Below are positions 1 through 41,373 of a DNA stretch of 41,373 bases, in pieces. Under the pieces are notes generated by a model that was not told the origin of the DNA, searched no databases, and saw nothing but the letters and a program-made list of their open reading frames with translations. The translations under genes and the position numbers were made by a program. Source of the DNA: Rhodospirillaceae bacterium. GTDB taxonomy: Bacteria > Pseudomonadota > Alphaproteobacteria > Rhodospirillales > Rhodospirillaceae. The stretch spans positions 1-41,373 of the forward strand of contig JADZAK010000100.1 of NCBI GenBank assembly GCA_020852595.1, written 5' to 3'. The stretch's first letter is position 1. Each line of letters opens with the position of its first letter.

Positions 1-16
1 CCCTTTCAGGGGGAGG
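1..16. repeat. partial copy of CCCTGAAAGGG palindromic repeat
   Basis: The first bases of the window hold the core CCCTTTCAGGG followed by GGAGG. Read on the minus strand this is the same core found at 15511-15545 and 35332-35443, and it shares an adjoining TTTATTCCTC tract with the 15511 copy. It lies just past the lon stop codon and is cut by the window edge. It could act as a transcript end for lon, but it is mainly recognisable as a dispersed repeat. Confidence 0.5.
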
Positions 17-27
17 AATAAAGAGGG

Positions 28-2451
28 TCAATGCGTCGTCAGCGGTTCTTCTTCCACGTCGGGCTTGGCGGCCGGCAGGGGTTTTTCCTTTTTCTCGTCG
101 TCGTCCTCGTCGACTTCTTTGAGGATCGGGACGAGCGGATTGAGGAGCGCCTTCTCGAGCACTTCATCGACGGTGGTGACCGGGATGATGGTGAGATCGC
201 GCTTCACGTTGTCGGGCAGTTCCTCGAGGTCCTTCTCGTTCTCCTTCGGGATCAGCGCGATCTTGAGACCGCCGCGCTGGGCCGCGAGGAGCTTTTCCTT
301 CAAGCCGCCGATGGGAAGCACGCGTCCGCGGAGCGAGATTTCACCCGTCATGCAGACGTCTTTCCGCACCGGATTGCCGGTGAGCGCGGACACCATCGAG
401 GTGATCATCGCCACGCCCGCGGACGGACCATCCTTCGGCGTCGCGCCTTCCGGTACGTGCAGGTGGATGTCGTTCTTCTCGAACACCTTTCTGCGAATAC
501 CGAACACGGCGGCGCGGCTGCGGATGTACGAGCGGGCCGCGGAGATGGACTCCTTCATCACGTCGCCGAGCTTGCCGGTCGTGGTGACGGCGCCCTTGCC
601 GGGCATCACCACCGCTTCGATCGACAGGAGTTCGCCGCCGACTTCCGTCCACGCGAGGCCGGTCGTGACCCCGATCAGATCCTCACGCTCGGCTTCGCCG
701 AAGCGGAACTTCGGGATGCCGGCGTACTTCTTGAGGTTCCGGCGCGTGACGGACACCTTCTTCAGCTTGCGCAGAATGATGTCCTTCGTGGCCTTCCGCG
801 CGAGGTTGGCGATTTCACGCTCGAGCGAACGCACGCCGGCTTCGCGGGTGTAGTAGCGGCACAGATCGCGCAGCGCGTCGTCCGAGACGCTCCACTCGGT
901 CTTCTTCAGGCCGTGCGCGGGGAACTGCTTCGGAATGAGGTGACGCTTGGCGATCGCGACCTTTTCGTCCTCGGTGTAGCCGGAGACGCGGATCACCTCC
1001 ATACGGTCGAGAAGCGGCTGGGGCATCCGTAATGTGTTCGCGGTCGTGATGAAAAGCACGTCCGAGAGGTCATAATCGACTTCCAGATAATGATCCTGGA
1101 AGGTCGAGTTCTGTTCCGGGTCCAGCACTTCGAGCAACGCGGACGAAGGGTCTCCGCGCCAATCGGCGCCGAGCTTGTCGATTTCGTCGAGCAGGAAGAG
1201 CGGGTTCGAGGTCTTCGCCTTCTTCATGCCCTGGATGATCTTGCCGGGCATGGAACCGATGTAGGTGCGGCGGTGACCGCGGATCTCGGCTTCGTCGCGC
1301 ACGCCGCCCATGGAGACACGCACGAAGGCGCGGCCCGTGGACGTGGCGATGGAGCGGCCCAGCGAGGTCTTGCCGACACCCGGCGGACCGACGAGGCACA
1401 GGATCGGACCCTTGAGCTTCTTGGTGCGGCTTTGCACCGCCAGGTACTCGATGATGCGTTCCTTCACCTTCTCGAGGCCGTAGTGATCCTTGTCGAGCTG
1501 CGTCTTCGCGGCGCGCAGGTCGATATGGATCTTCGAACGCTTCTTCCACGGGATCCCGGTCAGCCAGTCGAGGTAGTTGCGCACCACCGTCGCTTCGGCC
1601 GACATCGGGCTCATGGTCTTCAGCTTCTTCACTTCGGCGAGGGCTTTTTCGCGCGCCTCCTTGCTCATGCGAAGCTTCTTGATCTTCTCCTCGAACTCGG
1701 AGGCTTCGTCCTTGCCTTCCTCGTTTTCGCCCAGCTCGCGCTGGATCGCCTTCATCTGTTCGTTGAGGTAGTATTCGCGCTGCGTCTTCTCCATCTGCCG
1801 CTTCACGCGGTTCCGGATGCGCTTTTCCACCTGCAGGACGCTGATCTCGGATTCCATGAACCCGTAGACGCGCTCGAGACGCTCGGAGACGCTCTTCACT
1901 TCGAGCAGTTCCTGCTTCTCGGCGATCTTCAGCGTGAGATGCGAGGCCACGGTATCGGCCAGCTTCGAGGGATTCTCGATCTGGTTCACCGACACGAGGA
2001 CCTCGGGCGGGATCTTCTTGTTGAGCTTGATGTACTGCTCGAACTGGGAGACGACCGAGCGCGCGAGCGCTTCGAGTTCCTTATCTTCTTCCTTCGGCTC
2101 GTCGATGCTGTCGACGTACGCCTCGAAGAAGGACTCGTTCTCCTTGTAGGTCGAGATCTTGGCGCGGCTGCCGCCTTCGACCAGCACCTTCACGGTGCCG
2201 TCGGGCAGCTTCAGGAGCTGCAGCACGGTCGAGACGGTACCGACGTCGTAAATATCCTTGGACTGCGGATCGTCCTGGGAGGCGTCCTTCTGGGCGACCA
2301 GGAGGATCTGCTTGTCGTCGGCCATCACGTCTTCGAGCGCGCGCACTGACTTTTCGCGGCCCACGAAGAGGGGAACGATCATGTGAGGGAACACGACGAT
2401 GTCCCTCAGGGGCAGAACCGGGAGCAACTGGCCTTTGGCGATATCGGACAC
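28..2451 (-). CDS. lon: ATP-dependent protease Lon
   Basis: Lon is a cytoplasmic AAA+ serine protease that degrades misfolded and short-lived regulatory proteins. The 807-residue product has the normal single-chain layout: an N-terminal substrate domain (about 10-200), a coiled-coil linker (200-290), the AAA+ module with Walker A GPPGVGKT at 355-362 and Walker B LLDEID near 420, and the protease domain. The catalytic dyad is Ser677 in DGPSAG and Lys720 in GGLKEK. The C-terminus is an acidic, lysine-rich tail. The start is GTG at 2451, with AAGGG about nine bases upstream. It is the last gene of the tig-clpP-clpX-lon block, and a 191-base gap with its own candidate promoter separates it from clpX. 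Confidence 0.97.
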
Positions 2452-2490
2452 TACAACACCCTTCTTTCAGTCGTCTGCGCTGGGGCAGAA

Positions 2491-2515
2491 ACCTTCCTTC
2501 GCATGAACGGAAGGT
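2491..2515 (-). other. hairpin in lon 5' leader
   Basis: ACCTTCC at 2491-2497 and GGAAGGT at 2509-2515 form a perfect 7-bp stem with an 11-base loop. It ends about 40 bases upstream of the lon GTG and would lie in the leader if the promoter at 2603-2630 is used. No U-tract follows, so it is not a clear terminator. A role in lon translation or mRNA stability is a guess. Confidence 0.35.
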
Positions 2516-2602
2516 CTTCGCTCTGGGTTGCCGCACTTCAATGAAGCTACGGCACGCACAGGCCTACGCATTTGACCTTAATCAACCCAGCCGGACAATC
2601 CC

Positions 2603-2630
2603 TATGTAGGTTGGGCCGGCCAACTATCAA
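2603..2630 (-). promoter_or_regulatory. candidate lon promoter with palindromic spacer
   Basis: On the minus strand TTGATA (2625-2630) and TACATA (2603-2608) are 16 bases apart, a fair sigma-70 pair with a good -35 and a weak -10. The same -35 also reads CTTGAT, reminiscent of the heat-shock CTTGAA element, but the -10 does not fit sigma-32 well. The spacer carries the inverted repeat GTTGG-N5-CCAAC (2610-2624), placed like an operator. It lies about 150 bases upstream of the lon start and just past the clpX stop. Confidence 0.35.
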
Positions 2631-2642
2631 GCCATTGAAAGA

Positions 2643-3911
2643 TTAGGCAGAGGTGCCGCCTTCGGCGCCGCGGCGATCCGCGTAGATGTACAGCGGTTTC
2701 GCACGCCCTTCGGCGACTTCACCGTTCACAACCACTTCTTCGACACCCTCCATGCCCGGAAGATCGAACATGGTGTCGAGGAGGATGCTTTCCATGATGG
2801 AACGCAGGCCGCGCGCGCCGGTTTTGCGCGTAATGGCTTTCTTTGCCACGGCGCGCAGCGCGTCCTCCGTGAAGGTCAGGTGAATGTTTTCCATATCGAA
2901 GAGACGCTGGTACTGCTTCGCCAGGGCGTTCTTCGGACGGGTCAGGATATCCACAAGCGCCTGCTCATCGAGGTCTTCGAGAGTCGCCAGGATCGGAAGG
3001 CGACCGACGAACTCGGGAATCAACCCGTACTTGAGCAGATCTTCCGGCTCGACCTCGCGCAGGATCGCGCCGGTGGCGCGCTCGTCCTGCGAGCGGACGT
3101 CGGCGCCGAAGCCGATCGAGGTGCCCTTGCCGCGCTGGGAGATGATCTTCTCGAGGCCGGCGAAGGCGCCGCCGCAGATGAACAGGATGTTGGTCGTGTC
3201 CACCTGCAAAAATTCCTGCTGCGGATGCTTGCGGCCGCCCTGCGGCGGAACGGACGCGACCGTGCCTTCCATGATCTTGAGGAGGGCCTGCTGCACGCCT
3301 TCACCCGAGACGTCGCGCGTGATCGACGGGTTGTCGGACTTGCGGCTGATTTTGTCGATTTCGTCGATGTAGACGATCCCGCGCTGCGCGCGCTCGACAT
3401 TGTAGTCGGCGGCCTGGAGCAGCTTCAGAATGATGTTCTCGACGTCTTCGCCGACGTAGCCGGCTTCGGTGAGAGTCGTCGCGTCAGCCATGGTGAACGG
3501 CACATCGAGGATGCGCGCCAGAGTCTGGGCGAGCAGCGTCTTGCCGCAGCCCGTCGGGCCGATGAGCAGAATGTTCGACTTCGAGATTTCGACTTCCGCA
3601 TTCTTCGAGGATGCGGAGAGGCGCTTGTAGTGGTTATGGACGGCCACCGAAAGCACGCGCTTGGCGTGGTCCTGGCCGATCACATAATCGTCGAGCACCT
3701 TCAGAATGTCGCGCGGCGTCGGAACGCCTTCGCGGGACTTCACGAGGTTGGTCTTGTTCTCCTCGCGGATGATGTCCATGCAGAGTTCGACGCATTCATC
3801 GCAGATGAATACGGTCGGGCCGGCAATAAGCTTGCGAACCTCGTGCTGGCTCTTTCCGCAGAAAGAGCAGTACAGGGTGTTCTTGGAATCTCCGCCCGAA
3901 GCCTTGGTCAT
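2643..3911 (-). CDS. clpX: ClpX, ATPase subunit of ClpXP protease
   Basis: ClpX is a hexameric AAA+ unfoldase that feeds tagged proteins into ClpP. In alphaproteobacteria ClpXP also drives cell-cycle proteolysis. The protein has an N-terminal zinc finger (CSFC...CDEC), Walker A GPTGCGKT, Walker B IVYIDEID and the usual C-terminal domain. I take ATG 3911 as the start, giving 422 residues beginning MTKASGG. GGAG lies about seven bases upstream, and relatives begin this way. An in-frame GTG at 3923 would add four residues and overlaps the ribosome-binding site. clpP lies upstream across a 278-base gap. Confidence 0.97.
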
Positions 3912-4189
3912 CACTTTCTCCACCGATGGCCGCCGCCCGAAGCCGGGCAGGCCATGGTCATCAATACTATATCTCGTATGTTAACCGAGGCTTTCCACCC
4001 CGTACAACCTAGAACCATCGTAGGAATTCACGCCGGTTGCGCGCGTGTCTGTCCTGTAACTCGGCCAGAATCGTTAATATTCAATAACGTCGGCCCTCCA
4101 GCGTCCCTGAGCTTCATGCTCAACGAGCGCCGGAGTTGCATAGCCGGCCTGCACGAAGCGCAAGCGCGCGCGGACTTGTGAACGGCGAT
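3912..4189. other. 278-base gap between clpX and clpP
   Basis: No convincing gene lies here. On the minus strand TATAGT near 3966-3971 is a possible -10 for clpX, but I found no good -35. One GANTC site (the CcrM methylation target in alphaproteobacteria) lies near 4071. I see no strong hairpin and no U-tract, so clpP and clpX could be co-transcribed or clpX could have its own promoter here. Confidence 0.4.
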
Positions 4190-4852
4190 TTAGGCGGTCT
4201 TCAGCGGGGTGACGCCGCTGCCGTCCTTATCCAGCGGGCGGGGGCGCTCCTTGATGACCGTGTCGATCAGGCCGAAGGTCTTGGCGTCTTCCGCGGTCAT
4301 GTAATTGTCGCGGTCCATCGCCTTCTCGACGGCCTTCAGGGTCTGGCCGGTGTGATCGACGTAGATCTGGTTGAGGCGTTCACGCAGTTGCAGGATCTCG
4401 CGCGCCTGGATTTCGATGTCCGCCGCCTGCCCCTGGAAGCCGCCCGAGGGCTGGTGGATCATGATGCGCGAGTTCGGCAGCGAGTAGCGCTTGCCCTTGG
4501 TGCCGCCGGCGAGCAGCAGCGAACCCATGGAGGCCGCCTGGCCGATGCAGAGCGTGGAAACGTCGCAGCGGATGTATTTCATGGTGTCGTAGATCGCCAG
4601 ACCCGAGGTGACCACGCCGCCCGGCGAGTTGATGTAGAACGAGATGTCCTTGTTCGGGTTATCCGATTCCAGGAACAGGAGCTGGGCGCAGATCAGCGAG
4701 GAGATCTGGTCGTTGACGCCGCCGGTGAGGAAGATGACGCGCTGCTTGAGGAGCAGCGAATAGATGTCATACGCGCGTTCGCCCCTGTTGGTCTGCTCGA
4801 CCACCATCGGGACGAGGTTGTCTAAGACTTCAATGGGGCTGCGGTCTTTCAT
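4190..4852 (-). CDS. clpP: ClpP, proteolytic subunit of ClpXP
   Basis: ClpP is the serine peptidase that forms the tetradecameric chamber of the ClpXP and ClpAP proteases. The catalytic triad is visible as Ser108 in QAASMGS, His133 in MIHQPSGG and Asp182 in DRDNYM. At 220 residues it has a slightly longer C-terminal tail than E. coli ClpP. ATG 4852 is preceded by AGGTG at a suitable distance. The gene lies between tig and clpX, its usual place; a strong terminator behind tig suggests it is transcribed separately from tig. Confidence 0.97.
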
Positions 4853-4895
4853 GAATCACCTAAAGGCGTGCGGGAAATTATTCCGCCTAACATAA

Positions 4896-4939
4896 GCAAA
4901 AAGATAAGGGCCGCAAGGCGGGTCCCGCCTCGCAGCCCC
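4896..4939 (-). terminator. rho-independent terminator of tig
   Basis: On the minus strand, immediately after the tig stop, a long GC-rich stem is formed by 4924-4939 with 4908-4922 (two-base turn, mostly Watson-Crick with a few G-U pairs). A T-rich tract with five consecutive T follows at about 4896-4907. This is a textbook intrinsic terminator between tig and clpP. Confidence 0.8.
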
Positions 4940-4962
4940 AATAGCCTTAAAGATTAACGACT

Positions 4963-6282
4963 TTAGATCTCGTCGTCTTCCTTGAGCAGTTCTTCAATGG
5001 TGACCGGCTTGTCGGTCACGTTGGCCTTGCTGATGAGATGGTCGACGACCTTCTCTTCGAACAGCGGCGCGCGGAACGCTTCGAGCGCCTGCGGGTTGCG
5101 CTGGTAGTAATCGACAACCTGCGCTTCCTGGCCGGGATAACGCATGGCTTCCTGAACGATCGCGGACTTGAGATCCTCCGGGCTGATCACGACGCCGGCC
5201 TTTTGGCCGATTTCGGACAACAGGAGCCCTAAGCGCACGCGGCGCTCGGCGATGTCGCGGTATTCCTTCTTCAGCTCGTCTTCCGACTTGCCGGCGTCTT
5301 CCGGGTCGACCTGGCCGCCGCGGGTGACCTGTTCCATCTGGCGCCAGATGGACTCGAACTCGATGTCCACCAGACCCTGCGGAACCTGGAACTTGTGCGA
5401 CTCAGCGAGCTTGTCGAGCAGCTGACGCTTCACGCGCTGGCGCGAGGCGCCGTCGTGGTTCTGCTGCAGATACGCGCGCAGACGCTCCTTGAGGGCGTCG
5501 ATGCCGGTGTCGCCGATGCTCTTGGCGAGTTCGTCGTCGAGCGCCGGGAGCTTCAGTTCACGGATTTCCTTCACGTCGACTTCGAACTCGGCGTCTTTGC
5601 CCGCGAGGTGCGGCGCGCTGCCGTAGTCGGCGGGGAAGGTCACCTTCACGGTCTTCTTGTCGCCGGCCTTTGTGCCGAGGAGTTGATCCTCGAAGCCCGG
5701 GATGAAGTTGTTGCTGCCGATCTCGATCAGCGCGTCCTGCATCGTGCCGCCCTGGAACACTTCGCCGGCCATGCGGCCGACGAAATCGGCGAACACCACG
5801 TCGCCCTTGCCGGCGGCGCGTTCGACCTTCTCAGCCGTCGCCTTCGTGCGCTGCACGCCTTCGAGGGCCTTGTTCATCTCGTCGTCGGAGACCGCGGCGG
5901 TCGGACGGGTGAGATCGATGGCGCCGACGTCGGAGCTGATTTCCGGCAGCACTTCGAGCTGCACCGAGAATTCGAGGTCCTGGCCTTCTTCGAACTTCAC
6001 GAGTTCGACCTTCGGCTGCACCGCCGGCTTCAAAGCCTTTTCGCTGAGCGCGGCCTGGGTGGATTCGTCGATGGTCTTTTCGAGCACTTCGCCGCGCACG
6101 GCTTCGCCGAAACGCTTCTTGAGCAGGTTCATCGGCACCTTGCCCGGACGGAAGCCCGGCAGGCGCACCTGCTGGCCGACTTCGTTCAGGCGCTCGTTGA
6201 CCTTTTCCTCGATGGCGGCCGTGGGAACCACGACGTTGAACGCACGCTTGAGGCCATCGGCCGGCTTTTCAATGACTTGCAT
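4963..6282 (-). CDS. tig: trigger factor
   Basis: Trigger factor is the ribosome-bound chaperone and peptidyl-prolyl isomerase that meets nascent chains. The N-terminal domain shows the ribosome-binding signature GFRPGKVP near residues 44-51. The FKBP-like domain follows (about 155-240), then the long C-terminal chaperone arm. The length of 439 residues is normal. The gene starts at ATG 6282. Its leader holds two GANTC sites (near 6304 and 6286), possible CcrM methylation targets. It heads the tig-clpP-clpX-lon block and lies downstream of tRNA-Leu on the same strand. Confidence 0.96.
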   Translation of the reverse strand: MQVIEKPADGLKRAFNVVVPTAAIEEKVNERLNEVGQQVRLPGFRPGKVPMNLLKKRFGEAVRGEVLEKTIDESTQAALSEKALKPAVQPKVELVKFEEGQDLEFSVQLEVLPEISSDVGAIDLTRPTAAVSDDEMNKALEGVQRTKATAEKVERAAGKGDVVFADFVGRMAGEVFQGGTMQDALIEIGSNNFIPGFEDQLLGTKAGDKKTVKVTFPADYGSAPHLAGKDAEFEVDVKEIRELKLPALDDELAKSIGDTGIDALKERLRAYLQQNHDGASRQRVKRQLLDKLAESHKFQVPQGLVDIEFESIWRQMEQVTRGGQVDPEDAGKSEDELKKEYRDIAERRVRLGLLLSEIGQKAGVVISPEDLKSAIVQEAMRYPGQEAQVVDYYQRNPQALEAFRAPLFEEKVVDHLISKANVTDKPVTIEELLKEDDEI

Positions 6283-6319
6283 GGAGAATCCGCAATCCCG
6301 TCTAGAATCTTTATCTTCT

Positions 6320-6336
6320 GGCGCGAGCGTCGCGCC
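6320..6336 (-). other. short hairpin between tRNA-Leu and tig
   Basis: GGCGCGA and TCGCGCC form a perfect 7-bp stem with a three-base loop, about 40 bases past the tRNA 3' end. No T-tract follows on the minus strand, so it may be a processing or rho-assisted end for the tRNA transcript rather than a classical terminator. Confidence 0.35.
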
Positions 6337-6377
6337 GCCGTTTCGTCATCCTTTTCGCCGTCCAATGCCTTGCGACT

Positions 6378-6466
6378 TGGTGCGGGTGAAGGGATTTGAA
6401 CCCCTACGTCCTGTTACGGACACCAGGACCTAAACCTGGCGTGTCTACCAGTTTCACCACACCCGC
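6378..6466 (-). tRNA. tRNA-Leu (anticodon UAG)
   Basis: The minus strand folds as a class II tRNA. The acceptor stem is GCGGGTG/CACCCGC with discriminator A. The anticodon stem CCAGG/CCTGG encloses loop TTTAGGT, giving anticodon TAG for CUN codons. There is a long variable arm, as expected for leucine, and the T-arm is GGGGTTCAAATCCC. The CCA tail is encoded at 6378-6380. Total length is 89 bases. A promoter with the class-typical CTATCT -10 lies 71 bases upstream. Confidence 0.97.
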
Positions 6467-6536
6467 CGGAGGCCAAGAGGCCGCGGCCATATGGCCGGAC
6501 GCCAGGACACCGCTGAGCGCTAAAAAAGGATGCGGT

Positions 6537-6565
6537 AGATAGCCAAGAACACAGGGGGGGATCAA
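6537..6565 (-). promoter_or_regulatory. promoter of tRNA-Leu
   Basis: On the minus strand -35 TTGATC (6560-6565) and -10 CTATCT (6537-6542) are separated by 17 bases. This matches the usual alphaproteobacterial stable-RNA promoter form. Transcription would start near 6530, about 63 bases before the mature tRNA. It lies between the nnr stop and the tRNA. Confidence 0.65.
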
Positions 6566-6599
6566 GCCTTATGACCCGGCCTGTCGGACCTTTAACCGG

Positions 6600-8111
6600 C
6601 TAAAACCCGGCTAAAATGCCGGGAAGGGCGTCCGGGAGGTCCTCGGCGATCATTCCGCGCCCTATTCGGCGGCCGGCCTCGCCCTGGAGCCAGACCGCCG
6701 CGCTGGCGGCCTGCCAGGCCCCCATGCCCTGAACCAAAAGCCCCAAAACAAGGCCCGCGAGCACGTCCCCGGTCCCTCCGGTCGCAAGCCAGGGCGGGGC
6801 ATTCGAGGCGATGGAGGCCTCGCCCCCGGGTCCGGCCACCACACTGTCCGGCCCTTTCAGGACGACAACCGCGCCGCTGGCGGCCGCGGCGGCCCGCGCC
6901 CGCCCGAGGCGGGGGCCGGCCGGGATTTTGAAGATTCGGCCAAACTCGCCTTCATGGGGCGTAAGGACCACCGGTCCCTTGGCCGCGCGGGTCGCGCCGA
7001 GCAGGATTTGCGGATCGTCTTCAAAACTGGTGAGCGCGTCGGCGTCGAGCACGGCCGCCTTGCCGGAGTCGAGAATCCGCAGCACGCGCGCGCGGGTCGC
7101 CTCGCCGACGCCGGCGCCGGGACCGATGAGCACCCCGTTGCGGCGCGGGTCGGCGAGAAGCTCATCGAGTTCGGCCGGCGTGTCCATCGGCTGCACAAAT
7201 GCGCCGGGCTCGGCGGCGGCGTAGATCGTCACCGCGTGCGCGGGAACCGCCAATCGCAAAAGCCCCGCCCCGGCCCTGCGCGCCGCACGCGCGGCGAGAC
7301 GCGCGGCGCCGGTCATGAGACCTCCTCCGATCACCACGGCGTAGCCGTGATCGTATTTGTGATCGCGCCAGGTCCAGCGCGGCAGGTCCCATAACGCCGG
7401 CGTGTTATGCGCCGTGCGCGGCGCGATGCCGCGCAGCGCCGCGCCGGGGATTCCAATGTCGGCGACCGTCAACGCGCCGCAGAGATCGCGCGCCGGATAA
7501 AGAAAGTGCGCGGGCTTCGGGCGAAAAAAAGTGACGGTGGCGGCGCAACGCGGCGCAATTCCCTCCAGCACTTCGCCGGTATCGCCGTGAACGCCGCTCG
7601 GCACATCGACGGCGATGCAGGTCAGCGCGCGATCGCCGATGGCCGCGACCGCCGCGCGCGCGGCCCCTTCGAGCGCGCGCGACAGGCCCGCGCCGAACAG
7701 CGCGTCGACCACAAGCGGCGCGTCGTTCAGGAGGTCCAGGGTCAGCGGACGGATCTCGCCGATGTTCCGCCAGCGCCGGGCGTTGACCGCCGCATCGCCC
7801 GTCAGCGCGCCGGCGGGCCCGAGCAAGCCGACCTGCACCGGCCACGCCCGTTCCGCGAGGAGGCGCGCGACGACAAAACCGTCACCGCCATTGTTCCCCG
7901 GGCCGCACAGCACAACCACCGGCCGGCGCGGCCCGCGCGCCTCGATGACGCGCGTCACGGCAAGACCGGCGGCCTCCATCAGCGCCAAGGGAGCGACGCC
8001 CGCCGCTTCCGCGGCCTTGTCGGCCGCGTACATCTGCGCGACCGACAGCACCGCGCATTCGTCGGGGATCGTATGCAGAATGGGGGCTGGTGGAGCGGAG
8101 GAAGGCGTCAT
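6600..8111 (-). CDS. nnr: bifunctional NAD(P)HX epimerase / ADP-dependent dehydratase
   Basis: This enzyme repairs hydrated NADH and NADPH. The N-terminal YjeF_N domain (about 20-220) epimerises R-NAD(P)HX, and the C-terminal ribokinase-like domain dehydrates S-NAD(P)HX using ADP. The N-domain signature GPGNNGGDGFVVAR is near residue 70. The C-domain shows LTPHEGEFGRI, and GGTGDVLAG carrying the catalytic Asp near residue 446. The 503-residue length fits the E. coli fusion. The start is ATG 8111, divergent from dadA with only 55 bases between them. In some alphaproteobacteria the gene sits next to glnB-glnA; here it does not. Confidence 0.94.
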   Translation of the reverse strand: MTPSSAPPAPILHTIPDECAVLSVAQMYAADKAAEAAGVAPLALMEAAGLAVTRVIEARGPRRPVVVLCGPGNNGGDGFVVARLLAERAWPVQVGLLGPAGALTGDAAVNARRWRNIGEIRPLTLDLLNDAPLVVDALFGAGLSRALEGAARAAVAAIGDRALTCIAVDVPSGVHGDTGEVLEGIAPRCAATVTFFRPKPAHFLYPARDLCGALTVADIGIPGAALRGIAPRTAHNTPALWDLPRWTWRDHKYDHGYAVVIGGGLMTGAARLAARAARRAGAGLLRLAVPAHAVTIYAAAEPGAFVQPMDTPAELDELLADPRRNGVLIGPGAGVGEATRARVLRILDSGKAAVLDADALTSFEDDPQILLGATRAAKGPVVLTPHEGEFGRIFKIPAGPRLGRARAAAAASGAVVVLKGPDSVVAGPGGEASIASNAPPWLATGGTGDVLAGLVLGLLVQGMGAWQAASAAVWLQGEAGRRIGRGMIAEDLPDALPGILAGF

Positions 8112-8166
8112 AAATCTATCCTGCGCCGAGTATCCGGCGCTTCACAAGTTTAATGAGTGGCGGGAC
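8112..8166. promoter_or_regulatory. divergent nnr/dadA control region with hairpin
   Basis: These 55 bases separate the two start codons, so both promoters must overlap here or lie inside the genes. GCGCCG (8123-8128) and CGGCGC (8135-8140) form an inverted repeat with a six-base centre, placed like a shared operator. I cannot assign -35/-10 pairs with confidence. Confidence 0.3.
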
Positions 8167-9432
8167 ATGAAAGTCGCTGTTCTCGGCGCCGGCGTCGTGG
8201 GAACCAGCACGGCCTACTTCCTCGCGGAAGATGGACACGATGTGGTCGTGCTCGACCGGCAAGGCGGCGCGGGCCAGGAAACCAGCTTCGCCAACGGCGG
8301 ACAGATCTCGGCGTGCCACGCCAAGCCCTGGGCGGGCCCGAAGGTGCCGTGGCAGGCGTTCCTGTGGACCTTTCAACCCGACGCGCCGCTGTTGTTCAAG
8401 CCGTGGCGGTTCGATCCGGCGCTGTGGTCGTGGGGACTGAAGTTCCTGGCGAACTGCACCGGCGAACGCGAACGCATCAACATGGACCGGACGTTACGGG
8501 TGGCGCTGTACAGCCGCGCGGTGCTGAAGGCGCTGCGCCAGAAGACCAACATCCAGTACGACCAGCAGCTCAACGGCATCCTGCACATCTACCGCACCAA
8601 ACCCGAGTTCGCGCATGGCCGCCGCACGGCGGCGCAACTCGCCGCCCTTGGCCTCGCCCAGGACGTGCTGACGCCGGGGGATTGCGTGAAGGTGGAACCC
8701 GCCCTCGCCGACGCCGTGCGCAAAGGCGAACTCGTCGGCGGGCTGATGAGCTGCGACGATGAGAGCGGCGACGCGCTCAGGTTCAGCGAGGAGCTCGCGA
8801 AGCTGGCGGCGGCGCGCGGCGCGAAGTTCCGCTACGGCGTCGATATCCGGACGCTGGAACACGACGGCAAGCGCGTGACACGCATCGTCACCGACCAGGG
8901 CGATGAGACGCCCGATGCGGTGGTGTTGTCGCTGGGAAGCTACAGCCCGCTCGTGGCCAGACAGCTTGGCCTGAAGCTGCCGGTGTATCCGGCGAAGGGC
9001 TACTCCATCACCGCCGAGATCGAGGACCCGAGCGCGGCGCCGACGGTGAGCATCACCGACGAGACGCGCTTCATGGTGTTCACGCGCCTCGGCAACAAAC
9101 TGCGCGTCGCGGGCACGGCGGAACTCGCCGGCTGGAACACACATCTCGATCCCGTGCGCGTGGCGCCGCTCGCCAAGAACGTCATGAGCTTGTTCCCGCG
9201 CGCGTCCTCCTACAAAGAGCTGAACGCCTGGTGCGGCCTGCGCCCGGCGACGCCGGACTCCGTGCCCCTCCTGGGCGGAACGAAGTTCGACAACCTGTTC
9301 CTCAACACGGGCCACGGCACGCTGGGCTGGACGATGGCGTGCGGCTCGGGCCGCGTGATCGCCGATTTGATTTCGGGGCGGGATCCCGAGATCGAGATGG
9401 ACGGATTGGGTTTGGAGCGGTTCGGGGGGTAG
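8167..9432 (+). CDS. dadA: D-amino-acid dehydrogenase, small (FAD) subunit
   Basis: DadA is a membrane-associated FAD enzyme that oxidises D-amino acids, chiefly D-alanine, to keto acids and feeds electrons to the respiratory chain. The product begins at the FAD-binding strand: GAGVVG with acidic Asp at the end of beta-2 (VVVLDR). ETSFANGGQIS follows at about 40. The DAO C-terminal part includes WCGLRPATPDSVPLLG. I choose ATG 8167 (421 residues), because the family starts here and the open frame upstream to 7615 is only antisense to nnr. The ribosome-binding site is weak (GAGTGG). Other DAO-family oxidases such as glycine oxidase are possible, but DadA fits best. Confidence 0.88.
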   Translation: MKVAVLGAGVVGTSTAYFLAEDGHDVVVLDRQGGAGQETSFANGGQISACHAKPWAGPKVPWQAFLWTFQPDAPLLFKPWRFDPALWSWGLKFLANCTGERERINMDRTLRVALYSRAVLKALRQKTNIQYDQQLNGILHIYRTKPEFAHGRRTAAQLAALGLAQDVLTPGDCVKVEPALADAVRKGELVGGLMSCDDESGDALRFSEELAKLAAARGAKFRYGVDIRTLEHDGKRVTRIVTDQGDETPDAVVLSLGSYSPLVARQLGLKLPVYPAKGYSITAEIEDPSAAPTVSITDETRFMVFTRLGNKLRVAGTAELAGWNTHLDPVRVAPLAKNVMSLFPRASSYKELNAWCGLRPATPDSVPLLGGTKFDNLFLNTGHGTLGWTMACGSGRVIADLISGRDPEIEMDGLGLERFGG

Positions 9433-9462
9433 GTCCCTCGCCTTCCCGTCTCATACAGTGTC

Positions 9463-9482
9463 ATGCCGGCGAAGGCCGGCAT
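9463..9482. repeat. dispersed palindrome after dadA
   Basis: ATGCCGGC and GCCGGCAT form a perfect 8-bp stem around GAAG, flanked by GTC and CCA. I recognise this as a common proteobacterial REP-like element. It is 30 bases past the dadA stop and may double as a transcript end or mRNA stabiliser, although no clear T-tract follows. Confidence 0.55.
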
Positions 9483-9592
9483 CCACCGTTCAATACATAA
9501 AGGTCCGAGTTGGCGGCGCCATGGCCCCCGTGTCGCGCCGCGCCGCCGCTTGCGCGTCGACGCAGCTTGTACGGGGCGACAACCGGAGGACG

Positions 9593-9802
9593 TTACTCCA
9601 GCCGGGGCGGCAGGGTGCCGTAGCCGCAGTCGCAAGTGTCGGAGGGTTTGGAGAGGCGCGCCACGAGCGGGGAGCCTTTGACGCGCGGGTCGCTGGGTTC
9701 CCAGCGGAACTCGGCGTCGCACTTGCCGCAGGTCTGCTTCGGCGGCAACTGCGGCGACGCGCCAGATGTTTTCCCAGGTGTCTTTGGTGAATTCAGTGCC
9801 AC
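9593..9802 (-). CDS. small CxxC/CxC protein of unknown function
   Basis: The 69-residue product has Cys25-x2-Cys28 (QTCGKCDAEF) and Cys57-x-Cys59 (DTCDCGYG). This pattern suggests one zinc knuckle or ribbon, with a Pro/Ser-rich N-terminus and no signal peptide. The start is GTG 9802 with GGGG upstream, divergent from the gene at 9879. The reading is tentative because the gene is short, but the cysteine pairs and C-terminal PPRLE look like protein rather than noise. No function is recognised. Confidence 0.5.
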   Translation of the reverse strand: MALNSPKTPGKTSGASPQLPPKQTCGKCDAEFRWEPSDPRVKGSPLVARLSKPSDTCDCGYGTLPPRLE

Positions 9803-9878
9803 GGGATCGCCCCCTCGCGAAATCCTTGATCGCGTCCTATCTTACGCGAAGTTGGTCCTTTTGGCGCGGTTCTCGTTG

Positions 9879-10289
9879 ATGATCGATATCGTGGACTTCT
9901 TTGGCGGCTCGAAGCGGCGCTCGGCGCTGCAGTTGTTCGACCGCACGCTCTCGGCCCTGGAAGTGAACCCGGCCTATGTCGACGACGGCATGCGCTTCGC
10001 GATCTTCCGCTGGGCACGGGCCGCGGCCGAGAACACCATGTCGGAGAACGGCGTGATCGACGGGCTGATGCGCGAGGCCGCCACGCTGATTTCCTTCTGC
10101 GTGCTGGGACCGGCGGAGACGGAAGCCGAGTGGGGCCCGGCGGTGCGCCAGGAACGCGAGGCGCGCTTCACCGCCGTGATCGAAACCAGTAACGACGAGA
10201 GCTTCGACGTCAAGGTGATCAAGCTGGTGCTGGCCAAAGGGATCGCGGCGCCCGACGTGCTCGAACGCGTCAGCCTGGAACAGGACTAG
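9879..10289 (+). CDS. hypothetical protein, 136 residues
   Basis: I do not recognise this gene. The product starting at ATG 9879 (MIDIVDFF) is soluble, charged and mostly helical in appearance, with no transmembrane segment or cofactor motif. The open frame continues upstream to 9636, but that part is antisense to the 69-residue gene and low in complexity, so I exclude it. TTG 9876 or 9852 are alternative starts, and no strong ribosome-binding site is visible. Its stop codon overlaps the stop of the convergent gene at 10286 by four bases (CTAG). Confidence 0.6.
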   Translation: MIDIVDFFGGSKRRSALQLFDRTLSALEVNPAYVDDGMRFAIFRWARAAAENTMSENGVIDGLMREAATLISFCVLGPAETEAEWGPAVRQEREARFTAVIETSNDESFDVKVIKLVLAKGIAAPDVLERVSLEQD

Positions 10290-10939
10290 GCGCGTTCGAC
10301 CAGCTTGGCCTTCCGGCCGAAGGCGAGCGCGCGGCATTCGACCGCCATGTCGCCGTCCTTGCCCTGCTTGGGCATGCCCATCACCACCGAGGGCGTTTCG
10401 GAGTAGAGGCGATAAACGATCTGCGGCAGCCACACATCCTGGGTCGGCGGCTTCTGGCCGGCCCGCTCGTAGTCCTCGCGGCGCGTGAAAAAGTGCGCCT
10501 GCCCGCCGCCGGCGGAGGGCTTGCCGATGATGACCGCCAGCGGAAAGCCCGGGTGATCGAGATATTCCGCGCCGGCGCGGATGGCGATGCCGCCGTCGCC
10601 CGCCTTGCGCTGGATGGAAATCACGCGCGGCATCGTGCCCATCCCGGCTTCGTCCGTGAACTTCTCGCGCACGGCCGCGGCCGCGATCCAGCGCACGTTT
10701 TCGCGGAAGTATCCTTTTGATTGCGGCTTATTGAAATAACGCCACAGAAAGTCGTAGGCGACGGTCCGGCGCTGTTCGGCGTCCTCGGGGTCGAGCGCGG
10801 CGTATTTTTGCGCGGGCAGGAGGAAGTGATCGGCGGCGTAGTCGAAATCCTCGGGCGACAGATAAGTGAAGCCAAAGCCTTCACCCGGCTGCACTTCCAC
10901 CAGGATCACATCCGGGTGACGACGCGCTGTATCGGCCAC
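10286..10939 (-). CDS. hypothetical protein, 217 residues
   Basis: The function is not recognised. The product starts VADTARRHPDVILVEV and contains aromatic-rich segments (TYLSPEDFDYAADHF, YDFLWRYFNK) and a mid-part that reads like an alpha/beta fold (FPLAVIIGKPSAGGG). It has no signal peptide and no membrane span. I choose GTG 10939, with AAGGGG about eight bases upstream, rather than the upstream extension to 11032, whose composition differs. It converges on the 136-residue gene and diverges from the gene at 11073; the 133-base region between holds a palindromic operator candidate. Confidence 0.65.
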   Translation of the reverse strand: MADTARRHPDVILVEVQPGEGFGFTYLSPEDFDYAADHFLLPAQKYAALDPEDAEQRRTVAYDFLWRYFNKPQSKGYFRENVRWIAAAAVREKFTDEAGMGTMPRVISIQRKAGDGGIAIRAGAEYLDHPGFPLAVIIGKPSAGGGQAHFFTRREDYERAGQKPPTQDVWLPQIVYRLYSETPSVVMGMPKQGKDGDMAVECRALAFGRKAKLVERA

Positions 10940-10968
10940 TTTTCGATCCCCTTTTCGACGCGCGGACA

Positions 10969-11010
10969 ATTGGTTGCGCCGCTTTTGCCATACGGAAACC
11001 CGCAGCCAAT
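10969..11010. repeat. inverted repeat in divergent promoter region
   Basis: ATTGGTTGCG (10969-10978) and CGCAGCCAAT (11001-11010) are inverted with 9 of 10 positions matching and 22 bases between. The arms sit just upstream of the GTG at 10939, where the promoter of the 217-residue gene should be. They could be paired half-sites for a regulator, or a chance repeat in GC-rich DNA. Confidence 0.3.
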
Positions 11011-11048
11011 CGCAACCCGGCGCGCCTATCAAGCGTTACTGATGCAAG

Positions 11049-11070
11049 TATAACACAACATGTGGTGTTA
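11049..11070 (+). promoter_or_regulatory. palindromic operator overlapping -10 of gene 11073
   Basis: TATAAC (11049-11054) is a good -10 hexamer. Overlapping it is a 20-base palindrome at 11051-11070 with arms TAACAC and GTGTTA around ACATGT, where 18 of 20 positions are symmetric. It ends two bases before ATG 11073, leaving no Shine-Dalgarno. A transcript starting about 7 bases past the -10 would be nearly leaderless. This geometry suggests a dimeric repressor controlling a leaderless gene. No -35 match is obvious. Confidence 0.5.
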
Positions 11071-11072
11071 CA

Positions 11073-11705
11073 ATGTCTATTGGTGCAACCGCAGTTAAGC
11101 CCTCGGTCGAAGCGAGAGCCGCCGTCGAGCGTTTCCTGAAAGATATGGCTGCGGCCGCCAAGAAAACCTTCCCGGCCTGGCAGAAGAAACTCATCGAAGG
11201 TTTCGACGAATGCGTGCTGCCTTATGACGTGCAGCATGCCTTGATCGATGCTCATCCGATCGACGACTACTACTACGCCGGCGTGGTCGCGCTGGAAGCG
11301 GCAAAGATCCGCCGCCTGTTCGCCCCCGACGAGGCCAGCGAACTCCTCAGCCTGATCGGCGAGAGGGTCGACGCAACCGCCGACCGCAAGGACCGCCTGG
11401 TTTCCGACATGGTGTTCTTCATCATCGGCCGCGTCGAGAACGCGGCGAACGTCGATACGCAGAAGACGCCGCATGACGAGGTGGTGAAAGCGCTGCTGCA
11501 AAAATTGGGCGTCGACCGCGCAGAAGAGACCGTGCACCTGATGCGCGCCATCCTGTTCCGCCACGAACTCGGCGAACCCCTGGCCATGGGTGTGCCGCAA
11601 TGGTGGCAGCTGTTCCGGACCAAGTATGCGCTGGCCGAAAAACACGAAGAGATGTGGACGTCTTCGCCAGCGCCGTCATCCCGGCGGGCAACCGCCATCG
11701 TTTAG
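11073..11705 (+). CDS. hypothetical protein, 210 residues
   Basis: No family is recognised. The protein is predicted soluble and largely helical, with an acidic central part (HPIDDYYYAG, RLFAPDEASELL) and repeated amphipathic helices. No signal peptide, membrane span or catalytic motif is visible. ATG 11073 follows the palindrome at 11051-11070 with no ribosome-binding site, so translation may be leaderless. Upstream is the divergent 217-residue gene, and 63 bases downstream begins the pseudouridine synthase. Confidence 0.7.
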   Translation: MSIGATAVKPSVEARAAVERFLKDMAAAAKKTFPAWQKKLIEGFDECVLPYDVQHALIDAHPIDDYYYAGVVALEAAKIRRLFAPDEASELLSLIGERVDATADRKDRLVSDMVFFIIGRVENAANVDTQKTPHDEVVKALLQKLGVDRAEETVHLMRAILFRHELGEPLAMGVPQWWQLFRTKYALAEKHEEMWTSSPAPSSRRATAIV

Positions 11706-11768
11706 ATCGCTGCGGACGCGCGCGGCCGATCGGGGTAGAGTGCGCTTCGCATTCATCCCGACGCCCCG

Positions 11769-12722
11769 ATGTCCATTTCCAAAAAGACCGTCACCGTTCC
11801 CGCCGATGCCGCCGGCGCGCGCCTCGATAAGTGGCTCGCGGGCGCGCTGCCCGAGCTCTCCCGTTCACGCCTGAAGGCGTTGATCGAAGAAGGCGCCGTG
11901 AGTGCCGGGACCGGGGTGCTGCGCGATCCGGCGCAAAAGGTGCAGGCGGGCCAGGCGATCCGTGTCGCGGTCCCGGAGCCGGTGGCCGCCCTGCCCGAGG
12001 CGCAGGAAATGGACCTCGCGGTCGTTTACGAGGACAAGCACCTCATCGTCGTCGACAAGCCCGCGGGTCTCGTCGTGCACCCGGCCGCCGGCAACCTCGA
12101 TCATACATTGGTGAACGCGCTGCTGGCCCACTGCGGACCGTCGCTCGCGGGGATTGGAGGCGTCAAGCGTCCGGGCATCGTGCACCGGATCGACAAGGAT
12201 ACGAGCGGGCTCCTGGTCGTCGCCAAGGACGAACGCACCCACGTCGGCCTCACCGAACAGTTTTCGGCGCACAGCGTGGAGCGCCGCTACGACGCCCTGG
12301 TGTGGGGCGTGCCGCGGCCGGCGGACGGCGTCATCACCGGCAACATCGGCCGCAGTCCGCACAACCGCAAGAAGATGGCGGTGGTGCGCCGCGGGGGCAA
12401 AACGGCGGAGACCGCCTACGAGACCGTCGCCGCCTTCAGCACCGTCGCCGCGCATGTGCAGTGCCGCCTCAAAACCGGGCGCACGCATCAGATCCGCGTC
12501 CATATGACGAGCAAGGGCCATCCGCTGATCGGCGATCCGGTTTATGGCCGCGGCCGGAATGTCGGCCTCGCGCCGCAAGAGGTGCGCGACTTCGCCCGCC
12601 AGGCGCTGCACGCCTCGACGCTGGGGTTCATTCATCCCATCACGGGGAAAGAGCTGAGCTTCGAGAGCGAACTGCCCGACGACATGTCCGCGCTCATGGA
12701 AGCGTTAGACGGCTTTCGTTAG
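11769..12722 (+). CDS. rluD: RluA-family (RluD-like) rRNA pseudouridine synthase
   Basis: The enzyme converts uridine to pseudouridine, in RluD's case in helix 69 of 23S rRNA. The N-terminal part (about 15-75) is an S4 RNA-binding domain (ARLDKWLAGALPELSRSRLKALI). The catalytic domain contains HRIDKDTSGLLVVAKD near residue 140 with the essential Asp, followed by TGRTHQIRVHM near 238. The 317 residues fit RluD better than the shorter RluA or RluC types, but substrate sites cannot be fixed from motifs. ATG 11769 has only a weak ribosome-binding site. The 3' end overlaps the convergent gene at 12705 by 18 bases. Confidence 0.9.
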   Translation: MSISKKTVTVPADAAGARLDKWLAGALPELSRSRLKALIEEGAVSAGTGVLRDPAQKVQAGQAIRVAVPEPVAALPEAQEMDLAVVYEDKHLIVVDKPAGLVVHPAAGNLDHTLVNALLAHCGPSLAGIGGVKRPGIVHRIDKDTSGLLVVAKDERTHVGLTEQFSAHSVERRYDALVWGVPRPADGVITGNIGRSPHNRKKMAVVRRGGKTAETAYETVAAFSTVAAHVQCRLKTGRTHQIRVHMTSKGHPLIGDPVYGRGRNVGLAPQEVRDFARQALHASTLGFIHPITGKELSFESELPDDMSALMEALDGFR

Positions 12723-13211
12723 GCCGTTGGTCAGACTGTCGGGCGGACCCGCCGGCAGGTCACCGGGTTTCCTTTCGGGCTCGTACACGGACTCGACGTC
12801 CGGGCCCCATTTCTGAACCAGTTCCTTCTGCTGATCGCGCATCGCCGCGATGCGCCGCCCCGCCGTCATGGCCATGAAGGTGCTGACCACGGACGGGGTC
12901 GTCGAATAGATGGCCCAGCCGAACATCGCCGCGCCGTAGAAAGACATCCAGGCGAATACGTTCGTGATGATGCCGACGGCGTTCTGAACCGTGTGTCCGT
13001 CAAACCAGAGGTCCGCCAGGAACGGCGCGCAGCCGGCGAGATTCATCGCGCCGACGGTGAGCCCGCCGTAGAAACCCTTGCGGCGCTCCAGCAGAAACGC
13101 GACGCCCGTCGGCAGCAGCGCGACGGCGAGCACGACGATCGTCGGCACGATCATCAGGCCGATCGGAACCGCGATAAGAGCGTAGAGGAAAAAGTTGCTG
13201 CGTTTTTTCAT
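12705..13211 (-). CDS. three-span membrane protein coupled to pseudokinase
   Basis: This 168-residue protein has a basic N-terminus (MKKR) and three hydrophobic segments at about 7-41, 46-70 and 78-102. A soluble, charged tail of about 65 residues (AGRRIAAMRDQQKELVQKWG onward) is probably cytoplasmic by the positive-inside rule. I recognise no family. Its GGATC ribosome-binding site overlaps the TGA of the upstream pseudokinase gene with five bases between the genes, so the two are translationally coupled and probably act together at the inner membrane. The 3' end overlaps the convergent pseudouridine synthase gene. Confidence 0.75.
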   Translation of the reverse strand: MKKRSNFFLYALIAVPIGLMIVPTIVVLAVALLPTGVAFLLERRKGFYGGLTVGAMNLAGCAPFLADLWFDGHTVQNAVGIITNVFAWMSFYGAAMFGWAIYSTTPSVVSTFMAMTAGRRIAAMRDQQKELVQKWGPDVESVYEPERKPGDLPAGPPDSLTNGLTKAV

Positions 13212-13216
13212 GATCC

Positions 13217-15328
13217 TCAGAACAACTTTCCGAGCATGATGAAAAGATACGTGACGAACATGATGAAGCCCGCGCCCGCGGCGCCGGCCTGACGGCCGGT
13301 CAGGATCGCCGACTCCTGGCGGTCGACCTGGCCGTGCTCGAGGTCGTAGACCAGCTTTTCAGCCGCGGCGTATTCGGCCTTGGCCCACGAGAAACCTTCG
13401 CCGTCCTTCTGGCGTTCTTCGGGGTTGTCGAGGTAGTTGAACATCTCCGCGAGGTTGCCCTTGCGGATGAGCTTCGGCAGTTCCTTCTCGATTTCCTTGC
13501 GTTTAACCCGGTTCTGGTAGCTGTTCACCACCGGCCCCATCAGGCCGCCCACCCATTGGGCGAGACCGTAGAGCGCCTCGGGGCCGAGACGCCACTGCAC
13601 GATGGCGAGCACCGAGAGCATGCCGATGGTGGCGCGGTCCGGGCGCTGGTCGTTCATGGAATCGATCTGGCTGCCGGTACCCTTGGCGTAGCGGGCGCGC
13701 AGGAAGGCCGCGATATGGCGGTCCACCGGCCACACCTTGATGTTGGCGGTTTTTGCCACGACATCGAGCGCCGGCAGAACTCCCTTCACTTCCATCACAT
13801 ACTGATCGGCGATCAGCGGGCTCATGCACGGCTGCCACTCGTTCAGTTCGTAAACGCAGCGTTCGATGCCGCCGCCGGAGTTCTGGTCCTTGAGGTAGTT
13901 GCGCAGTTCGCGGAACACGCCCTCGTATTGCTGATTCTCGGCGATGAACTTGGTTTGGGCGATGATCCAATAGCGCCACAGTTCGCGCGTGATGAAATCG
14001 GTGAAGGCCTGCAATTTTTGCTTACGCAGCATCGCCACCGCCAACGACGAGCCGAAGCCCTCGATGAACAGACGGAAGTCGCGATAGCGGATCGGCGCAC
14101 GCGGATCGAGCAGCATGAGCACGCGGGCGATGATGATGTCGTCCGCCTCGCCCTTGCCGAGCGCGGCGCCGGTGCCCTTGATGGCGCTGGCGATACTGTC
14201 GGCAAGATCGTTGAGTTCAAGGCCGCGGCGGATCCACACCTCGAGCGTGCCGTCGCTGATGATCGACAGCGCCTTGTCCCAGTTGTTGTACATCGCGTAC
14301 GACAAGGGACGGATGGAGTGGAATTCCATCTCGGCGAACCGCAAGGGGCGCTGCGACTGGGGTTCCGACCTCGCCTGGATGGGCGTAAGACGCTTGCCGT
14401 TCAGCCACAGATCGATGTTGTTCGGCAGCCAGCGCTGCTCGGCGTCGTCGGTGAGCATGCCGCGCAGGCATTCGATCAGCGCCATGGGCACGCGTTCGTC
14501 GCCGACGAGAGTCGCGTAGGATCCGATCTGGATCTTGCGGCGGATGAGTTCCCAATCGGGGACGCCCGCAACCGGATTTCGCCCCAGCGCGATCATGAGG
14601 ACCGAGGCGCCGAAGGCATACATGTCGTCGGCATAGGTGCCCGCGCCGCGGCCCGAAGGCTGCGCCATGCCCGATTCAATCGTCTCAAGCAGGACAGGCT
14701 GATCGTGCGCGGGCACGGAGGTCACGCAGTCGCCGAGCACGATCTTCGTTTTCTGCTCGTCGATGTAATAGAGATTGTCGGGCCGGATCGCGCGGTGCGT
14801 AACGCCCTTCAAACCAAGCTCGATCAAACCTTCGGCGATCGGCTTGATGACCGTGCGCGCGAAGACGTGGTCGGGAATGCGCTTCATCGATCCGAAATGC
14901 GCGTCCATCACCTTGCCGCCGAGCGGACGGTGATAAATCACGATCACGCATTTGCGTTCGAGGAGCGGCCACTCGGCGACGCCCCAATCGACCATGTGAA
15001 GCACGGCGGGAATTTCGAGCCCCTTGAGGGTGCGCATGACCGACACGCGCGCGGGCATATCGGGGCGGCACACGAGCGCATACAGGGGGCGCCCTTCCTG
15101 TTTGCGGTCGGCCACTTCGTAGGCGAGCGCGTTCGGCATATCGAGACTGGGCAGCGGGCGGTCGCAGAAGATCGTGAAGCGATCACGAACGATGATGTAG
15201 CTGCCGCTTGGAGACGAGGGTGCGCCCACCGTCTCCGGGCTTGGAGGCGGCGGCGTCGGGGCCGCTGCTGGCGCGGCCGGGGGCGCCTTTTCTGGCGCCG
15301 GTTTGAGATCCGCAGCCGCTTCGGCCAT
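13217..15328 (-). CDS. tail-anchored degenerate protein kinase (pseudokinase)
   Basis: The 703-residue protein starts with a Pro/Ala-rich stretch (1-42), then a region resembling a Ser/Thr kinase fold (about 43-310). The catalytic loop reads His178-Arg-Ala-Ile-Arg-Pro-Asp-Asn185, so the HRD aspartate is Ala180 and the loop lysine is Arg182. The DFG site reads LGD (198-200). The F-helix Asp (ADDMYAFG near 235) and a subdomain-XI-like Arg (QRW near 299) remain. I infer a pseudokinase. A long helical region of unknown fold (about 320-680) leads to one C-terminal membrane span (about 684-702), consistent with tail anchoring. ATG 15328 follows AGGATC. It is coupled to the membrane protein gene at 12705-13211. 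Confidence 0.82.
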   Translation of the reverse strand: MAEAAADLKPAPEKAPPAAPAAAPTPPPPSPETVGAPSSPSGSYIIVRDRFTIFCDRPLPSLDMPNALAYEVADRKQEGRPLYALVCRPDMPARVSVMRTLKGLEIPAVLHMVDWGVAEWPLLERKCVIVIYHRPLGGKVMDAHFGSMKRIPDHVFARTVIKPIAEGLIELGLKGVTHRAIRPDNLYYIDEQKTKIVLGDCVTSVPAHDQPVLLETIESGMAQPSGRGAGTYADDMYAFGASVLMIALGRNPVAGVPDWELIRRKIQIGSYATLVGDERVPMALIECLRGMLTDDAEQRWLPNNIDLWLNGKRLTPIQARSEPQSQRPLRFAEMEFHSIRPLSYAMYNNWDKALSIISDGTLEVWIRRGLELNDLADSIASAIKGTGAALGKGEADDIIIARVLMLLDPRAPIRYRDFRLFIEGFGSSLAVAMLRKQKLQAFTDFITRELWRYWIIAQTKFIAENQQYEGVFRELRNYLKDQNSGGGIERCVYELNEWQPCMSPLIADQYVMEVKGVLPALDVVAKTANIKVWPVDRHIAAFLRARYAKGTGSQIDSMNDQRPDRATIGMLSVLAIVQWRLGPEALYGLAQWVGGLMGPVVNSYQNRVKRKEIEKELPKLIRKGNLAEMFNYLDNPEERQKDGEGFSWAKAEYAAAEKLVYDLEHGQVDRQESAILTGRQAGAAGAGFIMFVTYLFIMLGKLF

Positions 15329-15465
15329 GATCCCGATCCTACGAATAGCGTTGGGACCGGCTTCTGCCGGCCCGAAGGGGCATCTTAAGGAAGTATTAAG
15401 AACAACACAACGCCCAAGGCAGCCAGGAAAGCGAGGGTTTTCGGGGCGTTAGGAGGCGTTTTCCC

Positions 15466-15545
15466 GGCCCTGAAAGGGGAGGGGAAAAGATGTCTCGGAT
15501 TCATTTATTCCTCTCCCTGAAAGGGGGAGGTGAGGAGGAGGTCGT
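15466..15545. repeat. two direct copies of CCCTGAAAGGGG repeat
   Basis: CCCTGAAAGGGGAGGGG (15468-15484) and CCCTGAAAGGGGGAGG (15515-15530) lie in direct orientation about 47 bases apart. The second continues into GAGGAGGTCG, like the copy at 35337-35367. The rest of the 289-base purA-pseudokinase gap (15329-15617) holds no gene, only this repeat pair and the fragment at 15590-15612. Confidence 0.6.
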
Positions 15546-15589
15546 TGTCCGTTGCGTAAAAAACGGAAAACACGCGCGCGGCGACCGTC

Positions 15590-15612
15590 AATTAAGTATA
15601 CTGTCCCCGAAA
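15590..15612. repeat. AGTATACTGTCCCCGA repeat fragment
   Basis: AATTAAGTATACTGTCCCCG followed by AA lies six bases past the purA stop. I recall this sequence as a frequent tail near REP-associated Y1 transposase genes in proteobacteria. No transposase gene is present here, so it would be a solo remnant. The identification is from memory and needs a search. Confidence 0.4.
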
Positions 15613-15617
15613 CTCCA

Positions 15618-16907
15618 TTAATCCGCGAAGGGATCGCGAACCAGGATGGTGTCTTCGCGCTGGGGGCTGGTGGACAGGAGGGCCACGGGGGCTTCGATGA
15701 GTTCTTCCACCCGGCGGATGTACTTGATGGCGTCCGCGGGCAGCTGGGCCCAGCTGCGGGCGCCCTGGGTGGAGGTCTGCCAGCCCGGCAGGGTCTCGTA
15801 GATGGGCTTCACGGCCGCCTGATCGCTCATGGAGGACGGGAGGCGGCGGATGCGCTGGCCGTTCAGCTCGTAGGCCACGCAGATCTTCAGTTCGGCCAGG
15901 GTGTCGAGCACGTCCAGCTTGGTGAAGGCGATGCCGTCGATGCCGCCGATCTTGATGGCCTGGCGGACCATGACGGCGTCGAACCAGCCGCAGCGGCGCT
16001 TACGGCCGGTGACCGTGCCGAACTCGCGGCCGCGCTCGCCGATCAGCTGGCCCACCTCGTCCGTCAGTTCGGTCGGAAACGGCCCGGAGCCGACGCGGGT
16101 GGTGTAGGCCTTGGTGATGCCGAGCACATAACCGACGCTGCCCGGGCCGATGCCCGAACCGGCGGCGGCCTGGCCCGAAACGGTGTTGGACGAGGTCACG
16201 AACGGATAGGTGCCGTGATCGACATCGAGCATGGCGCCCTGGGCGCCTTCGAACAGCACGCGGGCGCGGTTCCGGCGGGCGTCGGCCATGATCTCCCACA
16301 CCGGAACGGCGAAGGGCAGGATCTTCGGCGCGACGCCTTTCAGCTGCGCGAGCACTTCGGCGCCGTCGATCTCGGCGTGGCCCACGCCGCGCAGGAGCGC
16401 GTTGTGGTGGACCAGGAGGCGCTCGACCTTGGCCGCGAGGGCCGGAGGATCGGCGAGGTCGCAGACCCGAATGGCGCGGCGCGCGGTTTTGTCTTCGTAG
16501 GCCGGGCCGATGCCCCTGCCCGTCGTGCCGATCTGCGTGGCGCCGGCGGCGGCTTCGCGCGCCTGGTCGAGGGTCCGGTGGAGCGGCAGGATGAGCACGG
16601 CATTGTCGGCGAGCTTGAGCACGTCGGGCGTGATCTTAAGACCCTGTTCGCCGACGCGCCTGATCTCGTCGAGGAAGGCCCAGGGATCGACGACCACGCC
16701 GTTACCGATAATGGACGGCTTGCCGCGCACGACCCCCGACGGAAGCAGGGAAAGCTTGTAGGTGGTGTCGCCGATGACGAGGGTATGGCCGGCGTTGTGG
16801 CCGCCCTGGAAGCGCACGACCATATCGGCGCGTTCCGACAGCCAGTCGACGATCTTGCCTTTGCCTTCGTCGCCCCACTGAGAGCCGACAACCGCGACGT
16901 TACCCAT
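15618..16907 (-). CDS. purA: adenylosuccinate synthetase
   Basis: PurA joins IMP and aspartate using GTP to give adenylosuccinate, the first committed step to AMP. The P-loop [11 protein letters not shown] is at residues 8-18 with the catalytic Asp13. GGHNAGHT follows near 38-45 and [13 protein letters not shown] near 129. At 429 residues the protein is full length. ATG 16907 is certain from the N-terminal motif. It lies downstream of a small membrane protein and serA on the same strand, with a GC-rich hairpin in its leader. Confidence 0.97.
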
Positions 16908-16954
16908 TCGATTTCTCGCTCAATTCCAAAGCCTAGAACCCGCAGCCGAACCGT

Positions 16955-16985
16955 GCGGACGGGCGGTTATACGCGGCCCGTCCGC
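16955..16985 (-). other. hairpin in purA leader
   Basis: GCGGACGGG (16955-16963) and CCCGTCCGC (16977-16985) form a perfect 9-bp stem with a 13-base loop, about 50 bases before the purA start and just after the small membrane gene. No T-run follows on the minus strand, so it may be a weak terminator, an attenuator or an mRNA-stabilising structure. Confidence 0.45.
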
Positions 16986-16999
16986 CGAGGCCAAGGAAG

Positions 17000-17305
17000 C
17001 TATTTATACGCACCCCGGCGGGGCTGCTCTGCGAATTTCGCGCGCAGTTTCTCCTCGGCTTTCCGGGCGTAATAGCGCACCAGCGGGAAGCCCATGAGGC
17101 CCAGGAGGCTTGCCGGGAGGAAGGCGTACAGGAGGGCCGCCTCAAGCTGGTCCATCCCATGCAGGTAGTATTCGTAAATGCCCCGGCAGATGGAGATGCC
17201 GATGAAGGCCCAGACCACGCCGTTGCGCATGCGCGCGTTCAGCTCGATCTGCTGGAGTTCCAGTTGGAAAAGCTCTTCCCGGAGGGCGGGCGACGGCGTG
17301 ACCAT
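17000..17305 (-). CDS. small two-span membrane protein
   Basis: The 101-residue product has a short amphipathic N-terminus (ALREELFQLELQQIELNAR), then hydrophobic stretches at about 30-48 (VVWAFIGISICRGIYEYYL) and 55-78 (AALLYAFLPASLLGLMGFPLV). The tail is basic (YYARKAEEKLRAKFAEQPRRG). I recognise no family. ATG 17305 is the only good start. It lies between serA and purA on the same strand and could be co-transcribed with purA. Confidence 0.68.
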   Translation of the reverse strand: MVTPSPALREELFQLELQQIELNARMRNGVVWAFIGISICRGIYEYYLHGMDQLEAALLYAFLPASLLGLMGFPLVRYYARKAEEKLRAKFAEQPRRGAYK

Positions 17306-17359
17306 GAGAAAAGTCTAGCACGCCGCCCGACACCAAAAGGAAGACCTAAATTGCGTGCC

Positions 17360-17440
17360 AAAGCGCGATCGCGCTTTAGCTATTTATTGGTCGCGTTTTG
17401 ACCGGCTGAACCGGTTCCCACTTCAGCCTAAAACGCTCCT
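17360..17440. repeat. alphaproteobacterial palindromic repeat at serA 3' end
   Basis: A perfect 18-base palindrome AAAGCGCG-AT-CGCGCTTT (17360-17377) is followed by ACCGG-CTGA-ACCGGT and TTCCCACTTCAGCCTAAAACG. These phrases resemble a repeat widespread in Rhizobiales-like genomes (AACCGGTTCCCACTT...AAAACGCTC). The element runs into the last bases of serA, so the serA stop (17439-17441) abuts or lies within the repeat. It may also fold as a transcript end. Confidence 0.55.
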
Positions 17441-19019
17441 AAAAAGCGAGACTCCGGGCCTGGCGGACATGTGGCAGGGATTTAACCTTGGCCAGCACGT
17501 CCTCGGTAACGGCCTGATCGAGTTTCAGGAGCGCGATGGCGTCGCCGCCCGAGCGCGTGCGGCCCAGGTGGAAGGAGGCGATATTGATCCCCGCCTGCCC
17601 CAGCACGGTGCCGAGCGCGCCGATGAACCCGGGCTTGTCGTTGTTGGCGACAAACAGCATGTGCGGTCCGACCTCGGCTTCGATGTGGATGGAATCGAGA
17701 TCGACCAGGCGCGGCATGCTGCCGAAGAGCGTGCCGGACACCGTCGAGGTCCGGCTGTCCGTCACGACCTGAAGCGTGATCAGGGTATGATAAAGATCGT
17801 GCTCTCCCTGTTTGACCTCGGTCACTTTTATATTCCGCTCGCGCGCGATCATCGGCGCGTTGACCATGTTCACGCTTTCCATGAGCGGGCCAAGCAAACC
17901 CTTGAGCGCGATGGCGGTCAGCGGCCGCGTGTTCAACTCGGCGACATGACCGGCGTATTCGAGGGTGATCGCCTTGAGGCCTGAGCTGACGAGCTGGCCC
18001 GCGAAGCTGCCGAGTTCCTCGGCGAGCTTCATATAGGGGCGCAGGCGCGGCGCGTCTTCCGCCGACACCGAGGCCATGTTGAGCGCGTTGGAGACCGCGC
18101 CCGTCAACAGATAATCGGAGATCTGCTCGGCGACCTGAAGCGCGACATTCTCCTGCGCTTCGTTGGTGGACGCGCCCAGGTGCGGCGTGCAGACGACGTT
18201 CTCCATACCGAACAGAATATTGGATTTCGCGGGTTCCTCCTCGAACACGTCGAAAGCCGCGCCGGCGACATGGCCGGATTCGAGCGCCGTCTTGATGTCG
18301 GCTTCGACCACGAGCCCGCCGCGCGCGCAATTCACGATGCGCACGCCCTTCTTCATTTTTCCGATGGCCCTGGCGTCGATGAGATTGCGCGTGCCGTCGG
18401 TCAGCGGCGTGTGCAGGGTGATGAAATCGGCGCGCGCGTAAATCGTTTCAAGATCCGCCTTCTCCACCCCGAGATCGCGCGCGCGCTCCTCGGAAAGATA
18501 AGGATCGAAGGCCAGCACCTTCATCTTCAGACCGAGCGCGCGGTCGGCGACGATGGAACCGATGTTGCCGCAGCCGATGACGACGAGCGTCTTACCAAAG
18601 AGCTCGACGCCCATGAACTTCGACTTCTCCCACTTGCCGGCGTGGGTCGAGGCGTTCGCGGCCGGGATCTGACGGGCGAGCGCCATCATCATGGAGACCG
18701 CATGCTCGGCGGTGGTGATGGCGTTGCCGAACGGCGTGTTCATCACCACGACACCGCGGGAGGTGGCGGCGTCGACGTCGACATTGTCGACACCGATCCC
18801 GGCGCGGCCCACGACCTTCAGATTGGGCGCCGCGGCCAGCACCTCGGCGGTGACCTTGGTATTGGAACGGACGGCGAGGCCGTCGTAGTCCTTGATGATC
18901 GCCACCAGTTCCTGGGGCGCAAGGTTCGTTTTCACATCGGCGTCGACGCCGCGGGTCTTGAAGATTTCAACCGCGGCTGGACTCAACTTATCGCTGATCA
19001 ACACTCTCGGCTTAGTCAT
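17439..19019 (-). CDS. serA: D-3-phosphoglycerate dehydrogenase
   Basis: SerA oxidises 3-phosphoglycerate to 3-phosphohydroxypyruvate, the entry to serine synthesis. The 526-residue long form has a split substrate domain around an NAD-binding Rossmann domain ([13 protein letters not shown] near 148). [10 protein letters not shown] near 234 and the catalytic CTPHLGAST near 282 follow. Next come an intervening ASB domain and a C-terminal ACT domain ([20 protein letters not shown]). The ACT domain suggests allosteric control, usually by serine. ATG 19019 follows a strong GGAGGGGAT site. It is downstream of serC and rarD. Confidence 0.97.
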
Positions 19020-19061
19020 CTAACTATCCCCTCCCAGAGAATTCGAAAACGGTACCAACCC

Positions 19062-19976
19062 TTACGCGGCGTCAGGCGTCCCCGGCGCTTTTGTTGCGAG
19101 GCTTTCGAAGATCGCGATGGCGATCGCGGCCCAGATGAAACCAAATGAGATGAGATCGCCCAGATCGAACGGCTCGTGCAGAATGAAGACCGCCACGAGC
19201 AGGGAAATCGTCGGCGCCATGTATTGCAGGAAGCCCATGGTGGTCATGCGCACGCGCCGCATGGCGGCGGCGAACAGCGCGAGCGGCGCGATGGTGAGCG
19301 CGCCGCCAATCACCAGAAGAATGTCGCGCTTCATGTCGCCGATCAGGAACAAGCCGGTCCCGTCGACGTACCACCACACGATAAGCGCGAGCGCCACCGG
19401 AACCATCAGCCCCGTTTCAACCAGCAGGCCGTCCATGGCGGCAACCGGCGCTTTTTTACGAAAATAACCGTAGAAGCCAAAGGTGCTCGCGAGACCGAGC
19501 GCGAGCCACGGGAGCCGGCCAAAGGCGAAAAGTTGGACGAGCACGCCACAAGTCGCGAGCGCGATGCAGAACAGGCGTAGTCGAGAGGGACGCTCATGCA
19601 TCAGCAAGATGCCGAACGCAAAGTTGAGAACCGGCGTCATGTAGTAGCCGAGCGAGGACTCGACGATCTGGTCGGTGACCAGGGCATACATGAACAAGGT
19701 CCAATTGACGGTGATGAGCACGCTCGTGGCCACGAGAGTCCGGCGCGTGGCCGGGGTGCGCAGGATGGCGGCGATTTCGCCGACGCGGCCCCGGATCAGG
19801 GTCATGAGGCCGAGCAGCACGACGCACCACAGCGTGCGATGCGCCGTCATCTCGACAGCGGGCACCTCGTGCACCAGCCGCCAGTAAAGCGGCAGGAACC
19901 CCCAAAGCAGGTAGGCGCCGACGGCATAGCCGACGCCGGCGCTTTCCTCCGCGCGCGAGAGCCCCTGCCCGCTCAC
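19062..19976 (-). CDS. rarD: RarD-type EamA family permease
   Basis: The 304-residue product is almost wholly hydrophobic, with about ten transmembrane spans. It opens with the RarD signature GYAVGAYLLWGFLPLYWRLV and has YMTPVLNFAFGILLMHE and LQYMAPTISLLVAVF at equivalent places in the two EamA halves. The substrate is not known from sequence; related members move amino acids or other small metabolites. GTG 19976 starts only five bases past the serC stop, so the gene lies inside the serC-serA operon. That makes a link to serine or a related amino acid plausible, but this is inference. Confidence 0.88.
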   Translation of the reverse strand: MSGQGLSRAEESAGVGYAVGAYLLWGFLPLYWRLVHEVPAVEMTAHRTLWCVVLLGLMTLIRGRVGEIAAILRTPATRRTLVATSVLITVNWTLFMYALVTDQIVESSLGYYMTPVLNFAFGILLMHERPSRLRLFCIALATCGVLVQLFAFGRLPWLALGLASTFGFYGYFRKKAPVAAMDGLLVETGLMVPVALALIVWWYVDGTGLFLIGDMKRDILLVIGGALTIAPLALFAAAMRRVRMTTMGFLQYMAPTISLLVAVFILHEPFDLGDLISFGFIWAAIAIAIFESLATKAPGTPDAA

Positions 19977-19981
19977 CCGAT

Positions 19982-21142
19982 TTACGATGCTTGAACTTCA
20001 GCGTGAGCCCACTCGATCCACGGCAGAAGCGCCTGAATGTCGGCCGTATCCACGGTCGCGCCGCCCCAGATGCGAAGGCCCGGCGGGGCATCGCGGTAGC
20101 TGGCGACGTCCATGGCCACGCCTTCCTTCTCGAGCAGGCCCGCGAGTTTCTTGGCCGCTTCGGCCTGCTTGTCGGCGGGCATCGAGGTGAACCAGGGCGC
20201 GGCGATGCGCAGACAGATGGAGGTGCAAGAGCGCGAGGCCGCGTCTTCGGCGAGGAACGCGATCCACGGGTTCTTCGCGACCCAATCGCTCATGGCCTTG
20301 AGGTTGGCTTCCGAGCGCGCGATGAGCCCTTTAAGTCCCCCGACGCTTTCGGCCCAATTGAGGCCGTCCACCGCGTCCTCGACGCACAGCATCGAAACGG
20401 TGTTGATGGTGTCGCCCTCGAAGATGCCTTCGCTGAGCTTGCCCTTGGACGTGAGACGGAAAATCTTGGGCATCGGCCACGGCGGCGTGTAGCTCTCAAG
20501 ACGTTCAACGGCGCGCGGCGAGACAATGAGCATGCCGTGCTGAGCTTCCCCGCCCAGCACCTTCTGCCAGGAGTAGGTGACGACATCGAGCTTGCTCCAG
20601 GGCATGTCCATGGCGAACACGGCCGAGGTCGCGTCGCAAATCGTGAGGCCCTTGCGATCGGCCGGGATCCAATCGCCGTTGGGCACGCGTACGCCGGAGG
20701 TCGTGCCGTTCCAGGTGAAGACGACGTCGTTGTCGAAGTTCACGTCCTTGAGGTTCGGCAGCTTGCCGTAGTCGGACTTGACGATGCGCGCGTCCTTGAG
20801 CTTGAGCTGCTTCACCACGTCGGTGACCCAACCTTCGCCGAAGCTTTCCCAGGCCAGCATGTCCACCGGGCGGGCGCCGAGCACCGACCAGAGCATCATT
20901 TCAACCGCGCCGGTATCGGACGCGGGAACGATGGCGATACGGTAATCGGCCGGCACGCCGAGGATCTGGCGGGTTTTATCGATGACCTGCTTGATGCGCG
21001 CTTTCGCCGGCTTCGCGCGGTGCGAACGGCCAACCAGCGCATCCTTCAGAGCTTCAAGGGACCACCCGGGACGCTTCGCGCACGGGCCGGAAGAAAAGTG
21101 ATTACGCGCCGGACGCGTAGATGGCTTCTGAACAGCGGACAT
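19982..21142 (-). CDS. serC: phosphoserine aminotransferase
   Basis: SerC is the PLP enzyme that converts 3-phosphohydroxypyruvate plus glutamate to phosphoserine. The product has the alphaproteobacterial form: [14 protein letters not shown] at the start, [14 protein letters not shown] for cofactor binding, and [15 protein letters not shown] carrying the PLP lysine. I choose ATG 21142 (386 residues), which fits the family. The frame upstream to 21268 is the leader, not protein. Its ribosome-binding AAGGA is buried in a hairpin (21156-21171). It leads the serC-rarD-serA operon. Confidence 0.95.
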
Positions 21143-21268
21143 TGAGTGGTGACATCCTTCCCCAGGGAAGGCGGGGCGCTTGGCGTTCTTTATCCCCCGC
21201 CAAAAAGAGGCGGAGTGTAGGAACCGGGCCCGGTCCCCGTCAATGCGAGGGCTATCGCCTATGAACAA
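21143..21268 (-). promoter_or_regulatory. serC leader: structured RNA masking the ribosome-binding site
   Basis: Three inverted repeats lie in tandem on the minus strand: ACCGGGCCCGGT (21223-21234), CCGCC/GGCGG (21197-21213), and a 6-bp stem CCTTCC/GGAAGG with a four-base loop (21156-21171). The last includes the AAGGA ribosome-binding site of serC. A serC leader motif described in alphaproteobacteria upstream of serC-serA has a final stem that covers the ribosome-binding site, and this one fits in position and layout. I could not compare it with the covariance model. Confidence 0.5.
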
Positions 21269-21315
21269 AATCGTCGTCCTCGACGGACAAGCACCCCGTT
21301 CCCCTTAACCCACGC

Positions 21316-21412
21316 TGTCATTGCCCGGTTTATTTATCCGGGCAATCCATTCCTCAGCGCACGTCGGCGACCGTTGAACCATGGGTCGCCCGGATCAACC
21401 GGGCAATGACAA
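21316..21412. repeat. large inverted repeat of TTGCCCGG type
   Basis: The left arm 21316-21350 (TGTCATTGCCCGG...CAATCCAT) and right arm 21381-21412 (ATGGGTCGCCCGG...CAATGACA) are imperfect inverted copies 30 bases apart. Each arm also contains an internal CCCGG/CCGGG hairpin. This is the style of dispersed palindromic repeats common in Bradyrhizobium-like genomes. It occupies most of the thiD-serC gap (21269-21446) and could end thiD transcription. Confidence 0.65.
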
Positions 21413-21446
21413 CAGAGGGTGGGGCAAGCCCCTGGATTCGCTGGAG

Positions 21447-22280
21447 TCAGCCGTTCTGGAACGCGCCGAAGACATGCCCGTGGTTGAGCGGGCCGTGGCC
21501 GTGTCCGAGACGGGGCGCCGAAAGGATCGCGCCGCGCACATAGGCGCGGGCGGCCGTCACCGCGTCCACGAGCGAAGCCCCGCGCGCGAGGCCGGCGGCG
21601 ATCGCGGACGCCAGGGTACAGCCCGTGCCGTGGGTCGACGTCGTGTCGATGCGCGTGTCTTCGAACCGGATGACCTTGTCCGGCGTAATGAGGAGGTCGA
21701 GGAGATCGGCGCCCTCGAGATGGCCGCCCTTCAGGAGGACGGCCTCGGCGCCAAGCGCGCGGCAGGCGTCCACGGCCTTCTCCATATCGGCAATGGTCTT
21801 GATCGCGCGGCCGGTGAGGACTTCGGCTTCGGGGAGGTTGGGCGTGACGATCGTCGCGCCGCGCACAAGGCGCCGCACGAGCGCCTGCGCCGCATCTTCC
21901 GCGAGCAGCGCGTGTCCGCCTTTGGCGCGCATGACGGGATCGACGACGCGCCGCACTCCCGCCGCGGCGCGCGCGAGCGCATCCGCGACAGTCTCAATCA
22001 TCGGGCGTGAGGCCAGCATGCCGGTTTTGACCACATCGATGCCGATGTCGCCGGCGACGGCTTCGATCTGTCCCGCGACGATATCGAGCGGCACTTCATG
22101 CACGGCGGTGACACCTTGTGTGTTCTGCACCGTGATCGCCGTCACCGCGGTCATGGCATAGGCGCCGAGCGCGGTGACGGTCTTGATGTCCGCCTGAATC
22201 CCGGCGCCGCCGCCGGAATCCGAACCCGCGACGATAAGGACACGGCCGGGCGTCCTGGTAGTATTGGATTTGTCGCTCAT
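21447..22280 (-). CDS. thiD: hydroxymethylpyrimidine (phosphate) kinase
   Basis: ThiD phosphorylates HMP and HMP-phosphate to HMP-PP in thiamine synthesis and salvage. The ribokinase-fold signature VLIVAGSDSGGGAGIQADIKT is at residues 14-34. Next come VKTGML near 86, VVDPVMRAKGG near 112, LKGGHLEG, and the anion-hole and catalytic STHGTGCTLASAIAAGL near 215. I choose ATG 22280 (277 residues); the frame runs open to 23009 only because it is antisense to the DUF2332 gene. No TPP riboswitch is seen upstream. It diverges from the DUF2332 gene across 111 bases. Confidence 0.93.
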   Translation of the reverse strand: MSDKSNTTRTPGRVLIVAGSDSGGGAGIQADIKTVTALGAYAMTAVTAITVQNTQGVTAVHEVPLDIVAGQIEAVAGDIGIDVVKTGMLASRPMIETVADALARAAAGVRRVVDPVMRAKGGHALLAEDAAQALVRRLVRGATIVTPNLPEAEVLTGRAIKTIADMEKAVDACRALGAEAVLLKGGHLEGADLLDLLITPDKVIRFEDTRIDTTSTHGTGCTLASAIAAGLARGASLVDAVTAARAYVRGAILSAPRLGHGHGPLNHGHVFGAFQNG

Positions 22281-22349
22281 AAGCCCAAGATAAACCGATG
22301 CCCCCTGGAGGATCAAATCTCGTACGCGGACTTTGCATAGCTTGCGGCG

Positions 22350-22367
22350 ATCCTGCCGGGGCAGGAT
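22350..22367. promoter_or_regulatory. palindrome before DUF2332 gene
   Basis: ATCCTGCC-GG-GGCAGGAT is a perfect 18-base palindrome ending 24 bases before ATG 22392. With one bulge the arms extend outward (GCGA/TTCGC). It could be an operator or a leader hairpin just ahead of the GAGG ribosome-binding site. It sits in the only control region between thiD and the DUF2332 gene, so it might affect either. Confidence 0.45.
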
Positions 22368-22391
22368 TCGCGCCGTAAAGAGGATGACATC

Positions 22392-23441
22392 ATGACCGAT
22401 GCCGAAACGCGAGTCCGCGAGTCCTTTTTTCAACAGGCGCGTTATTGCCGCGATATGTCCTCGCCGTTCACGGCGGAGCTCTGCGATGTCCTCGGCGAGC
22501 GCCTGACGCCGGACACGGGCATCGGCGCCCGTGTTCTCGGCTGGCCTGGAAATCCGGAGCCCTTGCACGACGCGCTTGCTTTGCGCCTGGTCGCGGGGCT
22601 GCACGCCCTGGCCGAACGCGATGTGGACGCCGCGTGGACAGCGATCTATCCGCCGGCGCTGGCCGTGGACCGCACGACCCTTGGAACGATGCTCGACGAC
22701 GCGATCGTTCGTTTCGAGAAAGAGCTGATGCCGTGGCTGGACCTGCCGCCGCAGACGAATGAGGTCGGCCGCGCGGCGGTGCTCATGTGCGGCCTTCTCA
22801 CCCTCGCCGCGGCGCACGGGCTGCCCTTCTCGCTTTTCGAACTCGGAAGCAGCGGCGGGCTGAACCTGATGCTCGATCGCTACACCTACACGCTGGGAAC
22901 CACCGAGGTCGGCGCCACGGATAGTCCGGTTCACCTGGCGCCGACGTGGACAGGCCCCTCGCCGCCGCAGGCGAAAGTCCGGGTGCTGGCGCGGCGGGGC
23001 GTGGATCAATCGCCGGTCGACATCGGTTCCCCGGCGGGACGCGAACGCTTGCTGGCCTATGTGTGGGCCGACCAGCTCGAACGCCTACGCCGCACCCGCT
23101 ACGCGCTGAAGATCGCCGCCGCGGATCCGCCGCAGGTGGACAAGATGGATGCCGCGGCATGGGCGGAGAAAACGCTGGCGCCCGCGCCGTCACCCGGGGT
23201 CCACCGCGTGCTGATGCACTCGGTCGCGTTCCAGTACTTTTCCGAGGACGTGAAGCGGCGCGTTGAGGCTCGGGCGGAAAAGACGGGCGCGGGCGCCACG
23301 GCGGACGCTCCCTTTTCCTGGATGCGCATGGAGCAAGGCGGCGACGGGACATTCGCGCTCGCCGTCAAGACCTGGCCCGGCGGCGGCGACCGCGTCCTCG
23401 CGACGGTCCATCCGCACGGCGCCGCGATTCACTGGATCTAG
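22392..23441 (+). CDS. DUF2332 family protein
   Basis: The 349-residue protein matches what I know of DUF2332: an N-terminal FQQARYCRDMSSPF region, a central FELGSSGGLNLMLDRY, and a C-terminal MHSVAFQYFSEDVKRR and SWMRME. The ELGSSGGLNL segment resembles the glycine-rich motif I of SAM-dependent methyltransferases, but no activity is established to my knowledge. ATG 22392 follows AGAGGATG. It is the only plus-strand gene between 12722 and the window end and stops four bases before the convergent glmM stop, which suggests an inserted accessory gene. Confidence 0.82.
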   Translation: MTDAETRVRESFFQQARYCRDMSSPFTAELCDVLGERLTPDTGIGARVLGWPGNPEPLHDALALRLVAGLHALAERDVDAAWTAIYPPALAVDRTTLGTMLDDAIVRFEKELMPWLDLPPQTNEVGRAAVLMCGLLTLAAAHGLPFSLFELGSSGGLNLMLDRYTYTLGTTEVGATDSPVHLAPTWTGPSPPQAKVRVLARRGVDQSPVDIGSPAGRERLLAYVWADQLERLRRTRYALKIAAADPPQVDKMDAAAWAEKTLAPAPSPGVHRVLMHSVAFQYFSEDVKRRVEARAEKTGAGATADAPFSWMRMEQGGDGTFALAVKTWPGGGDRVLATVHPHGAAIHWI

Positions 23442-23444
23442 AGG

Positions 23445-24806
23445 TTAAGCGGCGGCCTGCTTGATGGCGTCGACCACATGGTCGACCACCGCATTGACCT
23501 CGCCGGCATCGTCGCCTTCCGCCATGACGCGGATGAGCGGCTCGGTGCCCGACTTGCGGATCAGGAGACGGCCCCGGCCGTCGAGACGCCGTTCGGACGC
23601 CGCGATGACCTGACGCACGGCCTCGCGCTGGAGAACGGCGTCGGCGCTCATGCCTTGCGTGAGGCGCACATTCTTCAGAAGCTGCGGGACCGGTTCGAAC
23701 AGGCGCAGGGTTTCGCTGGCCGGACGCCCGGCGCTGACCAGCGCGGCAAGGACTTGCAGCGCGGCAATGACACCGTCGCCTGTCGTGGCGTGTTGGCCCA
23801 TGATGATGTGGCCCGACTGTTCGCCACCGAGATTGCAACCGGACTGACGCATGTGCTCGACGACATAGCGGTCGCCGACCTTCGTGCGCACGAGCGGCAG
23901 GTTGAGAGTCTTCAGATAACGTTCGAGACCGAGGTTGCTCATGACCGTGGCGACAACCGCGCCGCCTTCCAGCTGCCGGGTCTTCTGCCAGTGGTCGGCA
24001 ATAAGGGCGAGCACCTGGTCGCCGTCCACAACCCTGCCATGCTCGTCGCAGAACATGACGCGGTCGGCATCGCCGTCGAGCGCGAGGCCGATATTCGCGC
24101 CGTGCTGCTTTACGAGGGCGCAGAGCCGCTCGGGATGCAGCGAGCCGCAGGACTTGTTGATGTTGAAACCGTCCGGCGTGACGCCGACGGAGATGACTTC
24201 AGCGAAGAGTTCCCAGAACACGGTCGGCGCCACTTTGTAGGCGGCGCCGTTCGCGCAATCGACGACGATCTTGAGACCGTCGAGGCGCAGCCCGCGCGGG
24301 AACGTGGATTTGGCGTATTCGATGTAACGGCCCTGCGCGTCATCGAGACGCTTCACGCGGCCCAGGCGCTCCGACGGCGCGCGCACGCCGTCCATGCCGT
24401 CGGACATGAGGCGCTCGATCTCGATTTCAATGTCATCGGAGAGCTTGTAGCCGTCGGGGCCGAACAATTTGATTCCATTGTCCTCGTAGGGATTGTGCGA
24501 GGCGGAGATCATGACGCCGATGTCGCAACGCATGGAACGTGTGAGCATGGCAACGCCGGGCGTCGGAATCGGGCCGACGAGGATCACGTCCATGCCCATG
24601 GAGACGAAGCCGGCGGTCAGCGCGGGTTCCAGCATGTAACCCGACAGGCGCGTGTCCTTGCCGATGACGACGGTATGGCGGCGGTCGCCTTGCGTGAAAT
24701 GCCGGCCCGCGGCCATGCCGAGCTTCATGGCGGTCTCGGGCGTCATGGGTTCCACGTTCGCGCGGCCGCGGACGCCGTCAGTGCCGAAGAATTTGCGTGT
24801 CGCCAT
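23445..24806 (-). CDS. glmM: phosphoglucosamine mutase
   Basis: GlmM interconverts glucosamine-6-P and glucosamine-1-P for UDP-GlcNAc, peptidoglycan and LPS synthesis. The chain begins [14 protein letters not shown]. It has the phosphoserine loop [15 protein letters not shown] near 100, the metal loop DGDADR near 245, and the phosphate-binding [12 protein letters not shown] near 412. I choose ATG 24806 (453 residues), which places FGTDGVRG at the family's usual N-terminus. The frame to 24926 is upstream noise. It follows folP, as in the common ftsH-folP-glmM order. Confidence 0.96.
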
Positions 24807-24969
24807 CAGGAGGCCCCTCTTTTGATCTGGCGGCGGATATGCAGCGCTCCGGTCTGAAAAGCAACCACACGCGAAGCTTTCTGTGTAACGAGCTTTGAAC
24901 CTCGGAAGTTGCGAGGATAGCGCCACCCGCGCGATCGGGAAATGAAGACGTTGTGAGGCGGCCTATGGA

Positions 24970-26013
24970 TCACGCGCCCAAGTTGATGCGACCGGCGACG
25001 GCCAACGCCTGACGGGTCTCGGCGACATCGTGGACACGCAAGATCCGGGCGCCCTGGGAAACGCCGTGCAGGGCGGCGGCGAGCGAGCCCGGCAAACGAT
25101 GCCTCGCATCCTCACCGCGGCTCATGCGGCCGATGAAGCTTTTCCGTGAGGCCCCAACGACCACGGGGCACTTGAGCGCCCGGTAGAGCGCCGTGTGATC
25201 GAGGATCTGGGCGTTGTGGACGTCGTTCTTGCCGAAACCGATGCCGGGATCCACCGCGAGGCGTTCGAGCGCAATACCGGCGGCGACGCAGGTCTTGAGG
25301 CGCGCTTGCAAAAAGTCGAACACGTCGCCGGGCGCCCAGGTGTAGGTGGGGTGATCCTGCATGGTGCGGGGCTCGCCCTGCATATGCATGAGGATCGCGG
25401 CGACCTTGGCTTTCGCGACCACGGCAAGCGCGCCCTCACCCGTCAGCGCCGTCACGTCATTGACGATCCGCGCACCGGCGGAAATAGCGGCCTCCATGAC
25501 CGCCGCGTGGCGTGTGTCGATGGAAACACAGATGCCGAGGTTGGCGAGCGCGCGCACGACAGGCGCCACCCGGGCACTTTCTTCGGCGACCTCGACGGGC
25601 GCCGCGCCCGGGCGGGTGGACTCGCCGCCGACGTCGATGATGGACGCTCCCGCTTCCATAAGCGCGCGGCCGTGCGCGATGGCGTAGGCCGGAGACGAGA
25701 ACTGGCCCCCGTCGGAGAAACTATCGGGCGTGACGTTCACCACACCCATGAGGACGGGTTCGGCGAGCGAGAGACCGGCGAAGGTTTCAGGCGCATGAGC
25801 GTAAGCCGCGAGCCAGGGCTTGCCGGCGGCCGGACACTCGGCGATCAGGAAGGTCTGTTGGAGAATAGGAGACAGCACGCTGTTGGTGAGTTCGACGGCG
25901 GTGAAGGCGTGGTGTTTACCAAAGGCATGGGCGCGGCCGCCGATCACGGCGTCGCGCGCTGAAGCGCCCGAGAGGAGGCCGCGAGGAGTGACGTAGGGTT
26001 TGGGGAGGGTCAT
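24970..26013 (-). CDS. folP: dihydropteroate synthase
   Basis: FolP condenses 6-hydroxymethyl-dihydropterin-PP with p-aminobenzoate in folate synthesis; it is the sulfonamide target. Family motifs are clear: MGVVNVTPDSFSDGG near 88, DVGGESTRPGA near 121, NDVTAL near 178, DPGIGFGKND near 250 and VGASRKSFIGR near 284. The length of 347 residues exceeds the usual 270-290 because about 85 residues precede the first strand. That extension looks like protein (PYVTPRGLLSGASARDAV, TAVELTNSVL) and is known in related alphaproteobacteria. ATG 26013 has no strong ribosome-binding site. It lies between ftsH and glmM. Confidence 0.94.
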   Translation of the reverse strand: MTLPKPYVTPRGLLSGASARDAVIGGRAHAFGKHHAFTAVELTNSVLSPILQQTFLIAECPAAGKPWLAAYAHAPETFAGLSLAEPVLMGVVNVTPDSFSDGGQFSSPAYAIAHGRALMEAGASIIDVGGESTRPGAAPVEVAEESARVAPVVRALANLGICVSIDTRHAAVMEAAISAGARIVNDVTALTGEGALAVVAKAKVAAILMHMQGEPRTMQDHPTYTWAPGDVFDFLQARLKTCVAAGIALERLAVDPGIGFGKNDVHNAQILDHTALYRALKCPVVVGASRKSFIGRMSRGEDARHRLPGSLAAALHGVSQGARILRVHDVAETRQALAVAGRINLGA

Positions 26014-26047
26014 GGGCGGAGTTTGCCGTGCGGAACGGAAAACAGAA

Positions 26048-26098
26048 AGCCCCTCACCCTGCCCTCTCCCGCAAGCGGGAAAGGGTTGGGGTGAGGGC
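26048..26098. repeat. CCCTCTCCCGCAAGCGGG type repeat
   Basis: CCCTCACCC, then CTCTCCCGC-AA-GCGGGAAAGG and TTGGGGTGAGGG make nested inverted repeats. This is a form very common in proteobacterial intergenic regions. It sits between the ftsH terminator and folP. It is similar in style to, but distinct from, the CCCTGAAAGGG family. Confidence 0.6.
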
Positions 26099-26113
26099 CG
26101 CGCAACAAAAGCG

Positions 26114-26140
26114 AAAGGCCCGGCTTTTGGCCGGGCCTTT
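26114..26140 (-). terminator. intrinsic terminator of ftsH
   Basis: AAAGGCCCGGC (26114-26124) and GCCGGGCCTTT (26130-26140) form a perfect 11-bp stem with a five-base loop, starting 16 bases past the ftsH stop on the minus strand. A short T-rich stretch (CGCTTTTG) follows. It separates ftsH from folP, so folP-glmM probably need another promoter or readthrough. Confidence 0.8.
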
Positions 26141-26156
26141 GCGGTCGTTGGGGCCG

Positions 26157-28091
<1,935 letters not shown>

Positions 28092-28172
28092 AACGGCCCT
28101 CTTACGCGTTGACCCGCGCCGATTCCGGCCCGGACATGGTGGTCTCGAAAATCTGGAAGCACGTCTGCCTTT

Positions 28173-28200
28173 TAGATAGTGCGCTCATACATATTGGCAA
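28173..28200 (-). promoter_or_regulatory. candidate promoter of ftsH
   Basis: On the minus strand -35 TTGCCA (28195-28200) and -10 TATCTA (28173-28178) are 16 bases apart, about 80 bases before the ftsH TTG. The -35 also reads CTTGCC, close to the heat-shock CTTGAA form, which would suit ftsH, but I rate a sigma-70 reading higher. Confidence 0.5.
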
Positions 28201-28222
28201 GCAAAGCGTTAATCCCATGACA

Positions 28223-28289
28223 GTGCCCAGTATCCGAAGTTCGTGTCACGGTAGCAACAGTGGCGTAGCGACCTTCGGAAACCGGGCAC
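28223..28289. other. 67-base hairpin in tilS-ftsH gap
   Basis: Arms 28223-28239 and 28273-28289 are 17 bases long and inverted, with 15 positions complementary: GTGCCC and CCGAAG against CTTCGG and GGGCAC. The loop holds a nested stem (TCG/CGA and GTCAC/GTGGC). It lies upstream of the ftsH promoter and past tilS. No T-tract follows. Function is unknown: terminator, small RNA or repeat. Confidence 0.55.
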
Positions 28290-28309
28290 TCGCCAACTTT
28301 ATGAATCTA

Positions 28310-28382
28310 GGGCCGCTTTTCGATTTGAAGGGCCTGACGCGAATGGCCGGCGATATGAGTAGGCCCTTCGAACCGGCGGCCC
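28310..28382. other. 73-base hairpin after tilS
   Basis: Outer arms GGGCCGC (28310-28316) and GCGGCCC (28376-28382) and inner arms GAAGGGCCT (28327-28335) and AGGCCCTTC (28361-28369) pair perfectly around a 25-base loop, with an asymmetric interior. It begins 27 bases past the tilS stop. With the hairpin at 28223-28289 it fills the 317-base gap 28092-28408, which has no credible gene. Confidence 0.6.
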
Positions 28383-28408
28383 CCGTGGAGGAAAACGCAT
28401 AGCCGGTA

Positions 28409-29752
28409 TCACAATTCAGCATCATCTTCCGGAAATTGGTCAATTCGCGGGCAAATAAACGCGGTTGTGAGGCTAACGCCCGGTAACGTTGCAAGGTCCG
28501 CCCGGATGTAATCAAGCACCGGGACGGCGGCCAAACCCGCCGAATCGAACAGCGCCGGCAGCGTTTCACGGACCCTGAAGGGCACTTCGACAGATCTGTC
28601 CAATTGTGACAGATCCTGCGGCGTGAGCCGGCGGACGCGAAACGCCCGCGCCGGGGGGAGGCCTGTCACATTGACCTCGAACCTTCCATCCCACAACACC
28701 CGCGCCCCGGCGCGCAGGGGCTGCTCGTCGGCGATCTGGGCGGCCTCGCGCATGACGATCAATGTCTCGCCGTCGCGCTGTGCCAAGGCCCCGTGCAAGG
28801 TCGCATCGCGCCACGGACCGACGCGCAGACTTTCATAGAGACGCTGGAGACGCTCGAAGCGCGGGCGGTAAACCTGCCCGCTCGCGATTTGAAGAATGGC
28901 GGCGAGCGCGCGCAGGCCGACCTCCTCGGGCGCAAAGACCAGCGCGTTCACGGACACCCGCGCGACGCCGCAGGCATCCCACACGCAAGCTTCGCGCAGC
29001 AGCGCATCGACATAGCGATCGAGCGCGGCGCGCGCGCGGCGCATGTGATCGGCGGTGGCGAGCAGGCGATCGGTGGAGAACCCTTCCCGCTCCAAGATCT
29101 CGCGCGCCGCCCGGAAGCGGACCCGCGTGGAGGCGTCGTTCCGGTTGGAGGGGTCTTCGATCCACGGCTGACCCAGGTCCTCGCAAAAGGCGACGAGCCG
29201 GGTTTTGGAAAGGCCGAGCAGCGGCCGCGCGAGGGCGATTCCGCCGCGTCCGGACAGCGGCGCCATGGCGGCAAGCCCATCGACCCCGCTGCCGCGCGCG
29301 AGACGCAGCAGGAACGTTTCCGCCTGGTCGTCGGCATGATGGGCGAGGAAGAGATGCGAGGCGCCGTTCTCGACGCACCAGTTCAGCATCAGGGCATAGC
29401 GCGCGTCGCGCGCCGCGCTTTGGGCGCTGCCGGGGCGGCCGCGGTACGAGCGCCCCTCGTCCCACCGCAACGTCGTGTGCGGGACTTTCGCCGCGCTCAT
29501 CCAGAGTTCGACCTGCCTCGCTTCGTCGGCGGCGGCCTCCCGAAGGCCGTGGTCCACCGTGAGGGCGTGGATCGTCACGTCATTTGCGCGCGCCCAGTGC
29601 GCGAGCAGCAGCGCGAGGGCCATGCTGTCGGCGCCGCCGGACACGGCGACGGCCACACGCGCCTTCGCAGGCACCGCCATGGCCGCCATGGCGGCGGCGA
29701 ATTCGCCCGCGATGTCGTAGGAAAAAGCGCTGTCCGGCTTTTCTACTTGCAC
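28409..29752 (-). CDS. tilS: tRNA(Ile)-lysidine synthetase
   Basis: TilS attaches lysine to C34 of tRNA-Ile(CAU) so that it reads AUA. The PP-loop VAVSGGADSMALALLL is near residue 32 and HHADDQAETFLLRLARGSG near 137, followed by the family's GIALARPLLGLSKTRL and WIEDPSNRN. I choose GTG 29752 (447 residues), which overlaps the last ten bases of cpoB (GTGCAAGTAG). The frame above it is antiphase to cpoB and lacks homology. A later ATG (MAAMAVPAKARVAV) is also possible. The end of the gene is followed by two large hairpins. Confidence 0.92.
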   Translation of the reverse strand: MQVEKPDSAFSYDIAGEFAAAMAAMAVPAKARVAVAVSGGADSMALALLLAHWARANDVTIHALTVDHGLREAAADEARQVELWMSAAKVPHTTLRWDEGRSYRGRPGSAQSAARDARYALMLNWCVENGASHLFLAHHADDQAETFLLRLARGSGVDGLAAMAPLSGRGGIALARPLLGLSKTRLVAFCEDLGQPWIEDPSNRNDASTRVRFRAAREILEREGFSTDRLLATADHMRRARAALDRYVDALLREACVWDACGVARVSVNALVFAPEEVGLRALAAILQIASGQVYRPRFERLQRLYESLRVGPWRDATLHGALAQRDGETLIVMREAAQIADEQPLRAGARVLWDGRFEVNVTGLPPARAFRVRRLTPQDLSQLDRSVEVPFRVRETLPALFDSAGLAAVPVLDYIRADLATLPGVSLTTAFICPRIDQFPEDDAEL

Positions 29753-30870
29753 TTCAGCTTGGCGCGCTCGGCCGCGGCCGGCTTCGCGACCTCGTCCGGC
29801 GCCTTCGGATAATCCTTGGCGAGACGGCCCAGCGCCGTGCAAGCGCCTTGCGTCTGGCCCAGGTTCGACATGGACATGGCGAGTTTCAGGAGATTGTCCG
29901 GACCCTTATTGGTCTTCGGGTAATTCTGGTAGCCGGCCATGAACTCGACGGCGGCCTGCTGATAGTCGCCGCGCACATAATGCGTTTCACCGAGCCAGTA
30001 CTGTGCGTTGCCGGCGAGCGGATCTTTCGGGTGACGCTTGAGGAAGTCGCGGAACGCGACTTCGGCGCGCGCGAAGTCGTTGCGGCGCAGGAGGTCGAAG
30101 GCGAAATCGTACTGAACCTTGGGCGTGCCGTCCGGGAGTTTCACTTCGCCGACCGGCGGGGCCATCGCGAGCTGGCCGGAATTCACGGCGCCCACCTTCG
30201 GCGGCGCAACCGGCGCCGGCGCGGGTTCGGCCGGCGCTTCGGCAACGGGAGCCATATCATTGGGGTCGGGCGGCAGCGGCTTGCCGTTTGCGTCGGTGCG
30301 AATGACGAAGGAGCCGTCGTTGCCCATGCCGCTCGCGGCCGGAGCGCCCGGCGGCGGCGCCGAAGCGGGGCGCGTGACACGCGGCGGGGTCATCGGTTGG
30401 GAAAGCGGTTCATCGGCCGAAGCCCGGCGCTGGGGCGCCGCCGCCGGGGGCGCGGACGGAATCGGGGGAGCGGCCTCGGCGCGCGGCGGAAGCGCGACAG
30501 CCGGCGCGGCGGGCGCAACGCCCGGGATGGCGGCCGCGCCGCCCGCTTCAAGGCGCGCGACGCGCAACTGCAAATCGTCTTCCATCGTCTTGAGCTGCTT
30601 CTGGAGCTGACCGACGCGGAAGTTGGCTTCCTCCACCTGCCCCGTGAGCTGTTCAATCAAGGCCTCAAGCTTGAGTATGCGGACTTGCAGGCTGCCCTCG
30701 TTGGGCGCCTGCGCCTGCATCTGCGCGATCGACTGTTCGATCTTGTCGATGCGCGGGGCGAGGTCGCGGGCGCTCTGAGCGGAGGCCGGCAACGCGGCGG
30801 TGGACATGAGCGCCGCGAGCGCCAGGCCACGGACAGCGGGGACAAAAGAGCGCGGGAGCGAAACCATCAT
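29743..30870 (-). CDS. cpoB: Tol-Pal accessory protein CpoB (YbgF)
   Basis: CpoB is the periplasmic protein that links the Tol-Pal machine to peptidoglycan synthesis during constriction. The 375-residue chain begins with a signal peptide (basic VSLPRSF, hydrophobic core, ASAQ cleavage near residue 31). A coiled coil (about 35-105, IDKIEQSIAQMQAQ...LEALIEQLTGQVEEAN) and a long Pro/Ala-rich linker (105-245) follow. A TPR domain (about 250-365: YDFAFDLLRRNDFARAEVAFRDFLKRHP) ends the chain. I use ATG 30870 with AAGGA eight bases upstream; a second ATG follows directly. The linker is longer than in E. coli. Tandem terminators separate it from pal. Confidence 0.92.
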   Translation of the reverse strand: MMVSLPRSFVPAVRGLALAALMSTAALPASAQSARDLAPRIDKIEQSIAQMQAQAPNEGSLQVRILKLEALIEQLTGQVEEANFRVGQLQKQLKTMEDDLQLRVARLEAGGAAAIPGVAPAAPAVALPPRAEAAPPIPSAPPAAAPQRRASADEPLSQPMTPPRVTRPASAPPPGAPAASGMGNDGSFVIRTDANGKPLPPDPNDMAPVAEAPAEPAPAPVAPPKVGAVNSGQLAMAPPVGEVKLPDGTPKVQYDFAFDLLRRNDFARAEVAFRDFLKRHPKDPLAGNAQYWLGETHYVRGDYQQAAVEFMAGYQNYPKTNKGPDNLLKLAMSMSNLGQTQGACTALGRLAKDYPKAPDEVAKPAAAERAKLKCK

Positions 30871-31012
30871 GGTCAATTCCTTCTGCGCGTCCGCGGCAAA
30901 TTTCGGGAACGATAAGGGGGGCCGCGTCAGGACACTGCACATATGCCGGGGAACGCGCCCGGCACGTAAACCGGGCTACTGTGAATCTGTTTCACCATCC
31001 CGGCAAGAATAA

Positions 31013-31037
31013 GGCGCATGTCCGGAAGACATGCGCC
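31013..31037 (-). terminator. second hairpin of tandem terminator after pal
   Basis: GGCGCATGTC (31013-31022) and GACATGCGCC (31028-31037) form a perfect 10-bp stem with a five-base loop. On the minus strand it is followed by TTATTCTTG. It lies directly behind the 31048-31072 hairpin, making a double terminator. Confidence 0.65.
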
Positions 31038-31047
31038 CCAAAAACTT

Positions 31048-31072
31048 GCGGCTCCGGGGATACCGGAGCCGC
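31048..31072 (-). terminator. intrinsic terminator of pal
   Basis: GCGGCTCCGG (31048-31057) and CCGGAGCCGC (31063-31072) form a perfect 10-bp stem with a five-base loop, 13 bases past the pal stop. On the minus strand a run of five T (AAGTTTTTGG) follows. It should stop most pal transcripts before cpoB. Confidence 0.82.
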
Positions 31073-31085
31073 TTGTCAGCTTTTG

Positions 31086-31580
31086 TTACTGAACCGCCGA
31101 AACGCCGCGACGGTTACGAGCGTAGCAGGCGTCGTCCGAAGACACGCACACCGGACGCTCTTTGCCGTACGAGATCGTCTTGACGCGGCCAGCGGCCACG
31201 CCCTGCGAGATCAGGTACTGGCGCACGGCGTTGGCACGACGTTCGCCGAGGCCGAGGTTGTATTCACGGGTGCCGCGCTCATCGCAGTGACCTTCGACCG
31301 TAAGCGTACGGTTCGCGTACTGGTTGAGCCACTGAGCCTGCGCACGGAGACGGGTTTGGTCTTCGGCATCGAGGTCATAGCGATCGAAATCGAACTGCAC
31401 CGTGTTACCCACAACGGTGTTGAAGTATTCGAGCGAGTCCGGAGCCGGACCCGTCGGCTTCGCAGCGGCCGGCGGCGGCGGAGCAGCGGCCGGAGCAGTC
31501 GCCTGCACTTCAGTCTTCTTGGTCGAACAAGCCGCGAGCAGAGCCATGGCGGCGACGGCGGCGACGGTGCGGAGTTTCAT
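31086..31580 (-). CDS. pal: peptidoglycan-associated lipoprotein Pal
   Basis: Pal is the outer-membrane lipoprotein that binds peptidoglycan and TolB and is moved to the division site by Tol. The 164-residue precursor has a lipoprotein signal with lipobox LLAAC (Cys18 lipidated) and an Ala/Pro-rich tether (25-46). The OmpA-like domain contains TVEGHCDERGTREYNLGLGERRA, carrying the Asp and Arg that bind diaminopimelate. A C-terminal Cys pair (VCVSSDDAC) could form a disulfide. ATG 31580 follows AGGGGAAAAATAA. It has its own strong promoter and tandem terminators. Confidence 0.96.
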   Translation of the reverse strand: MKLRTVAAVAAMALLAACSTKKTEVQATAPAAAPPPPAAAKPTGPAPDSLEYFNTVVGNTVQFDFDRYDLDAEDQTRLRAQAQWLNQYANRTLTVEGHCDERGTREYNLGLGERRANAVRQYLISQGVAAGRVKTISYGKERPVCVSSDDACYARNRRGVSAVQ

Positions 31581-31696
31581 TTATTTTTCCCCTGATTTTT
31601 GGAGGTAGTTCCCAGCGCTGATTCGGCCACTCTTTTACCAGCAAACCGCGCAGACGCAAGAGCCTGCCCGGCTGGGTCGGGCTCCTTAGGCGCGGA

Positions 31697-31725
31697 AATA
31701 TATAACCTTTTGGGCGGTGTTGCAA
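31697..31725 (-). promoter_or_regulatory. strong sigma-70 promoter of pal
   Basis: On the minus strand -35 TTGCAA (31720-31725) and -10 TATATT (31697-31702) are exactly 17 bases apart, one of the best matches to consensus in the window. The start would be near 31690, giving a leader of about 110 bases containing a GCCCG/CGGGC hairpin. It lies in the 230-base tolB-pal gap, which otherwise holds no gene. Confidence 0.7.
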
Positions 31726-31810
31726 AGAAGTAGCAGCCAACGCTGTGCGGTGCACAACGAAGGCCGCAGCTAAACTCTTGTTACAGGGAATGCAAGACCA
31801 ATCGCGCAAA

Positions 31811-33142
31811 TTAAGGAATAAGCGGCGACCAGGCCGGATCCGACGCATCCTGCGGCGTGATAATTTCTCTTTGATTATAACCAGTTAGGTCGATCGAGTA
31901 GAGACGGGTGCGGCCCCCGTTGCGCGACTGGGCGAAGTACATCAGCACGCGGCCATTGGGGGCCCAGGTGGGAGCCTCGACCAGGAATCCCTGGGCCAGC
32001 AGGCGCTCGCCCGAGCCGTCGGGCTTCATGACACCAATAAAAAAGTTTCCGTCCGAGGTGGCATAGCGGGTGAAGGCGATGAGGTCGCCGCGGGGCGACC
32101 AGACCGGCGTGGCGTAGCGGCCCTTCCCCTGGCCGAAGCTGATGCGCTTCGGGTCGCCGCCGTCGGCGTTCATCACATAGATCTGCTGGCTGCCGCCGCG
32201 GTCGGAGGCGAAGGTGATCTGGGAGCCGTCCGGCGAGGCGCTCGGAGAGGTATCGATGGCCGGATGGTCGGTGAGGCGCGCGGTCTTGCGGGTGCGGAGA
32301 TCCATTTCATAGATTTCCGAATTGCCGTTCGTCGCCATCGAGAGCAGCACCTTGTTGCCGTCCGGCGTAAAGCGCGGCGCGTAGGTCATGCCCGGAAAAT
32401 CGCCGAGCACTTCCTGGCGGCCCGTGTCGATGTTGAACAGGTACACGCGCGGCACGTTGCGGAAGTAGGACATGTAGGTGATCTCTTGCGCCGTCGGCGA
32501 GAAGCGCGGCGTGAGCACAAGATTGGCGCCGTTCGTGAGATAACGGTTGTTGGCGCCGTCCTGGTCCATGATCGCAAGACGCTTCACTCTTTCAAGCGGA
32601 GGTCCGCTCTCCGCGATGTAGACAATGCGCGTGTCGAAGTAGCCGGTCTCGCCGGTGATGGCGGTGTAGATGCGGTCCGCGATGAGGTGCGCGACGCGGC
32701 GGAAGTTCTCGGGCTGCGTGGTGTAGGCCTGGCCTTCCATCTGCTGGCCGCCGAACACGTCCCACAGACGGAACGCGACGCGCGCCTGACCGTTCGGCAG
32801 CGGTTCGACCGCGCCCTGAACGAGGGCTTGGGCCGCCAATGTACGCCAATCCTGGAAGCGCGGCTGCACGTCGAGCGAGGTCAGATCTTGCAGGAAGCCT
32901 TTCGGATCGAGCGGACGGAAGAGGCCCGAGCGCTCAAGATCGGCGGTGATGATCTGCGAGATATCGCGCCCGAGCTGCTGCACCTCGGGGCTGGCGCCCG
33001 GAAACACGGTGACGGCGATGGGCATCGGCTCGACGCGGCCGCGGGTGATGTCGAGGCGCACCTGCGCTTCGGCCTGCGGCACAAAAAGAGCCATCAAGGC
33101 GGCCACAACGCCGGCGCCGGCAATCTTCTTCAAATTAATCAC
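31811..33142 (-). CDS. tolB: Tol-Pal periplasmic protein TolB
   Basis: TolB is the periplasmic beta-propeller that shuttles between Pal and TolA. A signal peptide (MINLKKIAGAGVVAALMALFVPQAEA, cleavage near 26) precedes the TolB N-domain (about 27-165). A six-bladed propeller with repeated blades follows (LTPRFSPTAQEITYMSYF, YAPRFTPDGNKVLLSM, DTSPSASPDGSQITFASD, YATPVWSPRGDLIAFTR). The length of 443 is normal. The start is GTG 33142 with GGAG eight bases upstream. It lies 117 bases after tolA. Confidence 0.96.
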   Translation of the reverse strand: MINLKKIAGAGVVAALMALFVPQAEAQVRLDITRGRVEPMPIAVTVFPGASPEVQQLGRDISQIITADLERSGLFRPLDPKGFLQDLTSLDVQPRFQDWRTLAAQALVQGAVEPLPNGQARVAFRLWDVFGGQQMEGQAYTTQPENFRRVAHLIADRIYTAITGETGYFDTRIVYIAESGPPLERVKRLAIMDQDGANNRYLTNGANLVLTPRFSPTAQEITYMSYFRNVPRVYLFNIDTGRQEVLGDFPGMTYAPRFTPDGNKVLLSMATNGNSEIYEMDLRTRKTARLTDHPAIDTSPSASPDGSQITFASDRGGSQQIYVMNADGGDPKRISFGQGKGRYATPVWSPRGDLIAFTRYATSDGNFFIGVMKPDGSGERLLAQGFLVEAPTWAPNGRVLMYFAQSRNGGRTRLYSIDLTGYNQREIITPQDASDPAWSPLIP

Positions 33143-33259
33143 GCATTCGCTCCGCAGTTACACCTACCCCGTGAGGGTAAGGTTGGATTGCAATTGTGGC
33201 GGCGGCGTGTCGCGTTTTCAACGCCAACGTCCGCGACCGCCAGATGAGTTGCATCAAGA

Positions 33260-34081
33260 CTAGTTAATGCGTCCTTGAGGCGAAAAGTTCAGGACCATTT
33301 CTTTAAAAGTGGGGTAATTCGCAGGTGTGATCATCGGGATCTTGCCGCAACCGAGCACCGCGTTGCGGGCCGAGTTGGCCAGCGTGCGGAACTGGGCGTC
33401 GACGAAATAACGCGCCATATCGACGAATTCGAACTTCTGCACCGAGCCGTCCGGATTCAGGAACACGCGCGCCTCGACGGACATCTTCTCGGCGCCCTCG
33501 GTGCCCGGATCGATGCGCCAGCAGCTTTCGATGTGGCGGATGATGGCGTCCTTCTCGGTCATGGTCGCGCGCTCGCCGAGCGTGGGCGCGAGGTTCTTGG
33601 CCGTGTCGGTGGTCTTGCTTTCCGCCTGCGGCTTGGGCTTCGGCGCGTTCTTCTGCATGTCCTTCAGGAGGTCCTGCAGCATCGCGACGTCGCGCTTCTT
33701 CGTGTCGGGCGGCGCGGGCTTGCGCGGCGGCGGCTTCACGACCGGCACCTCGGCCTTCTTGATCTCCTCGGGCGGCGAGGTCTTTTCCGGCGGCGGCGGC
33801 ATGGCGTCGGAGGGCGGCGCCTCGGCGGCGGGCGGCTGCTCGGCGGTCGGCGTGACGGGCTCGGGTTCCTTGATCGGCTCGGGCGTCGGCGGCGGCGGCG
33901 CGGCGGTGATCTCGTCGATCACCGGAATCTCCATGAACACCGGCGGCGTCTCGATGACCTCCCTATGCAGGAACGGCACGCCGATCCACGCGACCGCGAT
34001 CACGGACGCGTGGAGCATCACGGAGGCTATCAGGCCTGTGTTGGGCGTATCGCGCAGCATTTCGGTCGGCACTTTAGACAA
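33260..34081 (-). CDS. tolA: TolA-type energy transducer (proline-rich form)
   Basis: TolA spans the periplasm and couples TolQR proton flow to TolB-Pal. One N-terminal membrane anchor (about 15-36, GLIASVMLHASVIAVAWIG) includes the expected SxxxH-like pattern (SVMLH). The middle (about 55-130) is Pro/Glu-rich (PPPPTPEPIKEPEP) instead of the long Ala/Lys helix of E. coli. The C-terminal domain (about 180-270) includes HIESCWRIDPG and a Cys pair. The length of 273 is short. The start is uncertain: TTG 34081 gives MSKVPTEM, and GTG 34072 or ATG 34060 are alternatives. Assignment rests on position between tolR and tolB. Confidence 0.9.
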   Translation of the reverse strand: MSKVPTEMLRDTPNTGLIASVMLHASVIAVAWIGVPFLHREVIETPPVFMEIPVIDEITAAPPPPTPEPIKEPEPVTPTAEQPPAAEAPPSDAMPPPPEKTSPPEEIKKAEVPVVKPPPRKPAPPDTKKRDVAMLQDLLKDMQKNAPKPKPQAESKTTDTAKNLAPTLGERATMTEKDAIIRHIESCWRIDPGTEGAEKMSVEARVFLNPDGSVQKFEFVDMARYFVDAQFRTLANSARNAVLGCGKIPMITPANYPTFKEMVLNFSPQGRIN

Positions 34082-34112
34082 ACGAACTCGTCTCTTCCCT
34101 GGATCTCACGTT

Positions 34113-34571
34113 CTACCGCGGCTTAGCCGGATTTCTTGGTTTTTCTGTGACAAAGGCCACCTGCGTGATCCCCGCCCCGGTGACTTCGGCCATCACCTGC
34201 ATCATCTGCCCATAGGACACATCGGCATCGCCGCGCACGTAGACGCGCACATTCGGGTTGCTTTCGCGGACCGCGGTCATCTGGGCCCGAAGCGCATCGA
34301 ACTGGATATTGGTCTTTTCGTTCAAGGTCAGCGTGCCGTCCTTTTGGACGGTGAGCGTGAGCGGCTGATTGTCCTGCGGCAGCGATTTGGACGCGTTGGT
34401 CTGGGGCAGGTTCACGTCCACACCCTTGGTGAGCAGCGGCGCGGTGACGATGAAGATCACCAAGAGAACGAGCATCACGTCGACCATCGGCGTGACGTTG
34501 ATTTCCGCCACGGCGTGGAACGCGCGCCGGCCGGTCTTCGCCCCCGAGGACGGTTTGATGAAAGACGCCAT
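34113..34571 (-). CDS. tolR: TolR, Tol-Pal proton-channel subunit
   Basis: TolR is an inner-membrane ExbD-family protein that, with TolQ, harvests the proton motive force. The single span (about 29-46, PMVDVMLVLLVIFIVTAP) carries the essential Asp at VDVML, preceded by the family's EINVTPMVD. The periplasmic domain has LPQDNQPLTLTVQKDGTLTLNEK and the C-terminal VRGDADVSYGQMMQVMAEV. The 152-residue length is normal. ATG 34571 has GGAG upstream and is 15 bases past the tolQ stop. Confidence 0.96.
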   Translation of the reverse strand: MASFIKPSSGAKTGRRAFHAVAEINVTPMVDVMLVLLVIFIVTAPLLTKGVDVNLPQTNASKSLPQDNQPLTLTVQKDGTLTLNEKTNIQFDALRAQMTAVRESNPNVRVYVRGDADVSYGQMMQVMAEVTGAGITQVAFVTEKPRNPAKPR

Positions 34572-34586
34572 AACGGTGTGCTCCGC

Positions 34587-35300
34587 TTAAGCCGATTTCA
34601 CATCCAACTGACGCGACAGGATCGCGCCGAACTCGCCGGCGAAGTTGTCGAGACGCAGGGCGTAGCGCGACAGGTCGCTGGAGATCTTATTGTAGAAAAT
34701 GACCGCCGGGATCGCGGCCACGAGGCCGAGAGCGGTGGCGAACAGCGCTTCGGCGATGCCGGGCGCGACGGTCGCGAGGCTGGTGTCCGACGACGCGCCG
34801 ATGGCGGTGAAGGTGTTCATGATGCCCCACACGGTGCCGAACAGGCCGAGGAACGGCGACGCCGAAGCGGTCGAGGCGAGGAAGATCATGCGGCGGTTCA
34901 GGTGATCCATCTCACGCTCAAGGCTGATCTTCATGACGCGGTCGATACGTTCGTGAAGCATCGCGGTGCCCGTGGCGACCGGCACGCCGCCCTTCGAGGA
35001 ACGGCGCCATTCGCGCATGGCGGCGGTGAAAATGGTGGCCATCGGTTCCCGCGGCCGCTGACCGACGCGTTCGAACAGGTCTTCCAGCGACTGGCCCGAC
35101 CAGAACTTCTCTTCGAACTGCTCGGCCTGTTTGAACAGCGAGCGCAGGCGGAAGATCTTGTCGAAAATGATCGCCCAGCTCCACAGCGACATGCCGGCAA
35201 GCACGATCATCACCGCTTTCACAATGATGTCCGCCTGCATGAACAAGGCCCAGGCCGACATGTTGACCACGGGCACCGTTGCTAAAGCCGTACTTTCCAT
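34587..35300 (-). CDS. tolQ: TolQ, Tol-Pal proton-channel subunit
   Basis: TolQ is the ExbB/MotA-family partner of TolR with three membrane spans, at about 25-45 (IIVKAVMIVLAGMSLWSWAIIF), 140-160 (FLASTASASPFLGLFGTVWGIM) and 175-197 (APGIAEALFATALGLVAAIPAVIFYN). The conserved loop ASTASASPFLGLFGTVWGI and the GIAEALFATALGL segment are diagnostic. The 237-residue length is normal. ATG 35300 follows AGGTGAACGA. It heads tolQRAB and is separated from ybgC by a repeat element at 35332-35443. Confidence 0.96.
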   Translation of the reverse strand: MESTALATVPVVNMSAWALFMQADIIVKAVMIVLAGMSLWSWAIIFDKIFRLRSLFKQAEQFEEKFWSGQSLEDLFERVGQRPREPMATIFTAAMREWRRSSKGGVPVATGTAMLHERIDRVMKISLEREMDHLNRRMIFLASTASASPFLGLFGTVWGIMNTFTAIGASSDTSLATVAPGIAEALFATALGLVAAIPAVIFYNKISSDLSRYALRLDNFAGEFGAILSRQLDVKSA

Positions 35301-35331
35301 TCGTTCACCTATTCCGTCTCTTATCCTTTTT

Positions 35332-35443
35332 CCCCTCCCCTGAAAGGGGAGGGTTGGGGAGGGGTCGTTTTCACTTCGAGGGTCGATTTAGCGTCGCGGC
35401 CGCTAAACGACCCCCTCCTGGCCTCGCCCTTTCAGGGGGAGGA
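35332..35443. repeat. MITE-like paired CCCTGAAAGGG repeat before tolQ
   Basis: One copy (35332-35367, CCCCTGAAAGGGG then TTGGGGAGGGGTCG) faces an inverted copy (35409-35443, GACCCCCTCC then CCCTTTCAGGGGGAGG). Between them GTCG-TTTAGCG pairs with CGCTAAACGAC (about 35382-35411). The whole forms a 112-base palindromic unit filling most of the ybgC-tolQ gap. Related single copies occur at 1-16 and 15466-15545. It may end ybgC transcripts or serve as a mobile relic. Confidence 0.65.
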
Positions 35444-35455
35444 AAAAACCAGATA

Positions 35456-35908
35456 TCAAACTTCGCCGACAAAAGCTTCGAACTTGGTTCTCAAGTGGTC
35501 CGGAACCGGCGTGGCCTTGCTGGTCGCAAGGTCCATGCAGGCCACGCGGACGTTAAACCGCACGATGTCCTGCGCGCCGCGGCGCACCACCTGGCGCATC
35601 AGAACCGAGGCCTTGCCGAGGCTGGTCAGCGCCGTTTCCACGGTGAGCGCGTCGTCGAGGCGCGCCGGGCGGCGCCACTCGATCTCGCCCGTGTGCACGA
35701 CGAAGACCAGATTGTCCCTGGCCTGCACCTCGCCCAACTCGACGCCGATGGCCCGCAGCATTTCCGTCCGGCCGCGCTCGCAGAACCGCAAGTAGTTGGC
35801 GTGATACACAACACCCGCGGCATCGGTGTCCTCGTAATAAACACGTACGGGTAGAACGTGGATGCGGCCCTGAAGTTCGCCGCCGACGGGCAACATTGCG
35901 CCGGTCAT
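35456..35908 (-). CDS. ybgC: YbgC-type acyl-CoA thioesterase
   Basis: YbgC is a hot-dog-fold thioesterase found in tol operons, active on short-chain or phospholipid-linked acyl-CoA. The motif [28 protein letters not shown] (about 22-49) contains the catalytic Asp of the 4-hydroxybenzoyl-CoA thioesterase family. [22 protein letters not shown] and a 150-residue length also fit. ATG 35908 overlaps the ruvB stop by four bases (ATGA), so translation is coupled. It precedes tolQ. Confidence 0.94.
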
Positions 35909-36948
35909 TGGGCATCGTCCCGGCCGAGAAGATCGAACTGGGCGGCTTCGCGGCGCGGAACCGAAAGGCCGAGCTGGCGGAAACCGGCGTCGGAGACCAT
36001 GCGTCCGCGCGGCGTGCGCTGGATCAGGCCCTGCTGAATCAGGAACGGTTCGATGACGTCCTCGAGCGTGTCGCGCTCCTCGGCCAAGGCGGCGGCGAGC
36101 GTTTCAACACCCACCGGGCCGCCGGCGTAGTGTTCGGCGATACAGCGCAAGTAACGGCGGTCCATGGCGTCGAGGCCCATCTCGTCGACGTCGAGCCGCT
36201 TCAGCGCCTTGTCGGCGGCGGCGGCATCGACTTTCGCAACGCCGTCGACCGAAGCGAAATCGCGCACGCGCTTCAAGAGACGCCCGGCGATGCGCGGCGT
36301 CCCGCGCGAGCGCTTGGCCACTTCCATCGCGCCGTCGTCGGTCATGGCGATGCCGAGCACGCGCGCGCCGCGGCTGACGATGTCCATCAATTCGCCCGCG
36401 TTATAGAACTCGAGGCGCAAGGGAATCCCGAAGCGGTCACGCAGCGGCGTGGTCAGCAGCCCCGAACGCGTGGTCGCGCCGACGAGCGTGAACGGCTGCA
36501 GCTCGATCCGCACCGAGCGCGCCGCGGGCCCCTCGCCGATAATGAGATCGAGCTGGAAGTCCTCCATCGCGGGATAGAGCACTTCTTCGATGGCGGGATT
36601 GAGGCGGTGAATTTCGTCGATGAACAGGACGTCGTTGGCCTCGAGGTTCGTCAGAATGGCCGCGAGATCGCCCGCCTTGGCGATCATCGGGCCCGAGGTG
36701 GCGCGGAAACCGACGCCGAGTTCCTTGGAGACGATCTGCGCGAGGGTGGTTTTGCCGAGACCCGGCGGGCCATGCAGCAGGACGTGGTCGAGCGGTTCCT
36801 TGCGCTCCTTCGCCGCCGTGATGAAGACGGAGAGGTTCTCGCGCACCTGACGCTGGCCGATGAAATCGCCAAGGCGCTTGGGGCGCAGCGAACCGTCGGA
36901 ATCGTCCTCCTGACGGCCGGGCGAGATGACACGCGAAGCTTCAGCCAC
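35905..36948 (-). CDS. ruvB: RuvB Holliday-junction branch-migration ATPase
   Basis: RuvB is the hexameric AAA+ motor of RuvAB. Walker [13 protein letters not shown], Walker [11 protein letters not shown], sensor [17 protein letters not shown] and the C-terminal winged helix ([15 protein letters not shown]) are all present. I prefer GTG 36948 (347 residues): GGAGG lies five bases upstream and the start overlaps the ruvA stop by eight bases (GTGGCTGA). GTG 36966 would add six residues but has no such site. It is coupled to ruvA before it and ybgC after it. Confidence 0.95.
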
Positions 36949-37567
36949 CGTCGCCTCCGAGTTCACGCAAGGAGGCCTTGATCAGCGCCTGGATATTCGC
37001 GCCCTCGCCGGCGGCCTGCGCCGCGCGCGACGCGGCGCCGAAGGCTTCCATGCGGCCGTAGCCGAGATTGACCAGCGCGGAGACCGCGTCTTCCACGGCC
37101 GAGCTTTTCGCGGCGCCCTTCGCCGGCGTTGCGGCTTTCGGGAGCATCGCGCCCGCGACGGCAAAGGCGGCGAGCTTGTCTTTCAGTTCGACGACGATGC
37201 GCTGGGCGAGTTTGCCGCCGACACCGTTCGCGCGCTTGAAGGCCGCCTGATCGCCCGCGCCGATGGCTTGAACGATCTGCTCCGACGACAGCGCCGAAAG
37301 AATGGCGAGCGCGACCTTCGCGCCGACGCCCTGCACGGTCATGAGGGTATTGAACATCTCGCGCTCGCGCCCGGTCGCGAAACCGTAGAGATGAATGTGA
37401 TCTTCGCGGACGTGGGTTTCGATGGCGAGTTCGACCGCTTCACCGACACCCGGCAAACCGGCGATGGTGCGCGAGCCGCAGAACACGAGATAGCCGACGC
37501 CGCCGACATCGACGACCGCGAAGTCGGTTCCAACTGAATCCAGGCGTCCGCGGAGTTTAGCGATCAC
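36941..37567 (-). CDS. ruvA: RuvA Holliday-junction binding protein
   Basis: RuvA tetramers bind four-way junctions and load RuvB. The N-terminal OB domain ([12 protein letters not shown]...) leads into paired helix-hairpin-helix motifs (about 70-135: [19 protein letters not shown] and [20 protein letters not shown]). The C-terminal RuvB-binding domain follows (about 160-205, [19 protein letters not shown]). Length 208. The start is GTG 37567, overlapping the ruvC stop as GTGA, which indicates coupling. Confidence 0.96.
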
Positions 37568-38052
37568 TTCACGCCTCGCAGTGCGCTGGCGCGGTGGTGG
37601 GCGTGACAGATCGCGACGGCAAGCGCGTCGGCCGCGTCTTCGGAACTGGATTTGCTGCCCGGAAGCAGCATGCGCATCATCGCGACGACCTGCACCTTGT
37701 CCGCGTGGCCCGCGCCGACGACCGACTTCTTGACGAGGTTCGGTTTGTATTCGGCGACAAGGACACCCGCCGTCGCCGGCGCAAGCATCACGGCGGCGCG
37801 CGCATGGCCGAGCTTCAAGGTGGATACGGGGTTCTGATTCACGAAAGTCTCTTCAATGGCGCATTCGTGCGGCGCGTAGCGGGTCACCAATTCCTGCACT
37901 TCGGTGAATAGGATTGTGAGCCGTTCGGCCAGTGGAAGTTTCGGGCTGGGCTCCACCACGCCGTCGGCGATGTAGCTCAAACGATTCCCATGGGCTTCGA
38001 TGACGCCCCAGCCGGTGTGACGCAAACCGGGATCGAGCCCGAGAATGCGCAC
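37564..38052 (-). CDS. ruvC: RuvC Holliday-junction resolvase
   Basis: RuvC cuts Holliday junctions as a dimer. The acidic catalytic residues are visible: Asp in [14 protein letters not shown] at the N-terminus, Glu in [12 protein letters not shown] near 66, and the pair in [17 protein letters not shown] near 140. I choose GTG 38052 (162 residues), because the family begins at this beta strand. The frame to 38136 overlaps the end of yebC. The ribosome-binding site is weak (GGGATGC). It heads ruvCAB, 43 bases after yebC. Confidence 0.94.
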
Positions 38053-38095
38053 GCATCCCGGGCCGCCCGTCGCAACAACGCCGGCCGTTTTTTCC

Positions 38096-38842
38096 TTAAC
38101 CGCCAAGCTTGGCCATGACCTCATCGGACATTTCATAGTTGGCCACGACGCGCTGCACGTCGTCGTTGTCGTCCAGCGCCGTAAGCAGGTTCATCAATTC
38201 TTCGGCCGTCTCGCCCGCGACGTCGACCGTCATGGTCGGACGCCATTCGAGGCGCGTGGCTTCGGCGGGGCCGAGCGCGGCTTCGAGACCTTTCGCGACC
38301 GTGTGCAAGTCATCGGGCGCACAGAAGATGTCGTGCCCCTTGTCGTCCGAGGCGACGTCATCGGCGCCGGCATTGAGCGCGGCTTCCATCACCTTGTCGC
38401 CGTCCCCAACCGTGGCGGGGAAGTGGACCTGGCCGACACGCTGGAAACAATAGGAGACGCTGCCGCTTTCACCGAGGGCGCCGCCGTTGCGGCTGAACGC
38501 CACGCGGAGATCGGTGGCCGTGCGGTTGCGGTTGTTGGTGAGCACCTCGACGATCATCGCGACGTTGCCGGGGCCGCGGCCCTCGTAACGCACTTCGTCG
38601 TAGTTTTCCTGATCGGCGCCGGTCGCCTTCTTGATGGCGCGCTCGATGTTGTCCTTGGGCATGCTTTCCGCTTTCGCATCGTTGATGGCCGTGCGAAGGC
38701 GCGCGTTGTAGGCGGGATCGGGCAGGCCGAGCTTGGCCGCGACCGTGATTTCACGCGCAAGCTTGGTGAAAAGCTTGGCCCGCTTGGCGTCTTTCGCGCC
38801 TTTGCGGTGCATGATGTTCTTAAATTGGGAATGACCTGCCAT
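38096..38842 (-). CDS. yebC: YebC/TACO1 family translation or regulatory factor
   Basis: YebC-family proteins were annotated as DNA-binding regulators. More recent work links them to ribosomes translating proline stretches, and which role applies here is unknown. The 248-residue chain begins [25 protein letters not shown], the family signature. It continues with [35 protein letters not shown] and [18 protein letters not shown] 38842 has GAGACG upstream. It precedes ruvC as in most proteobacteria. Two small hairpins (38883-38895 and 38899-38911) lie in its leader. Confidence 0.95.
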
Positions 38843-38882
38843 GTCCGTCTCGTGTGCGTACGCCGCCTCAAATGGTTGTTTT

Positions 38883-38911
38883 GCTTACAATAAGCGGCGG
38901 GGAATGTCCCC
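38883..38911 (-). other. tandem small hairpins upstream of yebC
   Basis: GCTTA-CAA-TAAGC (38883-38895) and GGGGA-ATG-TCCCC (38899-38911) are perfect 5-bp stems with three-base loops, three bases apart, about 40 bases before the yebC start. They may form part of the leader or an operator. A possible -10 (TATAAC) lies just upstream on the minus strand, without a good -35. Confidence 0.3.
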
Positions 38912-38956
38912 GGTTATACCAAATGTTGTGGAAATCGCCTAGGCAGGGCCTTTTTT

Positions 38957-39769
38957 TTACGAAGGAATCGCCTGCTTCAGGATCCCGCCCACCCGCACCG
39001 GCTCGACCCTGAGCGCGAGGCCCGTGCGGTCGTCGGTCTCGACGAACACGCCGCACAAGGTGCCCTCGCCGTCCGCCGGTTCAAGGCGCTCGGTCGGCAT
39101 CTTGGTGACGAAGCGCTGGGTCGCGACGTCCTTCTTCATGCCGATCACCGAGTCATAGTGACCGCACATGCCCGCGTCCGTTTGGTAGGCCGTGCCGCCG
39201 GGCATGATGCGCGCGTCGGCCGTGGGCACATGGGAGTGGCTGCCCACGACCATCGAGGCGCGGCCGTCGGCAATCACGCCAAGGGCGTTCTTCTCGCTGC
39301 TGGCCTCGCCGTGAACGTCGACAATGATCGCGTCGGCGGCGTCGCGTAAGGGGTGCGTGTTCAAGGTTTCGTTGAGCGCGCGGAACGGATCGTCCAGCGC
39401 ATCCATGAACAGGCGGCACATGACCTGAATGACGATCACGCGCCTTCCTTTAGCGGTCATATAGAAGCCAAAACCCTGGCCCGGCGTCTCGATGGGATAG
39501 TTGATCGGGCGCAGAAGGCGCGGTTCGGCCTGGATGAAGGTGATGATCTCGCGCTGATCCCAGGCATGGTTGCCCAGCGTGACGACATCGACGCCGGCCT
39601 CGAACATGCTTTGGCAGATATTGGCCGTGATGCCGAAGCCGTGGGCGGCGTTCTCGCCGCACGCCACCACGAAGTCGAGGCCGAGGGTTTTACGGAGCTC
39701 GGGGATATGCGTCGCCACGGCCTCACGGCCGGCTTTGCCCATCACGTCGCCGCAATACAGAAGTCTCAT
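38957..39769 (-). CDS. YmdB-type calcineurin-like metallophosphoesterase
   Basis: The 270-residue protein belongs to the TIGR00282/YmdB phosphoesterase family; Bacillus YmdB hydrolyses cyclic nucleotides and affects biofilm formation. Metal-ligand motifs are all present: YCGDVMGKAGR (6-16), CGENAAHGFGIT near 38, GNHAWDQREI near 67, DVHGEASSEKNALG near 150 and GSHSHVPTADARI near 176. ATG 39769 is clear from the GDV strand. Its substrate in this organism is not known. It lies between fau and yebC, 68 bases after fau. Confidence 0.92.
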   Translation of the reverse strand: MRLLYCGDVMGKAGREAVATHIPELRKTLGLDFVVACGENAAHGFGITANICQSMFEAGVDVVTLGNHAWDQREIITFIQAEPRLLRPINYPIETPGQGFGFYMTAKGRRVIVIQVMCRLFMDALDDPFRALNETLNTHPLRDAADAIIVDVHGEASSEKNALGVIADGRASMVVGSHSHVPTADARIMPGGTAYQTDAGMCGHYDSVIGMKKDVATQRFVTKMPTERLEPADGEGTLCGVFVETDDRTGLALRVEPVRVGGILKQAIPS

Positions 39770-39837
39770 AAGGCGGAGGGGTAACCGACCGGAAGCCCTA
39801 GAACAAGCCTGTTAGGCCGCTTCACGCAAAGCGGGCA

Positions 39838-40419
39838 TTAGTCGAACCAGAGGGCGCCCGCGTTGGTGATGACGCCGTCGAGGGCCTGATCGTGGCTGTC
39901 GGCGTGCACGGTATCGACCCGTTGGACGTCGTAAGCGATGCCGATGGCCGTCACTTTTCCGTGGGCCCGGAAGCCGGCGATGGTGCGGTCGTAGTAACCC
40001 GCGCCGTAACCGAGCCGGTGCCCTTCGAGGTCGAAGGCCACGAGCGGCACCAGGAGAATCTGCGGGCGAATGACCGGCGTGCGCGCGCCGGGATGCAGGG
40101 TGCCGAAGGGCCCCTGCTCGAGCACCTCGCCCGGCTTCCACCGGCGGAAGATCAGGGCATGGCCCTGGCCGGCGACGACCGGCAGCGCGACCTGGGCTCC
40201 GGCCATCGACAGCGCGCCGAGCGCCGGACGGCAGTCGAGTTCGTCACCCAGCGGCCAATAGCCCGCTATATTTTTTCCCTTGGGATCGATTTCGGCGAGG
40301 ACAAAATCCGCGACGGCTTGCGCGGCCTCAGGGCCGATGGCCCGATGCGCCGCCCGGCGGCGCTCAAGCATCGCGCGCCGCAGAACCGCCTTGGCATCCG
40401 CAGGAGAGGCAACCGACAT
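39838..40419 (-). CDS. fau: 5-formyltetrahydrofolate cyclo-ligase
   Basis: The enzyme (YgfA, FAU) converts 5-formyl-THF to 5,10-methenyl-THF with ATP, returning stored folate to the pool. Signature motifs are the basic N-terminus ADAKAVLRRAMLERRRA, IAGYWPLGDELD, and the nucleotide/folate loop LEGHRLGYGAGYYDRTIAGF near 140. I choose ATG 40419 (193 residues); an in-frame ATG at 40470 would add 17 residues without homology. It is directly downstream of 6S RNA, the conserved arrangement from E. coli to alphaproteobacteria, so it may be co-transcribed with 6S. Confidence 0.93.
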   Translation of the reverse strand: MSVASPADAKAVLRRAMLERRRAAHRAIGPEAAQAVADFVLAEIDPKGKNIAGYWPLGDELDCRPALGALSMAGAQVALPVVAGQGHALIFRRWKPGEVLEQGPFGTLHPGARTPVIRPQILLVPLVAFDLEGHRLGYGAGYYDRTIAGFRAHGKVTAIGIAYDVQRVDTVHADSHDQALDGVITNAGALWFD

Positions 40420-40467
40420 GATGCCCGCGTGAAAGAGGGAAAGTCCCCGAGAAATCCGCCTTCGCTC

Positions 40468-40538
40468 CATTGGGAGCTACGGCGTGATAAATAAGTGGAG
40501 CCGCCGAAAGCCGTCGGCCGTGCGTGACCTCCCAATGG
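40468..40538 (-). other. alternative pairing between 6S 3' part and fau leader
   Basis: CTCCCAATGG (40529-40538 on the plus strand) lies inside the 6S gene, and its perfect 10-base inverted partner CCATTGGGAG (40468-40477) lies between the 6S 3' end and the fau start. In a readthrough transcript these arms could pair with each other and break the 6S stem in which the first arm takes part. This would be a possible switch between mature 6S and fau mRNA. Confidence 0.45.
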
Positions 40539-40654
40539 GCCACGAGTTAAGGTGGGCGCCGTTTCACCAGACCGGAATCCGGTGAGGGACAGCTCCCGAG
40601 CGAAGATTATCGCCCCTGGGGGTTCAGAGACCTAACCTGCCCAGCAGCTCCACT
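40494..40654 (-). ncRNA. ssrS: 6S RNA
   Basis: 6S RNA mimics an open promoter and sequesters sigma-70 RNA polymerase in stationary phase. The call rests on position between zapA and fau, plus structure. Closing arms AGTGGAGC and GCTCCACT (40647-40654 and 40494-40501) pair perfectly. A second stem GGTCTCT with GGGAGGTC follows inside. Beyond it lies a long bubble region with CCCCCAGGGGCGATAA and GGCGCCCACCTTAA, resembling 6S consensus parts. The ends are approximate. Length is about 161 bases. Confidence 0.83.
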
Positions 40655-40661
40655 CCCGAAT

Positions 40662-40994
40662 CTAGGTGCCTTCGAGCCTTGCGGCAATACGCTCAATGCG
40701 TTCCGCCAAGTTATTAATAGACGCGGTGATGGCGGTCTCGGAGGCCATCCGGCTGGCGTTCCCGGAGGCGGATTTCTGCGCTTCCAGTTCGGCGATGGTG
40801 TCCGTGAGCTCGTCGGCGACAATCAGGCCGGTCATCACCAGAAGGAGCGCATCGCTCATGGAGCCCGCGGCGCCATGAAGCTGCTCGGCGCGCTGGTCGA
40901 GGAAGCGGCCCAAACGGGCCAGGTGCGCTTCCTGGCCGTCGTCGCAGGCAATCTGATACTGGCGCCCGCGGATGGTGATGGAGACTTGTCCCAT
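40662..40994 (-). CDS. zapA: cell division protein ZapA
   Basis: ZapA binds and bundles FtsZ filaments at the division ring. The 110-residue product has the family N-terminal strand pattern (QVSITIRGRQYQIACDDGQEAHLARLGRFLDQR), then a long helix (LLLVMTGLIVADELTDTIAELEAQ) that forms the tetrameric coiled coil. ATG 40994 is clear. It is 11 bases after the DUF4164-like gene and seven bases before the 6S RNA 5' end. Confidence 0.92.
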   Translation of the reverse strand: MGQVSITIRGRQYQIACDDGQEAHLARLGRFLDQRAEQLHGAAGSMSDALLLVMTGLIVADELTDTIAELEAQKSASGNASRMASETAITASINNLAERIERIAARLEGT

Positions 40995-41005
40995 GACCCC
41001 CGCGC

Positions 41006-41239
41006 CTATTCGTCCAGGCCGGCGCGGACCTGGCCGATGACGGCATCAAGCCGGTCGGCCACGCGGCCGGCGCCGGCCTTCAGCGCGGCATGGTCGCGGG
41101 TCAGTTGTTCGAAGGCTTCTTTAAGTCCCGAAACGCCTTCCGACTGGCCCGTCGCCTGGGCCGCGGAATCGATGCGTCCGATCGCGCGCTCAAGCCGTTC
41201 GAGCGCCTCACGAACGTGCGGGTTCACAATATCTTTCAA
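41006..41239 (-). CDS. DUF4164-like short coiled-coil protein
   Basis: The 77-residue product is almost one continuous helix with coiled-coil heptads (ALERLERAIGRIDSAAQ, LKEAFEQLTRDHAALKAGAGRVADRLDAVIGQ). Alphaproteobacteria commonly carry a DUF4164 gene directly upstream of zapA, and this matches in place and size; its function is unknown. The start is TTG 41239 (MKDIVNPHV) or GTG 41227 (MNPHV); neither has a strong ribosome-binding site. The 134 bases beyond, to the window end, hold no recognised gene. Confidence 0.75.
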   Translation of the reverse strand: MKDIVNPHVREALERLERAIGRIDSAAQATGQSEGVSGLKEAFEQLTRDHAALKAGAGRVADRLDAVIGQVRAGLDE

Positions 41240-41373
41240 AGAAATAGCGCCCCAACCTCGAAAACGAGTTTAAGCCTATGAAGTTCCGGGTGAGCCGTCA
41301 ACAGAACGCTCACGAACGCGAGACCAACTGAACCGGGTGGGCGTTGTAGTGGGACCTATCCAAGGCAGATGGC

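What the first reader, a model, noticed from the sequence alone, without database searches (positions are those of the whole stretch)
12705..15328. Coupled pseudokinase and membrane protein: candidate undescribed signalling pair
Seen: a 703-residue protein has a kinase-like region whose HRD reads HRA and whose DFG reads LGD, while the structural Asp of helix F and a subdomain-XI-like Arg remain. It ends in a single C-terminal span. The next gene encodes a three-span protein, and its ribosome-binding site overlaps the pseudokinase stop. Inference: a cytoplasmic pseudokinase tail-anchored in the inner membrane together with a dedicated partner. It may sense ATP or a ligand or act as a scaffold. 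The 360-residue middle region has no fold I recognise.
Basis: partly seen in the sequence, partly recalled or inferred. Interest (0 to 1): 0.75.

Follow-up and report, generated by a model that had tools for sequence, protein, structure and literature searches.

The report
Dead kinase with membrane partner
A bacterial protein that has the shape of a protein kinase but lacks the residues a kinase needs to work is anchored in the membrane and inherited together with a small membrane protein of unknown function, so the two are probably parts of one machine that could now be tested.

Summary
The 703-aa protein (13217-15328, -) is a pseudokinase by every sequence test made here. AlphaFold (pLDDT 88.7) and Foldseek (PknB-like) give a kinase fold. 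In 122 relatives under 90% identity, the HRD Asp is present in 0, the beta3 Lys in 1 and an intact DFG in 0, while the APE Glu, helix-F Asp and subdomain-XI Arg are kept in 122, 122 and 121. One correction: the DFG Asp is not lost; the motif reads D-C-V. A confident helical domain (pLDDT 93.6) without PDB match, a 67-residue helix and one C-terminal span follow. The 168-aa membrane protein (12705-13211, -) is its companion: in 289 class genomes both occur in 100, neither in 187, each alone in 1. In ten genomes the genes lie on different contigs, yet both persist. Best reading: a non-catalytic, membrane-tethered scaffold in complex with the partner. It fails tested features of the DLHK, GLW, ActPs2, DYD and CP1 families of PMC12599244; ActPs1 and ActPs3 were not compared in full. 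Complex formation and function are untested; ligand sensing is the main rival.

The parts
13217..15328 (-). Pseudokinase gene, 703 aa, ATG start, TGA stop
   Evidence: matched in 53 of 61 genomes (own genome included; G022 and G043 by fragments only) and in 101 of 289 class genomes, of which G066 is only an ordinary-kinase match
14393..15199 (-). Kinase-fold domain, residues about 44-312
   Evidence: AlphaFold; Foldseek (PknB chain 2fum_D, TMt 0.77); phmmer
14774..14797 (-). Catalytic loop HRAIRPDN, residues 178-185: catalytic Asp replaced by Ala; Arg182 and Asn185 kept
   Evidence: residue 180 is Asp in 0 of 122; N185 in 120, R182 in 113 of 122
14723..14737 (-). DFG-equivalent within LGDCV, residues 198-202: Asp kept, Phe and Gly lost
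   Evidence: register: residue 200 D 78, E 32, P 8, Q 4; C201 in 103; residue 202 is Gly in 1 of 122
13424..14377 (-). Helical domain, residues about 318-635
   Evidence: AlphaFold (pLDDT 93.6); no PDB match at E 0.001, best E 0.86
13289..13423 (-). Stalk part (636-680) of one continuous C-terminal helix, residues 636-702
13220..13288 (-). C-terminal membrane span, residues about 681-703
   Evidence: family-averaged hydropathy 2.4 at residue 690
13212..13219 (-). Junction: stop TGA and GGATC before the partner ATG; ribosome-binding-like TGAGGA overlaps the stop
   Evidence: sequence printed
12705..13211 (-). Partner membrane protein, 168 aa
   Evidence: no Pfam, NCBIfam or PADLOC match
15618..16907 (-). 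purA (adenylosuccinate synthetase), conserved upstream neighbour
   Evidence: Pfam E 8.8e-174; upstream on the same strand in 68 of 80 named loci
11769..12722 (+). rluD-like pseudouridine synthase, convergent neighbour; its end overlaps the partner's end by 18 nt
   Evidence: Pfam; rluD in 48, rpoH or rluD in 50 of 80 named loci

Best explanation
The two genes encode a membrane complex built round a dead kinase. The cytoplasmic kinase fold cannot do normal phosphotransfer and serves as a binding platform; the helical domain adds a second surface; a long helix carries both to the inner membrane, where the single span docks with the small multi-span partner. Shown by computation: kinase fold, loss of the catalytic Asp and beta3 Lys in the whole sampled family, a C-terminal span, near-perfect co-occurrence of the two genes even when they are unlinked, purifying selection. 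Inferred: a physical complex, the scaffold role, the cytoplasmic side, the absence of catalysis. Not known: what it binds and which process it serves.
For: Fold. Catalytic residues: HRD Asp in 0 of 122, Lys at the beta3 position in 1 of 122, D-F-G in 0 of 122, while APE Glu, helix-F Asp and subdomain-XI Arg are kept in 122, 122 and 121 of 122. Co-occurrence in 289 class genomes: 100 both, 187 neither, G066 pseudokinase query only, G063 partner only. In 61 close genomes: 50 both, 8 neither, 3 pseudokinase only. Unlinked yet both kept: all 8 split genomes looked up, in which the two genes lie on different contigs with one partner match and one full-length pseudokinase match each, and class genomes G246 and G317. 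In 7 of the 8 the pseudokinase is still by purA and in 2 of the 8 (L199, L201) the partner is still by rpoH/rluD, as if a rearrangement had parted them. No obvious kinase to regulate: the own genome has one Pkinase match, under the cut-off and UbiB-like, and no PF13672 phosphatase; 35 (at most 39) of 100 pair-bearing genomes have another Pkinase match over the cut-off. dN/dS 0.056-0.151.
Against: No interaction, localisation or phenotype data, and no complex was modelled. Where the genes are adjacent, one deletion removes both, and the Fisher value ignores relatedness; the weight rests on ten unlinked genomes, at least six of them from one group (Magnetospirillum and near kin), so the number of separate events is small. 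The pocket keeps R182, N185 and D/E200, more than a pure scaffold needs. Four second copies (L172, L179, L182, L183) have no partner next to them. The relatedness of the first helical units to an intact kinase shows that this module is not peculiar to the pair.
Confidence: 0.55

Rival explanations
1. Ligand sensor: the altered pocket binds a nucleotide or another anion without using it up, and binding changes the state of the membrane partner. This can be true together with the scaffold reading.
For: Residues at kinase-pocket positions stay conserved although catalysis is gone: H178 116, R182 113, N185 120, D/E200 110, and also R94 116 of 122. The DLHK family, with an Arg in the catalytic loop and no beta3 Lys, is modelled with ATP by its authors (PMC12599244 section 13, read).
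Against: No glycine-rich loop seen in the alignment and no beta3 Lys.
Confidence: 0.25
2. Atypical enzyme: the kinase fold does another reaction, as SelO (AMP transfer) or SidJ (glutamylation) do.
For: Conserved pocket positions; precedent in PMC12599244 section 4 part 1 (read).
Against: SelO and SidJ keep a Lys at the beta3 motif in Table 1 of that paper; here it is missing in 121 of 122.
Confidence: 0.08
3. Role tied to purine or histidine synthesis, because purA and hisZ lie just upstream.
For: purA upstream in 68 and hisZ found in 56 of 80 named loci; also in Azospirillum thermophilum.
Against: The partner has left purA in the split genomes and is still kept; Azospirillum ramasamyi has the pair with no purA in the 5 kb on either side; rluD or rpoH is found in 50 of 80 loci on the other side, so synteny alone is a weak guide.
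Confidence: 0.08
4. Regulator of an active Hanks-type kinase, as many eukaryotic pseudokinases are (recalled).
For: General precedent only; 35 of 100 pair-bearing genomes do have another Pkinase match over the cut-off.
Against: At least 61 of 100 pair-bearing genomes have none over the cut-off, nor has the own genome.
Confidence: 0.04

Closest known systems
DLHK kinases of O'Boyle et al. 2025 (PMC12599244)
   Same: No beta3 Lys, a family Arg in the catalytic loop, conserved Asn (section 13, read). Rhizobium megaplasmid proteins L240/L241, which I take for DLHK-like because of HRD kept, GFG and a helicase fusion (inference), share C-lobe and first post-kinase module with this family
   Different: DLHK keep the HRD Asp, lack membrane spans and are often fused to helicases; this family has HRA, a C-terminal span and no helicase
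GLW pseudokinases (same paper, whole short section seen as a passage)
   Different: GLW in place of HRD (0 of 122 here) and poly-Leu at beta3; here HR[A/S/G]-[I/V]-R-P-x-N and A-L-[V/I]
EssB/YukC of type VII secretion (same paper, section 4 part 1 read)
   Same: Membrane-anchored pseudokinase that scaffolds a membrane machine
   Different: Found in Firmicutes, other motifs and partners; EssB was not among the 60 PDB sequences shown by phmmer and no direct comparison was made
   Same: Profile positions 124-455, that is C-lobe plus both halves of the post-kinase module, align at E 1e-26
   Different: Intact HRD and DFG; Pfam Pkinase E 5.4e-36

Membership tests
Protein kinase fold | Two-lobed kinase fold | tested here: met
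   Pfam Pkinase is under its cut-off for the window protein (E 0.11) and matched at E<=1 by 38 of 40 rows of A1, in which the window protein stands twice
Protein kinase fold | Structural core residues APE Glu, helix-F Asp, subdomain-XI Arg (names recalled) | tested here: met
   122, 122, 121 of 122
Active Hanks-type kinase | HRD catalytic Asp | tested here: not met
   0 of 122
Active Hanks-type kinase | beta3 (VAIK) Lys | tested here: not met
   1 of 122
Active Hanks-type kinase | DFG motif | tested here: not met
   0 of 122 intact; Asp or Glu kept in 110 of 122
Active Hanks-type kinase | Phosphotransfer activity | not testable with these tools
   needs an assay
DLHK | HRD Asp kept | tested here: not met
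DLHK | No transmembrane region | tested here: not met
   span at about 681-703
DLHK | Helicase or DNA2 fusion (common, not stated as universal) | tested here: not met
   no such Pfam match
GLW | GLW in place of HRD | tested here: not met
   0 of 122
GLW | C-terminal transmembrane region | tested here: met
ActPs2 | HRN and Arg at beta3 | tested here: not met
   Asn at 180 in 5, Arg at 86 in 1 of 122; the window protein has A and V
DYD | Arg at beta3 and DYD motif | tested here: not met
   V at beta3, DCV at the DFG place
CP1 | No transmembrane region, linked to COG3899 | tested here: not met
   span present; COG3899 itself was not searched
ActPs1 and ActPs3 | Their own motif and deletion patterns | not tested
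   only passages of the ActPs3 section and Table 1 were seen
EssB/YukC | Type VII secretion partners | not tested
   no search for these genes was made

The most novel reading that the evidence does not exclude
An unnamed, mostly vertically inherited two-protein membrane complex of Rhodospirillaceae and other Alphaproteobacteria, in which an Arg-lined pseudokinase pocket reads a small ligand and a new helical domain passes the state on to a dedicated membrane subunit: a sensor made from a dead kinase, with no phosphorylation in it.
Probability: 0.25. Interest if true: 0.75.

Novelty: new variant of a known kind. Interest (0 to 1): 0.58.

Why it matters
About a third of the sampled genomes of the class carry the pair (100 of 289, at least 90% complete), and two annotated Azospirillum records call it 'serine/threonine protein kinase' and 'hypothetical protein'. 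The kinase label is misleading. A conserved pseudokinase with a dedicated partner, in most genomes one copy, in hosts such as Magnetospirillum and Azospirillum would let one test what bacterial pseudokinases do.

Tried and rejected
Internal repeats in the helical domain: hhalign puts the two W units (W365, W454) in register, but weakly (P 0.02-0.05), and another pair of segments scored as well (0.048); kept as a hint only. Designed Armadillo hits of the A4 profile (E down to 3.5e-7) rest mostly on about 25 residues and were set aside as repeat-inflated; the fold search did not bear them out. Pfam DUF6568 (E 0.093) and other Pfam matches in one to three of the 40 rows were taken as noise. A defence role was considered because of MAD6, PD-T4-6 and MkoA matches; rejected, since these cover the kinase region (MkoA reaches residue 353), and the locus is syntenic in the named loci and mostly single-copy. 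A magnetosome link: the one kinase passage in the M. gryphiswaldense screen (PMC7676999, passage seen) concerns histidine kinases; its supplements were not read. Papers: PMC12599244 abstract and outline, passages, sections 4 part 1, 7, 12, 13, 14; all others only as search listings. Absence from print: eight answered searches (14 of 14 papers listed; 20 of 127; 1 of 1; 20 of 624; 10 of 57; 12 of 43; 87, none found; 10 of 17) listed no paper recognisably about this pair; more than that is not shown. A structure of the partner or of the complex was not modelled, because both prediction jobs went to the pseudokinase.
Full report
Observation. The two ORFs are at the stated coordinates on the minus strand. 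The stop of the 703-aa gene and the ATG of the 168-aa gene are 5 nt apart, and TGAGGA overlaps the stop. A 684-aa ORF lies antisense on the plus strand; conservation and selection support the minus-strand gene. For five close pairs dN/dS is 0.062-0.118 (pseudokinase) and 0.056-0.151 (partner).

Fold. Pfam sees Pkinase only under its cut-off (E 0.11); phmmer against PDB sequences finds kinases at E 3e-4. AlphaFold on 40 rows (39 distinct) gives pLDDT 88.7 and pTM 0.82; Foldseek finds kinases from E 1.4e-8, for example PknB 2fum_D with TMt 0.77 over 277 columns. After the kinase come a helical domain (about 318-635) and one helix from 636 to 702. The helical part with its helix, modelled alone on 105 rows, has pLDDT 93.6; Foldseek found no PDB chain at E 0.001, best 0.86. 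No library of predicted cellular proteins was searched, so 'new fold' is not shown.

Motifs. Of 155 stop-free frames of at least 1900 nt, 122 remained under 90% identity; second copies are among them. HRD Asp position: A 86, S 16, G 7, N 5, E 2, C 2, and K, Q, M, R one each; D none. Beta3 position: V 60, I 46, L 9, A 4, M, K, R one each. DFG Asp position: D 78, E 32, P 8, Q 4, followed by C in 103; no intact DFG. Asn185 120, Arg182 113, Arg94 116, His178 116, Glu215 122, Asp235 122, Arg299 121. The DFG register comes from the profile alignment to the intact kinase L235. So the sampled family as a whole, not only this protein, lacks the catalytic residues.

Relatives. The pseudokinase is matched in 53 of 61 close genomes, own genome included, two of them by fragments, and in 101 of 289 class genomes. 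Named carriers include Caenispirillum, Roseospira, Rhodospira, Pararhodospirillum, Magnetospirillum and Telmatospirillum (the 80 best of 281 confirmed places) and five Azospirillum plasmid records; from these I take the class for Alphaproteobacteria. In 397 phylum genomes, for which only the two best candidates per genome were scored, the best match outside the class is partial (E 5e-23, profile 110-397) and the rest of the listed ones cover the kinase region or part of it (the list is cut at the weak end). That best one, L235, has intact HRD and DFG and shares the post-kinase module to profile position 455; Rhizobium megaplasmid proteins of about 2100 aa with helicase and nuclease domains share it to position 401. 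In a FastTree of 60 rows and 277 columns the 54 pseudokinases group apart from these six (rooted on L235, support values not examined).

Partner. A2 holds 43 partners with invariant P34, N57, G98, P106, W135. No Pfam, NCBIfam or PADLOC match and no PDB relative better than E 0.46. Over the 43 rows the N-tails carry on average 5.4 K/R and 0.7 D/E, and the loop 66-82 is acidic, which favours both ends inside (inference).

Pairing. The partner profile found 101 of 289 class genomes; 100 are those of the pseudokinase, and G066 (ordinary kinases only) and G063 (weak, E 4.5e-5) are the misfits. Some of these genomes had given rows to A2; the pseudokinase query was the window protein alone. In 61 close genomes: 50 both, 8 neither, 3 pseudokinase only; of these G018 and G059 break off at a contig end and G022 has only a 55-residue match. 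Of 80 named loci 71 hold the partner; the nine others are L113, cut by its contig end, and eight split pairs. In those 8 genomes and 2 linked controls the partner was found once in 10 of 10 and a full-length pseudokinase once in 10 of 10, beside weak kinase-region matches in five of them. The pseudokinase stays by purA in 7 of the 8, Roseospira visakhapatnamensis (L116) being the exception; the partner lies by rpoH and rluD in 2 of the 8 (L199, L201), while the stretches of about 3.4 kb round the other six show neither. Taking all loci, redundant ones included, 144 of 169 pseudokinase frames have a partner match downstream. I looked into 16 of the other loci: seven split pairs, five with the partner present but a broken or over-long frame (L114, L137, L140, L161, L175), and four second copies with no partner adjacent (L172, L179, L182, L183).

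Setting. In the 80 named loci purA lies upstream in 68, hisZ is found in 56, and rpoH or rluD in 50; many loci are cut. The own genome has one Pkinase match, under the cut-off, in a 533-aa ORF that I take for UbiB from its sequence (recalled), and no PF13672 match. In 289 class genomes 89 have a Pkinase match over the cut-off; the listed places show 85 of them, and 35 of the 100 pair-bearing genomes have such a match outside the pseudokinase, so at most 39. Some of these may be UbiB-like.

Judgement. The pseudokinase state and the pairing are well shown at sequence level. That the two form a scaffold complex is the best inference. Ligand sensing is the main rival, and both may be true. The closest published family is DLHK, whose tested features (HRD Asp, no span) are not met, so I do not file it there; GLW, ActPs2, DYD and CP1 fail a tested feature as well.

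Noticed in passing
L235:491-3127 (-); L240:7410-13823 (+); L241:7380-13649 (+): The post-kinase helical module (window residues about 318-480) is shared with an intact kinase and with giant kinase-helicase-nuclease proteins; L240 also matches anti-phage models, and the Pfam scan of L235 and L240 gave the module no family.
   Followed up: partly
titles of L092-L110: 11 of the 80 named loci, all among the closest relatives, carry the GenBank label 'Candidatus Marinimicrobia', although their neighbours in the list are labelled Rhodospirillaceae or Alphaproteobacteria; the labels look wrong.
   Followed up: no
window 11073-11705 (+) and 10286-11032 (-): Two ORFs (210 and 248 aa) without Pfam match recur beyond rluD in 18 and 14 of the 80 named loci.
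   Followed up: no
L175, L176, L180, L181, L184: Five of the eight sequences with Pro in place of the DFG Asp are second or third copies in their genomes, which suggests that extra copies drift further.
   Followed up: partly
G072 and G186: Two genomes of one genus have four partner-family matches each but a single pseudokinase match.
   Followed up: no
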